NCBI RefSeq assembly: GCF_018986435.1
Contig: NZ_JAHMIN010000028.1
Span: 1-64,000, forward strand
Reading direction: 5' to 3'
Source of the DNA: Hahella sp. HN01
Lineage (GTDB): Bacteria > Pseudomonadota > Gammaproteobacteria > Pseudomonadales > Oleiphilaceae
DNA: 64,000 nucleotides
The notes under the pieces were generated by a model. The model saw only the letters and a program-made list of their open reading frames with translations, had not been told where the DNA came from and ran no database searches. This document shows positions 1 through 64,000 of the stretch, in pieces. Every line of letters starts with the position of its first letter. The first letter of the stretch is position 1. The position numbers were made by a program, and so were the translations under genes.

Positions 1-98
1 CCTACACTTTCATTTCTCAGTGTCAACTCCTTTTTAGCGCCGCCGACTCTCTCGAACCAGCTCTTTCCCTCCCCTCCGACCGGCTTCCCCGTCGAAGT

Positions 99-125
99 GG
101 GGCGCATTATACGCCCCTCCTTTTT
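99..125 (+). terminator. Possible rho-independent terminator at the left edge
   Basis: GGGGCG (99-104) and CGCCCC (112-117) form a perfect 6-bp stem with a 7-base loop, followed by TCCTTTTT. It would end a plus-strand transcript entering from outside the window, and it lies about 95 bases past the 3' end of purT on the other strand. The rest of 1-211 is pyrimidine-rich and shows no gene. Confidence 0.4.
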
Positions 126-211
126 CCCGTCAACTCCATTTTTTAACTTTTTTAAGAAAAGTTTCTGAGGGGCAATTTACAAGTAAAGCACGTTATTTTT
201 ATTTCACAAGC

Positions 212-1414
212 TCACTCTTGTTTCATTTCTGGCTCAAGCTCAACGACAATACTGTCCGCCGCTTTCTGCGCAAGCTCCTTCGCCTCGTCAATACTTTCAG
301 ACTGAGCCAAAATCACGCCCATTCGACGCTTGCCGTAAACTTCCGGTTTGCCAAAAAGTCTCACTTGTACGTCTGGATTACTTAACGCAGCTTCAAGTGA
401 AGAAAAGCAGACTCGGGATGATTCGCCCTCTACTAATAACGCAACGGAAGCAGACGGCCCCATTTGTTTAATTGAAGGAACCGGCAGACCTAATAATGCC
501 CTTGCATGCAAAGCGAACTCCGACAGGTTCTGAGAAACCAAGGTAACCAATCCGGTATCATGGGGCCGTGGCGACACCTCACTGAAATAGACTTCGTCAC
601 CTTTTACGAAGAGTTCCACACCAAAAATCCCATATCCGCCCAGAGCCGCAGTCACTTTTTCCGCTATATTCTGTGCAGCGTCCAATGCCAAAGCACTCAT
701 AGGATGAGGCTGCCAGCTTACCCGGTAGTCTCCATCAACCTGCAAATGGCCAATAGGATCACAAAAGGAAGTCCCTCCTGCATGCCGCAGAGTTAAAAGC
801 GTAATTTCATAATCGAAGTCTACGAATCCCTCTACGATTACCTTGCCCTGCCCCGCTCGCCCTCCCTCTTGGGCGTATCGCCAAGCGCGCTCAATATCAC
901 TTTCACTACGTATAACGCTTTGGCCTTTTCCCGAGGAACTCATAATTGGCTTGACGACACAAGGGGCGCCAATTGAGTTCACAGCATTGCGAAAGGAGTC
1001 AAAATCGGCAGCAAATGCATAAGGCGACGTTTTCAGCCCCAACTCCTCCGCCGCCAATCGACGAATTCCTTCGCGATTCATAGTCAAGTTGGCCGCACGA
1101 GCGGTGGGCACAACATTAAAGCCGCTTCGTTCAAGCTCAAGCAGCTCAGCTGTCGCAATCGCCTCAATTTCAGGGATTATGAAATCAGGAGCTTCAAGCT
1201 CAACCAACGCCCGCAGCTGTTTAGGATCGAGCATATCGATGACATGTGCGCGGTGAGCCACCTGCATTGCTGGCGCGTTTGGGTAGCGGTCCACTGCAAT
1301 GACTTCCACGCCAAATCGCTGCAGTTCAATCGCAACCTCTTTTCCCAGCTCCCCACTTCCCAATAGCATTGCGCGTGTTGCAACATCCGTCAGCGGAGTA
1401 CCAATTCTTACCAT
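212..1414 (-). CDS. purT: Formate-dependent phosphoribosylglycinamide formyltransferase (GAR transformylase 2)
   Basis: PurT makes formyl-GAR from GAR, formate and ATP in cytosolic purine synthesis, a folate-independent alternative to PurN. The 400-residue protein has the family length. It has an N-terminal pre-ATP-grasp fold ([11 protein letters not shown] near residue 17), then an ATP-grasp domain from about 115 to 305 with the glycine-rich loop MSSSGKGQS and the metal/ATP segment [10 protein letters not shown]. It is the last gene of a minus-strand group nudL, gamma-carbonic anhydrase, DUF1289, purT, with 31 bases separating it from the DUF1289 gene. The same order is known from pseudomonads. 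Identification is secure from the motifs; nothing unusual is visible. Confidence 0.97.
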
Positions 1415-1445
1415 AGCCTTTTGCTCCTATTCATTATTAGGCGGC

Positions 1446-1649
1446 TCAAATGACAGACTTACGTTCTCTGTCAGCCACTTTTTTCAACACATCCATGCGC
1501 TGTTCGTTACTCATTCGAGACCAAGCAGCTATTTCCTCAACGCTACGGTGACAACCAATACATATGTCATCGTCATCCAAAGCGCAGATACTGACGCATG
1601 GCGAGCGCACAACTCGCTCACCATTTATTCGATTCGAATTCTCTTTCAT
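1446..1649 (-). CDS. DUF1289 family small cysteine protein
   Basis: A 67-residue protein with the DUF1289 signature: SPCVSICALD, then CIGCHRS, then EIAAWSRMSNEQR. The four cysteines (C-x3-C and C-x2-C) suggest a small metal-binding knuckle, but the function of the family is not established. It lies 12 bases after the gamma-carbonic anhydrase gene and 31 bases before purT, so it is almost certainly cotranscribed with them. The C-terminal part is basic (KKVADRERK). The family assignment is firm; any cellular role would be a guess. Confidence 0.88.
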   Translation of the reverse strand: MKENSNRINGERVVRSPCVSICALDDDDICIGCHRSVEEIAAWSRMSNEQRMDVLKKVADRERKSVI

Positions 1650-1661
1650 AAATGTGCAAAA

Positions 1662-2183
1662 TCAGGCTGGTTGCAAAGTGCGCGTATATTTGAGTGCATT
1701 TTCTACATAGTGTTCAGCGCTGGCGATAAGCTGCCTCTTTTCTTCCTCACTCAATTCACGCTTTACTCTTCCTGGAGAGCCAATCACCAAGCTGCCATCA
1801 GGGATCTCGACACCTTCGGGAATCAATGCATTAGCGCCGATGATACAAAAGCGCCCAATTTTGGCTCCGTTAAGCACAACCGCATTGATGCCAATCAGAC
1901 TGTAGTCGCCCACATCACATCCGTGCAGCATGGCGTGATGCCCGACAGTCACCCCCTCTCCCAAGACGATAGGACAGCCAGAGTCTGTGTGTAACACTGC
2001 ACAATCCTGAACGTTCGATTTTGGGCCAATGGTTATTTGATCATTATCCGCTCGGACCACTGCGCCAAACCAAACACTGGATTGAGGGCGCATTATCACT
2101 CGCCCTATAACAGCAGAATTTGGAGCCACGAAGCATCCATCCTCGGATATTTCAGTCTGATCATCGCCTAAATTAAACCTCAT
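1662..2183 (-). CDS. Gamma-carbonic anhydrase family protein (left-handed beta-helix, YrdA/PaaY type)
   Basis: A 173-residue hexapeptide-repeat protein. Repeats of the I-G-x-x-[AS/C]-x-[IV] type run through most of the chain (for example [14 protein letters not shown] and [11 protein letters not shown]), which build a left-handed parallel beta-helix trimer. Histidines in VLHTDSG and GHHAMLHG are placed as the zinc ligands of gamma-class carbonic anhydrases. Many members of this subgroup have weak or no measured hydratase activity, so the true substrate is uncertain. The gene starts 6 bases after nudL and is followed closely by the DUF1289 gene and purT in one minus-strand operon. Confidence 0.9.
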
Positions 2184-2189
2184 ATGCGT

Positions 2190-2771
2190 TCAATCCCTAT
2201 CTTCAGTAAAACTGCCAATTCTTCGGTTAAATGAAACTCTGAAAAAATCCATCAATATGATTGCGGAAACGCCCCAGATTTCATAATCGCCGTAATACCA
2301 ACAAGGCACCTGTAATCGATACTGCTCAAAATTGATCTTATCCAGTCGATCCGGCTCATTTTCCAAGAAAAAGCTTACCGGCGCTTTGAATACGCTATGC
2401 AATTCATTTGGGTCTGGGATCAGCTCTGCTTCAGGGTCTACGATCCCAACATAAGGAGTGACGGCTATTCCATGGCGGGACACAACCTGGTTAAGGCCGC
2501 CAACCACTTCTATCTTTTCAGGCGACACCCCGACTTCCTCAAACGTCTCCCGCAGCGCAGTGTCCCGCAAGTTCCGATCCGAAGGGTCCCGCATGCCTCC
2601 CGGGAAAGCCACCTGCCCGCTATGAGTCTTCATATGCTCAGCGCGTCTGGTCAGGATAATTTGAGGACAATCCTCTCTAGTGATCGGCACCAGGACCGCC
2701 GCTTCTGGAAAGTCGCTGGGAAAGCGTCGCGGCTGGTTGGAGGATAAAGTTGCGATGATTTTATCGAGCAT
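2190..2771 (-). CDS. nudL: NUDIX CoA pyrophosphatase (NudL/YeaB type)
   Basis: A 193-residue NUDIX hydrolase. The UPF0035 signature is present (IILTRRAEHMKTHSGQVAFP, residues about 37-56), running into the NUDIX box GG...RETFEEVGV. This combination marks the coenzyme A pyrophosphatase branch, which splits CoA and its derivatives to 3',5'-ADP and phosphopantetheine. It is the first gene of the minus-strand operon leading to purT. The promoter must lie in the 157 bases shared with the divergent NUDIX gene at 2929. Substrate assignment rests on the signature, not on any assay. Confidence 0.88.
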   Translation of the reverse strand: MLDKIIATLSSNQPRRFPSDFPEAAVLVPITREDCPQIILTRRAEHMKTHSGQVAFPGGMRDPSDRNLRDTALRETFEEVGVSPEKIEVVGGLNQVVSRHGIAVTPYVGIVDPEAELIPDPNELHSVFKAPVSFFLENEPDRLDKINFEQYRLQVPCWYYGDYEIWGVSAIILMDFFRVSFNRRIGSFTEDRD

Positions 2772-2928
2772 GACGGACGACTAAGTGAGGAAAACAAGGA
2801 AAGATACCATACAAGTCCGGGGTAATGTATGGTGCAATATGAGGCGCAGCATTCAAAAAGAACACCCAAATTGCGAACGCTTATTTTCGGCCAATAAAAA
2901 GACAACCAGTGAGACTGTTCATCTGACC

Positions 2929-3474
2929 ATGAAGTATTGCAGCCAATGCGGCCAACCCGTCGAGCATAAGATTCCCGCAGGAGATAACCGGCCGAGACAT
3001 GTCTGCGGCAACTGCCAGGCCATTCACTACATAAACCCTAAAATCGTTGCCGGCACGCTTCCCGTTTATGGCGACCGTATTTTGCTTTGCAAGCGCGCCA
3101 TCGAACCCAGATTAGGTTTTTGGACTTTGCCCGCCGGCTTTATGGAAATGCAGGAAACCACTTCAGAAGCCGCCATGCGAGAAACGTGGGAGGAGGCGCA
3201 AGCGCGTGTGGACCTGGACGGCCTGTATACGATGATCAGCGTCCCCCATATCGGTCAGGTGCATATTTTTTACCGCGCCAACGTAATTAATGGAGAGTTC
3301 GCCGCCGGGGAAGAGAGCCTCGACGTACAGTTGTTTTCAGAAAGCGATATTCCCTGGGATGAAATCGCATTTCCTACGGTAAAAATAACGCTGCAGCAGT
3401 ATTTCCAAGACCGTAAAAGCAACTCCTTTCCTGTCCATGTGAAAGATATTCACACCGGCATTCCCAAGGGTTAA
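2929..3474 (+). CDS. NUDIX hydrolase with N-terminal zinc ribbon
   Basis: A 181-residue NUDIX protein starting at the ATG at 2929 (MKYCSQCGQP). The reading frame stays open upstream to 2785, but those 48 codons look like leader DNA and the zinc ribbon makes a natural N terminus. CSQCG and CGNCQ provide two CxxC pairs for one zinc, as in NADH pyrophosphatase-like NUDIX enzymes. The NUDIX box is GFMEMQETTSEAAMRETWEE at about residues 72-91. It probably hydrolyses a dinucleotide such as NADH or ADP-ribose, but the substrate cannot be read from sequence. It is divergent from nudL. Confidence 0.88.
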   Translation: MKYCSQCGQPVEHKIPAGDNRPRHVCGNCQAIHYINPKIVAGTLPVYGDRILLCKRAIEPRLGFWTLPAGFMEMQETTSEAAMRETWEEAQARVDLDGLYTMISVPHIGQVHIFYRANVINGEFAAGEESLDVQLFSESDIPWDEIAFPTVKITLQQYFQDRKSNSFPVHVKDIHTGIPKG

Positions 3475-3510
3475 CCCTCCCCTTCAGGCACTTTGCATAA
3501 CAATGCGCCG

Positions 3511-3822
3511 TCAGATGCTTTCAAGCCGGTATACGTCGTATGCCGGCTCTTCGTAGGGATGCGCCAGCTTCATTGCCGCCACCACCGACGCGATCAATGC
3601 ATCCTCAACCACCAACTCCACTTTATATTCTTCGACCAGTTCAACCTCACCGACACTTCCCAAGAATGGAGAACTGCCGTCCAAAGGACGAAATTGTCCA
3701 ACACCCTTTGTCTGCCAGCTGCAGCGATCGTAATCGCCGATCTTTCCGCCCCCCGCAGTAAAGACTGCTTCTTTTACGGTTTCCATATGCGATTCAGGAA
3801 CAAAAAAGCTTAATTTATACAT
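3511..3822 (-). CDS. NIF3/YqfO-like stand-alone domain protein (CutA/PII-like fold)
   Basis: A 103-residue protein beginning MYKLSFFVPESHMETVKEA, with TAGGGKIGDYDRCSWQ and, near the C terminus, LAHPYEEPAYDVY. These are the hallmarks of the domain inserted in NIF3/YqfO proteins (the CutA-like part), here as a free-standing protein as in Pseudomonas. No biochemical role is established. Its start codon lies next to the 594-bp gap with DnaA boxes, so its promoter sits within or beside that cluster. The 3' end faces the zinc-ribbon NUDIX gene, 36 bases away. Confidence 0.85.
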   Translation of the reverse strand: MYKLSFFVPESHMETVKEAVFTAGGGKIGDYDRCSWQTKGVGQFRPLDGSSPFLGSVGEVELVEEYKVELVVEDALIASVVAAMKLAHPYEEPAYDVYRLESI

Positions 3823-3846
3823 TTCTCTTCCATTACAGTTTAAATT

Positions 3847-3929
3847 TTATCCACAGGCAGACACTAAATTACTACCCTGACTGAGAAATTAGAGTTCTCC
3901 ACAGATTCTGTGGATAACTTTGGGGATAA
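3847..3929. promoter_or_regulatory. Cluster of four DnaA boxes
   Basis: Two perfect E. coli-type DnaA boxes TTATCCACA are present: 3847-3855 (plus strand) and 3909-3917 (minus strand, read as TGTGGATAA). Two further boxes have one mismatch: TTCTCCACA at 3895-3903 (plus) and TGGGGATAA at 3921-3929 (minus). The middle pair face each other around an 8-bp perfect inverted repeat, TCCACAGA (3898-3905) and TCTGTGGA (3907-3914), with one base between. The cluster could titrate or recharge DnaA (datA or DARS logic), regulate the adjacent gene, or be part of an origin; the sequence alone does not decide. Confidence 0.6.
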
Positions 3930-4015
3930 ATACTTAACTTCCCCCCAAATCGCCCATAGGGCCTATGCCCGGGACAAATTGGCGACGAATTAAACAGGAT
4001 AGAAATACCAATATT

Positions 4016-4028
4016 TATCAATAAGTTA
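4016..4028 (+). promoter_or_regulatory. IHF-consensus site
   Basis: TATCAATAAGTTA fits WATCAANNNNTTR exactly and sits in an AT-rich run 87 bases from the nearest DnaA box. Such sites occur by chance, but the pairing with clustered DnaA boxes is what is seen in E. coli datA and DARS2. Confidence 0.4.
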
Positions 4029-4363
4029 CATTTGTCAACGCTGACGCCACAACATCTTTGAAATATTTTTAGATGCTACTTGACATAGATATTTCTGGTG
4101 TGAATAAACAGAAATAATGCAGACGAAAAGGCCTCATTTTTAGGCCGCGATAGGGATTTTCCGGCAGGCTCCGCAATTCATGCGAGCGTTTTTTGAGCAC
4201 ATCAAGTTTTGCAACTAGCGATGACGTACACTTTGTTACCTTTTCTGACAAAAAATAATAGCGCAGAAAAGCATAGCCTAATTTGGACACTTGAAAAGGA
4301 AAACGGAGATTTTTTATCTAACGTGGCGAAGAGCCCTGAAAATGAACAGATTCAGCGGAGAAT

Positions 4364-4392
4364 AAGGGCGGAGACCAATGTCTCTCACCCTT
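4364..4392 (-). terminator. Probable purL terminator hairpin
   Basis: AAGGG (4364-4368) pairs with CCCTT (4388-4392) and GAGAC (4371-4375) with GTCTC (4380-4384), a two-part stem with a CAAT loop. It begins 24 bases past the purL stop. The tail on the minus strand is only ATTCT, so termination may be weak. Confidence 0.5.
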
Positions 4393-4416
4393 AAATATCA
4401 TCATTGCGTCTTGGAA

Positions 4417-7400
4417 TTAGCCCAGCCATACCCTCGCGTTACGGAACATCCTCATCCATGCGCCGTCTTCACTCCAAGTGGAAGGACGCCAGGAGTTAGC
4501 AACAGCGCGGAACACCCTTTCTGGATGCGGCATCATGACGGTGATACGCCCGTCATCGTTACACACAGAGGTGATGCCCAGCGGAGAGCCGTTAGGGTTA
4601 AATGGATGCGACATGGTGGGACGGCCATAGTTATCCACAAACCGCAGCGCCACATTTTTCTGAGCCATTAAAGCCGATGCCCCTTCAGGACCCACTTCCG
4701 CCAGACCTTCTCCATGCGCCACTGCGATAGGCATCATGGAGCCCGCCATTCCCTGGAACAATATGGACGGCGAGTCCAACACTTCCACCATCGCAACACG
4801 AGCTTCGTACTGTTCAGAGCGGTTACGCACAAAGCGTGGCCAGGAATCAGCGCCAGGAATCAGCTCTTTCAGGTTTGAAATCATCTGACAGCCGTTACAG
4901 ACGCCAAGCGCGAAGGTGTCTTTGCGATGGAAGAACGCCTCGAACTGGTCTCTTGCACGAGCATTAAACAGAATGGATTTTGCCCATCCCTCACCCGCGC
5001 CTAACACATCGCCAAACGAGAAGCCCCCGCACGCCGCCAAGGCTTTGAACTGACTCAGAGAGACCGCGCCCGACAGGATATCGCTCATATGCACGTCAAC
5101 CGCGCTGAAGCCGGCTCTATCAAACGCCGCCGCCATTTCAGCCTGACTATTCACGCCCTGCTCTCGCAGCACCACAATTTTTGGCTTGGCGCCGCGATTA
5201 ACGAAAGGAGCTGCAATATCTTCGTTGACGTCGTAAGTAAGCTTGGCGCTCAAGCCCGGATCGTTGTCATCATCAATAGTGGCAAATTCCTCGGCCGCAC
5301 ACTCGCTGTTATCCCGCATGGCCTGCATACGATAGCTGGTCTCAGCCCAGATCTTTTGTAACGCGGCCCTGCTATAACCAAGAACGGTTTGTCCTTCATG
5401 CTGGAATTTGACTAATTGGTCGGCATGAGGCTCTCCCAATACGACAACATGATCCGCCAATCCTGCGTCAGCAAAACAGGCCTTCACATCCTCAACATGC
5501 TCTTCGGATACCTGCACCACAGCGCCGAGCTCTTCATTAAACAACTCGCGGGCGATGTGAGTACGGTCTTTTACCAAACCATCAAAGCAAATAGTCATGC
5601 CGCAACGGCTAGCGAACGCCATTTCACACAAAGTAGTAAACACGCCGCCGTCGGAACGGTCATGATAAGCCTTGAGTTTGCCCTCTCCGTTCAGCTTCTG
5701 GATGCATGCGAAAAAGGCCGCTAACTCTTCAGGGTTATCCAAATCCGGAGCCACTGCACCGACGGAACGATAAACCTGCGCCAACGCAGAACCGCCCAGT
5801 CGATTCTTACCTGCGCCCAGATCTATAAGTAGCAGCTTGGATGGCGCAGATAGATCCATCTGCGGCGTCAACGTCTTGCGTACATCCTCAACCGGCGCGA
5901 AACCACTGACGATCAGAGACAGAGGCGCAGTCATGGACTTCTGCTTCTCGCCCTCCTCCCATACCGTCTTCATGGACATGGAGTCTTTGCCCACAGGAAT
6001 GGTGATGCCTAATTTAGGGCACAGCTCCATACCTACCGCTTTGACCGTTTCGAACAAAGCTTCGTCTTCACCAGGATGCCCGGCTGCGGCCATCCAGTTC
6101 GCAGACAGTTTAATGTCTGACAGCTTTTCTATTTTTGCAGCGGCGAGGTTGGTAACCGTCTCACCTACCGCCATACGACCGGATGAAGGAGGGTCAATCA
6201 GCGCAATCGGCGTTCTTTCCCCCATCGCCATCGCTTCGCCGCGATAGGTGTCAAAACTTGCCGTAGTTACCGCCACATCGGAAACTGGCGTCTGCCATGG
6301 GCCAACCATCTGGTCTCTGGAAACCATTCCCGTCACAGAGCGGTCGCCGATGGTGATCAGGAAGCTCTTGGACGCGACACTGGGCAATCGGAGAATTCTC
6401 TCCGCCGCCTCTTTGAGGTCCAGGGCAGTGGAATCAAAAATGGGCTTAGTGAAGCTCTTCCGCTCTATAGTGCGGTGCATTTTTGGCGGTTTGCCAAACA
6501 GAACCGACATCGGAAGATCTACCGGGCTGTTAGCAAAGTATTCGTCAGAGACTTGAATCTTCAATTCTTCCGTCGCAGAGCCTACGACCGCGTAAGGACA
6601 ACGCTCACGTCGACAGAGCTGATCAAACAGCTCCATATCCTGCTCCGCAACCGCCATGACATAACGCTCTTGAGATTCGTTACACCAGATTTCCAGCGGC
6701 GACATGCCAGGTTCATCGTTAGGCACATCCCGTAGTTCGAACAATCCACCGCGACCGCCGTCTTTCACCAGTTCAGGCAATGCGTTGGACAAACCACCCG
6801 CGCCAACGTCATGGATAAACAGAATCGGGTTGTCATCCCCTAACTGCCAGCAGCGATCGATCACTTCCTGGCAACGTCTCTCCATTTCCGGGTTATCTCG
6901 TTGTACAGAGGCGAAGTCGAGATCCTCCTGGCCAGCACCGCTGTCCATAGAAGACGCGGCTCCACCACCCAGACCGATCAACATTGCAGGGCCGCCCAAT
7001 ACGATCAACTTAGCGTCGACAGGAATATCTTTCTTTTCCACATGGGAACCGCGAATGTTGCCCATGCCGCCAGCGATCATGATCGGTTTGTGGTAACCCC
7101 GCCATTCAATACCGTTTACGCCAGGCACCTGTTCTTCATAGGTACGGAAGTATCCACACAACGCCGGCCGGCCAAATTCATTGTTAAACGCCGCACCGCC
7201 AATTGGGCCATCCAGCATAATTTGCAAAGCGGATACGATGCGTTCCGGTTTGCCGTAATCGCCTTCCCATGGCTGCTTGTAACCAGGAATATTAAGGTTA
7301 GAAACGGTGAAGCCGGTCAGACCCGCTTTGGGTTTAGCGCCAATGCCAGTCGCGCCCTCATCGCGAATTTCTCCACCGGACCCCGTTGACGCGCCGGCGA

Positions 7401-8313
7401 AGGGAGAAATAGCTGTTGGATGATTGTGCGTCTCCACCTTCATAAGGATATGAATATCTTCAACGTTATATCCATAAACCTTGGTCCGGTGATCAGGGAA
7501 GAAACGTCCACCCTGACCGCCTTTAATTACCGCTGCGTTGTCGCGATACGCCGAGAGCACGTCTTCGCCACCCTGTTCATAGGTGTTGCGGATCATGCCA
7601 AACAGCGAGTGGGACTGGGCTTCGCCATCAATTTCCCAGGTCGCATTAAAGATCTTGTGACGACAGTGTTCTGAGTTCGCCTGAGCGAACATCATCAACT
7701 CAACATCCGTGGGGTTGCGTCCCAACTCAGTGAAAGCGCTGGTGAGATAGTCAATTTCGTCTTCCGCCAGAGCCAGCCCCATTGAGCGGTTAGCCTCCGC
7801 CAACGCGTCACGACCATCAGCCAGGATATCGACCGTTGTCATCGGCTTGGGCTCAGCATGAGCAAATAGAAGCTCCGCCCCCGCTATCTCATGGAACACG
7901 GACTGCGTCATGCGGTCATGCAAAATCGCAGCAATCGCAGCGCGGCGTTCGCTGCTCAGTTGTTCTGAGCTGCCAATATGGTAAGCCACGCCTCTTTCGA
8001 TACGACGTATCGCCGTCAGTCCGCAATTATGTGCGATGTCCGTCGCCTTGCTCGACCATGGAGAAATCGTGCCGGGACGGGGAACAACCAGAAACAGAGT
8101 GCCGCTTGGCATTTCGCTCTGACCTTGTGGCCCGTATTGAAGCAAGCGATCCAGAACGGTGCGTTGATCTGCGGAAAGGTCTCCTTCCAAATCAACGAAG
8201 TGCATGTATTCGGCATACACTGACTGGACTTCAGGAGCCTGTTCCTGGATATTCTTGAGTAGTTTTTCGCGCCGAAATGGGGAGAGGGCTGGTGCGCCAC
8301 GGAGTTCAAACAT
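4417..8313 (-). CDS. purL: Phosphoribosylformylglycinamidine synthase (FGAM synthase, large type)
   Basis: The single-chain 1298-residue PurL of gammaproteobacteria converts FGAR, glutamine and ATP to FGAM. The N-terminal and linker domains are followed by the FGAM synthase core, with [14 protein letters not shown] and the [11 protein letters not shown] segment binding substrate and nucleotide. The C-terminal glutaminase domain starts near residue 1040 ([13 protein letters not shown]). It has the nucleophile cysteine in LGVCNGCQM and the His1263/Glu1265 pair in MPHPERVF. Full length, no disruption. It is divergent from mltF, the usual gammaproteobacterial arrangement. I see no purine-repressor operator of the E. 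coli type in the 238-bp gap to mltF. Confidence 0.98.
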
Positions 8314-8421
8314 ATCTCTGACTGATGGCCTCTAGGCTGGAAAAAAGAGGCGCTAATGATAATAGATATCAAGCCATTGAGCCACTTTTAAGAGGCCTCG
8401 CCATAAGCGCGGCGCAGCTTG

Positions 8422-8433
8422 CGGGTTAACCCG
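8422..8433. repeat. 12-bp perfect palindrome in the purL/mltF promoter region
   Basis: CGGGTTAACCCG is a perfect palindrome 109 bases upstream of purL and 119 bases upstream of the mltF start chosen here. Further GTTAA steps follow at about 8476-8516. It may be an operator, but no known regulator matches it confidently. Confidence 0.35.
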
Positions 8434-8551
8434 GGCCGTAACGCTTTGTACATAAATCGACAAGATTTTTCACAGTTTAACTACAGTTAACTTGCAACTT
8501 GATTTGTTACTGTTAAGTATTGAGCCCCTTTGTTTATAACCGGAACTGATA

Positions 8552-10081
8552 TTGCTTGCATCAGCCTGCACTCATTCATGGCGAACAGGACGTTTCCTGA
8601 ACAAACTGATTAGGAGCGGTATTCAGACGCTGACCGCAGCAGCGCTTATCGCCAACCTGAGCGCATGCAGCCGCCCTACGACGCTGGAGAAGATCGAGCA
8701 GGAGGGCGTCCTTCACGTTATAACTCGCAACGCCCCCACTACTTATTACGAAGACCGGGACGGCCCCGCCGGTTTTGAGTATGAGCTGGCGAAAAAGTTT
8801 TCGGAATATCTCGGCGTCGAGTTGCGACTGCGGGTCGCCAGCGATCTTGACGAAGCCTACACAGTCCTCGAACAAAACTACACCAATCTGGCCGCTGTCG
8901 GCTTGAGTCGCCTGGCGGCTTCCGCGCAAAGTCCCGGCCTCCGTTTCAGCTCTGAGTATCTGGAAATTCAGCCTCTGGTTTTGTTTCGAAACGGCAGTCC
9001 CAAGCCAAAACAGGTAGACGATCTGATTGGGGGTAAAATGATTATCCCTGCGCAGACGGCGCAAGCAGAGTTCCTGCGGCAGGTTAAGGATTCTCGCCTT
9101 CCCGATATGGACTGGCTGGAAGCGGCGGATATGGAAACATCCGAAATCATGCGCCTGATTGAGGAAGGGGAATACGAATACGCCATCGTCAACTCCCGGG
9201 AATACGAAATTCATAAGGCCATGTTCCCCCGCGCACGGGAAGCCTTTCCTTTAATGGAGCCGTTACAGATCAGCTGGATATTCCCACCCGGCGAAGACAT
9301 GTCCCTCATTCAGAAAGCGGACGAATTCATTAAGCAAATCAAAGAAGACGGCACGCTGATCTATCTGCAGGAACGCTATTTCGGGCACGTGAATCAGCTG
9401 AATTACGTGGGCGCGCGCACCTATATCAGCCATATCAAAGACAGGCTGCCTAAGTTTGAGCCGACTTTTAAACAGGCGTCTGAAAAGTTCGAAGTCGATT
9501 GGCGACTGCTGGCTTCCATTGGTTACCAGGAATCCCACTGGCGCCCCTACGCCACCTCTCCTACCGGCGTAAGAGGGCTGATGATGCTGACGCTGCCCAC
9601 CGCCAAGGAGATGAACGTTAAGAACCGGCTTAATCCTGAGCAAAGCATCTTCGGCGGCGCTGGCTACTTCAGCCGCATCAAGCAGCGTATCTCTGAGCGT
9701 ATTGCGGAGCCAGACCGCACCTGGATGGCGCTGGCCGCCTACAATATCGGCCTTGGACACCTGGAAGACGCCCGCGCGCTGGCCAAAATGCAAGGGATGG
9801 ATCAGGACAAATGGATTGACGTCAAACAGGCGCTGCCATTGTTACAGCAGAAGAAATGGTATGTGAAGACTCGCTACGGCTACGCTCGTGGCTGGGAGCC
9901 GGTACATTATGTGCAAAATATCCGTCGCTATTACGACGTCTTGGTATGGATGACTCAGCCCAGTGCGGAAGATGGCAGCGTCGCTCAAAATGAAGACGCC
10001 TCAACGCCAGGAGTTGACGGGATAGCAGAGGAAACGCCGGCCATTCCCGCTCCATTCCGAGTCACACCGCCAATGCTCTAA
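8552..10081 (+). CDS. mltF: Membrane-bound lytic murein transglycosylase F
   Basis: MltF cleaves peptidoglycan glycan strands to 1,6-anhydro ends at the outer membrane. About residues 45-275 form a periplasmic solute-binding module (VLHVITRNAPTTYYEDRDGP), as in amino-acid binding proteins. The lytic transglycosylase domain follows, with catalytic Glu327 in IGYQESHWRP and the structural TSPTGVRGLMML and AAYNIGLGHL motifs. A lipobox-like LSAC ends at Cys39, so the protein may be a lipoprotein. The start is uncertain: position 8552 is a TTG without a clear ribosome site, and the hydrophobic signal begins near residue 16. It converges with recX, 18 bases away. Confidence 0.93.
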   Translation: MLASACTHSWRTGRFLNKLIRSGIQTLTAAALIANLSACSRPTTLEKIEQEGVLHVITRNAPTTYYEDRDGPAGFEYELAKKFSEYLGVELRLRVASDLDEAYTVLEQNYTNLAAVGLSRLAASAQSPGLRFSSEYLEIQPLVLFRNGSPKPKQVDDLIGGKMIIPAQTAQAEFLRQVKDSRLPDMDWLEAADMETSEIMRLIEEGEYEYAIVNSREYEIHKAMFPRAREAFPLMEPLQISWIFPPGEDMSLIQKADEFIKQIKEDGTLIYLQERYFGHVNQLNYVGARTYISHIKDRLPKFEPTFKQASEKFEVDWRLLASIGYQESHWRPYATSPTGVRGLMMLTLPTAKEMNVKNRLNPEQSIFGGAGYFSRIKQRISERIAEPDRTWMALAAYNIGLGHLEDARALAKMQGMDQDKWIDVKQALPLLQQKKWYVKTRYGYARGWEPVHYVQNIRRYYDVLVWMTQPSAEDGSVAQNEDASTPGVDGIAEETPAIPAPFRVTPPML

Positions 10082-10099
10082 GACCTTTTCTTCTCTCCC

Positions 10100-10579
10100 T
10101 CAAAACTCGTCCACATCAGCCTTTACCGCCTCATTGATTTCGTCAAAGTTAAACCCTCTTTGCATCAGGTAACGCTTCTGTTTCTGCAGTTCAACGGGTG
10201 TTTCCGGTCGCTCTCGAAATCGCTTAGTCAGGGTCGCTTCAGCCCGTTCAAACCAGTCTACGCCGGACTCCGCAAACGCCTTTCTGACCAAGTCCTGCTC
10301 CACCCCCTGTTGCTTCAGCTCCGCTGTGATTCTTATTGGACCATAGCCTTGCCCCGCTCTATGCCGGACCAGAATCTCCGCATAGCGTAAATCGCTCAGC
10401 CAATTATTCTCCAGCAGATGGGCGATCACAGCTTCCACGGCGTCCGTATCGGCGCCTCCGGCCTCAAGTTTGCGGCGAAGTTCGCGCTCGGCATATTCCC
10501 GACGGGCGAGCAATCTTAACGATTTTGCCAAAAGCGCCTGTTTTAATTTTTCAAAATCAGGGTTGGCGGAAGCGTCCAT
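10100..10579 (-). CDS. recX: RecX-family regulatory protein
   Basis: RecX binds and restrains RecA filaments in recombination and SOS control. The 159-residue protein shows the tandem three-helix repeats of the family, including LLARREYAERELRRKL, NWLSDLRYAEILVRHRAG and the signature YGPIRITAELKQQGV. Length is normal. recX usually follows recA in gammaproteobacteria; here its neighbours are mltF (convergent) and a DUF349 gene (divergent), and recA is not in the window. The start ATG at 10579 is the first in frame; no LexA-box match was noticed in the 230 bases upstream. Confidence 0.88.
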   Translation of the reverse strand: MDASANPDFEKLKQALLAKSLRLLARREYAERELRRKLEAGGADTDAVEAVIAHLLENNWLSDLRYAEILVRHRAGQGYGPIRITAELKQQGVEQDLVRKAFAESGVDWFERAEATLTKRFRERPETPVELQKQKRYLMQRGFNFDEINEAVKADVDEF

Positions 10580-10812
10580 AATTAAACCTTACACTTATCA
10601 ATCAGTATGCAAACAGTCTGGCGTTTTATTAAAGGCGGCGGATTTACGCCCAACCCTTCCGAGACGCCAACAACGAGAGTAGACTATGCTGTCGCGCAAA
10701 TGAGCATAGCGCGAACGGTGACCAGATCGCACGTCCGTAGCGACGCAGTATGCCGCCAGTAGTCTTTCCGCAAGAACTCAAGGCCCGATAATTGAACTTT
10801 CAGGAACCTTTC

Positions 10813-13665
10813 ATGCCGACCCTGCTAAACAAGCTATTCAAGCCCAAGTGGCAAAGTAACAACCCGCAAACCAGGTTGGACGCGATCAACGAACTTGATT
10901 GGAATATACCAGAGCAGCGCAGCATCCTCGAACAGGTTATCGCAAAAGACTCAGAAGCCGAAGTGCGCCAGGCGGCGCTGAAAAAAGTGATAAAAATCGA
11001 AGACCTGCTTAAATTCACCAACGACAAAGATAAAGTCGTTCGGGATGCGTCCAAAGCGCGCCTGCAGTCTCTTATACAAGGCGCATCCAGCAATTTCGAC
11101 AGCTTTGTCGCCCAAAATCTTAAACAAGCCTCCGATGAATTGCTGTTCACGATTCTTGGCGCCCTGAACGAGGAAACCCAGCTCCCAGCATTTTTAAAGG
11201 CGCTAGGGGACAACAATTCCCCGATGCTGGAGAAAATCGCCACCGAACACCACCTCAGCAAAGTTCGCATGAAAGCGGCGGACCATATCCAGGAGCCTAG
11301 CGCCCTTGAACGTCTCGCCAAAGTGGCGAAAACCAAAGATAAAGGTCTGTTTCAGTTAGTCAAAGGCAAACTGAAACAAGAAAAAGACCAGGAAAAGCAA
11401 GAAGCCGCCGCACGTCAGGAAATAGAAGCTTTTTGCCTCACACTTGAAAATCACGCCAAAACAGACGTCACACGTTACTACCCAGAAAAACTACATGCCC
11501 TGGAGCGCACGTTCCAGACACTGACGCCCGCGCGCTTTGTCGATTTACAGCAGCGCATCCAAACCGCACTGGATACCTGCCGCACCAGAGCCACAGCGAT
11601 GGAGGACGAAGCCAAGGCCACCGCGCATGAAGAGGCGCAAACGCAGGAGTTGCAAACAGAACGTGACGCCACCTGCTCCGAGCTGGAAAACACTATCGAA
11701 AAGTTACAGGCCGCGCCCCTGAGTACGCCCAGCGAGTTATCCGCCTTGGATGCGCTGATAAAGACTCAGGAAAACCGTTGGCTGGAAGCGACTCGCGACC
11801 ACAAAGTCAGCAAACACGAGCAAAAGCGTTACCAAGCCGCAATGGGCGAAGTTCGCCATTACTACTCCTGCCTGCACAAGCTCAGCAACCTGCAAGGGGA
11901 TCTTGATACGTCGATCAAACAGGCGGAAGAATTTAAGGAGAAAGGCGACAGCGAATCCAAAGATAGCCGCCATACTCTGAAAAAGATCCGGCAAATGGTG
12001 GATGAGGTGGAATGGCCATCCGGCTACCAAAGACCGTCGCTACTATCCAAAGCAGCGGAGCTTATGGGCGAGATCCATACCATCCAGGCCCAGCACATCC
12101 AGGATCAGAAGCGCTTAAAGCAAGAAGTGCAGAAATATATTCAGCAGTTAAGCGATGCGATTGATGAAGGCGCTGTAAAACGCGCCCTGAAACTAAATAA
12201 GGACATCGCTCGCACACTGGAGCGTCTTCCCACCAAGATCGCGCACGACCTGACCGCCCGCTTCCGATTGGAGCAGAAGCGCCTGGAGGATCTGAAGGAC
12301 TGGCAAGGGTTCGCTACCCGGCCGAAACAGGAAGAACTGTGCGAACGTATGGAGCATCTGGCTGACCAACACCTGGAGCCGCACCTTAAAGCTCAGCGTA
12401 TTCGCGAGTTACAAAAAGAGTGGCGCACGCTTGGAGGCTCCTCCGATCAGTCGCTGTGGAACCGGTTCCGCGACGCGTCCGAAAAGGCTTACGAGCCATG
12501 CAGGGAGTTTTTCAGCGAAGAAGAAAAGCTCAAAGAGGTTAACCTCAATAAGCGTCAAGAAATTGTCCATCAATTACGCGGCTTCATCGACTCCGTGGAT
12601 TGGGACGCGCCAGACTGGAAAATGGTGGATAAGATCAATCGCAAGGCGCGGGAAGAATGGCGTCAGTACTATCCGGTTGACCCACAACACGGCAAGCAGG
12701 CGCAAAAGCATTTCAATGAGTTGCTGAAGTCCCTGGATGAACGACTCAGCGGCGAGAAAGCGCGCAATCAGGCAATTAAGGCCGACATTGTTAAACGCGC
12801 GGAAGCTTTGATCGCGGAAGAAGATATCCGCACCGCCACCCATCAGGCCAAAGCGTTACAGAAAGAATGGCAATCAGCGGGCATTACCGATCATCGTGAA
12901 GATCGACGCCTGTGGAGCGAGTTCCGCAAAGCTTGCGACCAGATATTCGGCCGCCTGAACGAAACTCGTCAGAAGCATCATGAAGAACAGCAACATAACG
13001 TACAAAGAGCGGAAGAGCTGGTGACCGCCGCTATTGCGCTGGCGGAGCATCCCGACGAAAGCACGGAAAGCGCTATAGCGTCGCTGTCTGAAGCCTTCAG
13101 CGACCTGGGCCACTTGGGCGATCATGGCAAAGAGTTGCACGGCCGCTTCAAAAGCGCCGTTAGAACCTGCCGTAAAGCATTGGAGCAACGCACCAAGACG
13201 TCCTATATCCACTACTGGGGAGGCATCCTCGATAACGGCGCGCACATCCGGACGCTGACAGACGCCCAAAACGTTGAGTGGCCGACTGAGCTTGATGAGC
13301 TGCAGGCGCCGCATAAAGCCCAGTTTGAAAATGCGCTAACTCAATTCGCACAGGCGGGAAGCCTGAACGAGATTTCTCAGGACGAAGCTCGCGACCTCGT
13401 TCTTACTGCGGAAATCCTGGCGGAAATGGAGAGTCCTGCGGAAGAGAAAACCCGGCGCATGCAGCTGCAAGTAGAGCGACTCACCGCCGGCATGCAGCAA
13501 TCCGCACCGTTGGAAAGTCCTATCAGTAAGTTTGAGCAGATAGTCCTGCAGTGGGCGACCGCCAGGACGGATGACAATGGCGCAGCACAAGACCTGGATA
13601 AGCGCCTGCGTACAGCTCTGGAAGGTATTGTCGTCAAATTACAACCGCATCCTCATCGCGACTGA
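10813..13665 (+). CDS. Large DUF349-repeat protein, coiled-coil rich
   Basis: A 950-residue, highly charged, helical protein. The N terminus (about 10-130) looks like HEAT-type helical repeats (NPQTRLDAINELDW, AEVRQAALKKV). The middle is Lys/Glu/Gln-rich coiled coil. DUF349 units follow, seen as repeats of the L-Q-K-E-W-[RQ]-x-[LA]-G pattern (ELQKEWRTLGG, ALQKEWQSAGI) with nearby W-x-x-F/R-x-A-x-[DE]. The start is set at the ATG at 10813 because AGGAA lies six bases before it; a TTG at 10792 also keeps frame. No signal peptide. The function is unknown. A single-gene plus-strand unit. Confidence 0.85.
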   Translation: MPTLLNKLFKPKWQSNNPQTRLDAINELDWNIPEQRSILEQVIAKDSEAEVRQAALKKVIKIEDLLKFTNDKDKVVRDASKARLQSLIQGASSNFDSFVAQNLKQASDELLFTILGALNEETQLPAFLKALGDNNSPMLEKIATEHHLSKVRMKAADHIQEPSALERLAKVAKTKDKGLFQLVKGKLKQEKDQEKQEAAARQEIEAFCLTLENHAKTDVTRYYPEKLHALERTFQTLTPARFVDLQQRIQTALDTCRTRATAMEDEAKATAHEEAQTQELQTERDATCSELENTIEKLQAAPLSTPSELSALDALIKTQENRWLEATRDHKVSKHEQKRYQAAMGEVRHYYSCLHKLSNLQGDLDTSIKQAEEFKEKGDSESKDSRHTLKKIRQMVDEVEWPSGYQRPSLLSKAAELMGEIHTIQAQHIQDQKRLKQEVQKYIQQLSDAIDEGAVKRALKLNKDIARTLERLPTKIAHDLTARFRLEQKRLEDLKDWQGFATRPKQEELCERMEHLADQHLEPHLKAQRIRELQKEWRTLGGSSDQSLWNRFRDASEKAYEPCREFFSEEEKLKEVNLNKRQEIVHQLRGFIDSVDWDAPDWKMVDKINRKAREEWRQYYPVDPQHGKQAQKHFNELLKSLDERLSGEKARNQAIKADIVKRAEALIAEEDIRTATHQAKALQKEWQSAGITDHREDRRLWSEFRKACDQIFGRLNETRQKHHEEQQHNVQRAEELVTAAIALAEHPDESTESAIASLSEAFSDLGHLGDHGKELHGRFKSAVRTCRKALEQRTKTSYIHYWGGILDNGAHIRTLTDAQNVEWPTELDELQAPHKAQFENALTQFAQAGSLNEISQDEARDLVLTAEILAEMESPAEEKTRRMQLQVERLTAGMQQSAPLESPISKFEQIVLQWATARTDDNGAAQDLDKRLRTALEGIVVKLQPHPHRD

Positions 13666-13691
13666 TCCATGTTGATCAGGCCAAAGCCTCG

Positions 13692-13713
13692 CCGCCGCTA
13701 ATCATTGCGGCGG
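13692..13713. terminator. Hairpin between the convergent DUF349 and ComFB genes
   Basis: CCGCCGC (13692-13698) and GCGGCGG (13707-13713) form a perfect 7-bp GC stem around TAATCATT. No T-run follows on either strand, so it is a terminator-like hairpin rather than a classical terminator. Confidence 0.35.
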
Positions 13714-13755
13714 AGGGCTGCGGCAAACGCCGCTATAGCTCGACCTCGACAATAC

Positions 13756-14022
13756 CTAGTCTCGATGCCCCTCTTTTACATATGTGACAGCTTTGGCGAC
13801 GGCGCCTACGACTTCCTCCTGCATCTTCAAGAACTCATCCGAAGAAAGGTAGAACGCCATATCCACACCGTGGCGAAAATAACGGGCGGGCAAGTGGTTT
13901 AACGCAACACACACAGCATCAGTCAGAAAATCCTCATCAGGCTCCTGCCCTTCCATCTGCTTGGCCAGCTCCTCCAACACCAATTTTTCATAATAGTTAT
14001 AAACATTGTCGAGAATAGACAT
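13756..14022 (-). CDS. ComFB family protein
   Basis: An 88-residue protein beginning MSILDNVYNYYEKLVLEE, with the family core DAVCVALNHLPARYFRHGVDMAFY. This matches the late-competence ComFB family (helical, named from the Bacillus comF operon). Some cyanobacterial members have been reported to bind cyclic dinucleotides, so a signalling role is possible, but nothing in the neighbourhood supports a specific one. It is monocistronic on the minus strand, converging with the DUF349 gene and divergent from the thiolase gene, 253 bases away. Confidence 0.8.
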   Translation of the reverse strand: MSILDNVYNYYEKLVLEELAKQMEGQEPDEDFLTDAVCVALNHLPARYFRHGVDMAFYLSSDEFLKMQEEVVGAVAKAVTYVKEGHRD

Positions 14023-14275
14023 AGCGCCTCCTGATAACCCCTTTCATCTCACACCTGCAGTTGGATTCCGGGCGAACAGCCACAACTCATATTTGACCTT
14101 CGCTCCGACTTAATAATAGACCAGACCGTTCGCCTCGCCATTGCGGGCTCGCATGCCTGAGCAAACTGGATGTTTTCGCCAATGGGGTTGTTTGTTCCTG
14201 TCATTTCTCCGCAAAGGCCCCTCGCATATGGTAAATAACGTCATCAGCGTTCAATAAAACAAGAAGGTACGATTC

Positions 14276-15484
14276 ATGGACACAGACGCTTTCATCTATG
14301 ACAGTGTTCGCACGCCGCGTGGTCGAGGTAAAAAAGACGGCTCCCTTTACGAAGTAAAACCCGTCGACCTGCTCGCAGGGATATTGAGCTCATTGCAGCA
14401 ACGCAACCAACTCGACACTCAACAAGTGGACGATATTGTGATGGGATGCGTGACTCCCGTCGGAGATCAAGGAGCGGACATCGCCAAAACCGCCGCCCTT
14501 GTCGCCGGCTGGAGCAATGAGGCGGCAGGCGTCACATTGAGCCGCTTTTGTGCGTCAGGCCTAGAGGCGGTGAACCTTGCCGCAATGAAGATCCGTTCCG
14601 AATGGGAGGATCTGGTGGTTGCGGGCGGCGTTGAATCCATGTCACGGGTTCCCATGGGCAGCGACGGCGGCGCCTGGGCGCTGGACCCGGCCACCAATTT
14701 ACGCACCCACTTTATTCCACAAGGCGTCAGCGCCGACTTGATCGCGACGATAGAAGGATTTTCCCGCGCGCAGGTGGATGAGTTTGCAGTGAACTCTCAA
14801 CGCAAAGCCTCAGAGGCGAGACGTCAGGGTCTATTCAAAAAGTCCATTGTTCCGGTGACAGATCGGAACGGCCTTATCCTGCTGGAAGAAGACGAACTGA
14901 TTCGCCCAGAAACCTCACTGGAGGGCTTGTCGCAATTGAAGCCGTCCTTCCAGATGATGGGAGAGATGGGTTTCGACTTCGTACCGAAGGAGAAATATCC
15001 CTTCGTTGAACGTATCAACCATGTGCATACCCCCGGTAACTCCTCCGGCATTGTCGACGGCGCAGCGGCGCTATTGATCGGTTCAAAGCAAAAAGGCGAT
15101 CAACTGGGTCTGAAGCCCCGCGCTCGTATCGTAGCGACGGCTGTCACCGGCTCAGATCCCACGATAATGCTGACGGGACCGGCTCCCGCCACCCGCAAAG
15201 CACTGCAAAAAGCAGGATTGTCCGTATCCGATATAGATCTATTTGAAGTGAACGAGGCCTTCGCCGCGGTTGTCCTTAAGTTTCAGAGAGAAATGGGCGT
15301 CCCTGACGACAAGGTCAATGTGAACGGCGGAGCCATCGCCATGGGACACCCTCTCGGCGCGACAGGCGCCATGATACTTGGTTCATTGCTGGACGAATTG
15401 GAGCGCCGTCAGCTGCGATATGGTCTGGCCACGCTTTGCGTAGGCGGAGGCATGGGCATCGCCACCATCATCGAACGACTCTGA
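14276..15484 (+). CDS. Thiolase (acetyl-CoA C-acyltransferase, FadA/FadI-like)
   Basis: A 402-residue thiolase II/I-type enzyme that cleaves 3-ketoacyl-CoA with CoA in beta-oxidation, or condenses acetyl-CoA in reverse. Nucleophile Cys92 lies in [10 protein letters not shown], catalytic His358 in [11 protein letters not shown], and the acid/base Cys388 in [16 protein letters not shown] is also present. It begins with an ATG after AGAAGG. The next gene, 45 bases on, encodes the matching hydratase/dehydrogenase, so the pair should make a FadAB- or FadIJ-like complex. No acyl-CoA dehydrogenase or FadR site is visible beside it. Chain-length preference cannot be told. Confidence 0.92.
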
Positions 15485-15529
15485 ACAGCGTCAGACACTA
15501 CTAACGGACAATGACAAGCGAGAGATGAC

Positions 15530-17683
15530 ATGACTGCCATACGCTACGAAAAAGACCAAGAAAACATCGTCCTTCTGACCATGGACATGCCCGGCCAGAG
15601 CGCCAACACCATGAATGCGGAGTTCCGCGAAGCTTTCCGCGACACTCTGCAACGCCTGCAGCAAGACAAGGAACATATTGCTGGCGTCATCATTACTTCA
15701 GCCAAGAAGACCTTCTTCGCCGGTGGCGACCTGAGAGAGCTGATTCAGGTAAATAAAGAACATGCCCAGGACTTCCTGGACATGCTGACAACAAGCATTA
15801 CCCAACCTCTGCGCCAACTTGAGCTGTTGGGGCGACCTGTCGTCGCGGCGATCAATGGAGCCGCCCTGGGCGGGGGCTGGGAACTGGCGCTGGCCTGTCA
15901 TGCACGTATCGCATTGGCGGACGAACGAATTGAACTGGGCTTGCCGGAGGTAACGCTAGGGTTATTGCCCGGCGGAGGCGGCGTCGTCCGTCTCCCTAGA
16001 TATCTGGGCCTGGAAAAAGCGCTCCCTCTTCTACTGGAAGGAAAAAAGCTATCCCCGCAAAAAGCCTTATCGATGGGCCTGCTGCATGAGCTGGCCGAAA
16101 GTCCTGAGGAGCTTATTAACGCCGCGCGCGCCTGGATAAAAGCAAACCCATCTCCCCAACAACCCTGGGATGCAAAGGGCTACAAAATTCCCGGAGGCTC
16201 GCCCAGCAACCCCAAAGTGGCGCAGATGCTGGCGATTGCTCCCGCCATATTGAAAGCCAAAACCAAGGGTTGCTACCCCGCCCCGGTGGCCATCATGTCC
16301 GCCGCTGTAGAAGGCGCGCAGGTAGACTTCGACACCGCCCAGAAAATAGAGTCCCGCTATTTTACCTATCTCACCACCAGCCAGGTGGCGAAAAATATGA
16401 TTGGAACCTTCTGGTTTCAGCTAAATGATTTAAAGGCGGGACAAAGTCGTCCGAAAGACATTCCAACACACAAAATGAGCAAAGTCGGCGTACTGGGCGC
16501 TGGCATGATGGGCTCAGGCATCGCCTACGCCTGCGCGCAAAGAGGGCTGCAAGTCGTACTCAAAGATGTAGAGCAAGCCTCTGCGGAAAAAGGCAAAGCC
16601 TACTCCGATAAAATTCTTGGCAAAAAGGTCAGCCAGGGACGCATGACAGAGCCTCAAAAGCAAGACGTGCTCGACCGCATCACGCCCACCACTAACGTCA
16701 GCTTAATGGAGGGGTGCGACCTCATTATTGAAGCGGTATTTGAAAACAGTGAATTGAAGGCCAAGGTGACCCAGGAAAGCGAGCCGATGCTACGCCGAGA
16801 GGGTATTTTCGCCTCCAACACCTCTACTATTCCCATCACACAACTCGCTCAGGCTTCCAGAGACTCAGAGAAGTTTATCGGGCTGCACTTCTTCTCCCCT
16901 GTGGATAAGATGCAGTTAGTGGAAATCATTGTAGGCGAGTCCACTTCACAAGAAACCCTGGCCAAGGCCTTCGACTTTGTCATGCAGATCGGCAAGGTCC
17001 CTATCGTTGTAAACGACAGTCGAGGCTTCTTCACATCACGCGTCTTTGGCACTTTCGTCAATGAAGGCGTCGCCATGCTGGCGGAAGGCGTACATCCCGC
17101 CGCCATCGAAAACGCCGCGCAGCTTGCAGGAATGCCGGTCGGGCCGCTTGCTCTGTCAGACGAAGTCAGTTTGACCCTGATGACTCATATCAGAGATCAA
17201 TCCCGCAAGGATGTTGAGGCGAATGGCGGCAAATGGTCCCCACATCCCGCAGAACAGGTAATTGACGCGATGGTGAGCGAGTTTGAGCGTAAAGGTAAAG
17301 CCGCCGGGGCAGGCTTCTACGAGTATCCCCAACAGGGCGCCAAACACCTTTGGCCAAAGCTCGTGGAAAAATATACCGACATGACGATAACTCAAAACAC
17401 CGACCTGCAAGAGCTAAAGGACCGCTTGCTGTTCATTCAGTCGCTGGAAACCATGCGTTGTCTGGAGGAAAACGTTTTACGCTCGGTTAAGGACGCCAAC
17501 ATTGGCAGCATCTTCGGCTTGGGCTTCGCCCCTTGGACAGGGGGCGCTATCCAGTACGCCAACCAATACGGCTTGCGCCAGTTTGTCGAGCGCGCCAACT
17601 ATCTTCGCGATCGCCATGGAGACCGGTTCGCGCCTCCCGCATTACTGGTATCACTAGCGGAGAAAGGCGCAATTTTCGAGTAG
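15530..17683 (+). CDS. Fatty acid oxidation bifunctional protein: enoyl-CoA hydratase / 3-hydroxyacyl-CoA dehydrogenase (FadB/FadJ-like)
   Basis: A 717-residue fusion. Residues about 10-190 are a crotonase domain with NGAALGGGWELALAC for the oxyanion hole and ELGLPEVTLGLLPGGGG with the catalytic glutamates. A linker leads to the NAD-binding dehydrogenase domain near residue 320 (VGVLGAGMMGSGIAYA). FIGLHFFSPVDKMQLVEI carries the dyad histidine, and two 3HCDH C-terminal domains follow. The length agrees with FadB/FadJ. It is the second gene of the operon with the thiolase. Two inverted repeats lie downstream, before prc. Confidence 0.93.
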   Translation: MTAIRYEKDQENIVLLTMDMPGQSANTMNAEFREAFRDTLQRLQQDKEHIAGVIITSAKKTFFAGGDLRELIQVNKEHAQDFLDMLTTSITQPLRQLELLGRPVVAAINGAALGGGWELALACHARIALADERIELGLPEVTLGLLPGGGGVVRLPRYLGLEKALPLLLEGKKLSPQKALSMGLLHELAESPEELINAARAWIKANPSPQQPWDAKGYKIPGGSPSNPKVAQMLAIAPAILKAKTKGCYPAPVAIMSAAVEGAQVDFDTAQKIESRYFTYLTTSQVAKNMIGTFWFQLNDLKAGQSRPKDIPTHKMSKVGVLGAGMMGSGIAYACAQRGLQVVLKDVEQASAEKGKAYSDKILGKKVSQGRMTEPQKQDVLDRITPTTNVSLMEGCDLIIEAVFENSELKAKVTQESEPMLRREGIFASNTSTIPITQLAQASRDSEKFIGLHFFSPVDKMQLVEIIVGESTSQETLAKAFDFVMQIGKVPIVVNDSRGFFTSRVFGTFVNEGVAMLAEGVHPAAIENAAQLAGMPVGPLALSDEVSLTLMTHIRDQSRKDVEANGGKWSPHPAEQVIDAMVSEFERKGKAAGAGFYEYPQQGAKHLWPKLVEKYTDMTITQNTDLQELKDRLLFIQSLETMRCLEENVLRSVKDANIGSIFGLGFAPWTGGAIQYANQYGLRQFVERANYLRDRHGDRFAPPALLVSLAEKGAIFE

Positions 17684-17724
17684 CGCCCATTTAACTCAGC
17701 TCAATAAACGCAAAATATTGCCGC

Positions 17725-17758
17725 CCCCTCCAGCGAAGCCCAATGTTCGCTAGAGGGG
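17725..17758 (+). terminator. Long hairpin after the FadB/FadJ-like gene
   Basis: CCCCTCCAGCGAA (17725-17737) and TTCGCTAGAGGGG (17746-17758) form a 13-bp stem with one mismatch and an 8-base loop. It starts 41 bases past the stop codon. No T-run follows directly, so it may work as a 3' stabilising hairpin or a weak terminator. Confidence 0.5.
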
Positions 17759-17771
17759 ACGTACGTCGTTT

Positions 17772-17805
17772 AGAAAAGTAAAAAACACCACATTCTTACT
17801 TTTCT
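17772..17805. repeat. 10-bp perfect inverted repeat
   Basis: AGAAAAGTAA (17772-17781) and TTACTTTTCT (17796-17805) are separated by 14 bases. It lies 13 bases after the preceding hairpin. It could be a second terminator element or a protein-binding site. Confidence 0.45.
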
Positions 17806-18134
17806 ACCAATTCGCCCCCTGCTTCATCGCACCTAGCGCCTATCCTGAGCGCCTCTTCACACCTTAGGCAATTAGCGGCCATTATGAATAGATTGTCATT
17901 TGCTTTTTTGCAACCCAGCATTAACTCTAGAAACTAGGTGAGTGTAAAACTTCATCGGCATTTCCAGCAGATGCAGACTGAATTCGCTTTTGATTGTCCG
18001 CCATTGCAAAGGCTTACAATTGGTGATGAATAGATACTAGTTGGAACTTCGTATCTGGCCTACAATCAAAGTGTTAATACTGTATAAAAGCTGTGGAGTA
18101 TTTATACCCTTGCACAATTATCCCGGATTTAGTC

Positions 18135-20267
18135 GTGAATAAGTTTAAACATATGTTTTTGTTACAACGCCGCAGTCTCTACGCTGTCCTGTTTACCTCC
18201 CTGTGCTCACTGGCGCTGGCCGGCAACGCCGCCGTCGCTTCTGGAGCCAAGACGGAAAACCCGGACTATCTCAACCTGTCCCCTACCGCGGACCAGGAAA
18301 AAGCCAGCAGGGATATCGCCAGACAACTGCAGTACGCTCACTACCGCAGCCTGAAAATAGATGGCGAAGTATCCTCAGAGGTGTTGGATAACTACATAAA
18401 ATATCTCGACCCACAGCGCATCTACTTCACCCAAAGCGACATCGACGAGTTTGAAAACTATCGATATCGACTTGATGGCGCCATTAAATCCGGTCAGCTT
18501 GATCCCGCTTTCCGCATCTACAATCGCTTTCAGTCACGCATTGTCGGCCGCCTGGGCTACATTACCGGCCTGCTCGACACCGGCGTCGATAAACTGGATT
18601 TCAAAAAAGACGAAGAAATCCTCATCGACAGAGAGGAAGCGCCCTGGGCGAAGACCGAGGGCGAGCTTGATAACCTCTGGCGCAAACGTCTGAAGAGCGC
18701 CATATTGAGTCAACGCTTGCTGGGCAAAACCGACGAAGACATCAGCAACGGCCTGCGTAAGCGTTACGAAAGTCAGCTAAGTCGTATCAGGCAGTCCCGC
18801 TCAGAGGACGTATTTCAGGCATATATGAATGCGCTGACCAATATTTACGATCCTCATACCCAATATTTTTCGCCTCGCAACTCCGAAAACTTCAATATCA
18901 ATATGTCCCTGTCGCTGGAAGGCATAGGCGCTGTATTGCAATCGGATAACGAGCACACCAAGGTCGTCAGATTAGTGCCGGCGGGTCCCGCCGATAAGAA
19001 CGGCAAGCTCAAACCTGCTGACCGTATCGTTGGCGTTGGTCAGGGCGACAAAGGCGAAATCGTCGATGTCGTGGGGTGGCGCCTGGAGGAAGTGGTGGAC
19101 CTGATCCGCGGCCCTAAAAAGTCTGTGGTAAGGTTGGAAGTTATTCCCGCCACCGCCAGTAACGACTCAGAAACCCGTATCATCAACATCGTACGGGATA
19201 AAGTGGACCTGGAAGATCAATCCGCTCAAAAGCACGTTCTTAACATCAATCGTGGCGGACGCGAATACAAGTTAGGCGTTATCGATATCCCCACCTTCTA
19301 CGCCGATTTCCGCGCAATGCAGGCAGGCGATCCGAACTATCGCAGCACCACGCGTGACGTGAATAAGCTCCTCAATGAGCTGAAAGCCGAGGGCATTGAC
19401 GGCCTGATCATTGACCTACGCGATAATGGCGGCGGGGCTTTGCAGGAAGCGATTCAGTTGACTGGCCTCTTTATTCAGGAAGGCCCAACGGTGCAAGTGC
19501 GCACAGCAGACAACCGCGTGCGTGTTTACGACGACCCGGATGAGCAAATCGCCTACACCGGCCCTCTCGCAGTCATGGTTAACCGCATGAGCGCTTCCGC
19601 TTCTGAGATTTTCGCAGCAGCCATTCAGGATTACGGACGCGGCGTTATCATTGGCGAACAGACCTTCGGTAAAGGAACCGTCCAATCTGTACGCGGCCTA
19701 AGCCATGGCCAACTGAAAATTACTGAAGCCAAGTTCTACCGTATTTCAGGGGGCAGCACTCAGCATAAAGGCGTCACTCCGGATGTCGTTATTCCATCCG
19801 CAATCGACAAGAGTGAGATCGGTGAAGATGCATTACCGCAAGCCCTGCCCTGGGACCATATCGATGCTGTCGCACACCGCAGATATGGCAACTTCAGTCC
19901 ACTGATTTCAGACTTAGCGAAAAACCATGATACCCGCATGGAGAAAAATGCCGAGTACCAGGCTTTACTGCAGGAAATCGACTTCTTAAAAGAAACCAAA
20001 GCGCAAAAAACCATCTCCTTGCGCGAGGATGTCCGCAAACAGGAACTGAAAAAACTGCAGGATCGTGAGCTGGCTTACGTCAACCTGAAGCGCGCGGCCA
20101 AGAAAGAGAATCAGTTTAAGAATTACAAAGAGTACGAGACCTATCAGGAAGAACAATCGGCGCAAGCGCCCTCGAAGAAAGATCTCGATTTTGTAGCGCG
20201 TGAGACCGGCGAAATTCTGGTGGACGTGCTAACCATGCAACAGCAAATCGCGGACTCTAAAAGCTAA
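18135..20267 (+). CDS. prc: Carboxy-terminal processing (tail-specific) protease Prc
   Basis: Prc is a periplasmic serine protease that trims or degrades proteins from nonpolar C termini, including envelope and cell-wall enzymes. After a signal peptide (hydrophobic run FLLQRRSLYAVLFTSL, cleavage near ALAGNA/VASGA) come an N-terminal helical domain, a PDZ domain (LSLEGIGAVLQSD onward) and the S41 catalytic core. The core has the nucleophile serine in NRMSASASEIFA and the lysine in GEQTFGKGTVQS; the C-terminal DUF3340-type domain is Lys/Glu-rich. The start is uncertain: GTG at 18093, GTG at 18135 and ATG at 18153 all keep frame. 18135 is preferred because it gives a Lys-containing N-region. Confidence 0.94.
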   Translation: MNKFKHMFLLQRRSLYAVLFTSLCSLALAGNAAVASGAKTENPDYLNLSPTADQEKASRDIARQLQYAHYRSLKIDGEVSSEVLDNYIKYLDPQRIYFTQSDIDEFENYRYRLDGAIKSGQLDPAFRIYNRFQSRIVGRLGYITGLLDTGVDKLDFKKDEEILIDREEAPWAKTEGELDNLWRKRLKSAILSQRLLGKTDEDISNGLRKRYESQLSRIRQSRSEDVFQAYMNALTNIYDPHTQYFSPRNSENFNINMSLSLEGIGAVLQSDNEHTKVVRLVPAGPADKNGKLKPADRIVGVGQGDKGEIVDVVGWRLEEVVDLIRGPKKSVVRLEVIPATASNDSETRIINIVRDKVDLEDQSAQKHVLNINRGGREYKLGVIDIPTFYADFRAMQAGDPNYRSTTRDVNKLLNELKAEGIDGLIIDLRDNGGGALQEAIQLTGLFIQEGPTVQVRTADNRVRVYDDPDEQIAYTGPLAVMVNRMSASASEIFAAAIQDYGRGVIIGEQTFGKGTVQSVRGLSHGQLKITEAKFYRISGGSTQHKGVTPDVVIPSAIDKSEIGEDALPQALPWDHIDAVAHRRYGNFSPLISDLAKNHDTRMEKNAEYQALLQEIDFLKETKAQKTISLREDVRKQELKKLQDRELAYVNLKRAAKKENQFKNYKEYETYQEEQSAQAPSKKDLDFVARETGEILVDVLTMQQQIADSKS

Positions 20268-20275
20268 TCCCATCC

Positions 20276-20309
20276 TGACGTTAGCAGAAGCCTGATTCTG
20301 CTAACGTCA
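20276..20309 (+). terminator. prc terminator hairpin
   Basis: TGACGTTAGCAGAA (20276-20289) and TTCTGCTAACGTCA (20296-20309) make a perfect 14-bp stem with loop GCCTGA, eight bases past the prc stop. The tail is TTGACTTCATT, poor in consecutive T's, so it may be partly a transcript stabiliser. Confidence 0.65.
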
Positions 20310-20370
20310 TTGACTTCATTCACTTTTTAATCGACAGTGCAACAAGATATTCATCGTTGCAGGTCATCTT

Positions 20371-21165
20371 ATGTCTGGAGACATTCCCAAGAAGTCCGGC
20401 GCTTCACCAGCCAGGACAGACGCCAAGGACAGCGCCTCAATGCCTGCAACGCACAAGTCTTCAACAAAAGCCAAAACCACCGCAGCCAAAGGCGATGAAA
20501 GCAGCTGGTTTAACCGCATCAGTGAATTAACCTCCTCCGCCCTGAAAATCGCCAAGTTAACCACCGATAGCTCCATTCGCGTCGGCAAAACCATCCTGAA
20601 AAATCAGGACCAGTTGAAGCTTATGGCCGCCGCAGGGCAGTCTCTGAAAGACTTACGTGAAGTTGCAGGCCTCACTATCCATGAACTCAGTGATTCCTTA
20701 AGCCTAAAAGACAAAAGCCTGTGGGAAGCGGTCGAAAATGGTACGGCGACGATTTCATTCGAGCTCATTCTTCGCCTGGCGGCTCTACTGGCCCGCAATG
20801 ATCCCGTCCCTTTTATCCTCAAATATACACGCACCTATAACCCAGAGTTGTGGCGCATATTGAATGACTGGGGGCTGGGTCGACTGCCGCTGCAGTATGA
20901 GCGTGAGCGCAAATTTATAAACATCTATCGCCGCCATGACGCAGCGCGTCAGCTATCCGATGAAGGTTTTGACAAAGTGCTGGAGTTTACTCAAAAGGCA
21001 TTTGAAATGGGCCTGCACTTTGTCGCCGAAAACGAGCAGCTCAGCAAACCGAATAAAGACGCCAGACAGACGGAGAAACCAACGTCGGAAGAGACACATC
21101 CTCCTCACAACGAAAAGACAACTACAACCAAGCCCTCTGGCGAGCCTAAGTCAGAAAAAGAATAA
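20371..21165 (+). CDS. Helix-turn-helix (XRE-like) domain protein with charged tails
   Basis: A 264-residue protein. Residues 1-45 are low-complexity (Ser/Thr/Lys/Ala). Around 95-155 there is a Cro/C1-type helix-turn-helix segment (LKDLREVAGLTIHELSDSLS...LWEAVENGTATISFELILRL). A helical region (VPFILKYTRTYNPELWRIL) follows, and a disordered Lys/Thr/Glu-rich tail from about 225. No sensor domain is recognised. Proteins of this shape occur in Pseudomonas relatives without assigned targets. It follows prc after a strong hairpin, so it probably has its own promoter in the 100-bp gap. It converges with vgrG. Confidence 0.78.
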   Translation: MSGDIPKKSGASPARTDAKDSASMPATHKSSTKAKTTAAKGDESSWFNRISELTSSALKIAKLTTDSSIRVGKTILKNQDQLKLMAAAGQSLKDLREVAGLTIHELSDSLSLKDKSLWEAVENGTATISFELILRLAALLARNDPVPFILKYTRTYNPELWRILNDWGLGRLPLQYERERKFINIYRRHDAARQLSDEGFDKVLEFTQKAFEMGLHFVAENEQLSKPNKDARQTEKPTSEETHPPHNEKTTTTKPSGEPKSEKE

Positions 21166-21207
21166 GGGGGGGAGATCAGCCGCGTATATCGGGGAGATAT
21201 AAGGCTC

Positions 21208-21238
21208 AAAAAAATCGCGCCCCTATAAGGAGCGCGAT
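21208..21238 (-). terminator. vgrG terminator
   Basis: On the minus strand ATCGCGCTCC pairs with GGGGCGCGAT around TTATA (plus coordinates 21214-21238), followed by seven T's (21208-21214). It lies 33 bases past the vgrG stop and is a classical rho-independent terminator. Confidence 0.8.
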
Positions 21239-21270
21239 CATGAACAGAACAAATACAGAAGATTACCGGA

Positions 21271-23250
21271 TTAGTTTTCCTTGATCTGGCTACCTTTCAT
21301 GGTAATCACGCCCGAGGCTTTGGTATTTATCTTATTGCCGTTGATAGTGATATCGCCATTCTTTTTCATGGTGATGCTGGCTTTACCCACCTGCAAGGTA
21401 ATCTCGTCTTTAGCCGTGATCTGAACACTCTTGGCGTCAACCGAGTACTCTTTGGTAATGGACTCAGTGTGCTTGCCTTTAATCGACTCAGTACGGTCCT
21501 TACCAATCTCAACCGTTACATTTTTGCCGACATTCAGCGATGAGTTTTCACCAATGACTTCATCTTTGTTTTTACCGATATCAATGCTCTGATTTTCACC
21601 AACAGTCAGGCTGTCGTTTTTACCGATATTGATAGTACGGTTTTCGCCAACTTCCTCAGTCTGATTCTTAACGACACTGATGGACTGGTTATTTCCGACG
21701 CTTTCTGTATCGTCGTTTTCAACCGTAATGTCTCTGTCTTTTTGAGCGTGGACACGAATCAGCTCTTCGCCTTTTTCGTCGATGAGCATAATTTCGTTAT
21801 AGTCTTCCGTCCCACCGCCCTTGGAAGAACGTGACTTAACGCCGGTATGGGTCTTTTTCGCTGGCAATTCGTAGGGAGGCATTTGCTCCGCATTGTATAC
21901 GCTCCCGATAATAAGAGGTCGATCCGGGTCCCCTTCTAGGAAGGAGATCACCACTTCTTGACCGATTCTCGGAATATACTGCGCGCCCCAGTTTTTACCG
22001 CTCCATATCTGCGCAACACGAATCCAGCAGGAACTCTTGTCGTCTTTCTTGCCCAAGCGATCCCAATAAAACTGAACTTTAATCCGGCCAAACTCATCCG
22101 TATAAATCTCATCCGCTGACGGACCGACAACCAACGCCGTTTGTGTACCGCTTATTACAGGCTTTGGCGTCTTCAGAGTTGGGCGCATAATCGTTGTGCT
22201 GGGGGCGCATTGAAATGAGTTGGAATAATGCGGCGCGGATTCAACACCAGCTCGATAGCTCCCCTCTTCCGCGTTATGCGTCACGCTGGCGACAACATAC
22301 TTTTCTTTACTTTCCTTCGAGTCAGGATGGACCCCTACCGTAAAGATATAACCTGAACACATCGAAGGATAATTGCTTTCCGCATTAACCAGTGAATAGC
22401 CGCTCTCCAATGTTTCCATACGGGTCTTGGCGTAACCATCGCCCTCCCCTTTCTGCGCATACTCGCCAGGGTAATCATAAACTTCAAACTTACTGATATT
22501 AGGCAGCTTGACCTTAGTACCCTGAAAAACCGCCAAACTGGTGGCGGGGGTTTCGAAGTTATAATCCGTTAGAGAAACTTTTCCGCTGACAAGCTGGTAC
22601 GCATGCTCCCAGCTGCTGATTTTGAATTTCGTGTGAGCGCCGTCGGTGACATCCAAAGAGGACTCGGATACCGATTCATACCCTTTGGCGTTATCGCTAA
22701 GCACCAGCGTATGCTTGCCTTCTTCGTGCTGGAAGTAGTAATAGATCCCCTCTTCCTCCAACAAGCGTGAGACGAAGTCGAAATCGGTCTCACGATATTG
22801 CACGCAATAAACCCGGTTTTCATATGTTTTTTGCAAGCGCCAGCTAACATCTGAAAACCCTAATTCACTAAAGACTTTATCAATAATTTTTTGAACGGTC
22901 AGTTCCTGAAAGATCCGGCAATCGCGACGATACTTGAGCAGGGAAAACCACGGAACCATCTTGAGCCTGTATTCTCTATAATGGTTCTCTTCAATCTGGT
23001 GTGCGGACATCTGGGTTACGATGCCCGAAAAGTGCCTGGGTTTACTAGGGTCCGCATGCACGCTGATGGTAACTTCTTTACCAACGATAGCGTTTGGATC
23101 AATGTTGTAATCTGTACTCCAGACCGTCGCAGTCGTTTCAAACGGCTCTGACAGGCATTCCGTTACCTTGAGTTTTTTCATTACAAGCACATCCGCCCCT
23201 AACGGAGACTTAATCGTCAGGAGCTGTTTATCTTGCTTCGGTCCCGCCAT
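21271..23250 (-). CDS. vgrG: Type VI secretion system spike protein VgrG (TssI), orphan
   Basis: A 659-residue VgrG that forms the trimeric puncturing spike on the Hcp tube. The N-terminal gp27-like part covers about 1-370 (SPLGADVLVMKKLKVTE, YRETDFDFVSRLLEEEGIYYYF). The gp5-like OB domain lies around 380-475 (DEFGRIKVQFYWDR, IPRIGQEVVISFLEGDPDRP). From about 510 a repetitive beta-prism needle follows, with units such as VGENRTINIGKN and VGENQSIDIGKN, ending near residue 655. There is no C-terminal effector extension. No other T6SS gene (hcp, tss, PAAR) is in the window. AAGGG lies before the ATG. The downstream neighbour is convergent, so no effector gene follows it. Confidence 0.95.
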   Translation of the reverse strand: MAGPKQDKQLLTIKSPLGADVLVMKKLKVTECLSEPFETTATVWSTDYNIDPNAIVGKEVTISVHADPSKPRHFSGIVTQMSAHQIEENHYREYRLKMVPWFSLLKYRRDCRIFQELTVQKIIDKVFSELGFSDVSWRLQKTYENRVYCVQYRETDFDFVSRLLEEEGIYYYFQHEEGKHTLVLSDNAKGYESVSESSLDVTDGAHTKFKISSWEHAYQLVSGKVSLTDYNFETPATSLAVFQGTKVKLPNISKFEVYDYPGEYAQKGEGDGYAKTRMETLESGYSLVNAESNYPSMCSGYIFTVGVHPDSKESKEKYVVASVTHNAEEGSYRAGVESAPHYSNSFQCAPSTTIMRPTLKTPKPVISGTQTALVVGPSADEIYTDEFGRIKVQFYWDRLGKKDDKSSCWIRVAQIWSGKNWGAQYIPRIGQEVVISFLEGDPDRPLIIGSVYNAEQMPPYELPAKKTHTGVKSRSSKGGGTEDYNEIMLIDEKGEELIRVHAQKDRDITVENDDTESVGNNQSISVVKNQTEEVGENRTINIGKNDSLTVGENQSIDIGKNKDEVIGENSSLNVGKNVTVEIGKDRTESIKGKHTESITKEYSVDAKSVQITAKDEITLQVGKASITMKKNGDITINGNKINTKASGVITMKGSQIKEN

Positions 23251-23784
23251 GGTCTAACCCTTCCATCAGCATGATTAATTTTTTGTCGCCTCATTTTGAT
23301 TGATTAGAGGCCAAGTTCAAATTCGGTTTTCTGCAATTCTATATGACCGTCGCCCATCTTGCATAAATCAAGGGCCGATCACTTATCAACCATTACAAAC
23401 AGAGCGTCAAAACAAACTGAAAGCCGTCAGTAATACCTGATTTTTTACGGATTTTTGGACGCTGACTTTTGTGAAAAGGCATATCCAGAAGATATAAAAT
23501 GGAGAAGCATCAAAAAAGTTCATCCCTCTGCGCCCAGGCTATTGATCAAGCTAAGGAGCACTGACTCTGCACTGATTTCCAGAGTAACAAATGCAACGAC
23601 ATATTAAGCGCATAACGCATGAATGCCGGGCGCCCAGCATTAAAACGGCATAGATTCTATCTCATCGGGAGTGGCGCCTACACCAGCCATAGGGATGAAA
23701 TTTTTAACTAAACCACCCTATCTCCAGCAGGACTACTCCATCAAAGTATCCCAGGCAATATTTATAATAAGAGGCATCAACTCC
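23251..23784. other. 534-bp gap between the unknown 475-aa gene and vgrG
   Basis: AT-rich, with no credible gene; a 66-codon plus-strand frame at 23671-23871 overlaps the end of the unknown gene and has no support. A 20-base near-palindrome, AATGCCGGGCGCCCAGCATT (23622-23641, one mismatched pair), is the clearest structure. The vgrG promoter should be here on the minus strand; I searched for a sigma-54 site and did not find a well-spaced one. Confidence 0.55.
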
Positions 23785-25212
23785 TCAGCCGCGCTCTTTC
23801 TCGCTGTCCATGGCGATCGAGCCCGAGCGATCAAACTTATATCTGAAGAAATCGCCCAGATTGACCATTGATGTCGACTTGTTGAGATAAACGGAAGCGG
23901 ACATTTCTTTCAAGTTAACCTGCAGGAGCCTGATCTCAGCGATGAAGCGGTCCGCCAGTGACTCAGCATCGCCCTCTTTTTCGAGCAGTTTGTCTGTGGG
24001 CATGCTCAAAAAGTAATTGATGTATTCCGGCAACCAGGAAAACACCAGTTTCTGGAAGTCATGCTTGTCATCCTGAAAGACAGACTGGCGACTAATGTAG
24101 GGCAGCAGATAATCGATAAGATGGTCTATCTCCCCGACTAACGCTCTGGTCTCGTTGAGTCCCATGTCGCTCAAGCGCATCATCAGGCGCTGCTTGGAGG
24201 CTTTCCAATCAAGCATTCCCTTTGACTTGATCAGGGACCGATAGTGGTCCGCCTCCAGACCCAATTGATTGATCCATTGAATATCTTCAGCGCCGAGTCC
24301 GGCGTCGCGCCATTTGCGCCTGGTCTTGAGCAGATCTGCGTAAACATCGTAAATACATGCGCATGTCAGATGGATAAGCTTGGCGTTGTCGCGGTTATTG
24401 AAGTGGTGTTGCTGGAGATCAAAGGTCGCCGGATCGTGCTCTTCAGCCGAGGTCGATAGCGCCAGGACAAGCTCCGTCAGTATCGGGTTCTCCAGATACT
24501 CCACCCCACTTTCGCTGAATTCCTTTAACAGTTTCGCCCGCGCCAGCTCAACCTCTTTTTCGGCGTTCAACGCATTGAGTTTCTTGCCTGCGCTGTTCAG
24601 TCCGTATTTAGCCAGAGTGGGCAGTAAGGCGTGTCCGGCGATAGCCGCCGCCGTCACCGGGTTGATCATCGCAACCAAACCTCCCACCAATAGCAGGCCG
24701 CCTGTCACTTTGTTTTCTACCCGGTCGATATTGTTCGCCACCTCTTTCAGATATTGACCAAACCCGCTGCCATCCTCAGGTGGAGGCGTTTCCGCGAGCA
24801 TAGGCTCTACAATCAAGTGCTGAATCATTTCTCTGGAGCAGTTCGACGGCGCGTGGAAGATACGCTTTTTGGGAAGACTGTTAAGCGGCGGAACGCCCGG
24901 CGGCAACACGCGCATGGTGTGCAATACATAACCCTGCTCCGCAAGACGGAAAGGAACAATAAAGTAGAGCTTCTCATCCACATCCTCATACAAGGACGCA
25001 GCGGTCTGGCTTGAGGAAAATAACTGCAGCTTACCGACGCTTTCCTTCACACGCTGATACTGCTCATCCACCGATGACATCAGATTGGACAGCGCCTCCT
25101 TGGAGGACTGCACGGCGCCTTTCACGCCGTTCGCAATTGTCGAGGTAGTAAATTTGATAGCCATAGCGCCTGCGCTTCCCAATTGAGTAACAGCGCGCCC
25201 TTTGCCTGTCAT
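23785..25212 (-). CDS. Uncharacterised protein with central hydrophobic hairpin, next to vgrG
   Basis: Not recognised. About 475 residues from the ATG at 25212; a TTG at 25233 and an ATG at 25164 are alternatives, and none has a clear ribosome site. Near residue 80 comes YFIVPFRLAEQGYVLHTMRVLPP, followed by PKKRIFHAPSNCSREM. Near 165-195 a hydrophobic segment (GGLLLVGGLVAMINPV, AAAIAGHALL) could form a membrane hairpin. The C-terminal half is helical and charged, with a DWKASKQRLMMRLSDMGLNE stretch. No signal peptide. It lies between an orphan histidine kinase and an orphan vgrG, all on the minus strand. A T6SS-related role is possible but is only a neighbourhood guess. Confidence 0.7.
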   Translation of the reverse strand: MTGKGRAVTQLGSAGAMAIKFTTSTIANGVKGAVQSSKEALSNLMSSVDEQYQRVKESVGKLQLFSSSQTAASLYEDVDEKLYFIVPFRLAEQGYVLHTMRVLPPGVPPLNSLPKKRIFHAPSNCSREMIQHLIVEPMLAETPPPEDGSGFGQYLKEVANNIDRVENKVTGGLLLVGGLVAMINPVTAAAIAGHALLPTLAKYGLNSAGKKLNALNAEKEVELARAKLLKEFSESGVEYLENPILTELVLALSTSAEEHDPATFDLQQHHFNNRDNAKLIHLTCACIYDVYADLLKTRRKWRDAGLGAEDIQWINQLGLEADHYRSLIKSKGMLDWKASKQRLMMRLSDMGLNETRALVGEIDHLIDYLLPYISRQSVFQDDKHDFQKLVFSWLPEYINYFLSMPTDKLLEKEGDAESLADRFIAEIRLLQVNLKEMSASVYLNKSTSMVNLGDFFRYKFDRSGSIAMDSEKERG

Positions 25213-25347
25213 GACTGACGGCGCGCTTAACAAATTGGTTGCATGTTATCGGTTATCAAGCGCGAACTCAGCTTTCTTGACGCTACCGTCTCTAGGCGGT
25301 AAGCAGATCTGGCGGTAACTTGTAAACTGAACGACTCGCCGTTTAGT

Positions 25348-28080
25348 TCAAGCAAGCACCGGCATCTCAAAATAGAACGTACAACCCCCGCCAGGATTAT
25401 TGTGGAAGCCGATTTTGCCGCCATGCCTTTCGATAATGGCTTTGGAAATATTAAGGCCAAGACCGGTTCCGCTTTTGTTGCGAGTGTTGGAGGAATCGGC
25501 CTGCGCGAAGCGACCGAATATGCGGTTTTGAAATTCCGGCGGTACGCCAGGCCCTTTATCTGTGACGGAAACCCGCGCCTCGCCGTTTTCCAGCGTAATT
25601 GCAACCGCGATTTCTGAATGCGGAGGCGAGAATTTGGCGGCGTTGGATATCAGATTCGTCAGCACCTGAGTCAGACGTTCCTCATCCGCCTCCACCACTA
25701 CCGCACAGTCAGAAGGAATCTGCAGCGTAAAGCTCACGTCGGCGTTATGAGTCAGCCCTTGGTTGAGCGCCAAAACGTCACTGACAAGCTGCGCCAGATT
25801 GAAGTGACTGAGCTGCAAGGTCATCTCTCCAGACGCCATTTTTTTCAGGTCCAGAATTGCATTAACCAGATTAAGCAAGCGATCCGTATTGCGCCGCGCA
25901 ATCTCAATCATATGCGCATGCTTGTCCGGCGCAGCCAGGGCGATCTTGGCGTCCAGCAACGTCAGTGAACCGTTTATAGCAGTCAAGGGCGTCCGCAACT
26001 CATGACTGATGGTGGAGATAAACTCGTCTTTGATGCGCTCCGCCTCCGCCCTTTCGGTCACATCACGCACGATGCAAAGATAAGAGGCTGGCGGCGTCTG
26101 GGACAGACACACCGTTTGCAGCTCTAGAGGGAAGTCCTGCCCATTGCGGCGAATGCCCTGCAAGTATCCCGGCCCTGCATCCAGAGCAGCAGACTCTTGA
26201 TTTGTCTCAGCTGTAGCCGCATGAAAATCCGGAATCAGAACCCGAATATTCAGACCGGCGAAATCGGAACAGGCGTATCCAAACAAACTCTCCACCGCCG
26301 GATTCACCGCCGTGATGCTTCCATCTTCCGTCACCGTCAGCAGTCCATCCGGCGTATGTTCATAAATGGCCCGCAAGCGTTGCTCACTGTGCCTCAACTC
26401 CGCCGTCCGTTCGCCAACCAAGGCTTCCAAAGCCAGCGTTCGACCACTGAAGAACAACGACACCATGCCACTGACGCCAGTGAACAACAGCCCCAACACA
26501 TAGACAATCCAGGCGTTGATGGAAGTGTTCGCAGCGATGTTGCTCTTGGTGGGAGCAATATCCAGATCCCACTCTCTGTTAAGAACGGAGAATTTATGAT
26601 CCCAGCGATAAGGGCGGCTATTGACCTCTTCTTCAGAGATGTCCGGGGACATACTGACCTTGCCGTTATCAATCGTCATTTCATGCATCAAGTAGCGCTG
26701 CTCTGTAATGTCGGCAAGGGTAATGTGATAGCCATCCATATTCAGCCTCTCGGTAAAGTGCCGCAACAACGAGTGAATGCGAAACACCGCCACCAAAAAG
26801 CCTTCCGGATAATCCGTGTCTTCCGCTCCCTCCCCGTCTCTCTCCTCACCACCTGGAGTCAGCGACAGCGTTGGGCCTTCGCCGTGTCCACTACTGAGGA
26901 AATGCGGGTAAAACACCAGAGCGCCCATATTGTCGAGAGACTGTTGCACCAGATGTATAGGGCCGGTCATCACCGGTTTTCTTGAATCCCTGGCCTCAGC
27001 GATCGCGGTCAGGCGGGACGGGTTGGAAGACACATCAAACCCAAGCGCGCCACGGTTACTTTCTAAGGGAAAGATAAAACGCACAGGAAGATAAATCGGC
27101 TTTTCCGGCGAGCGCTGCAGTTCACCGTCCAGGCGAGTCACTATTCCCATATCGACGTCGTAGTCGTCTAGCAGCCCGGCTTTAAACTCCTCCCGCTCAT
27201 AGCTGCGGATGTATGGGTTCCAGGACATGGCCTGAAACCCCGGGTAACGCTCCAACGCCCAGAACACGGCCTTCTCAAAGCCGCTCCGATCGATTGTGGC
27301 ATTGGCGGGAAGGTTTCTTTCTATCGCCCGGGCGACATCCAGGTGGGCCTCCAGGCTCTGATTGAGTGCGGCGGAATAGCCCTGGGCCTCACTGAAAAAG
27401 CGCAGTCGTAAGCTGCTCTCCTCCCAGGATTTCGCATACAAAAACGCGACCGTCGCGAGAAAGAAAGTTCCGAGCAATGAGAATGTCACCGCCCAACGTC
27501 GTTTTTTCCATGACTCGCGAGGCTGCAACCCCCACACCAATATCAGCGGGGTAAAAACCACCACTCCAATGGTGTCGCCAATCCACCAGACACCGAGGGA
27601 GCGCGCGTAATTTTCTGCGGGGATAAACCCGGCCAGCAACAGACTGCTACAGCCGATTATGGCGTTGGACAAACAGCTCGCCGGGCCGGCGAAAATCAGG
27701 AAGCGAATGATCTCGGGAAGCTCCGCCAGACGACCGGGATAGTTCGCGAAGCGAATAACTAAATAACGCCCCAAACATGCCTGCAGGGCGGCGCCAGTTC
27801 CAATGGCGACAAAGGTGAACAGTTGCCAGGGCCAGATTTCGGCATCGGGGAAACCCTGAGTTACGCTCAGGTTATTGATCAGCGACCCAAGAAAAACGCC
27901 TGCGCAAAGCCGGTAGCCGCCCAGCAGCACCGCCGCGAGCGCGATGCCGGAAGGTATCCAGATAGCGGTGACATAGGTGCTGTCCGTGGTCAGCCATAAA
28001 CCAATTCTACCCGTGACAAAATACGCCAGCGCGGTAAGCAGGTTATAAAACAGGGTCCCGACGGAATGGGATTTGGCCAT
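25348..28080 (-). CDS. Orphan hybrid-less sensor histidine kinase: MASE1-CHASE-PAS-HisKA-HATPase
   Basis: A 910-residue membrane kinase. Residues 1-200 form a MASE1 multi-helix membrane domain (TAIWIPSGIALAAVLLGGY). An extracytoplasmic CHASE domain follows at about 240-440 (FEKAVFWALERYPGFQAMSW), then another membrane helix near 530 (WIVYVLGLLFTGVSGMVSLF). Next come a PAS domain around 570-680 (IYEHTPDGLLTVTEDGS) and a HisKA domain with phospho-acceptor histidine near 694 (STISHELRTPLTAINGS). The ATPase domain has N and G boxes (NLISNAAKFSPP, VTDKGPGVPP, GTGLGLNISKAI). There is no receiver domain and no response regulator nearby, so its partner is elsewhere. The ligand of the CHASE domain is unknown. 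Confidence 0.93.
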   Translation of the reverse strand: MAKSHSVGTLFYNLLTALAYFVTGRIGLWLTTDSTYVTAIWIPSGIALAAVLLGGYRLCAGVFLGSLINNLSVTQGFPDAEIWPWQLFTFVAIGTGAALQACLGRYLVIRFANYPGRLAELPEIIRFLIFAGPASCLSNAIIGCSSLLLAGFIPAENYARSLGVWWIGDTIGVVVFTPLILVWGLQPRESWKKRRWAVTFSLLGTFFLATVAFLYAKSWEESSLRLRFFSEAQGYSAALNQSLEAHLDVARAIERNLPANATIDRSGFEKAVFWALERYPGFQAMSWNPYIRSYEREEFKAGLLDDYDVDMGIVTRLDGELQRSPEKPIYLPVRFIFPLESNRGALGFDVSSNPSRLTAIAEARDSRKPVMTGPIHLVQQSLDNMGALVFYPHFLSSGHGEGPTLSLTPGGEERDGEGAEDTDYPEGFLVAVFRIHSLLRHFTERLNMDGYHITLADITEQRYLMHEMTIDNGKVSMSPDISEEEVNSRPYRWDHKFSVLNREWDLDIAPTKSNIAANTSINAWIVYVLGLLFTGVSGMVSLFFSGRTLALEALVGERTAELRHSEQRLRAIYEHTPDGLLTVTEDGSITAVNPAVESLFGYACSDFAGLNIRVLIPDFHAATAETNQESAALDAGPGYLQGIRRNGQDFPLELQTVCLSQTPPASYLCIVRDVTERAEAERIKDEFISTISHELRTPLTAINGSLTLLDAKIALAAPDKHAHMIEIARRNTDRLLNLVNAILDLKKMASGEMTLQLSHFNLAQLVSDVLALNQGLTHNADVSFTLQIPSDCAVVVEADEERLTQVLTNLISNAAKFSPPHSEIAVAITLENGEARVSVTDKGPGVPPEFQNRIFGRFAQADSSNTRNKSGTGLGLNISKAIIERHGGKIGFHNNPGGGCTFYFEMPVLA

Positions 28081-28166
28081 AATGTTGGACGGGGTCCTTC
28101 CACATAAGGTATTCGCCTGAATATTTTATAGGCTATAGATGGCGTAGCTTCAAACCCGTGGAAGCA

Positions 28167-28192
28167 GGTCCCGGCCATGGCGGCTCGGGACC
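28167..28192 (-). terminator. Hairpin between acetolactate synthase and the histidine kinase
   Basis: GGTCCCG (28167-28173) and CGGGACC (28186-28192) form a perfect 7-bp stem with a 12-base loop, 25 bases past the acetolactate synthase stop. No T-run follows on the minus strand. It probably separates the metabolic pair from the kinase gene. Confidence 0.4.
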
Positions 28193-28217
28193 GAAGTGGG
28201 AAAAGTATGGTTAGCGG

Positions 28218-29885
28218 TCAGACCAGACAGACTCTGCTGGCCAGCTCCTCCGTCAACACACGACGGTTCTCCGAATAGTCCACCGGCACGTCAATCAAGT
28301 GTACGCCACCCTCAGCGAAAGCCTGTCTAATGGTGGGCGACAGGTCTTCAGCGCGTTGCACGCGGTGTCCAGAGGCGCCATAGGCTTGCGCGTATTTCAC
28401 AAAGTCAGGATTGCCGTAGCTCAGTCCCCAATCATGGAAACCGCCCTGTTCCTGCTTCCAGCGAATCATACCGTAGGCGCTGTCGTTAACGATCAACACC
28501 ACCAGATTCAATCCCAGACGCACCGCCGTTTCCATTTCCTGGCTGTTCATCATGAACCCGCCATCGCCGCAGATCGCCATCACCTGCAATTCGGGATGCA
28601 GCATGGCCGCCGCGATAGCGCTGGGCAATCCCGCTCCCATAGTGGCGAGGGCGTTGTCCAGCAACACCGTGTTATTCATGTGCGCCTTGTAGTTGCGGGC
28701 GAACCAGATCTTATACATGCCGTTATCCAGAGCGATAACGCCATCATCAGGCATCACCTTGCGCACATCCGCCACCAGCCGCTGCGGAATGATCGGAAAA
28801 CGGTTGTCCTCAGAGCCTTCGCATAGCTGTTTCTCAACTTCTTCCTTAACCCGCTGGAAATACTCGAAGTCGTGAGTATTCACCGGCTCCAGCAACTGCG
28901 TCAGCCTGGAAACCGAATTGGCGATATCTCCCACCACTTCCAACTGGGGGAAATACACCCGGTCCACATTGGCGGAATTGAAGTTGATGTGAATGACTTT
29001 CTTGCCGCCGGGCTCCATAAAGAAAGGCGGCTTTTCGATGACGTCATGGCCGACATTGATGATCAAGTCAGCGAAATCGATGGCGCAATGCAGATAGTCG
29101 CCATCGGACAACGCCGCCGTTCCCATAAACAGTGGATGACGCTCATCCACCACGCCTTTGCCCATCTGGGTGTTAAAAAACGGAATGCCTGTCTTCTCAA
29201 TAAACCCCAGCAACGCTTCCGACACTCGTTTACGGTTCGCCCCCGCGCCAATCAGCACCAGCGGATGGCGGGCGTTCTGGATCATCTCCAGCGCCTGCTG
29301 AATGCTCAGATCATTGGCGTCCGGACGGCGGCTATGGCTGGATTCGAACAACATGACATCGGAGTCGGATATTTCTTCAGCGATATCTTCCGGCAGCTCC
29401 AGGTGCGCGGGCCCCGGTCTTTCCTCCTCCGCCAGACGAAACGCCTCACGGATTTTCGAAGGAATGGTGTTCACGTTGATGATCTGATGGGTGAACTTGG
29501 TCAATGGACGCATCATGTCCACGACATCGACAATCTGAAACAAGCCCTGCTTGGACTTCTTCACCGGCTTCTGCCCCGTCACCATCAGCAACGGCATAGC
29601 GCCCAGTTTTGCGTAGGCGGCCCCGGTCACCAAGTTGGTGGCGCCTGGTCCCAAAGTCGATAGACACACGCCGGTTTTCCCCGTTAACCGGCCATAGGTG
29701 GCCGCCATAAAGGCCGCCGCCTGTTCATGCCGGGTCAGCACCAGCTTAATGGAAGAACCCCGCAGCGACTCGAGTAAGTCCAGGTTTTCTTCTCCGGGCA
29801 CGCCGAAGATATATTTGACGCCTTCATTTTCCAGCGCTTTGACAAATAGGTCTGAGGCTTTCTCGCCCCCGTGCTCTGTTTTCAT
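28218..29885 (-). CDS. Thiamine-diphosphate acetolactate synthase, catabolic (FAD-independent) type
   Basis: A 555-residue ThDP enzyme joining two pyruvates to acetolactate. The catalytic glutamate is in VLTRHEQAAAFMA and the ThDP/Mg motif is GDGGFMMNSQEMETA...NDSAYG. Anabolic IlvB/IlvI enzymes carry an FAD-binding RFDDR motif; here that position reads NVGHDVIEKPPFFM, resembling the FAD-free AlsS type. No regulatory small subunit (ilvH) or acetolactate decarboxylase (alsD) is adjacent. It lies 74 bases after an aldehyde dehydrogenase gene and is probably cotranscribed with it, so another 2-keto acid or an aldehyde acceptor is conceivable. GAGAAC precedes the ATG. Confidence 0.88.
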   Translation of the reverse strand: MKTEHGGEKASDLFVKALENEGVKYIFGVPGEENLDLLESLRGSSIKLVLTRHEQAAAFMAATYGRLTGKTGVCLSTLGPGATNLVTGAAYAKLGAMPLLMVTGQKPVKKSKQGLFQIVDVVDMMRPLTKFTHQIINVNTIPSKIREAFRLAEEERPGPAHLELPEDIAEEISDSDVMLFESSHSRRPDANDLSIQQALEMIQNARHPLVLIGAGANRKRVSEALLGFIEKTGIPFFNTQMGKGVVDERHPLFMGTAALSDGDYLHCAIDFADLIINVGHDVIEKPPFFMEPGGKKVIHINFNSANVDRVYFPQLEVVGDIANSVSRLTQLLEPVNTHDFEYFQRVKEEVEKQLCEGSEDNRFPIIPQRLVADVRKVMPDDGVIALDNGMYKIWFARNYKAHMNNTVLLDNALATMGAGLPSAIAAAMLHPELQVMAICGDGGFMMNSQEMETAVRLGLNLVVLIVNDSAYGMIRWKQEQGGFHDWGLSYGNPDFVKYAQAYGASGHRVQRAEDLSPTIRQAFAEGGVHLIDVPVDYSENRRVLTEELASRVCLV

Positions 29886-29959
29886 TCAGTTCTCCACAGG
29901 GTTTCACACGTACTCCGTATCCAGGCGCAATAGCTGCGCCTGAATCCCTCGCAACACAA

Positions 29960-31393
29960 TCAGCTTTGCCGCTTGATCGCCAGCAAACGTGGTTCGCTCA
30001 TGTCCTGCATGGCGTAACGCACCCCTTCCCGACCGATGCCGCTGTCTTTCACGCCGCCATAGGGCATGTGATCCACACGCCAGGACGGCACGTCACCGAT
30101 AATAACGCCGCCCACTTCCAGTTCTTCCCAGGCTTTCTGCATGTTTTCCACGTCACGGGTGAATACGCCGGTTTGCAGGCCGAACTTGCTGTTATTGACG
30201 GCTTGCAGCGCGTCGTCGAAAGTCTTGTAAGCTTCCAGCACGATCACCGGCCCGAAGATTTCCTCGTTATAAGCGCTGCAATGACGCGGAGTATTAGCCA
30301 ACACAGTAGGCGTAATGACATTGCCGCTGCGCTCGCCGCCGATCAGCAGTTCAGCGCCCGCCTCCACCGCTTCACTAACCCAGGAAGCCACACGATCCGC
30401 TTCTTTGCGGCTGATCAGCGGACCTACAAAGGTATCCTCATCTTTGGGATCGCCAGTCTTCAACGTCTCCACTTCAGCCACCAGACGACGTTTGAAGTCC
30501 TCATACAAAGATTCCTGCACCAGCACGCGTTGAACGCTGACACAGCTTTGTCCAGACTGGTAATAACCGCCGAAAAGGACGCGTGGAATCGCCTTATCCA
30601 GATCGGTTTCCGGCTCCACGATACAGGCCGCGTTGCCGCCCAGCTCCAGCACAACCTTTTTCTTGCCGGCCTTCGCTTTCATGGGCCAACCCGCCGCCGG
30701 CGAGCCAGTGAAGCTCAACAGCTTGATGCGCTCATCAGAGATCAGCGCCATGGCGTCGTCCTTTTTACAGGGCACGACGGAGAAAGCGCCTTTGGGAAGG
30801 TCAGTTTCGGCAAGAATTTCCGCCAAAATTAGTGCGCCAATCGGCGTGAGACTGGCTGGCTTGAGGACAAAAGGACAACCGGCGGCGATGGCCGGCGCCA
30901 CCTTGTGCGCCACCAGATTCAAAGGAAAGTTAAAGGGGGTGATAAACGAACAGACGCCAATCGGGAACTGGCGCACCATTCCCTGATAGCCTTCGCTGCG
31001 TGCGGAATAAGCCAGATCCAGCCATTCTCCGTTATTGCGAACAGCTTCTTCAGCAGCAATCTGAAAAGTTTCGATCAAACGCCCCACTTCACCACGGCTG
31101 TCCTTGAGCGGCTTGCCCGCTTCCCGCACCAGCGCCTGAGCCAGCTCTTCCGAGCGCTCTTTCAGACGCGCAACAGTATGCAGCAACACATCGCGACGTT
31201 TGTATCCAGGCATTCTGCGCATGGGAGCCACCGCCTTTTCCGCAGCGGCGATAGCCTTTTCAATATCATCATGATCGGCCAGGCCAACTTTGGTGAATTC
31301 TTCTCCAGTATATTTGTCTTCGACCGGCAACCAGCCGCGAGGATCTGCGACAGGCTCGTTGGCGAGATAGAAGGGATAGGATTTGGCTAACAT
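29960..31393 (-). CDS. NAD(P)-dependent aldehyde dehydrogenase family protein
   Basis: A 477-residue ALDH. The catalytic cysteine lies in YYQSGQSCVSVQRV and the general-base glutamate in VLELGGNAACIVE. The nucleotide-binding ends are SFTGSPAAG and EEIFGPVIVLEAYK. The N-terminal REAGKPLKDSRGEVGRLIETF segment resembles ALDHs acting on lactaldehyde- or phosphonoacetaldehyde-like short hydroxy- or oxo-aldehydes, but the substrate cannot be fixed. It has AGGA nine bases before the ATG. It leads the two-gene unit with the FAD-free acetolactate synthase, which suggests the two act on one carbon route. It is divergent from a small basic protein gene. Confidence 0.92.
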   Translation of the reverse strand: MLAKSYPFYLANEPVADPRGWLPVEDKYTGEEFTKVGLADHDDIEKAIAAAEKAVAPMRRMPGYKRRDVLLHTVARLKERSEELAQALVREAGKPLKDSRGEVGRLIETFQIAAEEAVRNNGEWLDLAYSARSEGYQGMVRQFPIGVCSFITPFNFPLNLVAHKVAPAIAAGCPFVLKPASLTPIGALILAEILAETDLPKGAFSVVPCKKDDAMALISDERIKLLSFTGSPAAGWPMKAKAGKKKVVLELGGNAACIVEPETDLDKAIPRVLFGGYYQSGQSCVSVQRVLVQESLYEDFKRRLVAEVETLKTGDPKDEDTFVGPLISRKEADRVASWVSEAVEAGAELLIGGERSGNVITPTVLANTPRHCSAYNEEIFGPVIVLEAYKTFDDALQAVNNSKFGLQTGVFTRDVENMQKAWEELEVGGVIIGDVPSWRVDHMPYGGVKDSGIGREGVRYAMQDMSEPRLLAIKRQS

Positions 31394-31517
31394 AAGCAGG
31401 TCCTTTTTCTGTCAGGCAGTTGACGTATAAGCGAAAGGCGGAGCCTGATACTGCTCGCTTAATTCGAGCGCACGAGTATGACACATTCGCAAAATGTTTT
31501 GCCTAAAGGAAAAGACT

Positions 31518-31718
31518 ATGAGCCTGATAAGTCGAAGCAATAAAAGAGGCGACAAAAAAAGCCGACTCGCAAAACCGCGGTCGGCGCAGGAGCGTATGTC
31601 GAGATACGCCTATAGGATAAGAAAACTAACCGATTGGGCCGCTTCTCAGCGGGGAAAAACATATCAGCGCACGCGCCGAATAAAAGCTGTTCTTCATGAC
31701 AACCTAAGCGCCGGATAG
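31518..31718 (+). CDS. Small basic protein, hypothetical
   Basis: A 66-residue frame from an ATG with a good ribosome site (AAGGA, seven bases upstream). It is very rich in Arg and Lys (MSLISRSNKRGDKKSR..., RYAYRIRKLTDWAASQRGKT), with no cysteine, signal peptide or known domain. A minus-strand frame of similar size overlaps it (31516-31734) but lacks comparable support. It is divergent from the aldehyde dehydrogenase gene, 124 bases away. It could be a nucleic-acid-binding small protein; no family is recognised. Confidence 0.4.
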   Translation: MSLISRSNKRGDKKSRLAKPRSAQERMSRYAYRIRKLTDWAASQRGKTYQRTRRIKAVLHDNLSAG

Positions 31719-31863
31719 ACATAAAAGCCGTCAATTAAATCAAAGCATTACGATATGTTAATTTCGTTCGACGCGAGTATTGGAAGCAGATCGTGACGAC
31801 CATGGCCCAGATAGAAATGAACAACATGAGAAGAATGGATAAATGAAATTGCCGACGAAAAGG

Positions 31864-32121
31864 TTAACTCAACAAAGCCCAGGCAATAGAACCCATGACG
31901 CCGAGCATGCCCAAACCAAGCGTAAACATACTCAACCAGGCGAAGACGAACATTCTGTATAGAATCGGGCTGATGTCTCTTCCGAACAGCATGCAACCCT
32001 CGCAATCCGCTTCGCTCAGGGTTCCGCCCAAAGAACTTGCTATCGCCTTCGCCATACTGGCGACCAACAATGGAAAGATGCCGATGACAATACTGAGAAT
32101 GGCTAGCGATAAAGGCGTCAT
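31864..32121 (-). CDS. Small membrane protein, two predicted helices with a CxxC loop
   Basis: An 85-residue protein. Helix 1 is SLAILSIVIGIFPLLVASMA, helix 2 FVFAWLSMFTLGLGMLGVMG. The loop between them carries ADCEGCMLFGRDISPILYRM, with a C-x-x-C pair. GGAG lies 11 bases before the ATG. Function unknown; the conserved-looking loop suggests a real gene. It follows ttcA on the minus strand by 73 bases, so it may be the second gene of that transcript. A longer minus frame (31748-32179) in another phase overlaps it and is considered spurious. Confidence 0.65.
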   Translation of the reverse strand: MTPLSLAILSIVIGIFPLLVASMAKAIASSLGGTLSEADCEGCMLFGRDISPILYRMFVFAWLSMFTLGLGMLGVMGSIAWALLS

Positions 32122-32194
32122 GACGCTTGATTCTCCGGCGGATGATACAGACGGATAAGGGCCGAAGAACTCGGCCCATCTGCTCTATGTCTGT

Positions 32195-33052
32195 TTAGAG
32201 GTTAAGGACGCTGATTTGGTTGAACTCTTCCGGTTCCATACTGTATCGCTCCAACTTGTCGAAGTCATACAGTCTGGTGTCGCACAAATGCGAAGGCAGC
32301 ACGTTTTGTACCGCGCGGAACATGTTCTCCAGACGACCAGGAAAACGCTTATCCCAGTCCTGCAGCATCATTTTGATATTTTGTCTCTGCAGATTTTCCT
32401 GAGAGCCACACAGGTTGCAGGGAATAATTGGAAACTCACGCAGGCCAGCGTAACGCTCAATGTCTTTTTCACGGCAGTAAGCCAGAGGACGAATTACGAT
32501 ATTGCGGCCGTCATCGCTTTTCAGTTTGGGAGGCATTGCGCGCATTTTGCCGCCGTAGAACATATTCAAGAACAGCGTTTCCATAATGTCGTCACGGTGG
32601 TGCCCCAACGCAATCTTGGTGCACTTATGTTCGACGGCGAAATCGTAAAGAATCCCACGACGCAAACGTGAACACAGACCGCAGGTGGTTTTACCCTCAG
32701 GGATCTTGTCTTTCACGATACTGTATGTGTCGCGCTCAATGACGTGATACTCAACGCCCAGGGAGCTTAGATACTCAGGCAGAACATGTTCGGGAAAACC
32801 GGGTTGTTTCTGGTCCAGGTTAACCGCAATAACCTCAAAGCTGATAGGCGCGTGCTTTTTCAAATTCAACAGGATGTCCAGCATGGCGTATGAATCTTTA
32901 CCGCCACTGAGGCAGCACATCACTTTATCGCCATCCTCAATCATATTGAAATCAGCAATCGCCCTGCCGACTTCACGCCGCAGCAGTTTTCTCAGTTTGT
33001 TCAACTCCAAGCGATCGCGCTGCGCCATCTCTGACTTAAAAGCCGCCGTCAT
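32195..33052 (-). CDS. ttcA: tRNA 2-thiocytidine biosynthesis protein
   Basis: TtcA makes 2-thiocytidine at position 32 of some tRNAs, using ATP and a [4Fe-4S] cluster. The 285-residue protein has the PP-loop SGGKDS at 49-54 and the cysteine pair in [13 protein letters not shown] third conserved cysteine follows in [15 protein letters not shown], and the [16 protein letters not shown] motif is intact. Length is typical. Two in-frame ATG codons are near the start (33052 and 33028); the first is kept. The gap upstream (33053-33174) holds the promoter and the 3' end of the DUF547 gene. Confidence 0.96.
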
Positions 33053-33174
33053 ATCTCACTACCTCCGGTTAACGGGTGCGCATTATAGCCTAAATCCCCC
33101 CGTCTAACGCCAGTGCAGTTTTTGTTCAGTCTGTAAACAATGAATGTTGAATTTACGGGCAACCAAGGTCTCCC

Positions 33175-33987
33175 CTACTGCACATCATTCAACTTCCAGT
33201 CATAGGCGTATTCAATGCCGCCCTTATAGTTTTCCAGTCGGCTTTTCTCCGGCTCCGCGGAGTACCTGGCGAGATGGTCAAGGAGTTCTTGCCGGGAGCC
33301 GAAGTCGCTTTGATACCAGTCGTAGATGGAGGACAGTCGCAGGCCGTCTTTAACGAAGGCCACGCCTTTGGGGTGGCGAATGAAGTTTTGCGCGGCGTTA
33401 TTTAACTGTTCTTCCAGACGATTTGGATCGAAGGCTTCTGGATAGAGATTCGGGCAGCCGAGGCTGGCGCAGTTGACCGCGTAGTGAATGCGCTTGTCTT
33501 TCCAGATAGGACGCAGGATTCGGTGCTCGATATCATTCAAGGTCAGCGCCTGTCCCTGCACATGGGTGATGACATCGTCCCAGGGACCAAAACGAAACCA
33601 GCCGCCGCCAATCTTCTTAATACTGTCTACCGGATAATGTTGTAACACCAACTGCACAGTCAGGGCGTTGTATAAGTTGATCCAGTAAGCCATTTGCGTA
33701 TTTCTGGAATACTCGCGGGGATCAACGGACGTCAGTGAGGCAATGTAGCTATCCAACTGACGCTTCTCTTCCGTCGTGAACCTGCCGTAAGTCAATCTGG
33801 CGAAGCCGTCCCCATCCTCACTAAGGTGGGTCTGCAGAAGACGGGTCCAAGTGCTATGATCTAGCAAAGCAGGGTTTCGCTCATTGGCCTTGTCCCACAG
33901 GCCCCAATACTCGGCCTTCGGCGCCGCGGCAGCTTCGCCCGACAACCAGCCCATAAAAATCAGGATTAAAAATAGTCTTACGCTCAT
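33175..33987 (-). CDS. DUF547 domain secreted protein
   Basis: A 270-residue protein with a signal peptide (MSVRLFLILIFMGWLSGEAAAA). The DUF547 core follows: YWINLYNALTVQLVLQHYPV, then IHYAVNCASLGCPNLYPEAF with the conserved cysteine/histidine-type pocket, and YDWYQSDFG near the end. The fold is thought to be related to papain/transglutaminase-like domains, but no activity is established. The first base-pairs of its ATG overlap the ATG of the divergent DnaJ-related gene (CATG, 33985-33988). The signal peptide fixes this start well. Confidence 0.87.
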   Translation of the reverse strand: MSVRLFLILIFMGWLSGEAAAAPKAEYWGLWDKANERNPALLDHSTWTRLLQTHLSEDGDGFARLTYGRFTTEEKRQLDSYIASLTSVDPREYSRNTQMAYWINLYNALTVQLVLQHYPVDSIKKIGGGWFRFGPWDDVITHVQGQALTLNDIEHRILRPIWKDKRIHYAVNCASLGCPNLYPEAFDPNRLEEQLNNAAQNFIRHPKGVAFVKDGLRLSSIYDWYQSDFGSRQELLDHLARYSAEPEKSRLENYKGGIEYAYDWKLNDVQ

Positions 33988-34654
33988 GAGTTTTGATCAT
34001 CCAGAGATACCAGAGGATTTGACCCTTGCAGGTACGGAAGGTTCCCGCGAACCGACCAGTTGGCGCTATCTCACGCAAAAACTGGAACAGGCCATCGCAG
34101 AGATTCTCCTCCCCGGCCCGGCAATGATTTCCGAACACGACCTAATCAAACAATTGACCTCGCCGCCACATAGCATTTTTTCAGAGAACTGCCTGCAATC
34201 TCCACTGGATCTTTTTCAGACCCACTTCTTGACGTTCCATACGCTCTATCGCTTGAAAAACAAATGGTTACAAGAACATAATCTTGTCCTCGCCATGACC
34301 TCCGTACGCATCACCCTTTATCACTACGATGCGGAGGCTCACAGCAACCACAACGCGCCGGTGGCGGCGGACCCCTTGGCGGAATACTACCTCAATTCGA
34401 AAAACCTATTCGACACCAGCGCCGCAGACGTGGAAAAGCTGATCAGAGATTTTTGGCTGATGTACGTACACCCCCATCAAAAGCAGTCCGCGCTGGACAC
34501 CCTGGGATGCGCCCCAGATAGCGACGCAGGACAGATTAAGGCCCGCTACCGCCGCCTCGCCATGGAACATCACCCGGACCGTGGCGGAGACACCGCGTTG
34601 TTTCAAGCCATCACGGAAGCATATGAAGTATTGAAGGTTTATTACTCACTATGA
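33986..34654 (+). CDS. DnaJ-related protein (DNAJ_related N-terminal domain plus C-terminal J domain)
   Basis: A 222-residue co-chaperone-like protein. The N-terminal part (about 15-150) matches the DnaJ-related family, with LEQAIAEILL, ISEHDLIKQL and FLTFHTLYRLKNKWL. The C-terminal J domain runs from LDTLGCAPDSDAGQIKARYR through the HPD signature in MEHHPDRGGDTALF, ending at the stop. It should stimulate a DnaK-type Hsp70. The ATG at 33986 overlaps the divergent DUF547 ATG, and no ribosome site is visible. The 3' end overlaps the deacetylase gene by four bases (ATGA), implying translational coupling. Confidence 0.85.
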   Translation: MSFDHPEIPEDLTLAGTEGSREPTSWRYLTQKLEQAIAEILLPGPAMISEHDLIKQLTSPPHSIFSENCLQSPLDLFQTHFLTFHTLYRLKNKWLQEHNLVLAMTSVRITLYHYDAEAHSNHNAPVAADPLAEYYLNSKNLFDTSAADVEKLIRDFWLMYVHPHQKQSALDTLGCAPDSDAGQIKARYRRLAMEHHPDRGGDTALFQAITEAYEVLKVYYSL

Positions 34655-35727
34655 ATAACGGACGCTATTCTCTCACAGCAACATCAATCACTCGTCGGAT
34701 TCAGGCGCTTGGCATCGCCGCCGGCGTCTTGCTTTGCGCATCAGCCCAGGCTCAAGAAAGTCCCGCCCGCGCATACATACTGCAATACCATCACATCAGC
34801 GACGATACCCCGCGCAGCACCTCCACCACCCCGGAGCTCTTTCGCCAGCACATGCAGTTTATCGCCGATAATGGCTATCAAGTGCTGCCATTGGCGGAGA
34901 TCATTCGCACACTTCAGGAAGACGGCAACCTTCCCGAGAAAACGGTCGCGCTGACTTTTGATGATGGCTACAAAAGCATCTACGAAACTGCATACCCGCT
35001 ATTGAAGGAACGCGGATATCCATTCACGATTTTCCTGAATCCGGACGCGCTTGATAATCACCGCAGCACGCACATTACCTGGGAGCAGGCCCGAGAAATG
35101 GGGAAACACGGCGGCGTGGTGGCGAACCATGGCGTGGGCCACATCCATATGGTGGAAGTCAAAACCAATGAGGACGCCAGCGCCTGGCGCGCGCGCATCA
35201 CTCAAAACATCGAACAAGCGGAAAAAAGAATCGAGGAAGAGACTGGCGCCTCACTCAAACTACTCGCCTACCCTTACGGCGAATACGATGCGTCACTGCA
35301 AAAGTTGGTGAGTTCATTGGGTTACGTCGGATTAGGCCAGCACTCCGGCCCTATCGGGCCTGACAGCGATTGGACCTCTCTGCCCCGTTTTCCCGCCTCC
35401 AACGCTTACAGCTCCGTTCCGCAGTTAAAAGAAAAGCTGAGCACATTGCCGCTGCCTGCGCAGATGCTATCGCCACAGAACATCCTGATTGCAGATAACA
35501 ATCCTCCGCAATTGCGCTTCAGCACGGAGTTGAACGCAAAGGTCACATGCTACGGCAGCGGACAGGGCCTTCTCGATAGCGCAGTCGATAACAACGAAGT
35601 GACCGTCGTCGGAGCAGCTCCGTTCAAAGGCCGCCGCTTCCGCTACAACTGCACAGCGCCGGCTGGCGGCGGACTGTTCTATTGGCGCTCTTTCCCATGG
35701 ATCAATCCCGCCGTCCCTGAGGATTAA
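34651..35727 (+). CDS. Secreted polysaccharide deacetylase family protein
   Basis: A 358-residue protein with a signal peptide ending near SAQAQES. The NodB-type deacetylase domain covers about 38-240: YHHISDDTP, the metal-binding TFDDGYKSIYETAYP and ANHGVGHIHMV. LLAYPYGEYDASL follows as the later catalytic motif. The C-terminal 100 residues form a small separate domain with two cysteines. It probably removes acetyl groups from a cell-surface or cell-wall polysaccharide (PgaB/IcaB-like or peptidoglycan), but no exopolysaccharide genes are adjacent. Its ATG overlaps the stop of the DnaJ-related gene. Confidence 0.88.
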   Translation: MNNGRYSLTATSITRRIQALGIAAGVLLCASAQAQESPARAYILQYHHISDDTPRSTSTTPELFRQHMQFIADNGYQVLPLAEIIRTLQEDGNLPEKTVALTFDDGYKSIYETAYPLLKERGYPFTIFLNPDALDNHRSTHITWEQAREMGKHGGVVANHGVGHIHMVEVKTNEDASAWRARITQNIEQAEKRIEEETGASLKLLAYPYGEYDASLQKLVSSLGYVGLGQHSGPIGPDSDWTSLPRFPASNAYSSVPQLKEKLSTLPLPAQMLSPQNILIADNNPPQLRFSTELNAKVTCYGSGQGLLDSAVDNNEVTVVGAAPFKGRRFRYNCTAPAGGGLFYWRSFPWINPAVPED

Positions 35728-35731
35728 CCCT

Positions 35732-35754
35732 CCCCCTCTCGCCTACTCAGGGGG
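35732..35754. terminator. Hairpin between the convergent deacetylase and DUF4124 genes
   Basis: CCCCCT (35732-35737) and AGGGGG (35749-35754) form a 6-bp stem in the 15-base gap, reaching into the end of the minus-strand gene. No long T-run. Confidence 0.3.
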
Positions 35755-36879
35755 CAAAATCGCCAGATGCAGTATGCCGCTGGCGGAGTGGCTGATAACA
35801 ACCGGTTTGTCAGCCACACCTTCCGCAACAGTGCGCTTTTTGAGATCCGCCCCTGTCGTCAACAAGACGAGATACTTCTCATCCTTCGTTTTTACCCTGA
35901 GAAAACCTTCCAGATAGCCATAACGGAACCAGTTTTCCGGCTCGTAGATATAGAGCAAATCCTGCAGGAAGCGCACCGGTTTCCAATCGCTATCCAATAC
36001 CAACACTGATGGGTAAAACGCGTCAGGTTGCGCATATGCGCGCAACTGCAACAATCGATTGGCGCTGCCTTCAGGGATCTCCACAACACGATACAAGCTG
36101 TAGCCTACGCCGAAGTTGTAGCCCTGCTCGTCCTTGCGAATTTCCAACAGCTCCCCATCATCAAACTCAAGCTCAACCCGCTCGTCATTCACCAGGTTTT
36201 CACAGCAGCGATCGTAAATGAGGTCGATCTCCTGCTTCGCGCCCGGCGCGTTCAGGCCAAGCAAATCAGCGGCAATGGGGTCCGCGCCTTCGGGGAGACG
36301 GGCCTTTTCGATTCGTTGTTCATCCGCCACAACCTGAGCAGGTTGCAGAGGCTGTATGTGCTCCTTGGACTTGGCGTCGGCGGGATTATATTCTTCTGTG
36401 TGCATGACCCCGTTAGTGTCGACCCAGGTGTAAAAACGGCTATCGCCATCGCGCACAAAGCCGCGTTTTTCCAGCTCCGCCGCATCGATATAGGTAGACT
36501 CGTCGATAATTTCGCGATGGCTTGATTTAGGCTGGCTCACTGGCGGCGCAGACTGGGACCGCTCCCCTTCAGAAACTTCCTGAGCATCATTCGTAGCAGG
36601 GACTTCCAGTGTCTGGTTGGGAGTCGTCGCCTCCGCGTTAATTTCCGGCTCAACGGGAGGAACTGCCGCCTCAGCAGAAGCCGGACTTTTCTCGGCCGTC
36701 GGCTGAGGCGCTTCCGGCTGTGTTTGTTGTGGCGCCTGTGGCGAAGGCACTGGTTGTCCATCGCGAATCAGCGCATGGCGCACCTGACCGTTTTCATCCA
36801 CCCAGGTGTAGTACCTGTCCGCCAGCGCCGCGCCGCTACTGAATAGCGTCAACGAAAGAAGTAATGCACTCGTCTTCAT
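35743..36879 (-). CDS. Periplasmic DUF4124/MalM-like protein (possible FilE-type partner)
   Basis: A 378-residue protein from the ATG at 36879; the frame is open for 49 more codons, but those overlap the preceding gene and the signal peptide (MKTSALLLSLTLFSSGAALA) fixes the start. Two DUF4124-type units, YYTWVDENGQVRHAL near residue 24 and FYTWVDTNGVMHTEEYNP near 143, flank a Pro/Glu/Ala-rich linker. The C-terminal 170 residues resemble MalM (LLQLRAYAQPDAFYPSVLVL). Two bases separate it from the FadL-type gene, so it is the last gene of the envelope operon. The role is inferred only from the operon. Confidence 0.75.
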   Translation of the reverse strand: MKTSALLLSLTLFSSGAALADRYYTWVDENGQVRHALIRDGQPVPSPQAPQQTQPEAPQPTAEKSPASAEAAVPPVEPEINAEATTPNQTLEVPATNDAQEVSEGERSQSAPPVSQPKSSHREIIDESTYIDAAELEKRGFVRDGDSRFYTWVDTNGVMHTEEYNPADAKSKEHIQPLQPAQVVADEQRIEKARLPEGADPIAADLLGLNAPGAKQEIDLIYDRCCENLVNDERVELEFDDGELLEIRKDEQGYNFGVGYSLYRVVEIPEGSANRLLQLRAYAQPDAFYPSVLVLDSDWKPVRFLQDLLYIYEPENWFRYGYLEGFLRVKTKDEKYLVLLTTGADLKKRTVAEGVADKPVVISHSASGILHLAILPPE

Positions 36880-36881
36880 GC

Positions 36882-38504
36882 TCAAAACGCCGTCCGGAAG
36901 GTCATACCCGCCATGATCAGTTTCAGATTGGTCTCCACATCCACGCCGGCATAGGGGTTGTAGACAATATTCTGAATGCCGTCGTCGTTCAGGTTTAAAC
37001 TGGAGCCAGCGGGAATATACTGCCAACTGCGCATGTAGCTGAGGTTGAAGTCTACCGTCGTGTCTCTATCCCACTTATACCCCATGCCAACGCTATAAAG
37101 CACTGTGTCATTCAGAGGAGCCAGAATATCGCGGCGATTATGAGGGATTGGCGAGTTACGCATCTCTACCCCGAAACGAAGGTCCAGACGATTGGAAAGG
37201 TGCTGCTCGACGCCAACCCCCACATTCCAGACATCTTGGTACTCCAATGGCAAACGCATGGTGTTCGCCGTTGCGTTAGGCGACAGCAGACGCGCCGCGC
37301 CCAGGAATTCCAGGTTGCGATCAAACTTGAGCAGGAAGGCGTCCCAGGAACTGTAATCCGTCCACCCCACATCCACATTCACGGTAAACTGATGATTCAG
37401 CTTCACACTCACGCCGGTTTGAAAGTGCTGAGGGTGAGTCAGGTCGATGGATAGCTGCCCCGCTTCTCGGGGAGTCCCGGATGGCAATGAGAATATCCCG
37501 GCGGTGATAGCGCCGACGATCGAGCCGTTGAAGGAACGCCAGAAACCGGACCAGTCATCGGTATACGCAAGCTCATAAGTCCCTTTCAACTTCATGTCGG
37601 ACTCGCTCTGATAACTGGCCCCCCATGCGAACCAGTCCGTCGGCTCCCAGAGCACGCCGACGTGATATTTCGGGGACAAGGTCTCCTGCACCTGAATGCT
37701 CATTCCCCCAATGTCGTCCCAGGGGCCCACATTACCGCCGCAGAGGCCGAGAAACGGCGCCAGCGGTTCTTCTCCGGTCTCACAATTGAAGGCGTCCTGC
37801 AGGACCTCCAACACACCGATCATCAAGTTGGGCGCACGGGTATAGGTATCCAGCGCCAATGATTGAGACGACATGCTGACGCCAAACCCTACCGACCACT
37901 CATCGTTGATTTCATAGCCAAATGAAGGCGACAAGTACGTAAAACGCTGCAATGACAGCGCCTTACCCAGATATCTGGCGGAATCGTCTTTCTTCCGGTA
38001 ATAACCCAGAATTTCCGGGCCGTAGGTCAGGTTCGCAAACGTGAATTTGGAGCCCGGCGGGTTCAAACTGAATCCTACAGAAGGCGCCAGCGCCGGCGGA
38101 CCTTTCGGCAGACGCTGGATACCGAAGCCTGGCACGTACAAGGCGATGGTATTCGTGCGACTTCTAGCCACCGTATCGCCATCGAATATAGGGTCGTTTT
38201 CCACCCCATCGATACCGAACACGTTATAGCCTTCAGGGGCGTAGAAGTCAGACTGTATATTGGCGTGCACCCCCATCAGCGTCACCGCCAGCTGACGTCC
38301 CTTCAACTTGGTCAGGCCTGCGGGATTATAATGAATGGAAGCCACGCCAGGAGGCGCAGCCGTCACGGCGTTACCCAGCGACAATGCATAGGGGTCCACC
38401 ATCAGATTCGTCGCCAGCTGGGCGGAAGCGATTCCACTCCAGCAGGCTGCGCATAGTCCCGCCGTAGCCAGGAGCTTTGTATTCTTATTAATATTTAAGC
38501 TCAT
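36882..38504 (-). CDS. OmpP1/FadL family outer-membrane porin
   Basis: A 540-residue outer-membrane beta-barrel with a signal peptide ending at SGIASAQ. The N-terminal plug carries YALSLGNAVTAAPPGVASIH and the FadL motif HYNPAGLTKLKG. Amphipathic strands follow, ending in a C-terminal phenylalanine (MTFRTAF) as needed for Bam insertion. It is somewhat longer than E. coli FadL. A hydrophobic-solute channel is the family role, but here it is the third gene of an operon with a C39 peptidase and another barrel. It may therefore serve a surface-fibre or envelope assembly function, like FilD. Linked to its neighbours by gaps of 30 and 2 bases. Confidence 0.9.
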   Translation of the reverse strand: MSLNINKNTKLLATAGLCAACWSGIASAQLATNLMVDPYALSLGNAVTAAPPGVASIHYNPAGLTKLKGRQLAVTLMGVHANIQSDFYAPEGYNVFGIDGVENDPIFDGDTVARSRTNTIALYVPGFGIQRLPKGPPALAPSVGFSLNPPGSKFTFANLTYGPEILGYYRKKDDSARYLGKALSLQRFTYLSPSFGYEINDEWSVGFGVSMSSQSLALDTYTRAPNLMIGVLEVLQDAFNCETGEEPLAPFLGLCGGNVGPWDDIGGMSIQVQETLSPKYHVGVLWEPTDWFAWGASYQSESDMKLKGTYELAYTDDWSGFWRSFNGSIVGAITAGIFSLPSGTPREAGQLSIDLTHPQHFQTGVSVKLNHQFTVNVDVGWTDYSSWDAFLLKFDRNLEFLGAARLLSPNATANTMRLPLEYQDVWNVGVGVEQHLSNRLDLRFGVEMRNSPIPHNRRDILAPLNDTVLYSVGMGYKWDRDTTVDFNLSYMRSWQYIPAGSSLNLNDDGIQNIVYNPYAGVDVETNLKLIMAGMTFRTAF

Positions 38505-38534
38505 CTTACAACTCTGCCTGATTGTTGTTCCCGC

Positions 38535-39551
38535 TTATTGCTCTTTAAGTCCTGCGATATTGATGGGGATAGACACCCCGATAGTTACATCAGGCGAATC
38601 CTCCGTGAGACCAAACCCCACGGAGGTGTTAATGATTTTGGTTTCACTGACGCGAATGCCCATAGCGAAACTCATCAAGCTGCTGACCTGATCTTGGGCG
38701 ACTGCTTTATTGCCAGTGTCGAAACTCAGAACGGTTTCATCCGAATAGCTCAGCTGCGATGAAACACTGAGCGATACGTCATATGACAGCGCATAGGAAA
38801 AGCCCGCCGATAACGACAGGGAGTTGGCGGGTTCTACAGAGACCAGTCTCTGTCCCCCGCGCACCTGATTCAGATCCGTCTCTTTCAGAGGAAATGTATA
38901 ACTGACGGAGCTGAATATGACGACGGGATCAAGCACTTTAGAAAAGCTGCCACCAACGGAAAAGGAGTAGTAACCGCTCCCGGAAGACAGCTGCCTCTTG
39001 ACGTCAATCTCATATGGACTGACCCCGGTTTTAGACTTGAAAGTACTGAACAGGGTGTAGGACGGTTTCCCTGGGACATAAGCGAAAGGTTGCCAACGGG
39101 CGGTCAGTGAAACGTCTCCTACATCAGAGTTGTTCAGCTCTGTCTCGGTATCGTATTTGGTGGACAACGGCACGCGTGTGGACAGGGTCAGGTTATCCAG
39201 TACGCCATAGTCAAAGGTGAAAGTGTTGGTGAAGGTATGTTGCGCCGCAGGCGTGACGTCAAAATTCCGGAATGAACCGTTGACGATGTCGATGTCCAGG
39301 CGCTGGTCGCCGAAGTAGCTGTAGTCAAAGGCATAGGTCAATGACATCTTGCTCTTCTTCAACAAGGAGTAGTTTTTCTCCGCCGCCTGGAACACTTCCT
39401 CCAGTTGTTTAGCGGAATCGGCATCGTCCTCCTGTTTGGTCAACGCCTCTCTCGCCTTGTCCACGCTGTTTTGCCCCTCATCGGCTAAGACAGGCGAAGC
39501 AGCCGTAAAAGTAAGCGCACAGTAAACACAGGATACTACCCAATGCTTCAT
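38535..39551 (-). CDS. Outer-membrane beta-barrel with N-terminal coiled coil (FilC/FapF-like)
   Basis: A 338-residue protein with a signal peptide (cleavage near SPVLADEG). A short charged helical segment follows (SVDKAREALTKQEDDADSAK...LEEVFQAAEKNYSLLKKSK, about 30-68), likely a coiled coil. The rest is a beta-barrel of alternating strands (LTYAFDYSYFG, FTNTFTFDYGVLDNLTLSTR) of the kind placed in the phenol meta-pathway/transporter family. FapF, the amyloid exporter of Pseudomonas, has the same helix-then-barrel plan. The phenol name should not be taken literally. It is the second gene of the operon, 63 bases after the C39 peptidase. Confidence 0.75.
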   Translation of the reverse strand: MKHWVVSCVYCALTFTAASPVLADEGQNSVDKAREALTKQEDDADSAKQLEEVFQAAEKNYSLLKKSKMSLTYAFDYSYFGDQRLDIDIVNGSFRNFDVTPAAQHTFTNTFTFDYGVLDNLTLSTRVPLSTKYDTETELNNSDVGDVSLTARWQPFAYVPGKPSYTLFSTFKSKTGVSPYEIDVKRQLSSGSGYYSFSVGGSFSKVLDPVVIFSSVSYTFPLKETDLNQVRGGQRLVSVEPANSLSLSAGFSYALSYDVSLSVSSQLSYSDETVLSFDTGNKAVAQDQVSSLMSFAMGIRVSETKIINTSVGFGLTEDSPDVTIGVSIPINIAGLKEQ

Positions 39552-39614
39552 TAGCTTTCCCTTAATGTTATTGTATTTATTAGCTTTTCCAGACGGTTAC
39601 GTTTTCAGGACTTT

Positions 39615-40424
39615 TTAATTGCGTTTGTAATGCAAATACTTGTTGGTGTTGTTAACTGAACCGTCTTCGTTGTTTTTAAGTCTTTCCAGTTCGTTACGTA
39701 TGCGAAACTCCGTCGCCTCATGAAACTGAGGAAATTCCCGGTATGCATTTAAGGTGAAGGTCTGCTCATCCACATAGCGCATGTCCTCTTCTCTCAATTC
39801 CAGTCCGTCCACAGGCTTGGTATTGCCGGGAAAGACGATAAAGAGAACATTCTGATCCCAATGCTCTTTGAACAGCTCTACCGTGAAAGTGATGTTGCCT
39901 AACGAGGGGTCCGCCACAAAGACGCGATTATCGCGAACTGCGCGAACAACAATGAAATGTTTGAAGCCGCCATAGCGGATCGGCACGATAGCGGGGTGAT
40001 CCAGCTCAGCCAAGTCTTCAATTTCCGCTTTGAAACCACCTGAGGGATACCCCAGCGCCGTCACCAGTCGTTTGAAGTCGAGCATGGAAAAGCCACGGCG
40101 TTCAACAATACGCGCCGCGTCGCCATAATGAAGCAGCCCCTCCATGATCTGACGCTCTTCAAAAGTACGCCCCAGATAATGTTCCAACACAGTAGTCAGT
40201 GCGGCGGAACCACAGCTGTAGTCATAGGCTTGCTTGGTGATATTGCGAAACTTTTGCTCTTTCGCTGGTTCGACCATCGTGTCGTAACGCAAAAATGCTA
40301 CGTCATTGCCCGCAGTGCTGATTGCCTGTTGATACACCACAACCCCTTTAGGCTGCGGCTCAACAATAGCCGCCTCATTGGCGATATTGAAAGCGAGCAC
40401 CGAACCGGCGAGCACTAGAAGCAT
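39615..40424 (-). CDS. C39-family cysteine peptidase (FilB/FapD-like)
   Basis: A 269-residue protein. After a short hydrophobic N terminus (MLLVLAGSVLAFNIANEAA, without a positive N-region), the C39 domain follows. Its catalytic cysteine lies in QAYDYSCGSAALTTVLEHYL, the histidine in GGFKHFIVVRAVRD and the aspartate in VFVADPSLGNI. The oxyanion glutamine is QAY. Stand-alone C39 enzymes of this sort sit in fap and fil loci, where they are thought to process exported subunits. GTGGAAA precedes the ATG and a stop codon directly before it fixes the start. First gene of the four-gene minus-strand operon. Confidence 0.85.
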   Translation of the reverse strand: MLLVLAGSVLAFNIANEAAIVEPQPKGVVVYQQAISTAGNDVAFLRYDTMVEPAKEQKFRNITKQAYDYSCGSAALTTVLEHYLGRTFEERQIMEGLLHYGDAARIVERRGFSMLDFKRLVTALGYPSGGFKAEIEDLAELDHPAIVPIRYGGFKHFIVVRAVRDNRVFVADPSLGNITFTVELFKEHWDQNVLFIVFPGNTKPVDGLELREEDMRYVDEQTFTLNAYREFPQFHEATEFRIRNELERLKNNEDGSVNNTNKYLHYKRN

Positions 40425-40747
40425 TCATTTCCACTCGTTTTTATTCTGCGAAATTACGGGATTACAACGTAACTGTTTGTAAAGTAAAGATACCGCAATT
40501 GCCTTTCTGGTAAAGATAACCAGTACACAATTCTCAGTTAGACGGGAGCGCAAGATCGGTAAAATCCCTTATGCGCCAAGCGCCAGAGGGAGCAAGGTTT
40601 AGCAGAGGGTTCATAGCGGCGCCATCCCACCTGCCGCCACCCCATAGAAAACGCCTATTACAAGCTATTCGTTTTTAGAGTGGACGTTTCTTCTGGACAA
40701 TAAAAAAGACGGCGCATGGCCGTCTTTTTTTAGCTTAAATCGAGAGC
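40425..40747. other. Intergenic region upstream of the envelope operon
   Basis: 323 bases with no gene and, specifically, no small secreted or pilin-like frame that could be a fibre subunit. It holds the ppiD terminator at one end and should hold the operon promoter at the other. A weak candidate on the minus strand is TTTACT (40485-40490) with TGTAAT (40463-40468), 16 bases apart. CTGGT/ACCAG form a small inverted repeat at 40507-40523. Confidence 0.5.
40702..40731. terminator. ppiD terminator, bidirectional
   Basis: AAAAAAGACGGC (40702-40713) and GCCGTCTTTTTT (40719-40730) form a 12-bp stem with loop GCATG and a T-run on both strands. It lies 17 bases past the ppiD stop. Confidence 0.9.
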
Positions 40748-42634
40748 TTACAGGCGCTCAATTTCCGCCGTGTCTTGAACTTTCTCATTGTAGTCGTTGT
40801 ATTCACGCTGACCGTTACGGCTCGCCATAAAGGTTCTATAGGTCTTTTGCTCCGCTTCGCTCAGGTCTTCTGTATTGTCCTTCACTTCATTCAGAACGAT
40901 GACCGCATAACCAAAGTTTGTCTCAAACTTCTCTATAACGGGCTTACCTTCAGTCGGCTTAGGCAGCTTAAAGGCCAAGCGGGAAATATCCGCAGCGCCA
41001 GCCTGAGAACGACGAGCGTCATTCAGCTCCACCCAACCCGTCTGCTCGCCATCTGCACCTTTAGAAACCGGAGCCAGATCGCCACTCTTCAGCTGAGCGA
41101 CCATTTCTTCCGACTTCGCAGCCAGAGAGTCTTTCGCTTTTTGTACAGCCAGCTTCTGCTTAATCGCTTCTTTCACTTCAGCAAACTGTTGAGGCACGCT
41201 TGGCAACAGCTCTTTCTTCCTCAACACCAGGCTTCCTTCCTTGCCCAGATCGATAACCTGACTGTTGTGGCCGTCTTCGATTACGTCCGCGGAGAAAGCC
41301 TCCTGGATTACCTGAGGACCACTAAAAATACCTTGCCCGCCTTCTCTGGAGAAGGGCTCAGACGTTTGTACCGCCAAACCAAGCTCCTCAGCTGGTCCAG
41401 CCAGATCATCCGCGGTATAAGTGATGTCTTTCAGCTTGGCGTTGATTTCAACGAACAGACTATCCGCCTTCTGCTCCTGCAACTCTTTGACTATGCGGTC
41501 TTTGGATTCTTCCAGACTTGGCATTTCAACCGCTTTAACGTCATTCAATTTGATGATGTGGTAACCGTATTCGGTCTTAACCGGTTCGGAAACATCGCCC
41601 ACATTCATGGAGAACAGTTTTTCTTCGAAAGGCTTAACAAAAGCGCCTTTCTGAGCATAACCCAGGTCACCGCCGTCGTTAGCTGAGCCTAGATCGCTTG
41701 AAAACTCTTTCGCCAGCGCAGCGAAATCGCCACCGTCTTTTAGCTTCTGCTCAACTTCTTGAGCTTTAGCCAACGCCTGCTCATCAGACACGTCATCAGA
41801 GGTTTCAATCAGGATATGGGAAGCACGGCGTTGTTCAGATGGATGAAACTCTTTCTTTTCTTCCTCATAACGCTTGCTGATTTCGTCGTCGCTGACTTCT
41901 GCACGACTCACCAAGACATCTCGGGTCAACTCAATGTAATTGACGATGATGCGCTCAGGCAGGATAAATTCGTCTTTATTCGAGTTGTAGTATTCCTCAG
42001 CTTCCGCGTCGCTAATCTCAATATCTTTCGCAACGTCTTCAGCATTAAGGCGATAGTAGCTAAAACTGCGAGTCTGACGTTCCATTCTCAGCAGCTCATT
42101 CAGCTCTTCCCCGATAACAAAAGAAGTTTGAGCAATCCCGGACTGCAACTGTCCTACCAGCAACTCATCCGATAACTCTTTACGGAACTCCATAGGACGC
42201 ATGCCAATCCTGCGCAGCGCTTCCATAAACTGGTTGTTGTCGTATTTACCGTCTTTCTGGGCCATTGGCCACTGAGTGATAAAGTTGTTGATGGTTGCAT
42301 CAGAAACAGCGAAACCAGCCTCCCGCGCAGCCTGGAGCTGAACTTCGCGAGTAATAAATTCATCAAGGGTGGTTTTACGCAGTTTGTTTTCATCGATTTT
42401 GCTGGGATCGTAATTCTCTCCCATGCTGGCGATAGCCTGAAGGCGGTTTCTCTCGAACTTGCGCTCGAACTGAGACTTAGTGATAGGTTCGCCATTGACT
42501 GACGCAACTTCGGGCTCGCCGCTGAGCCCTCCAACGATAGACTCGATGCCGAAGAAGGCAAACGTCATTACGATTAGGCCGACAATTACCTTGGCGATCA
42601 CGCCCTGGGCGTTATCCCGAATATTTTGAAGCAT
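40748..42634 (-). CDS. ppiD: Periplasmic chaperone / peptidyl-prolyl isomerase D
   Basis: A 628-residue inner-membrane-anchored chaperone facing the periplasm near the Sec translocon. It has an N-terminal cytoplasmic tip and one membrane helix (VIAKVIVGLIVMTFAFFGIE). A SurA-like chaperone region follows, then a parvulin domain around 265-360 (RRASHILIETSDD, GGDLGYAQKGAFVKPFEEKL, VSEPVKTEYGYHIIKLND), and a long C-terminal chaperone part. The length is that of the family. It is the distal gene after lon, hupB and tRNA-Asp, the standard order. The PPIase activity of PpiD parvulin domains is often weak. Confidence 0.96.
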   Translation of the reverse strand: MLQNIRDNAQGVIAKVIVGLIVMTFAFFGIESIVGGLSGEPEVASVNGEPITKSQFERKFERNRLQAIASMGENYDPSKIDENKLRKTTLDEFITREVQLQAAREAGFAVSDATINNFITQWPMAQKDGKYDNNQFMEALRRIGMRPMEFRKELSDELLVGQLQSGIAQTSFVIGEELNELLRMERQTRSFSYYRLNAEDVAKDIEISDAEAEEYYNSNKDEFILPERIIVNYIELTRDVLVSRAEVSDDEISKRYEEEKKEFHPSEQRRASHILIETSDDVSDEQALAKAQEVEQKLKDGGDFAALAKEFSSDLGSANDGGDLGYAQKGAFVKPFEEKLFSMNVGDVSEPVKTEYGYHIIKLNDVKAVEMPSLEESKDRIVKELQEQKADSLFVEINAKLKDITYTADDLAGPAEELGLAVQTSEPFSREGGQGIFSGPQVIQEAFSADVIEDGHNSQVIDLGKEGSLVLRKKELLPSVPQQFAEVKEAIKQKLAVQKAKDSLAAKSEEMVAQLKSGDLAPVSKGADGEQTGWVELNDARRSQAGAADISRLAFKLPKPTEGKPVIEKFETNFGYAVIVLNEVKDNTEDLSEAEQKTYRTFMASRNGQREYNDYNEKVQDTAEIERL

Positions 42635-42684
42635 GCGCCCCTCTTAGAATTCTAACTTCCAAATCTGGTTGTACTGTTCTAATG

Positions 42685-42708
42685 AAAAAAGGCGCTCTTA
42701 GGCGCCTT
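42685..42708 (-). terminator. tRNA-Asp terminator
   Basis: On the minus strand AAGGCGC and GCGCCTT (plus coordinates 42689-42708) pair around CTAAGA, followed by TTTTTT (42685-42690). It is seven bases past the tRNA CCA end, so ppiD needs its own promoter or read-through. Confidence 0.8.
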
Positions 42709-42714
42709 GGATCT

Positions 42715-42791
42715 TGGCGGAGCGGACGGGACTCGAACCCGCGACCCCCGGCGTGACAGGCCGGTATTCTAACCGACTGAACTACCGCTCC
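42715..42791 (-). tRNA. tRNA-Asp (GUC)
   Basis: A 77-nt cloverleaf including an encoded CCA. Acceptor stem GGAGCGG/CCGCTCC with discriminator G; anticodon loop CTGTCAC with GTC; T arm GGGTTCGAGTCCC intact. It lies between hupB and ppiD on the same strand. Confidence 0.97.
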
Positions 42792-42833
42792 TTCGATTGC
42801 ATTGCGTCCCTATTTTACTAGGGACACAAGATG

Positions 42834-43106
42834 CTAGTTGACTGCGTCTTTCAGAGCTTTACCGGCTTTAAAGCTGGGAACTTTGGCAGCGTCGATTTTA
42901 ATCGTAGCGCCAGTTTGCGGGTTGCGACCAGTGCGTGCAGCGCGCTCTTTAACAGAGAACGTACCAAAACCGATCAAAGTAACCTGCTCACCCTTTTTTA
43001 ATGCTTCAGTAACTGACTCAACGACAGCATCAAGAGCACGACCAGCAGCCGCTTTTGAGATGTCTGCAGATGCAGCAACAGCATCAATCAATTCTGACTT
43101 ATTCAC
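42834..43106 (-). CDS. hupB: DNA-binding protein HU-beta
   Basis: A 90-residue histone-like protein that bends DNA as a dimer. The sequence starts [20 protein letters not shown] and carries the body motif [21 protein letters not shown], the DNA-inserting arm with its proline, and ends GKALKDAVN. The start codon is a GTG with AAGGGG five to six bases before it, a strong site. It follows lon by 198 bases and precedes tRNA-Asp and ppiD; the lon-hupB-ppiD order is conserved. The long leader suggests its own promoter, though I could not assign boxes. Confidence 0.97.
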
Positions 43107-43224
43107 ACTAAACCCCTTAGATCTTTTTGAATTGATTAATTGACTGGTGATGAAGGAATTCAGGTATACAACACACTTAAAACTTTAGAGCGTGAGTACA
43201 TCCTTTTTCTTCTTTTAATTGGCC

Positions 43225-43247
43225 GGCAGCCCTTGTGGGACGCTGCC
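43225..43247. terminator. Hairpin in the lon-hupB gap
   Basis: GGCAGC (43225-43230) and GCTGCC (43242-43247), with CCC/GGG continuing inside, form a stable stem 58 bases past the lon stop. There is no T-run on the minus strand, so it may be an attenuating or stabilising structure. Confidence 0.35.
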
Positions 43248-43304
43248 TGACAACGCGATCATTTATACCAACACGGATAAAAGCGTGTCAAGCAGCTTCT
43301 TCCA

Positions 43305-45737
43305 CTAGTGCGTATTTATACGGTCCGCCCCATCAGAAGTTTCATCACCTTTATTAATGGAGCTTTTATCTTTTTCCGATACGCCCCCTTCAGCACTAGA
43401 TAACCTATTTGCAAAGTCATCTCCCAGTGCAATATTCCAAACTTCATCTATCCATGTAACTGGAATAATTTCCAATTCATTTTTGATGTTATCCGGAATC
43501 TCCTTTAAGTCACGAACATTTTCCTGTGGTATCACCACCGTTTTAATACCGCCACGGTGCGCGGCCAACAACTTTTCCTTAAGCCCGCCGATAGCCAGGA
43601 CTTCACCACGAAGGGTAATCTCTCCTGTCATCGCCACGTTAGCCTTAACCGGCGCGTTGGTCAAACTCGATACCAACGCGGTGCACATTCCAATCCCTGC
43701 GCTAGGGCCATCCTTCGGCGTTGCGCCTTCGGGAACGTGTACGTGAATATCATTCTTCTCGTGGAAATCAGGAGCTATGCCCAGCACGTGAGAACGCCCT
43801 CTCACCACCGTCAAAGCCGCCTGAATAGACTCCTGCATGACATCGCCAAGCGAGCCCGTCTTCACCACTTTACCCTTACCAGGCACCGAGGTGCATTCAA
43901 TTGTCAGCAGCTCACCGCCAACCTGAGTCCAGGCCAAGCCAGTAACCTGCCCAACTCGATCCTGGGATGACGCTTTGCCGTAGTTGAACTTGCGCACTCC
44001 CAGATAATCTTCAAGATTCTCTTCAGTAACACGGCGAGCTTCGCCCTTCTTGCCCTTCAGCAATACATTTTCTTTTACAACTTTGCGGCAGATCTTTGCG
44101 ATCTCACGCTCAAGGCCACGTACGCCAGCCTCTTTTGTATAGTATCGAATGACCGTACGGATAGCCTGCTCATCCGTTTCCATCTCGCCTTCCTGCAAAC
44201 CGTTGTTCACCATTTGCTTGGGCAACAAGTACTTCTGAGCAATATTCACCTTTTCGTCTTCCGTATATCCTGGAATCCGAATAATTTCCATACGATCCAA
44301 CAAAGCTGGCGGAATATTCATTGTATTGGAAGTACAAACGAACATAACCTCAGACAGGTCGTAATCCACTTCCAGATAGTGGTCATTGAACGTGTGGTTC
44401 TGTTCCGGGTCCAGCACTTCCAATAAAGCAGACGCAGGGTCACCGCGATGATCCATGCCCATTTTGTCGATCTCATCGAACAGGAACAAAGGATTCTTCA
44501 CGTTGACTTTCGCCAGCTTCTGCAGCAGCTTCCCAGGCAAAGAGCCGATATAAGTCCGACGGTGACCGCGAATTTCAGCTTCGTCACGTACGCCACCGAG
44601 AGCCATACGAACATACTTACGGTTGGTGGCCTTTGCAACCGACTGCCCTAGTGAAGTCTTACCTACACCTGGAGGACCAACCAAGCAAAGCACAGGCCCC
44701 TTCATTTTCTTGACCCGGCTTTGTACCGCCAAATACTCAAGAATGCGCTCTTTAACCTCTTCCAAGCCGTAGTGATCTTCATTCAAGATCTTACGCGCCG
44801 CATCCAAGTCATGTTTAACGCGACTGCGCTTTTTCCATGGAATGTTCACCATCCAATCGATATAACTACGCACAACGGTCGCTTCAGCTGACATTGGCGA
44901 CATCATTTTGAGCTTGCTTAACTCAGATTCCGCCTTCTTGCGCGCCTCTTCCGGCATGCCTGCCGAGAGGATGCGTTTTTCAAGCTGCTCCAGCTCATTA
45001 CCGCCATCACCCAGATCTCCCATTTCCTTTTGAATGGCTTTCATCTGTTCGTTGAGGTAATACTCGCGCTGGCTTTTTTCCATCTGCTTCTTAACGCGGC
45101 CGCGAATACGCTGCTCCACTTGCAGAATGTCAATCTCATTCTCTAGTCGCTGCATCAGCGCTTCAACTCGCGCCTTAACATCCACAACTTCCAGCAACTC
45201 TTGCTTAGACTCAAGCTTAAGCTCCAAATGCGCCGCGATGGTATCGGCCAAACGTCCGGGCTCAGCAATATTGCTCAATGAATCAGATAGTTCATTTGGA
45301 ATTTTCTTACTCAGTTTCACGTATTGCTCGAACTGAGAAAGTAAAGAACGAGTAAGGACATCGGCGGAACGCTCAGAAAGAATTGGCTCAGGCAATTCAC
45401 TGACTTTCGCACTGAGATAATCGTCGTTTTCTACGCGATCAATATGGGCGCGATAGTTGCCTTCAACCAGCACTTTTACAGTGCCGTCAGGCAGTTTGAG
45501 CATCTGCAGGATCGTTGATACGGTACCAATGCCATATATTTCAGACTGCCCGGGATCTTCGTCCGCAGGGTCACGCTGAGCTACCAGCAGGATTTCCTTA
45601 TTGCCTTCCGTTGCTTCTTCGAGAGCTTTAATAGATTTGGCTCTGCCGACAAACAAAGGGATCACCATGTGCGGGAAAACAACTACATCACGCAATGGCA
45701 GTAAAGGGATTACGATAGGTGATGAACCCTCAACCAT
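43305..45737 (-). CDS. lon: ATP-dependent protease Lon
   Basis: An 810-residue LonA. It has an N-terminal substrate-binding domain (PLLPLRDVVVFPHMVIPLFV), an AAA+ module with Walker A GPPGVGKTSLGQ near residue 360 and Walker B FLFDEIDKM, and the C-terminal protease domain. That domain carries the catalytic serine in PKDGPSAGIGMC and the lysine in GLKEKLLAAHRGG. Lon degrades misfolded and regulatory proteins in the cytosol. The C-terminal tail after the protease domain is Ser/Asp-rich. A sigma-32-like promoter lies 72-100 bases upstream, matching its heat-shock control in other bacteria. Confidence 0.98.
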   Translation of the reverse strand: MVEGSSPIVIPLLPLRDVVVFPHMVIPLFVGRAKSIKALEEATEGNKEILLVAQRDPADEDPGQSEIYGIGTVSTILQMLKLPDGTVKVLVEGNYRAHIDRVENDDYLSAKVSELPEPILSERSADVLTRSLLSQFEQYVKLSKKIPNELSDSLSNIAEPGRLADTIAAHLELKLESKQELLEVVDVKARVEALMQRLENEIDILQVEQRIRGRVKKQMEKSQREYYLNEQMKAIQKEMGDLGDGGNELEQLEKRILSAGMPEEARKKAESELSKLKMMSPMSAEATVVRSYIDWMVNIPWKKRSRVKHDLDAARKILNEDHYGLEEVKERILEYLAVQSRVKKMKGPVLCLVGPPGVGKTSLGQSVAKATNRKYVRMALGGVRDEAEIRGHRRTYIGSLPGKLLQKLAKVNVKNPLFLFDEIDKMGMDHRGDPASALLEVLDPEQNHTFNDHYLEVDYDLSEVMFVCTSNTMNIPPALLDRMEIIRIPGYTEDEKVNIAQKYLLPKQMVNNGLQEGEMETDEQAIRTVIRYYTKEAGVRGLEREIAKICRKVVKENVLLKGKKGEARRVTEENLEDYLGVRKFNYGKASSQDRVGQVTGLAWTQVGGELLTIECTSVPGKGKVVKTGSLGDVMQESIQAALTVVRGRSHVLGIAPDFHEKNDIHVHVPEGATPKDGPSAGIGMCTALVSSLTNAPVKANVAMTGEITLRGEVLAIGGLKEKLLAAHRGGIKTVVIPQENVRDLKEIPDNIKNELEIIPVTWIDEVWNIALGDDFANRLSSAEGGVSEKDKSSINKGDETSDGADRINTH

Positions 45738-45808
45738 ATAACACCTCAGAACTTGATGGCGCTTCTTACTCGCGCCGTATGCTGGTCACTATCTTTCACT
45801 TGATATAG

Positions 45809-45837
45809 ATGATGGGGACAATGGCCGCAAAATACAA
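45809..45837 (-). promoter_or_regulatory. Sigma-32-like promoter of lon
   Basis: On the minus strand CCCCATCAT (45809-45817) fits the heat-shock -10 (CCCCATNT). TTGTAT (45832-45837), 14 bases upstream, resembles the -35 TTGAAA in four of six positions. It lies just after the clpX terminator and 72 bases before the lon ATG. Confidence 0.55.
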
Positions 45838-45870
45838 ATGTAGGATGATTACAAGATAGGAATATTTTAG

Positions 45871-45898
45871 AAAAAAGGGGCTTAAAGCCCCTTTTTTT
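45871..45898 (-). terminator. clpX terminator
   Basis: AAAAAAGGGGC and GCCCCTTTTTTT (45871-45898) surround TTAAA, giving a GC stem with a T-run on the minus strand, 50 bases past the clpX stop. It also works in the opposite direction. Confidence 0.88.
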
Positions 45899-45948
45899 AC
45901 AAAAACCTTCAAAAACAGGCGGTAATTTAACCATTACCGCGATAGATG

Positions 45949-47235
45949 CTACTCGTCAGCAGCCAATTTAGCCTGTTCGCTGTTTTTGTAGATTTTGATT
46001 GGTTCGGACTCGCCGGCGATAACGCCCTCGTCGATGACAACCTTGCAAACATCCTGCTCTGAAGGAATGTCATACATGGTCTTCAGGAGAACTTGCTCAA
46101 GTATAGAGCGTAGCCCTCTCGCGCCGGTTTTACGCTCCATGGCTTTCTTGGCGATAGAGTGCAAGGCGTCTTCACGGAAGTCCACTTCAACGCTTTCCAT
46201 TTCAAACAGCTTAGAATATTGCTTGGTCAAGGCGTTACGCGGTTGAGTCAGAATCTGAATCAACGCCGCTTCATCCAGCTCATCCAAGGTAGCGATGACA
46301 GGCAAACGACCAACAAACTCGGGAATCAAACCAAATTTGATCAAGTCCTCGGTCTCTACGTCTTTTAACGTCTCGCCAACAGATTTAGAGCTAATCTGGC
46401 TCTTCACTACCGCCGAGAAGCCGATGCTGCCCTTCTCTGCGCGATCTCGAATAATCTTTTCCAGACCAGCGAATGCGCCACCGCATATAAACAGAATATT
46501 CGAAGTATCAACTTGCAGAAATTCTTGCTGCGGATGCTTACGCCCACCCTGAGGCGGCACAGAGGCGACAGTGCCTTCAATCAGCTTCAACAGCGCCTGC
46601 TGAACACCTTCGCCAGATACATCGCGCGTTATAGAAGGATTATCGGATTTACGTGAAATCTTATCGATCTCGTCAATATATACGATACCCTTCTGCGCCT
46701 TCTCGACGTCATAGTCACACTTCTGCAACAGCTTCTGAATGATATTCTCAACGTCTTCGCCGACATAGCCGGCTTCCGTCAATGTGGTAGCGTCGGCAAT
46801 GGTGAACGGTACGTTCAGCAATCTCGCCAGCGTTTCAGCCAGCAAAGTCTTACCGCTACCGGTGGGTCCAATCAGCAAAATATTACTCTTGCCTAGTTCG
46901 ACTTCACCTTTTTTGTCTTCGTAACGCAGACGCTTGTAATGGTTGTAAACCGCAACAGCCAACGCAAGTTTGGCTCGGGTCTGACCGATTACATAGTCAT
47001 CCAACGTTTCCTTGATTTCGTGAGGTGTGGGCAACCTGTCGCTGCTGTCACTGGTGGTCGCTTCCTGAATCTCTTCGCGGATAATGTCGTTGCACAGATC
47101 AACGCACTCATCGCAAATAAATACAGACGGACCGGCGATCAGCTTGCGAACCTCATGTTGGCTTTTCCCGCAAAAGGAGCAATACAGCAACTTGCCGCTG
47201 TCTTCGCCCTTTCCGCTTCTTTCATCAGCCATCAA
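45949..47235 (-). CDS. clpX: ATP-dependent Clp protease ATP-binding subunit ClpX
   Basis: A 428-residue AAA+ unfoldase feeding ClpP. The N-terminal zinc-binding domain has CSFCGKSQ and CDECVDLC. Walker A is [12 protein letters not shown] and Walker [11 protein letters not shown]. The pore loop GYVGEDVE, the arginine-finger region and the ClpP-docking loop (near IGFSAVV) are in place. Two ATG codons begin the frame; AGGGG seven bases before the first supports it. It follows clpP by 74 bases on the minus strand and is separated from lon by a terminator. Confidence 0.98.
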
Positions 47236-47309
47236 ACTACCCCTAAATTAATTCAATATATGCAAGACGGGTTTAGTTAGTCTTACGTATTTACCATACA
47301 CCAAGTATG

Positions 47310-47951
47310 CTAACCAACTACCCGTTTATCAAGCACAGAGTCTATCAAGCCATAATTTTTAGCCATCTCAGCGTCCATAAATTTATCGCGGTCGGTATCG
47401 CGAGCGATGGTCTCAATGTCTTGCCCTGTGTGCTTAGAGAGAATGTTGTTCAGCTTCTCGCGCAACAACAGGATTTCCTTCGCATGTATCTCTATATCGG
47501 AAGCCTGCCCCTGCAGACCGCCCAACAATGGCTGGTGAATCATCACGCGAGAGTGTGGCAGACAGTAGCGCTTTCCAGCAGCGCCGCCGCTTAATAGTAA
47601 CGCACCCATACTTGCCGCCTGCCCGATACACATTGTAGAGACGTCAGGTTTGATAAATTGCATGGTGTCGTAAATTGACAGCCCCGCGGTCACGGAGCCA
47701 CCAGGAGAATTGATGTAGAGATGAATATCTTTGTCCGGGTTCTCTGACTCCAGGAACAACAACTGCGCCACCACCAGATTAGCCATATGGTCTTCAACCT
47801 GGCCGACCAGAAAAATGATCCGCTCTTTCAACAGCCTTGAGTATATATCGTAGGATCTTTCGCCACGCGCGGTTTGCTCAACCACCATGGGCACCAGAGC
47901 ATTGGCTATTTCTAATTTATTCATCATCGTTGCGTTGTCGTCGCGAGCCAT
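47310..47951 (-). CDS. clpP: ATP-dependent Clp protease proteolytic subunit ClpP
   Basis: A 213-residue serine protease subunit of the ClpP tetradecamer. The serine is in [11 protein letters not shown], the histidine in [11 protein letters not shown]-type sequence (here HQPLLGG), and the aspartate in [10 protein letters not shown]. The mature N terminus is probably [18 protein letters not shown] after propeptide removal. The frame is open to a TTG at 47987, but the ATG at 47951 with GGAG upstream is chosen. That longer frame would run into the hairpin that ends the tig transcript. Confidence 0.97.
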
Positions 47952-47978
47952 TTTTATCAGAACTCCATTGCTATCTAT

Positions 47979-48014
47979 AAAAGACAAACAGCCGGACGTT
48001 ACCGGCTGTTTGTC
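47979..48014 (-). terminator. Hairpin between tig and clpP
   Basis: GACAAACAGCCGG (47983-47995) and CCGGCTGTTTGTC (48002-48014) form a perfect 13-bp stem with a six-base loop, followed on the minus strand by TTTT (47979-47982). It starts 45 bases past the tig stop and ends about 30 bases before the clpP start. Expected to reduce read-through from tig into clpPX. Confidence 0.75.
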
Positions 48015-48059
48015 ATTCTAGCTTAATTTGCTGGCTTTTTTAGCGCAAGACCGCGTTTT

Positions 48060-49409
48060 TTATTCCGCGCTTTGCTCAGCTTCTTCCGCCTGATCAGCTT
48101 CCGCAGCAGGAGCTGTTCTCGGCTTGACCGCGTCCTCATATGATACGGACTTAGTCTCGATCTTCGCTTTATCAGCCACGAAGTCAACCACTACATCCTC
48201 CAGAACTACAGACTGCATTTGAGCCTTCTGCTCTGGGTTGCTCATATACCAGCTAACCACTTGCTCAGGCTCTTGATAGCTAGACGCCAGCTCACGAATT
48301 TTCGCTTCGATCTGCTCTTCAGACGCCTCAAGGCCGTTATCTTTAACCACTTGAGCGAAAATCAAGCCGGTCTTAACACGTTTGACCGCTTGATCCTTAA
48401 ACAGTTCCGCAGGCAATTGCGAAGCCTTCATTTGACCGCCGCCGAAACGCTGGGCAGCATCTTCGCGCATTCTGTTAACTTCAGAGTCAACCAGAGCAGA
48501 AGGTACATCAAATTCGCTCAAGCCTAGCAACTGATCAACCACTTGCTGCTTCACTTTATTTGCGATTGCAAATTTTGCTTCACGCTCCATATTCTTGCGA
48601 ATTTCAACTTTGAAAGCCTCTTCTCCGCCTTCCTGCACTCCGTACTGCGCAAAGAATTCATCATTGATTTCAGGCAGCTCAGAACGCTCAACCTTGCTCA
48701 CTTTCACTTCAAACTGAGCAGGTTTACCCTTCAGGTTTTCAGCGTGATAATCTTCAGGAAAAGTCAGATCCAGCGTTTTTTCATCGCCAGCCTTTAAGCC
48801 CACCAAACCGTCTTCAAAGCCTGGAATCATGCGCTTGGAGCCGATAACGATCTGTGCATTTTCTGCGGAACCGCCTTCAAATGCTTCACCATCAATCATG
48901 CCTTTGAAGTCGATGGTCAGACGGTCGCCGTCAGCAGCCGCATCTTCGCTATCTTTCCATACAGAAGATTGCTGACGCAGCTTGTCGATCATGGTATCAA
49001 CATCGGCATCTACAATTTCAAAGTCTTCTTTTTCAACACTGATAGAGGAAAGGTCGCCAATAGCTACTTCAGGATAGATTTCGAATGTAGCGATAAACTC
49101 CAAGTCTTCGCCGTCTTCGATTTTCTTGGGTTCAAATTTGGGGTAGCCAGCGGGGTTCAGGTCTTCTTTCTGAAGCGCCTCAACATAAGCGTCGCGCATC
49201 ATTTCGCCGATAACTTCCTGGCGCACGCCCTCTCCATAGCGCTTTTTGACCACGCTCATCGGTACCTTGCCGGGACGGAAACCATTCATGCGGACAGTAC
49301 GAGCAGTTTTCTGCAAACGCTTCTCTACTTCCGAGTTAACTTGAGTTGCCGGCACACCAATTGTCATTCGACGCTCGATAGAAGAGGTCGACTCTAGCGA
49401 AACTTGCAT
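48060..49409 (-). CDS. tig: Trigger factor
   Basis: A 449-residue ribosome-bound chaperone and prolyl isomerase. The ribosome-binding domain carries the GFRPGKVPMSVVKKRYG signature near residue 45. The FKBP-type domain follows around 150-245 (GDRLTIDFKGMIDGEAFEGG, IPGFEDGLVGLKAGDEKTL), then the long helical C-terminal chaperone arms. The last 30 residues are acidic and Ala/Glu-rich. GAGG lies before the ATG. A well-formed promoter sits 45-73 bases upstream, downstream of the tRNA-Leu gene. The order tRNAs, tig, clpP, clpX is conserved. Confidence 0.98.
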   Translation of the reverse strand: MQVSLESTSSIERRMTIGVPATQVNSEVEKRLQKTARTVRMNGFRPGKVPMSVVKKRYGEGVRQEVIGEMMRDAYVEALQKEDLNPAGYPKFEPKKIEDGEDLEFIATFEIYPEVAIGDLSSISVEKEDFEIVDADVDTMIDKLRQQSSVWKDSEDAAADGDRLTIDFKGMIDGEAFEGGSAENAQIVIGSKRMIPGFEDGLVGLKAGDEKTLDLTFPEDYHAENLKGKPAQFEVKVSKVERSELPEINDEFFAQYGVQEGGEEAFKVEIRKNMEREAKFAIANKVKQQVVDQLLGLSEFDVPSALVDSEVNRMREDAAQRFGGGQMKASQLPAELFKDQAVKRVKTGLIFAQVVKDNGLEASEEQIEAKIRELASSYQEPEQVVSWYMSNPEQKAQMQSVVLEDVVVDFVADKAKIETKSVSYEDAVKPRTAPAAEADQAEEAEQSAE

Positions 49410-49453
49410 GATAATCCTCGATTCTGATACGCAACTTAAAAAAGTGGAGGCAA

Positions 49454-49482
49454 ATATTACGGAGCCCCGACTGCTTTAGCAA
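49454..49482 (-). promoter_or_regulatory. Sigma-70-type promoter of tig
   Basis: On the minus strand TTGCTA (49477-49482) and TAATAT (49454-49459) are spaced by 17 bases. It lies between tRNA-Leu and tig, so tig need not depend on the tRNA promoter. Confidence 0.6.
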
Positions 49483-49527
49483 GTAGAGAATACAAACAAG
49501 GAGCTTCGCAATTATTAAAAATTAACA

Positions 49528-49612
49528 TGGTGCGAAAGGAGAGACTCGAACTCTCACATCTTTCGATACTGGAACCTAAATCCAGCGCGTCTACCAGTTC
49601 CGCCACTTTCGC
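49528..49612 (-). tRNA. tRNA-Leu (UAG)
   Basis: An 85-nt class II tRNA with encoded CCA. Acceptor GCGAAAG/CTTTCGC, anticodon loop TTTAGGT with TAG in stem CTGGA/TCCAG, a long variable arm (TATCGAAAGATGT region) and T arm GAGTTCGAGTCTC. Last gene of a four-tRNA cluster. Confidence 0.97.
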
Positions 49613-49680
49613 ACTATAAGAGGTAGTTTTGCTGCAAAACACATCAAAACTTTTTAACAAGCCCTAAAGCTTGAGAGGAA

Positions 49681-49756
49681 TGGGGTGGACGAAGGGGATC
49701 GAACCCTCGACCGCAGGAATCACAATCCTGAGCTCTACCGACTGAGCTACGTCCAC
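49681..49756 (-). tRNA. tRNA-His (GUG)
   Basis: A 76-nt tRNA with encoded CCA and acceptor GTGGACG/CGTCCAC. The base before position 1 is G (49757) and the discriminator is C, as required for the G-1:C73 pair of tRNA-His. Anticodon loop TTGTGAT. Confidence 0.97.
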
Positions 49757-49795
49757 CACAAATGCTTCGCTACCTAAGGCCACCACTTTAAAGCA

Positions 49796-49872
49796 TGGCG
49801 CGCCCGGCAGGACTCGAACCTGCAACCCTCGGCTTAGAAGGCCGATGCTCTATCCGGTTGAGCTACGGGCGC
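49796..49872 (-). tRNA. tRNA-Arg (UCU)
   Basis: A 77-nt tRNA with encoded CCA, acceptor GCGCCCG/CGGGCGC and discriminator G. Anticodon stem TCGGC/GCCGA encloses CTTCTAA, anticodon TCT, which reads AGA/AGG. Confidence 0.97.
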
Positions 49873-49932
49873 TCTATATTCGCGAATCCTTGCGAATTAC
49901 CACTTCATACCGTGATTACTCACTGAGTAAAG

Positions 49933-50009
49933 TGGTCGGGGTAGAGAGATTCGAACTCCCGACATCCTGCTCCCAAAGCAGGCGCGCTACCAGACTGCGC
50001 TATACCCCG
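49933..50009 (-). tRNA. tRNA-Pro (UGG)
   Basis: A 77-nt tRNA with encoded CCA, acceptor CGGGGTA/TACCCCG and discriminator A. Anticodon stem CCTGC/GCAGG encloses TTTGGGA, anticodon TGG. First gene of the Pro-Arg-His-Leu cluster. Confidence 0.97.
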
Positions 50010-50049
50010 CTCTTAGTGAGACCAGGCGTCTCAGCGAAAGCTGGCGCGA

Positions 50050-50078
50050 ATATTACTCGCGGAACCCGACATCGTCAA
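50050..50078 (-). promoter_or_regulatory. Promoter of the tRNA Pro-Arg-His-Leu operon
   Basis: TTGACG (50073-50078) and TAATAT (50050-50055) on the minus strand are exactly 17 bases apart. A GC-rich discriminator (TCGCGCC) follows, as in stringently controlled stable-RNA promoters. It lies 41 bases before the mature tRNA-Pro end. Confidence 0.8.
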
Positions 50079-50085
50079 CCATCAA

Positions 50086-50112
50086 TTTGAAAATACTTAA
50101 AATATTTTCAAA
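50086..50112 (-). promoter_or_regulatory. AT-rich inverted repeat, likely UP element
   Basis: TTTGAAAATA (50086-50095) and TATTTTCAAA (50103-50112) form a perfect 10-bp inverted repeat directly upstream of the tRNA promoter -35 box. On the transcribed strand it reads as A-tracts and T-tracts typical of an UP element bound by RNA polymerase alpha subunits. Confidence 0.6.
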
Positions 50113-50348
50113 CACGGCCTATTAGGCGGTTTGCCTCCATATAAATACATATAGATGAGAGAAGCATCCCCACCCCAACATGATACCGCCACCAACCGCT
50201 TACTTACACCCTCCTAATATGAAGCGCCCGTCCGCCAAACTCAAACCATCAATCAAGACCACCCTAACCAGCCTTTAGCATTACATTAAACAATTGAGCT
50301 ATAGCGCCATTTCAGTAAAATGTGGGCCCCTATTCCCATCAGTTGGCC

Positions 50349-51233
50349 ATGACTATGACTCACGCCCAGAACAACCATCACGCTAGGCTGATCGACGGCA
50401 AGCAGGTCGCCGCGGACGTTCGCAAAAATGTTGCAGAAGGCGTAAAAGCCCGCATCGACAGCGGTCTGCGCCCACCCGGTCTCGCCGTTGTATTGGTGGG
50501 AGAGGATCCCGCTTCCCAAGTTTATGTGAAGAATAAAACCAAGGCTTGCGAAGAAGTCGGCTTTCTCTCTCAAAAATACACCTTGGACGAGAGCACGACG
50601 GAGCAGGAGCTACTCAATCTAATCGACACTCTTAACGAAGATAACGCTATAGATGGCATCCTTGTCCAATTACCCCTCCCGGCGCATATGGACGCGGACA
50701 ATATATTAGAGCGCATCAAGCCAGACAAAGACGTCGATGGCTTTCACCCTTACAACCTGGGCAGACTGGCGCAGCGCATGCCCGTATTACGCCCCTGCAC
50801 TCCCAAAGGCATCATGACGCTACTGGCCCGCACCGGCGTTGAACTGCGAGGCAAAGATGCTTTGGTGGTCGGAGCTTCTAATATTGTCGGACGCCCCATG
50901 GGATTAGAGTTATTGCTGGCGGGCTGTACCGTCACCATTACTCACCGTTTTACGGTCAACCTTCCAGCCAAAGTGAGCCAGTCCGATATCGTTGTCGTCG
51001 CAGTAGGGCGCCCAGGCATTGTAAAAGGCGAATGGATAAAGCCAGGCGCCATCGTGATTGATGTAGGCATCAATCGTAAAGATGACGGCGCGCTAGTTGG
51101 GGACGTCGAATTTGATGAAGCGGCGGAACGCGCCAGTTGGATCACACCAGTACCTGGAGGCGTCGGCCCCATGACCGTCGCCACCCTCATGGAGAACACG
51201 CTTTACGCCGCGAATCACCTGCACAAAGATTAG
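50349..51233 (+). CDS. folD: Bifunctional methylenetetrahydrofolate dehydrogenase / cyclohydrolase
   Basis: FolD interconverts 5,10-methylene-, methenyl- and 10-formyl-tetrahydrofolate with NADP. The 294-residue protein has the catalytic lysine in [14 protein letters not shown], the substrate motif [10 protein letters not shown], and the cofactor-binding [11 protein letters not shown]. The family C-terminal motif [19 protein letters not shown] is also present. The start is placed at the ATG at 50349; a GTG at 50322 and an ATG at 50355 keep frame. It is divergent from the tRNA cluster and convergent with cysS across a strong terminator. Confidence 0.97.
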
Positions 51234-51275
51234 CTCCCACCTCATAGCCAATCACTTAGCAGACTCCATATAGAG

Positions 51276-51314
51276 AAAAGCCCCGGTTACTCACATAAAT
51301 AACCGGGGCTTTTT
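51276..51314. terminator. Bidirectional terminator between folD and cysS
   Basis: AAAAGCCCCGGTTA (51276-51289) and TAACCGGGGCTTTT (51300-51313) form a perfect 14-bp stem with loop CTCACATAAA and T-runs on both strands. Confidence 0.92.
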
Positions 51315-51331
51315 ACATTTAAACGGCCGAG

Positions 51332-52735
51332 CTAAGCTCTCTGCCAGGTCGTACCCTCACGCGAGTCGTTAAGCAGTACACCCTTATCCTTGAGCAAGTC
51401 TCTAATGCGGTCAGACTCAGCAAAGTCCTTATTGGCGCGAGCTGCATTGCGCTGAGCAATATAGTCTTCAATTTCAGCCACACTCAAACCGCCAACCTCT
51501 TCATTCTCTCCCTGCATCAAGGATTCAGGGTTAGCTTGAAGCAGACCAAGCACCTCAGCCAGATCAATCATGCCTTTCGCCAGCAATAACGCCTTGGCGC
51601 GATCTTCCTTTTTCGCCACGTTCACTGCTTTCGCCATATCAAACAGCACAGCCACAGCGGACGAGGTATTGAAGTCATCATCCATCGCTTGATGGAAGCG
51701 CTCTCGATACCCCCCAACCAGAGACTCATCCACTGAAACAGCACTCAATTCCCCATAGAGTTCACGAATGGAGTTGTATAGACGCTCCAGCCCGCTCCGC
51801 GCCTCTTCCAAGGCAAGATCAGAATAATCAATCGCACTACGATAATGGCTGGAAGCTAGGAAATAACGCACCACTTCAGCCGGGTATTTGTCCAGAATTT
51901 CACGAATCGTGAAAAAGTTACCCAGTGATTTAGACATCTTTTCCTTGTTAACCCTTACAGCTCCAGCATGCATCCAATAATTAACATACTTACAGCCTGT
52001 AGCGGCTTCCGACTGCGCTATTTCGTTTTCATGGTGCGGGAACTTAAGATCCGGTCCGCCGCCATGGATATCAAAGGTATCACCCAAGCATTGCGTAGAC
52101 ATCGCTGAGCACTCAATATGCCAGCCAGGACGCCCCTCACCCCATGGCGAACTCCATGACAGTTCACCCGGCTTCGCCGCCTTCCACAGCACAAAATCCG
52201 CAGGGCTGCGCTTCTCCGCATCCACTTCAACTCTGGCTCCAGCGCGAATTTCATCCAGTTTCTGCTTGCTGAGCTTACCGTAATCCGCAAACTGCTCTAC
52301 GGCGTAGTAAACATCGCCATTGGACGCATGGTAGGCAAACCCTTTATCCATGAGCTGCTGAATCATGGCGATAATTTCACCAATGTGTCCCGTCGCACGA
52401 GGCTCCGCAGAAGGAGACAGCACGCCCAACGCGCGCTCATCTTCATGCATGGCGTCGATAAAACGAGCCGTCAGCGCGTCAACAGGCTCCCCGTTATCAC
52501 GCGCCCGATTCAGGATCTTGTCATCAACGTCAGTAATGTTGCGCACATAATTGACGTCGTAGCCTTTCGCGCGCAGATAACGGGTAATTATGTCAAAACA
52601 CACCAGGACCCGGGCATGCCCAAGGTGACAGTAGTCATATACAGTCATTCCGCAAACGTAGATACCGACCTTACCGGCCTGAATGGGTTTAAACTCTTCT
52701 TTTTGCTGAGAAAGGCTACTGTATATCTTCAACAC
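51332..52735 (-). CDS. cysS: Cysteinyl-tRNA synthetase
   Basis: A 467-residue class I synthetase charging tRNA-Cys. The zinc/cysteine-binding start is [20 protein letters not shown], which includes the HIGH-type signature HLGH. A second zinc cysteine and histidines lie in [10 protein letters not shown] and [12 protein letters not shown], and the KMSKS loop is [10 protein letters not shown]. The C-terminal DALR and anticodon-binding parts are complete. The start is a GTG at 52735. It follows glnS on the minus strand by 53 bases and is probably cotranscribed; the pair is also adjacent in pseudomonads. Confidence 0.97.
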
Positions 52736-52788
52736 GACCTATTAGTCCTAATGTTACCGTTAACGTTGCTTCCGGCGGAAAGGCGAAA

Positions 52789-54477
52789 TTATTCGCCCTT
52801 CGCCTCAATTTTCGCCCAGGTGTCACGTAGTGTGACAGTGCGATTAAACACCAACTCACCCTGAGCCGCCTTGATTGGGTCAAGGTAAAAATACCCTTCC
52901 CGCTCAAACTGATATGGAACTTCTGAACCCGCCTGACGTAGGCTCGCCTCCGCCTTTGCTCCACTCAAGACAACCAGAGATTCTGGATTCAGAAATTCAG
53001 TAAATTCCACCTCTTTCTGGGCGTCGGGGCTTTCATGATTGAAAAGGCGGTCATAAAGCCGCACTTCCACATCTACCGCCTGATCCGCAGCGACCCAGTG
53101 AATAACGCCCTTAACTTTGCGCCCTTCCGGGTCTTTACCCAGAGTGTCAGCATCATAGACACAGCGCAGTTCAATAGGTTCACCCGCTTCATTCTTGATA
53201 ACTTCATCGCAACGAATCACATAGGCGTTACGTAAGCGCACTTCTTTCCCTAACACTAAACGCTTGAAGTGTTTATTGGCGGATTCCCGGAAATCCTCCT
53301 GATCAATATAAATCTCTCGCGCGAAAGGCACAGTGCGAGTTCCCATGGACTCATTTTGAGGATGCGCCGGCGCCACCAACTCCTCAACTTGCCCTTCGGG
53401 ATAGTTGGTAATCACCACTTTCAATGGGTGCAACACGCACATTGCTCTTGGCGCACGCTCATTCAGATCTTCGCGGATCGCGAACTCCAGCATGGCTACG
53501 TCAACAACACCTTCGCTACGCGTTACACCGATCGCATTACAAAAGCTACGAATTGAGCGGGGCGTATAGCCGCGACGACGCAACCCTGCAAGAGTCGGCA
53601 TGCGCGGATCATCCCAGCCTTCAACATACTTTTCGTCCACCAGCTTCTTCAGCTTACGCTTACTGGTGACGGTATAGTTGAGATTTAAGCGCGCAAACTC
53701 AATTTGCTGTGGATGGCAATCGATGCTGATGTTATCCAACACCCAGTCATACAGGGGGCGATGGTCTTCAAATTCCAGTGTGCATAAAGAATGCGTTATC
53801 CCTTCCAGAGCGTCCGAAATCGGATGCGTGTAGTCGTACATCGGGTACACGCACCACTTATCACCAGTCTGATGATGGTGAGCGCGACGGATGCGATACA
53901 AAATCGGATCGCGCATATTGATATTGGGCGACGCCATATCGATCTTTGCGCGCAGCACATGGGCGCCATCCGCAAACTCACCTTTCGCCATGCGATGAAA
54001 CAGATCGAGGTTTTCCTCAACGCTCCTGTCGCGATAGGGACTGGGTTTGCCCGGCTCTTTCAATGAGCCGCGATATGCAGTCATTTCGTCAGGCGTCAGG
54101 CTACACACATAAGCCTTGCCGTTGTTAATCAGCTCAATGGCGTACTCAAACAACTGATCAAAGTATGAGGAAGCATGTCTGACAGGCTCTTCCCACTCAC
54201 ACCCCAGCCACTTGACGTCAGTAGCGATCGAATCGATGTATTCCTGGCTTTCTTTTTCAGGATTGGTATCGTCGAAGCGTAGATTGCAGCGGCCGTTGGC
54301 GTAGGTTTCAGCAACGCCAAAGTTTAGACAAATGGACTTCGCATGGCCGATATGGAGATATCCATTCGGTTCCGGTGGAAAACGGGTATGCACTTTGCCG
54401 CCATGCTTGTTCGCCGCCAGATCTTTATCAATGATCTGGGTAATAAAGTTGGGCTTTATGGCCTCGCCTTCACTCAT
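52789..54477 (-). CDS. glnS: Glutaminyl-tRNA synthetase
   Basis: A 562-residue class I synthetase. The HIGH motif occurs in [20 protein letters not shown] near residue 32-51, with [10 protein letters not shown] close by. The KMSKS equivalent is [11 protein letters not shown], and [16 protein letters not shown] follows before the C-terminal beta-barrel anticodon-binding domains. Presence of GlnS means glutaminylation is direct in this organism. It is divergent from ppiB, with 219 bases between. Length is typical of gammaproteobacterial enzymes. Confidence 0.98.
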
Positions 54478-54696
54478 AAAAATGCTTTCTCTACCATCAA
54501 TGTTTATTGCGCTTAAGGCTGATTCTTAGCCTTGCAAAAGAATTCGCTTTTAATATCCCTTGGATTATACGCACAGGGAATAAACCGGTAATTATAGGGA
54601 AACTTTACCTTCGTCGCAGCGCAAATTACTGAAATGGTCGCTGCTTTTTGGCTAAAATGACGTTTTAACCGCTCAAAAGCCTTAAAAGGTAACTAC

Positions 54697-55191
54697 ATGA
54701 TTCTTTTGCAGACAAACTTCGGTGACATCAAAATCGAGCTCGACCACGAAAACGCCCCTATTACAGCGAAAAACTTCGAGCAATATGTCCGCGACGGCTT
54801 TTATGACGGCACCATCTTTCACCGCGTCATCTCCAACTTCATGATTCAGGGCGGCGGCTTTGAGCCAGGCCTTACTCCCAAGCAGGCCCGGGCGCCAATC
54901 AAGAACGAAGCAAACAACGGCCTTAGCAACATGACAGGCGCTGTCGCCATGGCCCGCACTATGGACCCTCACTCAGCAAGCGCTCAATTTTTTATTAACG
55001 TCGCAGATAACGGATTCCTGGACTTCACATCGGAAACCACTGAAGGCTGGGGTTACGCAGTATTCGGCAAAGTCGTTGAGGGCATGGACATCGTCAATCA
55101 AATCAAATCCGTCGCCACCACTTATAAAGGCGCGCACCAAGACGTTCCAGCCGAAGATGTGATTATCACTTCCGCCACCATCGTCGAATAA
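54697..55191 (+). CDS. ppiB: Cytoplasmic peptidyl-prolyl cis-trans isomerase B (cyclophilin)
   Basis: A 164-residue cyclophilin accelerating proline isomerisation. It has no signal peptide, so it is the cytoplasmic form. Active-site motifs are [15 protein letters not shown] with the catalytic arginine, [16 protein letters not shown], and [20 protein letters not shown] precedes the ATG. Three bases separate its stop from the lpxH start, so the two are cotranscribed, as in E. coli and Pseudomonas relatives. Confidence 0.96.
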
Positions 55192-55194
55192 ATC

Positions 55195-55929
55195 ATGCCA
55201 ACGCTGTTTATTTCCGATCTACATCTGGAAGTGGAAAAACCGGAACTCACCCGGTTTTTCTTTAATTTTCTGGACAAAATAGCTCCGAATGCAGACGCTC
55301 TGTATATACTCGGAGACTTCTTCGAGGTCTGGGTAGGCGATGACGAGCAGACCGCTCTGCAAGTAGAGGTGGCGCAACGGCTTCACAGACTGGCGGAAGC
55401 CGGAACTTGCATCTATCTCATGCATGGCAATCGCGACTTCCTCATTGGCGACACCTATGCCAAGCAATGTGGCGCCACCCTGCTGGAAGAGCCTCATTCC
55501 CTTGATCTGTATGGAGTCCCGTCATTACTTATGCATGGCGACTCGCTTTGCACTTTGGACGCCGCCTACCAGAAGGCTCGCGCCACATTTCGCAATCCAG
55601 CCTTTCAGTCGCAGTTTCTTTCACGCCCCCTGGATCAACGCCAATTAACAGCCCGCCAAATGCGGCAGATCAGCATGGCGAAGAACCAAGGAAAAGCGGA
55701 AGAAATTATGGATGTCGCGCCGGACGAGGTAATCAGCACCTTCAACACTTATAACATTGAGCTGTTGATTCACGGCCACACACATCGTCCCGACACACAT
55801 CGTTATAACCTACTCCAAGGGGAAGTAAAGCGCATTGTTCTCGGCGACTGGGGAGACGAAACCTGGTATGGCAGAGCGGACGCAGATGGCTTCCAATTGC
55901 TGAACCTGAAAGCCGAGGATATAGCCTGA
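55195..55929 (+). CDS. lpxH: UDP-2,3-diacylglucosamine diphosphatase
   Basis: LpxH hydrolyses UDP-2,3-diacylglucosamine to lipid X and UMP in lipid A synthesis at the inner membrane. The 244-residue calcineurin-like enzyme has the metal ligands in FISDLHLE (Asp8, His10), LGDFFEVWVGDD, MHGNRDFLIG and LIHGHTHRPDTH. Its length is typical. It is translationally close to ppiB. A perfect hairpin overlaps its stop codon and ends the transcript towards miaE. Confidence 0.97.
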   Translation: MPTLFISDLHLEVEKPELTRFFFNFLDKIAPNADALYILGDFFEVWVGDDEQTALQVEVAQRLHRLAEAGTCIYLMHGNRDFLIGDTYAKQCGATLLEEPHSLDLYGVPSLLMHGDSLCTLDAAYQKARATFRNPAFQSQFLSRPLDQRQLTARQMRQISMAKNQGKAEEIMDVAPDEVISTFNTYNIELLIHGHTHRPDTHRYNLLQGEVKRIVLGDWGDETWYGRADADGFQLLNLKAEDIA

Positions 55930-55947
55930 CGCAAGCAGCGTCAGGCT
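55923..55947. terminator. Hairpin over the lpxH stop codon
   Basis: AGCCTGACGC (55923-55932) and GCGTCAGGCT (55938-55947) form a perfect 10-bp stem with loop AAGCA. The lpxH TGA (55927-55929) lies in the left arm. The miaE stop is 9 bases beyond. No T-run on either strand. Confidence 0.5.
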
Positions 55948-55956
55948 CTCAACACT

Positions 55957-56595
55957 TTAAGCGGGAACACCGCTATGGAAGCGAAACTCCGAATCAGGCG
56001 AACGAATCAGATCCGCCTCCACTTCACGAACATACTCAATCCTGTCCGTTATATCGACAGGTGAACGCTCTTTGGCCAATTTCAGATAGTTTCTGTAATG
56101 CCGCCCTTCTGACTCAAGCAAGCCTCGATAAAAAGCAGCCAATTCTTCATCCAAATAGGGAACTAGTCGAGCGAATCGCTCGCAGGAACGCGCCTCTATA
56201 AACGCTCCTATGATTAGCATATCCACCAGTCTGTGCGGCTCGCCTTTACGAACGCAATCGCGCAACGCGGAAGCATAACGAGACGCGGTTTGCTTGCGAT
56301 CAGACACGTTTCGCCCCTGCATGATTTTCACTACCTGCTCATAGTGGCGCAGCTCTTCACGCGCAAGCTTCGACATCCGCGTCGACAACTCAATATCCTC
56401 AGGATATCTGAACATCAATTGCAATGCTGAAGAGGCCGCCTTCTTCTCACACTGCGCATGATCCACCAGCAATAACGGCAGTTCCGCTGCAGCTTTACGC
56501 AACCATGCCTCGGGCGTTTCACAGCCTAAAAAGCTAACGATATCTTCAGGAGCCGATACAGACATATCCACTAGAGTTTCCGCACTAAAAGTCAA
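55957..56595 (-). CDS. miaE: tRNA 2-methylthio-N6-isopentenyladenosine-37 hydroxylase
   Basis: MiaE is a non-haem di-iron monooxygenase that hydroxylates ms2i6A37 in tRNAs reading U-starting codons. The 212-residue helical protein has the ligand pattern LLVDHAQCEKKAA, REELRHYEQVVKIM, IEARSCERFARL and ESEGRHYRNYL, matching the ferritin-like E...ExxH...E...ExxH arrangement. Length is usual. It is convergent with lpxH and divergent from acnB. The gene is scattered among gammaproteobacteria; its use of O2 ties the modification to aerobic growth in the species where this was studied. Confidence 0.92.
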   Translation of the reverse strand: MTFSAETLVDMSVSAPEDIVSFLGCETPEAWLRKAAAELPLLLVDHAQCEKKAASSALQLMFRYPEDIELSTRMSKLAREELRHYEQVVKIMQGRNVSDRKQTASRYASALRDCVRKGEPHRLVDMLIIGAFIEARSCERFARLVPYLDEELAAFYRGLLESEGRHYRNYLKLAKERSPVDITDRIEYVREVEADLIRSPDSEFRFHSGVPA

Positions 56596-56903
56596 AATTA
56601 ATCATCAAAATGTGAGCCGGGCAGTATACCAGAAATTCTCATATCCCCGCTCACCCGACTCACCAACAACACCATTTTCTATAAGCCGCTCACCCACCTA
56701 CATTCACGAAAGTTTATTACGACCAATGGCTACATTTTTCAAATTTATATCGACTATCAACAGGGCTGATAGGGCGTTTGCTTAACTTTGCACTATCATT
56801 GGCATAGAATATTGCGTCTTTATATATGGAGCGAAGTAACCTCTCGCCCAATCAAAAACACCGCCCCATAAGGGCGGATACAGGAAATGATGAGGGTTCT
56901 ACC
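56596..56903. promoter_or_regulatory. acnB/miaE divergent control region with acnB leader hairpin
   Basis: A plausible acnB promoter is TTAACT (56782-56787), 17-base spacer, TAGAAT (56805-56810). The leader then holds a stem CCGCCC (56861-56866) / GGGCGG (56872-56877) and a GAGGG ribosome site ten bases before the GTG start. The miaE side is AT-rich without clear boxes. Confidence 0.45.
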
Positions 56904-59474
56904 GTGCTAGAAGCATATCGTAAACACGTTGAAGAACGAGCCGAACTAGGCGTCCCACCCAAGCCGCTTAATGCAGAGCAAATGGCAGGGTTGGTGGAGC
57001 TACTGAAAGCCCCCCCAGCCGGTGAGGAAGAAACGCTAGTAGACTTGTTGGAAAATCGCGTGCCCCCCGGCGTAGATGAAGCGGCATACGTTAAAGCCGG
57101 CTTCCTCACCGCCATCGTTAAAGGCGAAGCCCAATCCCCCCTGATCTCCAAGGAAAAAGCCGTTCAATTATTAGGCATGATGCAGGGCGGCTATAACATC
57201 TCCACACTGGTTGAACTGCTGGATGACGCTTCTCTTGGACAACTTGTCGCAGAACAACTGAAATCTACGCTCCTGGTTTTCGATACTTTCCACGACATCA
57301 AAGAAAAAGCGGACGCAGGCAACGCCAACGCAAAAGCAGTCATGGACTCCTGGGCCAACGCAGAATGGTTCCTGCAAAAGCCCGAAGTGCCGAAGAGCAT
57401 TGTCGCCACTGTTTTCAAAGTAACAGGCGAAACCAACACCGACGACCTTTCTCCTGCGCCTGACGCATGGTCGCGCCCGGACATCCCTCTGCATGCTAAA
57501 GCGATGTACAAAATGCCTCGCGAAGGCATTACCAATGCCGAGCAGCAGATTGAAGAACTGAAGAAGAAAGGCCACGAAGTCGCTTTCGTCGGCGACGTAG
57601 TGGGCACAGGCTCCTCCAGAAAGTCCGCCACCAACTCCGTACTTTGGTACATTGGCCGCGACATGCCAGGCGTGCCCAACAAGCGCACTGGCGGCATCTG
57701 TATTGGCGGAAAAATCGCTCCTATCTTCTTCAACACCATGGAAGATGCCGGAGCCCTGCCTTTTGAATGCGACGTATCCCAAATGAACATGGGCGACGTC
57801 ATCGAAATTCTGCCCTTCGAAGGCAAGGTCAAGAATCACGAAACCGGTGAAGTCATCGGCGAATTCGAACTGAAATCAGACGTTCTACTGGACGAAGTTC
57901 GCGCAGGCGGACGTATTCCTCTGATTATCGGCCGCGGCCTGACCGACAAAGCTCGCGAAGCAATGGGCTTGGAGCCATCCAACGTATTCCGCCGCCCGCA
58001 AGCCGCCAGCGATTCTGGCAAAGGCTTCACTCTGGCCCAGAAAATGGTCGGAAAAGCCTGTGGCGTCGAAGGCGTACGCCCTGGCCAATACTGCGAACCT
58101 CGTATGACCACTGTCGGCTCTCAGGACACCACCGGGCCAATGACTCGCGATGAGCTGAAAGACCTGGCGTGCCTGGGCTTCTCCGCCGACCTGGTTATGC
58201 AGTCATTCTGTCACACCGCCGCCTATCCCAAGCCGGTTGACGTAGAAATGCAACACTCTCTGCCAGACTTCATCATGAACCGCGGCGGCGTGGCGTTGCG
58301 TCCTGGCGACGGCATCATTCACAGCTGGCTGAACCGCATGCTGCTGCCAGACACTGTCGGTACCGGCGGCGACTCTCACACCCGCTTCCCCATGGGCATC
58401 TCTTTCCCTGCAGGTTCAGGTCTGGTCGCTTTCGCCGCAGCCACTGGCGTCATGCCTTTGGATATGCCTGAATCAGTACTGGTTCGCTTCAAGGGCAAAA
58501 TGCAGTCCGGCATTACTCTGCGCGATCTGGTTCACGCCATCCCCTATTACGCGATTCAGCAAGGCCTGCTGACCGTTGAAAAGAAAGGGAAGAAAAACAT
58601 CTTCTCTGGTCGCGTACTGGAAATCGAAGGTCTGGAAAGCCTGACCGTCGAGCAAGCGTTCGAGCTTTCCGACGCATCGGCGGAGCGTTCCGCTGCAGGC
58701 TGCACCATCACCCTGTCTGAAGATTCTGTCGCCGAATACCTGCGCTCCAACATTGTTATGCTGCGCTGGATGATCGCGGAAGGCTACGGAGACGTCCGCA
58801 CCATCGAGCGCCGAGCCAAAGCCATGGAAGAATGGCTGGCCAACCCAAGCCTGATGCGCGCTGACTCCGACGCCGAATACGCAGCGGTTATCGAAATCGA
58901 TATGGATGAAATCAAAGAGCCTATCGTTTGCTGCCCGAACGATCCAGACGACGCCAAGAAGCTGTCTGACGTAGCAGGCGATAAAGTTGATGAAGTCTTC
59001 ATCGGCTCTTGCATGACCAACATTGGCCACTTCCGCGCTGCCGGCAAACTGCTGGAGCAAAACAAAGACGCGCTGAAAACCCGATTCTGGATGTCTCCGC
59101 CCACCAAAATGGATCAGGCGCAGCTGATGGAAGAAGGTTACTACAACATTTACGGACGCAATGGCGTGCGCACAGAAATGCCAGGCTGCTCACTCTGCAT
59201 GGGCAACCAGGCTCGCGTAGCCCCCGGCGTAACCGTACTGTCTACATCCACTCGTAACTTCCCCAACCGTTTGGGCGACGGCGCCAATGTCTACCTGACT
59301 TCCGCAGAACTGGCGGCGGTCGGGGCAGTATTGGGCCGCCTCCCTTCCGTTGAAGAGTACATGGACTATGCGAAAAATATCGACAGCATGGCTGGCGACA
59401 TTTACCGCTACCTGAACTTCGACAAGATGGATGCATACACCGAGAAAGCAGCTAACGCGAAAGCGGAAGCCTAA
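56904..59474 (+). CDS. acnB: Aconitate hydratase B
   Basis: AcnB isomerises citrate to isocitrate (and often 2-methylisocitrate) in the TCA cycle. The 856-residue protein starts at a GTG ([18 protein letters not shown]), matching the AcnB N terminus; a longer frame from 56826 lacks support. An N-terminal HEAT-like domain and the swivelling domain come first, in AcnB rather than AcnA order. The [4Fe-4S] cysteines are in [10 protein letters not shown] and [12 protein letters not shown]. Substrate-site sequences [15 protein letters not shown] and [13 protein letters not shown] are present. It is a single-gene unit ending at a strong terminator. Its apo-form may bind mRNA in relatives. Confidence 0.97.
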
Positions 59475-59478
59475 AGCA

Positions 59479-59509
59479 AAACGCCCCGCAAATGCGGGGC
59501 GTTTTTTTA
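59479..59509. terminator. acnB terminator
   Basis: AACGCCCCGC (59481-59490) and GCGGGGCGTT (59495-59504) enclose AAAT and are followed by TTTTT. A shorter T-run on the minus strand makes it usable for tmk as well. Confidence 0.92.
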
Positions 59510-59539
59510 TCATTCGCCATTCAAAACTCAAACAAACAG

Positions 59540-60178
59540 TTAACTAACCAATTTCGCCGCCAATTCCTGGGCAATCGTAGCCTGCACATCTTCCAACGAC
59601 TTCTGCGCATCCACAACCAGAAAGCGCCCTGGGTCTTCAGCCACCCTCTTCATATAGCCTTCCTGAACACGGAAATAAAACTCCAGTTTCTCCTGCTCAA
59701 AACGATCCAAGGCGCCACGCTTTCTCGCTCTTGCCATCCCGGCCTCAGGATCAATACGCAATAACAGAGTAAGATCCGGCTTGAAGTCCGCCTGCACCAT
59801 CTTTTCAAGGTCATGTATCATTTCCCAGGACAATCCACGTCCCCCACCCTGATAGGCATAAGTTGCATCGGTAAACCGGTCGCTCAACACATGCACACCC
59901 CGATCGATAGCTGGTCGAATCTTTTGCTCTAGGTGCTGAGCTCGCGCAGCGAACATAAGCAGTAATTCAGCCGTAGACGAGACTGTTTCCTCACGAGGGC
60001 GCAACAACAATTCTCTGACTTCTTCCGCCATCGGCGTACCGCCGGGCTCACGAGTCATCAACACCTCCTCTCCGCCCTCCTCTAAAATAGAACGAATGAA
60101 GTTGAGGTTAGTGGTCTTACCCGCCCCCTCGATACCTTCTACGGTAATGAACAACCCTTTCTTCAACGTTTGCCTCAT
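59540..60178 (-). CDS. tmk: Thymidylate kinase
   Basis: Tmk phosphorylates dTMP to dTDP. The 212-residue enzyme has the P-loop EGIEGAGKTTN near residue 16, the DR-x motif LSDRFTDATYAYQ, and the lid glycines QGGGRGL. TREPGGTPMAEEVR is the substrate loop. Length is typical. It follows mltG by 51 bases on the minus strand and ends the group pabC, mltG, tmk. In Pseudomonas relatives holB normally comes next; here the transcript runs into the acnB terminator instead. Confidence 0.97.
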   Translation of the reverse strand: MRQTLKKGLFITVEGIEGAGKTTNLNFIRSILEEGGEEVLMTREPGGTPMAEEVRELLLRPREETVSSTAELLLMFAARAQHLEQKIRPAIDRGVHVLSDRFTDATYAYQGGGRGLSWEMIHDLEKMVQADFKPDLTLLLRIDPEAGMARARKRGALDRFEQEKLEFYFRVQEGYMKRVAEDPGRFLVVDAQKSLEDVQATIAQELAAKLVS

Positions 60179-60229
60179 TAAAATATCTAAACTTAAACCA
60201 AATTTAGCACGCCCAGCACCAACTCTCGA

Positions 60230-61309
60230 TTACTGCGTTGAGCGATAATCTTCTCTGCGACGCAGCTGGTACTTCCTAACTGCTTTTACATGCGCTTCAT
60301 GTGTTTTAGAAAATTCATGAGTACCGTCACCTCGCGCCACAAAATAAAGATCCCCCGTCTTCTCGGGGTGCAACGCGGCATGAATGGAGGCGCGCCCAGG
60401 CATAGCAATCGGTGTTGGCGGCAACCCTTTTATGACATAGGTATTGTAAGCCGTTGCTTCGCGCAAATCCTTGCGACGCAGATTTCCTTCATATTTATCA
60501 CCCATGCCATAGATCACCGTGGGGTCTGTCTGTAGGCGCATCCCTTTCTCCAGCCGCAAAGTAAACACCCCGGAGATACGCCCTCGCTCACTATCCACGC
60601 TAGTTTCTTTTTCGACGATCGAAGCCAGTATCAACGCTTCGTAGGGAGTCGCCGCCGCACTCCAGGCGCTCTTGCGAGACCATTCATCTTCCAGAATACG
60701 CACCATCCGACGATGAGCCGTAGTCAGCAGATCAACATCTCGGGTCCCTTTTTTATAAAAATAGGTATCAGGAAACAGAAGACCTTCCGCATGCGGATAG
60801 TTCATGCCCAGCAATTTGGCGAGCTGAGCCGGATCTTGTGTATCGATGGTTTTTTCCAGTTTTGGATGGTTTTCCAGCTCACGCAGCACATCCTTCAGAT
60901 TCCAGCCTTCGATGATAGTGAGCGCATAATTCAGAGTATTCCCGGAAGTCAGCAAGGCGAACAGCTCAATGGTATTCTTGCCAGGCTCAAGCAAATACTC
61001 GCCAGCCACTAGCTGCTTATCTTTTCGACTAAGCCGGCCGTACCAATAAAACCATTCAGCGCTTTCCAGCACGCCTTGCTCAGCCATCCTATCGGCAACT
61101 TTCCGCAAAGAATCGCCGCGCTTGACTTCAATTGTAGTGGTGGCAGCCACCGGCAAGGGCTGCAATAACAAATAACGCCCGTAATAGTATGCGCCGACGA
61201 CAACTGCTGATGAGATAAGAAATACAGCAAGAAAGGTCTTGAGAACAAACTTTCTCAAGCTAAAACGGGATTTTTTGGTGGACTTTTTCTTGGAGTTCTT
61301 TGATGACAC
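60230..61309 (-). CDS. mltG: Endolytic peptidoglycan transglycosylase MltG
   Basis: MltG cuts nascent glycan strands and sets their length at the inner membrane. The 359-residue protein has a Lys-rich cytoplasmic tip, one membrane helix (TFLAVFLISSAVVVGAYYYG), a LysM-like part (IEVKRGDSLRKVADRMAEQG) and the YceG catalytic domain. The catalytic glutamate is in ASIVEKETSVDSERG, with MRLQTDPTVIYG following. The start is a GTG at 61309, which overlaps the end of pabC by 50 bases. A TTG at 61258 just past the pabC stop would give a shorter tip; the choice is open. Confidence 0.93.
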   Translation of the reverse strand: MSSKNSKKKSTKKSRFSLRKFVLKTFLAVFLISSAVVVGAYYYGRYLLLQPLPVAATTTIEVKRGDSLRKVADRMAEQGVLESAEWFYWYGRLSRKDKQLVAGEYLLEPGKNTIELFALLTSGNTLNYALTIIEGWNLKDVLRELENHPKLEKTIDTQDPAQLAKLLGMNYPHAEGLLFPDTYFYKKGTRDVDLLTTAHRRMVRILEDEWSRKSAWSAAATPYEALILASIVEKETSVDSERGRISGVFTLRLEKGMRLQTDPTVIYGMGDKYEGNLRRKDLREATAYNTYVIKGLPPTPIAMPGRASIHAALHPEKTGDLYFVARGDGTHEFSKTHEAHVKAVRKYQLRRREDYRSTQ

Positions 61310-62084
61310 AGTCGATATTCAGTAATTTACCATCTAATTGATTAACCGGAATAACTCCCATCACACTATTGACCAAAGCCATCCCCTTGATTTTTTTCAA
61401 TTTTGCCTGAGCAATATCCGCCTCATCAATATGCAAACCCCACTCAGGTGCATTGTTAAGGATATATTGTCTCAGCACGCCCTTCACCCCCGATCGCGCC
61501 AATGTCGGTGTGAAGATTCTACCCTCATCCCAGAGAAAGATATTCGTCCGAGTCCCTTCAACTAAACGCCCAGAAGCATCAAACATCAATCCTTCGAACG
61601 CCCGCCCATCAAGCTCAACGGACGCAAGCACTTGCTCCAGGCGATTAAGGTGCTTAAGTCCCGCGTACGAGCCATATTCCACAGCCTGCGATTTTAGAGT
61701 CCGCACACTGCCACCATACACTTGAATCGAGTCGACATCCGGCGCACTAAACAGGCCCAACACCTCCGCCGGTCGTTGCACCTTGGGCAGCGCATACCCT
61801 CTACCGCCAGCTCCTCGGGACACGATAATCTTCAATACACACTTGCAGCTCATATCTTTACTCTCTGCAAGCAGCTCATCCAATCGCGCCAGCAAAGAAT
61901 CGCCGCTCACGCCATAGGGTATTCGCAATAGCTCACACCCCATCCGCAAACGCGCCAAGTGCTCATTCCATAAAACAGGGCGGCCATCTACCACAAGAAT
62001 AGTCTCAAAGAGACCATCCCCGTAGGCCAACCCTCGATCGGCGATCGATATATGATCCGCTTTTTCACCATTCAACAGATACAT
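61260..62084 (-). CDS. pabC: Aminodeoxychorismate lyase
   Basis: PabC makes p-aminobenzoate from 4-amino-4-deoxychorismate for folate. The 274-residue class IV PLP enzyme shows DRGLAYGDGLFETILV near residue 18. The PLP lysine is probably in SYAGLKHLNRLEQVLA, and EGTRTNIFLW and TPTLARSGVKGVLRQ bind cofactor phosphate. In most gammaproteobacteria pabC follows fabF; here it follows acpP directly, after a strong terminator. The promoter must therefore be in the short gap 62085-62121. The gene is intact. Confidence 0.93.
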   Translation of the reverse strand: MYLLNGEKADHISIADRGLAYGDGLFETILVVDGRPVLWNEHLARLRMGCELLRIPYGVSGDSLLARLDELLAESKDMSCKCVLKIIVSRGAGGRGYALPKVQRPAEVLGLFSAPDVDSIQVYGGSVRTLKSQAVEYGSYAGLKHLNRLEQVLASVELDGRAFEGLMFDASGRLVEGTRTNIFLWDEGRIFTPTLARSGVKGVLRQYILNNAPEWGLHIDEADIAQAKLKKIKGMALVNSVMGVIPVNQLDGKLLNIDCVIKELQEKVHQKIPF

Positions 62085-62121
62085 GCATCAACCCAAAAAA
62101 AAAATCACAAACCCAAAAAGC

Positions 62122-62156
62122 AAAAAACCGCCCGCAAGGTTTACCTGCGAGCGGTT
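62122..62156 (-). terminator. acpP terminator
   Basis: On the minus strand AACCGCTCGCAGG pairs with CCTTGCGGGCGGTT (62126-62156, one or two wobble pairs), followed by TTTTTT (62122-62127). It begins 28 bases past the acpP stop, exactly where fabF would be expected. Confidence 0.85.
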
Positions 62157-62184
62157 CTTCGGCTTGGTCTGAGAAGGTTACTTC

Positions 62185-62418
62185 TTATTGATTAGCCAAG
62201 ATGTAGTCGATAGCGTCTTGAACAGTTGTGATCTTCTCTGCTTCTTCGTCTGGGATTTCGGTCTCGAATTCTTCTTCAAGCGCCATTACCAGCTCTACAG
62301 TATCCAGAGAGTCAGCACCGAGATCTTCAACGAACTTGGAAGTCAGTTGAACGTCGCCTTCTTTAACTCCCAACTGCTCACAAACAATCTTCTTAACGCG
62401 CTCTTCGACAGTACTCAT
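62185..62418 (-). CDS. acpP: Acyl carrier protein
   Basis: A 77-residue ACP carrying growing acyl chains in fatty-acid synthesis. The phosphopantetheine attachment serine is Ser37 in [15 protein letters not shown]. The chain is very acidic ([16 protein letters not shown]) and helical. GAGGAAATT lies before the ATG, a strong site. It follows fabG by 113 bases on the minus strand. A possible promoter lies in that gap, so it may be transcribed both with fabDG and alone. The high copy number of ACP fits the strong ribosome site and terminator. Confidence 0.98.
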
Positions 62419-62463
62419 AATTTCCTCACTCTTATTTCATAACCAAGCACTTAATCGCGTGCT

Positions 62464-62493
62464 AGTCTAGTTGAACCCTATTTAATTAATCAA
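62464..62493 (-). promoter_or_regulatory. Possible acpP promoter
   Basis: On the minus strand TTGATT (62488-62493) and TAGACT (62464-62469) are 18 bases apart. It is 46 bases before the acpP ATG. Confidence 0.4.
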
Positions 62494-62531
62494 GCTAAAG
62501 TTCACGCACCGCATAGCGCGGCGGCGCAAAC

Positions 62532-63263
62532 TTAACCCATATACATGCCGCCGTTTACATGGATGGTCTCACCGGTAATATAGCCGGCGGCGTCAGAAAC
62601 CAAAAATGAAGCCACTTCAGCAATTTCAGATGGCTTACCAAGGCGCTGCAAAGGAATAGCGCTCAGCAAGGCCTCTTTCTGGGCCTCAGGCAATTCGCTG
62701 GTCATATCCGTCTCGATAAAGCCAGGCGCAATCGCATTAACTGTAATCCCTCTAGCGCCAATTTCTTTTGCAAGAGAGCGCGTAAACCCTTCAATCCCCG
62801 CTTTGGCGGCGGCATAGTTTACCTGCCCCGCATTCCCCATTGAGGCAACCACGGAGCTAATATTGATAATTCTACCCCAACGCGCCTTCATCATGCTTTT
62901 CACTACCAGCTTGCTCATGCGAAAGACTGAACTCAAGTTGGTCTGAACCACTTGATCCCAGTCCTCATCTTTCATACGCATGATCAAGGTATCCCGGGTA
63001 ATGCCTGCATTATTAATCAACACAGCCGGAGCGCCAAATTCTTCTTCAATTGACTTGAGGCACTGAGCAATGGATTCATCTGAAGCCACGTCCAACACTT
63101 TTCCCGCCCCCTTACCGATAGCGCTCAAGCGCTCGGTAATCGCCGCCGCGCCGGTTTCAGAGGTGGCCGTACCAATTGTGATATAACCCGCTTTCGCCAA
63201 CGAGTCCGCAATGGCGCTGCCGATACCTCTGGAAGCACCAGTCACCAAGGCTACTTTATCCAT
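62532..63263 (-). CDS. fabG: 3-oxoacyl-ACP reductase
   Basis: FabG reduces 3-oxoacyl-ACP with NADPH. The 243-residue short-chain dehydrogenase begins MDKVALVTGASRGIGSAIAD, with the GASRGIG nucleotide motif. The Ser-Tyr-Lys triad is in INISSVVASMGNAGQVNYAAAKAG, and NNAGITRDTLIMRMKDEDWD is typical of FabG. The start is the ATG at 63263; an in-frame extension upstream overlaps fabD and is rejected. It is 13 bases after fabD, so translation is probably coupled. Confidence 0.98.
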   Translation of the reverse strand: MDKVALVTGASRGIGSAIADSLAKAGYITIGTATSETGAAAITERLSAIGKGAGKVLDVASDESIAQCLKSIEEEFGAPAVLINNAGITRDTLIMRMKDEDWDQVVQTNLSSVFRMSKLVVKSMMKARWGRIINISSVVASMGNAGQVNYAAAKAGIEGFTRSLAKEIGARGITVNAIAPGFIETDMTSELPEAQKEALLSAIPLQRLGKPSEIAEVASFLVSDAAGYITGETIHVNGGMYMG

Positions 63264-63276
63264 TATGGGAGTCCTT

Positions 63277-64000
63277 CTATAACGCGTTCCAGACTTCTGC
63301 GTCTGATAGCGATTGAATGGAAGCGGCGCGATCAATTTTCTTAACCAGACCCGCCAAGACTTTGCCTGGACCGCACTCTACATAGCTGTCCACGCCTTCC
63401 TCACTCATATGTTGAACGCTCTGCGTCCACAAAACAGGAGAAAATAATTGTTTGATCAGATTGTCTTTGAGTTCGGCAAGATCATCGACAGACCTCGCCC
63501 CCACGTTCTGGACAACAGGTATAGACGGCTTGTTAAACGCCATAGAGCCGATATGCTCCGCCAATTGCTCCGCGGCCGGCCTCATCAGCGCACAATGGGA
63601 GGGCACACTTACAGCCAACTTCAATGCACGCTTCGCACCTTTCTCCTTGAGCGCCACAATAGCCCTTTCTACAGCAGACTCCGTTCCCGCTATAACCACT
63701 TGTCCCGGGCAGTTGAAATTCACAGCCTCAACGCACTCTCCGGCAGCCGCTTCGCGACAACCGTCAATCACGGCCTGGTCATCCAATCCTAAAATCGCAG
63801 CCATGGCCGTCGCTTGCCCTTCGACAGACTTCTGCATAAGTTGGCCACGCAACTGAACCAGCTTCACGCCCTCTTGCAGCCCAATGACGCCAGCGGCGAC
63901 CAAGGCGCTATATTCACCAAGACTGTGGCCCGCCATAAAGGCAACGGAAGGATTCACTTTCTGCTGATATAGCCGCCATAGGGCGACACTAGCAGTCAGA
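63277..64000 (-). CDS. fabD: Malonyl-CoA:ACP transacylase, 5' part outside the window
   Basis: FabD loads malonate onto ACP. The visible 241 residues start mid-gene (frame open to the window edge, LTASVALWRLYQQKVNPS) and end at the natural stop. The catalytic serine is in AGHSLGEYSALVA and the catalytic histidine in SVPSHCALMRPA, and QNVGA and SPVLWTQSV are conserved. A GTG in this frame at 63957 is internal and not the start. It leads fabG and acpP on the minus strand. The N-terminal ~70 residues, including the QGSQ motif, are missing only because of the window edge. Confidence 0.96.
   Translation of the reverse strand, partial: LTASVALWRLYQQKVNPSVAFMAGHSLGEYSALVAAGVIGLQEGVKLVQLRGQLMQKSVEGQATAMAAILGLDDQAVIDGCREAAAGECVEAVNFNCPGQVVIAGTESAVERAIVALKEKGAKRALKLAVSVPSHCALMRPAAEQLAEHIGSMAFNKPSIPVVQNVGARSVDDLAELKDNLIKQLFSPVLWTQSVQHMSEEGVDSYVECGPGKVLAGLVKKIDRAASIQSLSDAEVWNAL

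Follow-up and report, generated by a model that had tools for sequence, protein, structure and literature searches.

The filB-filC-filD-filE operon of Hahella sp. HN01 likely encodes the export and processing machinery of a Fil pilus system, with the cargo genes located elsewhere in the genome, and the leader on each cargo protein is probably cut off by the operon's own peptidase. Within the window (the whole stretch of 64,000 nucleotides analyzed here), the open reading frame (ORF) calls placed the four genes on the minus strand with gaps of 63, 30, and 2 bases, in agreement with the description in an earlier note on this DNA. The filB gene (positions 39615 to 40424) encodes a C39 peptidase of 269 amino acids (aa), filC (38535 to 39551) a Sec protein of 338 aa with an N-terminal helical stretch and a FapF-like barrel, filD (36882 to 38504) a FadL/OmpP1-type outer-membrane barrel of 540 aa, and filE (35743 to 36879) a DUF4124 and MalM-like protein of 378 aa if read from ATG. 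An alternative TTG start of filE would yield a longer ORF that reaches 37026 and overlaps filD. By reading of the sequence, a hairpin with a T run follows ppiD on the minus strand (40702 to 40730), suggesting a separate promoter for filBCDE at about 40425 to 40700. A pattern scan listed no terminator at 40702 to 40730, probably because the stem pairing runs on into the T run, and its results for the minus strand included no promoter-like site. Relatives of all four proteins were present in 60 of the 72 named loci fetched with FilD, and those of FilB, FilC, and FilD in 7 more; these counts are best BLAST matches, because the longest-ORF picker chose antisense ORFs at some loci, and they cover presence, with gene order outside the test. 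The filB-filC spacing was 16 to 85 bases in the 67 loci having both. The gene set is thus kept together across the named loci, and its grouping is not due to chance.

Family models bore out the earlier proposals that the operon follows the Acinetobacter filB-filC-filD-filE order and families, albeit with a weak match for FilE, and that its first two proteins resemble FapD and FapF. FilB matched the NCBIfam FilB model over nearly its full length (E value of 1.3e-79) as well as Pfam Peptidase_C39 (PF03412; 3.5e-19). FilC and FilD matched their NCBIfam models nearly full length (6e-100 and 1.2e-159, respectively); FilD also matched Pfam Toluene_X/FadL (4.6e-71), and no Pfam family was found for the FilC barrel. 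FilE matched Pfam MalM (4.9e-12) and DUF4124 (7.9e-6), and the NCBIfam FilE model (7.7e-8) over part of the protein only. The NCBIfam Fil models are of the "exception" type, and all four proteins scored below the curated cut-offs (267 of 475 bits for FilB, 335 of 630 for FilC, 532 of 970 for FilD, and 32 of 100 for FilE). The FapD and FapF models matched FilB (2.6e-34) and FilC (7.1e-15) more weakly than the Fil models did. Furthermore, FilC matched the FapF structure 5o65 by sequence (3.9e-11), and when the barrel protein was modelled, as had been suggested, the AlphaFold model (pLDDT of 79) retrieved FapF chains at all of Foldseek ranks 1 to 18 in the PDB (best E value of 8.6e-19). We propose FilC as the outer-membrane export channel and an accessory role in the envelope for FilD and FilE.

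FilB is the single C39 protein above the Pfam cut-off in the whole genome, and its PDB relatives are the C39 domains of bacteriocin transporters, ComA, and a double-glycine protease. Residues Q65, C71, H156, and D172, which we take to be the C39 catalytic residues, were invariant in all 24 aligned FilB sequences, leaving the catalytic set intact in 24/24. Judged by eye from its hydrophobic N-terminus, FilB appears to be periplasmic and membrane anchored, and we infer that it acts as the leader peptidase of the Fil cargo.

The absence of a subunit gene from 40425 to 40747 and from the region downstream, noted earlier, was confirmed by a search of the whole genome: contig C55 held no DUF6160 or leader-profile match, and all matches lay on other contigs. 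FilA belongs to the DUF6160 family, in which a Sec signal is followed by the leader L/M-x-D-x-x-L-x-x-V-T-G-Q. Five leader proteins (leader profile E value of ≤1e-8; next match, 0.04) are encoded on two other contigs of the same genome, two at cysH-thrH-pabB (C47) and three in a second cluster (C56). For Pfam DUF6160, four of the six matches in the genome exceeded the cut-off, the best having an E value of 2.4e-17; one C56 protein fell below it. Protein C47a matched NCBIfam FilA (3.8e-7) below the cut-off of that model, and its group aligned to Pseudomonas FilA by profile across the first 69 columns only. The leaders of the C56 trio are weaker, with Ala at position −2 in two of them and Arg at −1 in one. 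Two further candidates were dropped from the count, C42:6428 (Pfam E value of 1.6; leader profile, 0.04), a protein without a signal peptide, and C47c (206 aa; profile E value of 1.6), which carries a mere remnant of the motif. FilF was not found in the window's genome (best E value of 0.7), and for the proteins tested no bacteriocin-leader family was detected over the leader (NCBIfam, E value of up to 0.5). The DUF6160 pair adjoins cysH-thrH-pabB both here and in one relative of the same family, while loci L090, L093, L094, and L238 keep filA-filBCDE at that very site, and filA stands beside filB in several groups. The link to fibres drawn in the earlier note was partly supported, by the Fil, FapD, and FapF homologies and by FilA-type proteins elsewhere in the genome, while its FilF part was not recovered. 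The five leader proteins, which presumably all constitute cargo, fit its suggestion that the subunit is encoded elsewhere, and DUF6160 follows FilC across genomes; the alternative of a separate machine handling some unknown cargo need not be invoked.

The usual substrates of C39 peptidases are double-glycine leaders, characterized by hydrophobic residues at −12, −7, and −4, Gly at −2, and canonically Gly, Ala, or Ser at −1. The DUF6160 leaders fit this register in 40 nonredundant sequences. Position −7 was Leu or Met in 40/40 and position −2 was Gly in 38/40, both narrower than the search pattern, which itself required hydrophobic residues and Gly/Ala at the register positions and conditioned six positions in all (−12, −7, −4, −2, −1, and +2). 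The canonical residue at −1 was mostly absent, this position being occupied by Gln in 35 leaders, Arg in 4, and Gly in 1. The analysis used 73 of the 79 proteins found by the pattern; the six dropped were those of L026 (FapE-like), L038 (from a Fap locus), L032 (FilE), and L168 (FilC), and two ORFs judged spurious (L075 and L129). In the one open library searched, we found no statement of a FilA leader or its cutting.

The predicted cut site coincides with the start of a deposited fibre. PDB entry 9XFV, released on 2026-02-18, is a cryo-EM pilus of 25 chains named "Pilus-like-alpha" from a karst cave; our search of one open library yielded no paper on it. In its numbering the first aligned residue is 39 in a 173-residue chain, so that about 37 residues seem to be absent. 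We reached the entry via profiles A4 and A5, a FilA fold model, and one Oxalobacteraceae FilA. The FilA model had 9xfv_A as its best structural match (Z score of 8.6, 38% identity over 92 residues), and the FilA profile matched this chain with an E value of 2.6e-19, chain residue 1 aligning to the residue directly after G-Q; the Oxalobacteraceae FilA aligned the chain start at the same point. A 15-row profile headed by the protein from the window's genome matched 9xfv_A with a whole-sequence E value of 1e-7, beginning at the second residue after G-Q, with two stretches weak when taken alone (0.017 and 0.054), and C47a alone gave nothing meaningful against the PDB. The chain also ends with a FilA-type C-terminus. 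The 9XFV protein is a relative of FilA, although its start after G-Q could instead result from disorder or from how the depositors chose the chain.

A conserved leader alone does not show cutting, and the leader might instead be a tag by which the protein docks to FilC or FilB, with FilB cutting FilC or another Fil protein and thereby gating the channel. The accessible text of PMC5557850 lends this some plausibility, as it lists FapF as a possible cleavage target of FapD and calls the FapD target unclear. We nevertheless regard a docking tag as unlikely, since the first residue of the 9XFV chain directly follows the leader, the leader's register matches that of known C39 substrates, and the FilC alignment contains no leader-like stretch by eye.

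The pairing of the operon with leader-bearing cargo was supported by a genome-wide look for co-occurring secreted proteins, a search that the earlier note had proposed, in which DUF6160 and FilC co-occurred near perfectly. Strong FilC matches (E value of ≤1e-30) and DUF6160 were both found in 39 of 293 genomes of the order, and each alone in one; by genus, a hand count over 119 genera gave the two together in 22 and DUF6160 by itself in 1. The Fisher test, run at both levels (2.8e-46 for genomes), still includes the DUF6160-only genome G327, judged a false positive because its sequence is without the leader motif. The FilC-only genome (G415) is 65% complete. In the class sample, FilC and DUF6160 occurred in the same 6 of 274 genomes, two of which are shared with the order sample; two class genomes had 16 and 17 DUF6160 matches. 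Genomes having only a weak, FapF-like FilC match contained no DUF6160 (0/12 in the order and 0/23 in the class). The phylum sample is not an independent test, because 10 of its 11 DUF6160-positive genomes are common to the order sample; it added the discordant G656, from outside the class, with a genuine leader protein and no FilC detected (90% complete, 340 contigs).

These data also bear on whether the operon changed partner in this lineage and now handles a leaderless protein, the C47 and C56 proteins being relics. Its position away from the cysH-thrH-pabB site, the degenerate leaders of the C56 trio, and the absence of FilF would fit such a change. However, the named genomes tested, two of Hahella and two of Marinobacter that were picked for the operon, also contain DUF6160 (11/11 genomes positive), and of 11 genomes from a single genus in the window's family, 9 carry FilC together with DUF6160 and 2 lack both, making a change of partner improbable. 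Still less credible is a role of FilBCDE in lipid or other hydrophobic traffic with fibre subunits present by coincidence, which the FadL-family barrel of FilD and, in the accessible text of PMC3498257, the Fil fimbriae on triacylglycerol-grown Acinetobacter cells might suggest, given the co-occurrence described above, the lack of DUF6160 in FapF-only genomes, the adjacency of filA and filB in several groups, and locus L033, which has filB-filC without adjacent filD or filE and yet lies in a genome with 16 DUF6160 matches, some below the cut-off.

With the operon taken as this machinery of a Fil system, the most likely route is as follows. FilA-type (DUF6160) proteins, here the two at cysH-thrH-pabB and the three of the second cluster, would be carried over the inner membrane by Sec, and removal of the signal peptide would leave a double-glycine-like leader of about 16 residues. 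Periplasmic FilB would bind this leader and cut after G-Q, whereupon the freed beta-rich subunit would cross the outer membrane through FilC, assisted by FilD and FilE as accessories, and polymerize on the surface into a pilus like that of 9XFV. In an Acinetobacter, curved filaments were attributed to FilA by mass spectrometry, according to the accessible text of PMC10980823.

Beyond this operon, we lean towards the view, taken as a whole, that Fil and Fap constitute two arms of one secretion class with Sec-dependent cargo, a periplasmic double-glycine-type leader, release by a free C39 peptidase, and exit through a FapF fold. On the same joint footing, the Fil leader would be a portable address by which one machine serves many unlinked cargo genes, DUF6160 would mark proteins for sorting instead of being the domain of a single protein family, 9XFV would be a Fil pilus, and the leader of FapE would be the target of FapD. 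Among 35 FapF-like loci, 25 had a C39 protein by BLAST, and the ORF after it carried a leader in 20 by pattern or reading and in 3 more by hand (L048, L304, and L307), counts that rest on loose patterns without a shuffled control. In the L307 leader, position −12 is Cys and position −4 is Gln, the latter also seen in a few others; in L038 and L046, the ORF after C39 had no leader and a leader-like stretch lay in an upstream ORF. The accessible text of PMC5557850 reports that Fap secretion depends on the active-site cysteine of FapD.

Our results propose a cargo, a cut site, and a likely route for a pilus system labelled no more than "putative" in NCBIfam, providing a testable entry into a mode of surface-fibre assembly in bacteria that is poorly understood. 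They assign a role to DUF6160, offer a proposal for what the 9XFV fibre is and for its genes, and make the FapD target something that a peptide assay can address. Since the leader is searchable, a genome can be screened for the surface proteins that such a machine handles, including those encoded outside the operon.

Compared with known systems, the operon shares the gene order and families of Acinetobacter Fil (FilABCDEF; NF050077-NF050081 and NF033645), with a match for FilE that is weak and partial, and Acinetobacter Fil likewise has FilA-type cargo in the same genome; here, in contrast, filA and filF are neither in nor beside the operon, and the cargo is a dispersed set of five proteins. 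With Pseudomonas Fap (FapA-F) it has in common a periplasmic C39 peptidase and a FapF-like barrel, and FapE, which adjoins FapD, carries a leader of the same register as that of FilA; the cargo here is DUF6160 rather than the FapB/FapC repeat proteins, and the operon has additional FadL and DUF4124/MalM proteins. The 9XFV pilus resembles FilA in both sequence and fold and starts after G-Q. Finally, bacteriocin ABC transporters and ComA share with Fil the C39 domain and the leader positions −12, −7, and −4 with Gly at −2, but unlike in these peptidase-containing transporters, FilB is a separate peptidase, and its proposed cargo has a Sec signal and Gln instead of Gly/Ala at −1.

The four genes, minus-strand order and gaps that the earlier note had read at 35743-40424 were correct when the open reading frames were taken from the sequence. 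The likeness it drew to Fil and FapF also stood: NCBIfam Fil models matched FilB (C39 peptidase), FilC (FapF-like barrel) and FilD (FadL-type barrel) over almost their full length and FilE (DUF4124/MalM-like) partially. FilC matched FapF directly by sequence, and the 18 best PDB matches of its AlphaFold model (mean pLDDT 79) were all FapF chains. In FilB, residues Q65, C71, H156 and D172 were conserved in 24 of 24 aligned relatives. Relatives of all four proteins occurred in 60 of the 72 named loci fetched with FilD, showing that the operon is conserved in Hahella, Marinobacter, Pseudomonas and others; the nearest named FilC relatives (79-80%) belong to Hahella ganghwensis and Hahella sp. CCB-MM4. 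A polysaccharide deacetylase gene (34651-35727; best NCBIfam model PgaB-like, below cut-off) converges with filE across a 15-base gap.

The proposed cargo belongs to the DUF6160 family. Upstream of the operon in loci L102 and L099 (one family) and L032 (another) lies a Sec protein assigned to DUF6160 in Pfam and to FilA in NCBIfam (3.4e-37, 2.7e-35 and 1.4e-16, respectively, below the model cut-off); L032 also carries FilF downstream (9.1e-19). Behind the signal peptide, the cargo proteins share a leader motif, L/M-x-D-x-x-L/M-x-x-V/I-x-G-Q-x-G. In double-glycine leaders, positions -12, -7 and -4 are hydrophobic and position -2 is Gly. With Q as -1, FilA-type leaders share this register but differ from the canonical residue at -1; one leader, that of L189, has G-G proper. 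The DUF6160 model spans the N-terminal part alone, and the domains behind it vary widely: 70 proteins judged complete measured 115 to 826 aa, and one frame in L244 reached at least 1897 aa. Genome G010 encodes a tandem of four short leader proteins of 107-139 aa (L288:2676-4256).

In the genome of the window, six DUF6160 matches (E up to 10) fell on three contigs other than that of the operon, four of them over the cut-off, and a profile of 40 leaders retrieved five proteins, with a wide gap before the next. Two lie on contig C47 (78451, 184 aa; 79248, 187 aa) and three, with weaker leaders, on C56 (55366, 378 aa; 56529, 326 aa; 57557, 183 aa), which fits the alternative that the subunit is encoded elsewhere. 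A FilF search of this genome found none. Clusters of leader proteins (about 400, 185 and 790 aa) recur in several genomes (L243:285-5534, L234:3085-8304, L237:2452-6582, L242). One protein of the C56 trio, C56a, alone resembles their members, weakly (E 4e-7 to 3e-5), and the trio (L229:8367-11076) may be a shortened version. Since their C-termini are unlike the FilA type, the recurrent-cluster proteins may be tip or adhesin parts.

Genome-wide co-occurrence, which the earlier note had proposed to check, linked DUF6160 to strong FilC. Among 293 genomes of the order, both occurred in 39; FilC stood without DUF6160 only in G415 (65% complete), and DUF6160 without FilC only in G327, as a sub-cut-off match lacking the leader motif. 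In the class (n = 274), the six genomes with strong FilC were the six with DUF6160. DUF6160 was absent from all 12 order genomes whose sole match was weak and FapF-like, and from all 23 class genomes with weak FilC. Of the 11 genomes from a single genus in the window's family, nine had both and two neither. In a phylum sample (n = 398), strong FilC occurred in nine and DUF6160 in 11, namely the same nine, G327 and G656. The last encodes a genuine leader protein with no FilC detected, and is either counter-evidence to strict pairing or a draft-genome gap.

A FilA model from Pseudomonas (pLDDT 78) placed a helix (29-36) inside the leader and only strands thereafter. Its one clear match among solved structures was 9xfv_A, from a karst-cave pilus-like fibre. 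The FilA profile matched this chain by sequence (2.6e-19), with the residue directly after G-Q paired to the first chain residue; one Oxalobacteraceae FilA (4e-29) gave the same start. A profile headed by C47a, from the C47 pair, reached 1e-7 overall in two stretches near either end, each weak singly (0.017, 0.054). In published work, mass spectrometry led to the attribution of curved filaments on an Acinetobacter to FilA (PMC10980823), and a figure legend names Fil fimbriae on Tol 5 (PMC3498257). Levels of both FilC and FilF were elevated in a biofilm proteome (PMC8792954), as was FilF in pellicles (PMC3203104).

The C47 pair adjoins cysH, thrH and pabB (gene names checked), the site occupied by filA-filBCDE in L090, L093, L094 and L238; Pseudomonas loci carry a pabB-like gene farther along. 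L232, from the window's family, has a DUF6160 gene at this site and filBCDE absent there. The simplest reading of gene order in the loci inspected is that, in this family, filBCDE moved off the old site and the pilin remained. The filA gene can also be lost from the site, because four loci (L092, L138, L139, L141) have the operon at pabB with no filA called in between. In G138, filB-filC (L033) lacks adjoining filD/filE and is possibly a minimal system; this genome has 16 DUF6160 matches, mostly short frames, some below cut-off. By reading, the pair sits among type IV pilus type genes. Between filA and filB, three loci of the family of L099 and L102 carry a TPR and sulfotransferase gene (L099:11131-12726, L102:6516-8063, L100:5638-7227; PF13469 tested for L102, the others judged by eye), which suggests a modified pilus or surface. 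MalT-like LuxR regulators beside fil in a Pseudomonas-type locus (L240:5978-8701) and near the C47 pair (L228:2-1543) are possible pilus regulators.

Collectively, the fil operon and its putative dispersed cargo represent a new arrangement of a known system, with a specific, testable mechanism in which leader cutting is the proposed step. The Pseudomonas amyloid system offers a parallel: in FapF-like loci, 23 of 25 with a C39 peptidase, the gene after the peptidase bears a leader of the Fil register, often L-x-D/E-x-x-L-x-x-x-R-G-G/R/K-F/Y. Of five such proteins tested, NCBIfam assigned three to FapE and two to no family. The Fap paper notes GG/GA motifs in FapE and leaves the FapD target open (PMC5557850); judged by the matching leader register, FapE would be the natural target of FapD.
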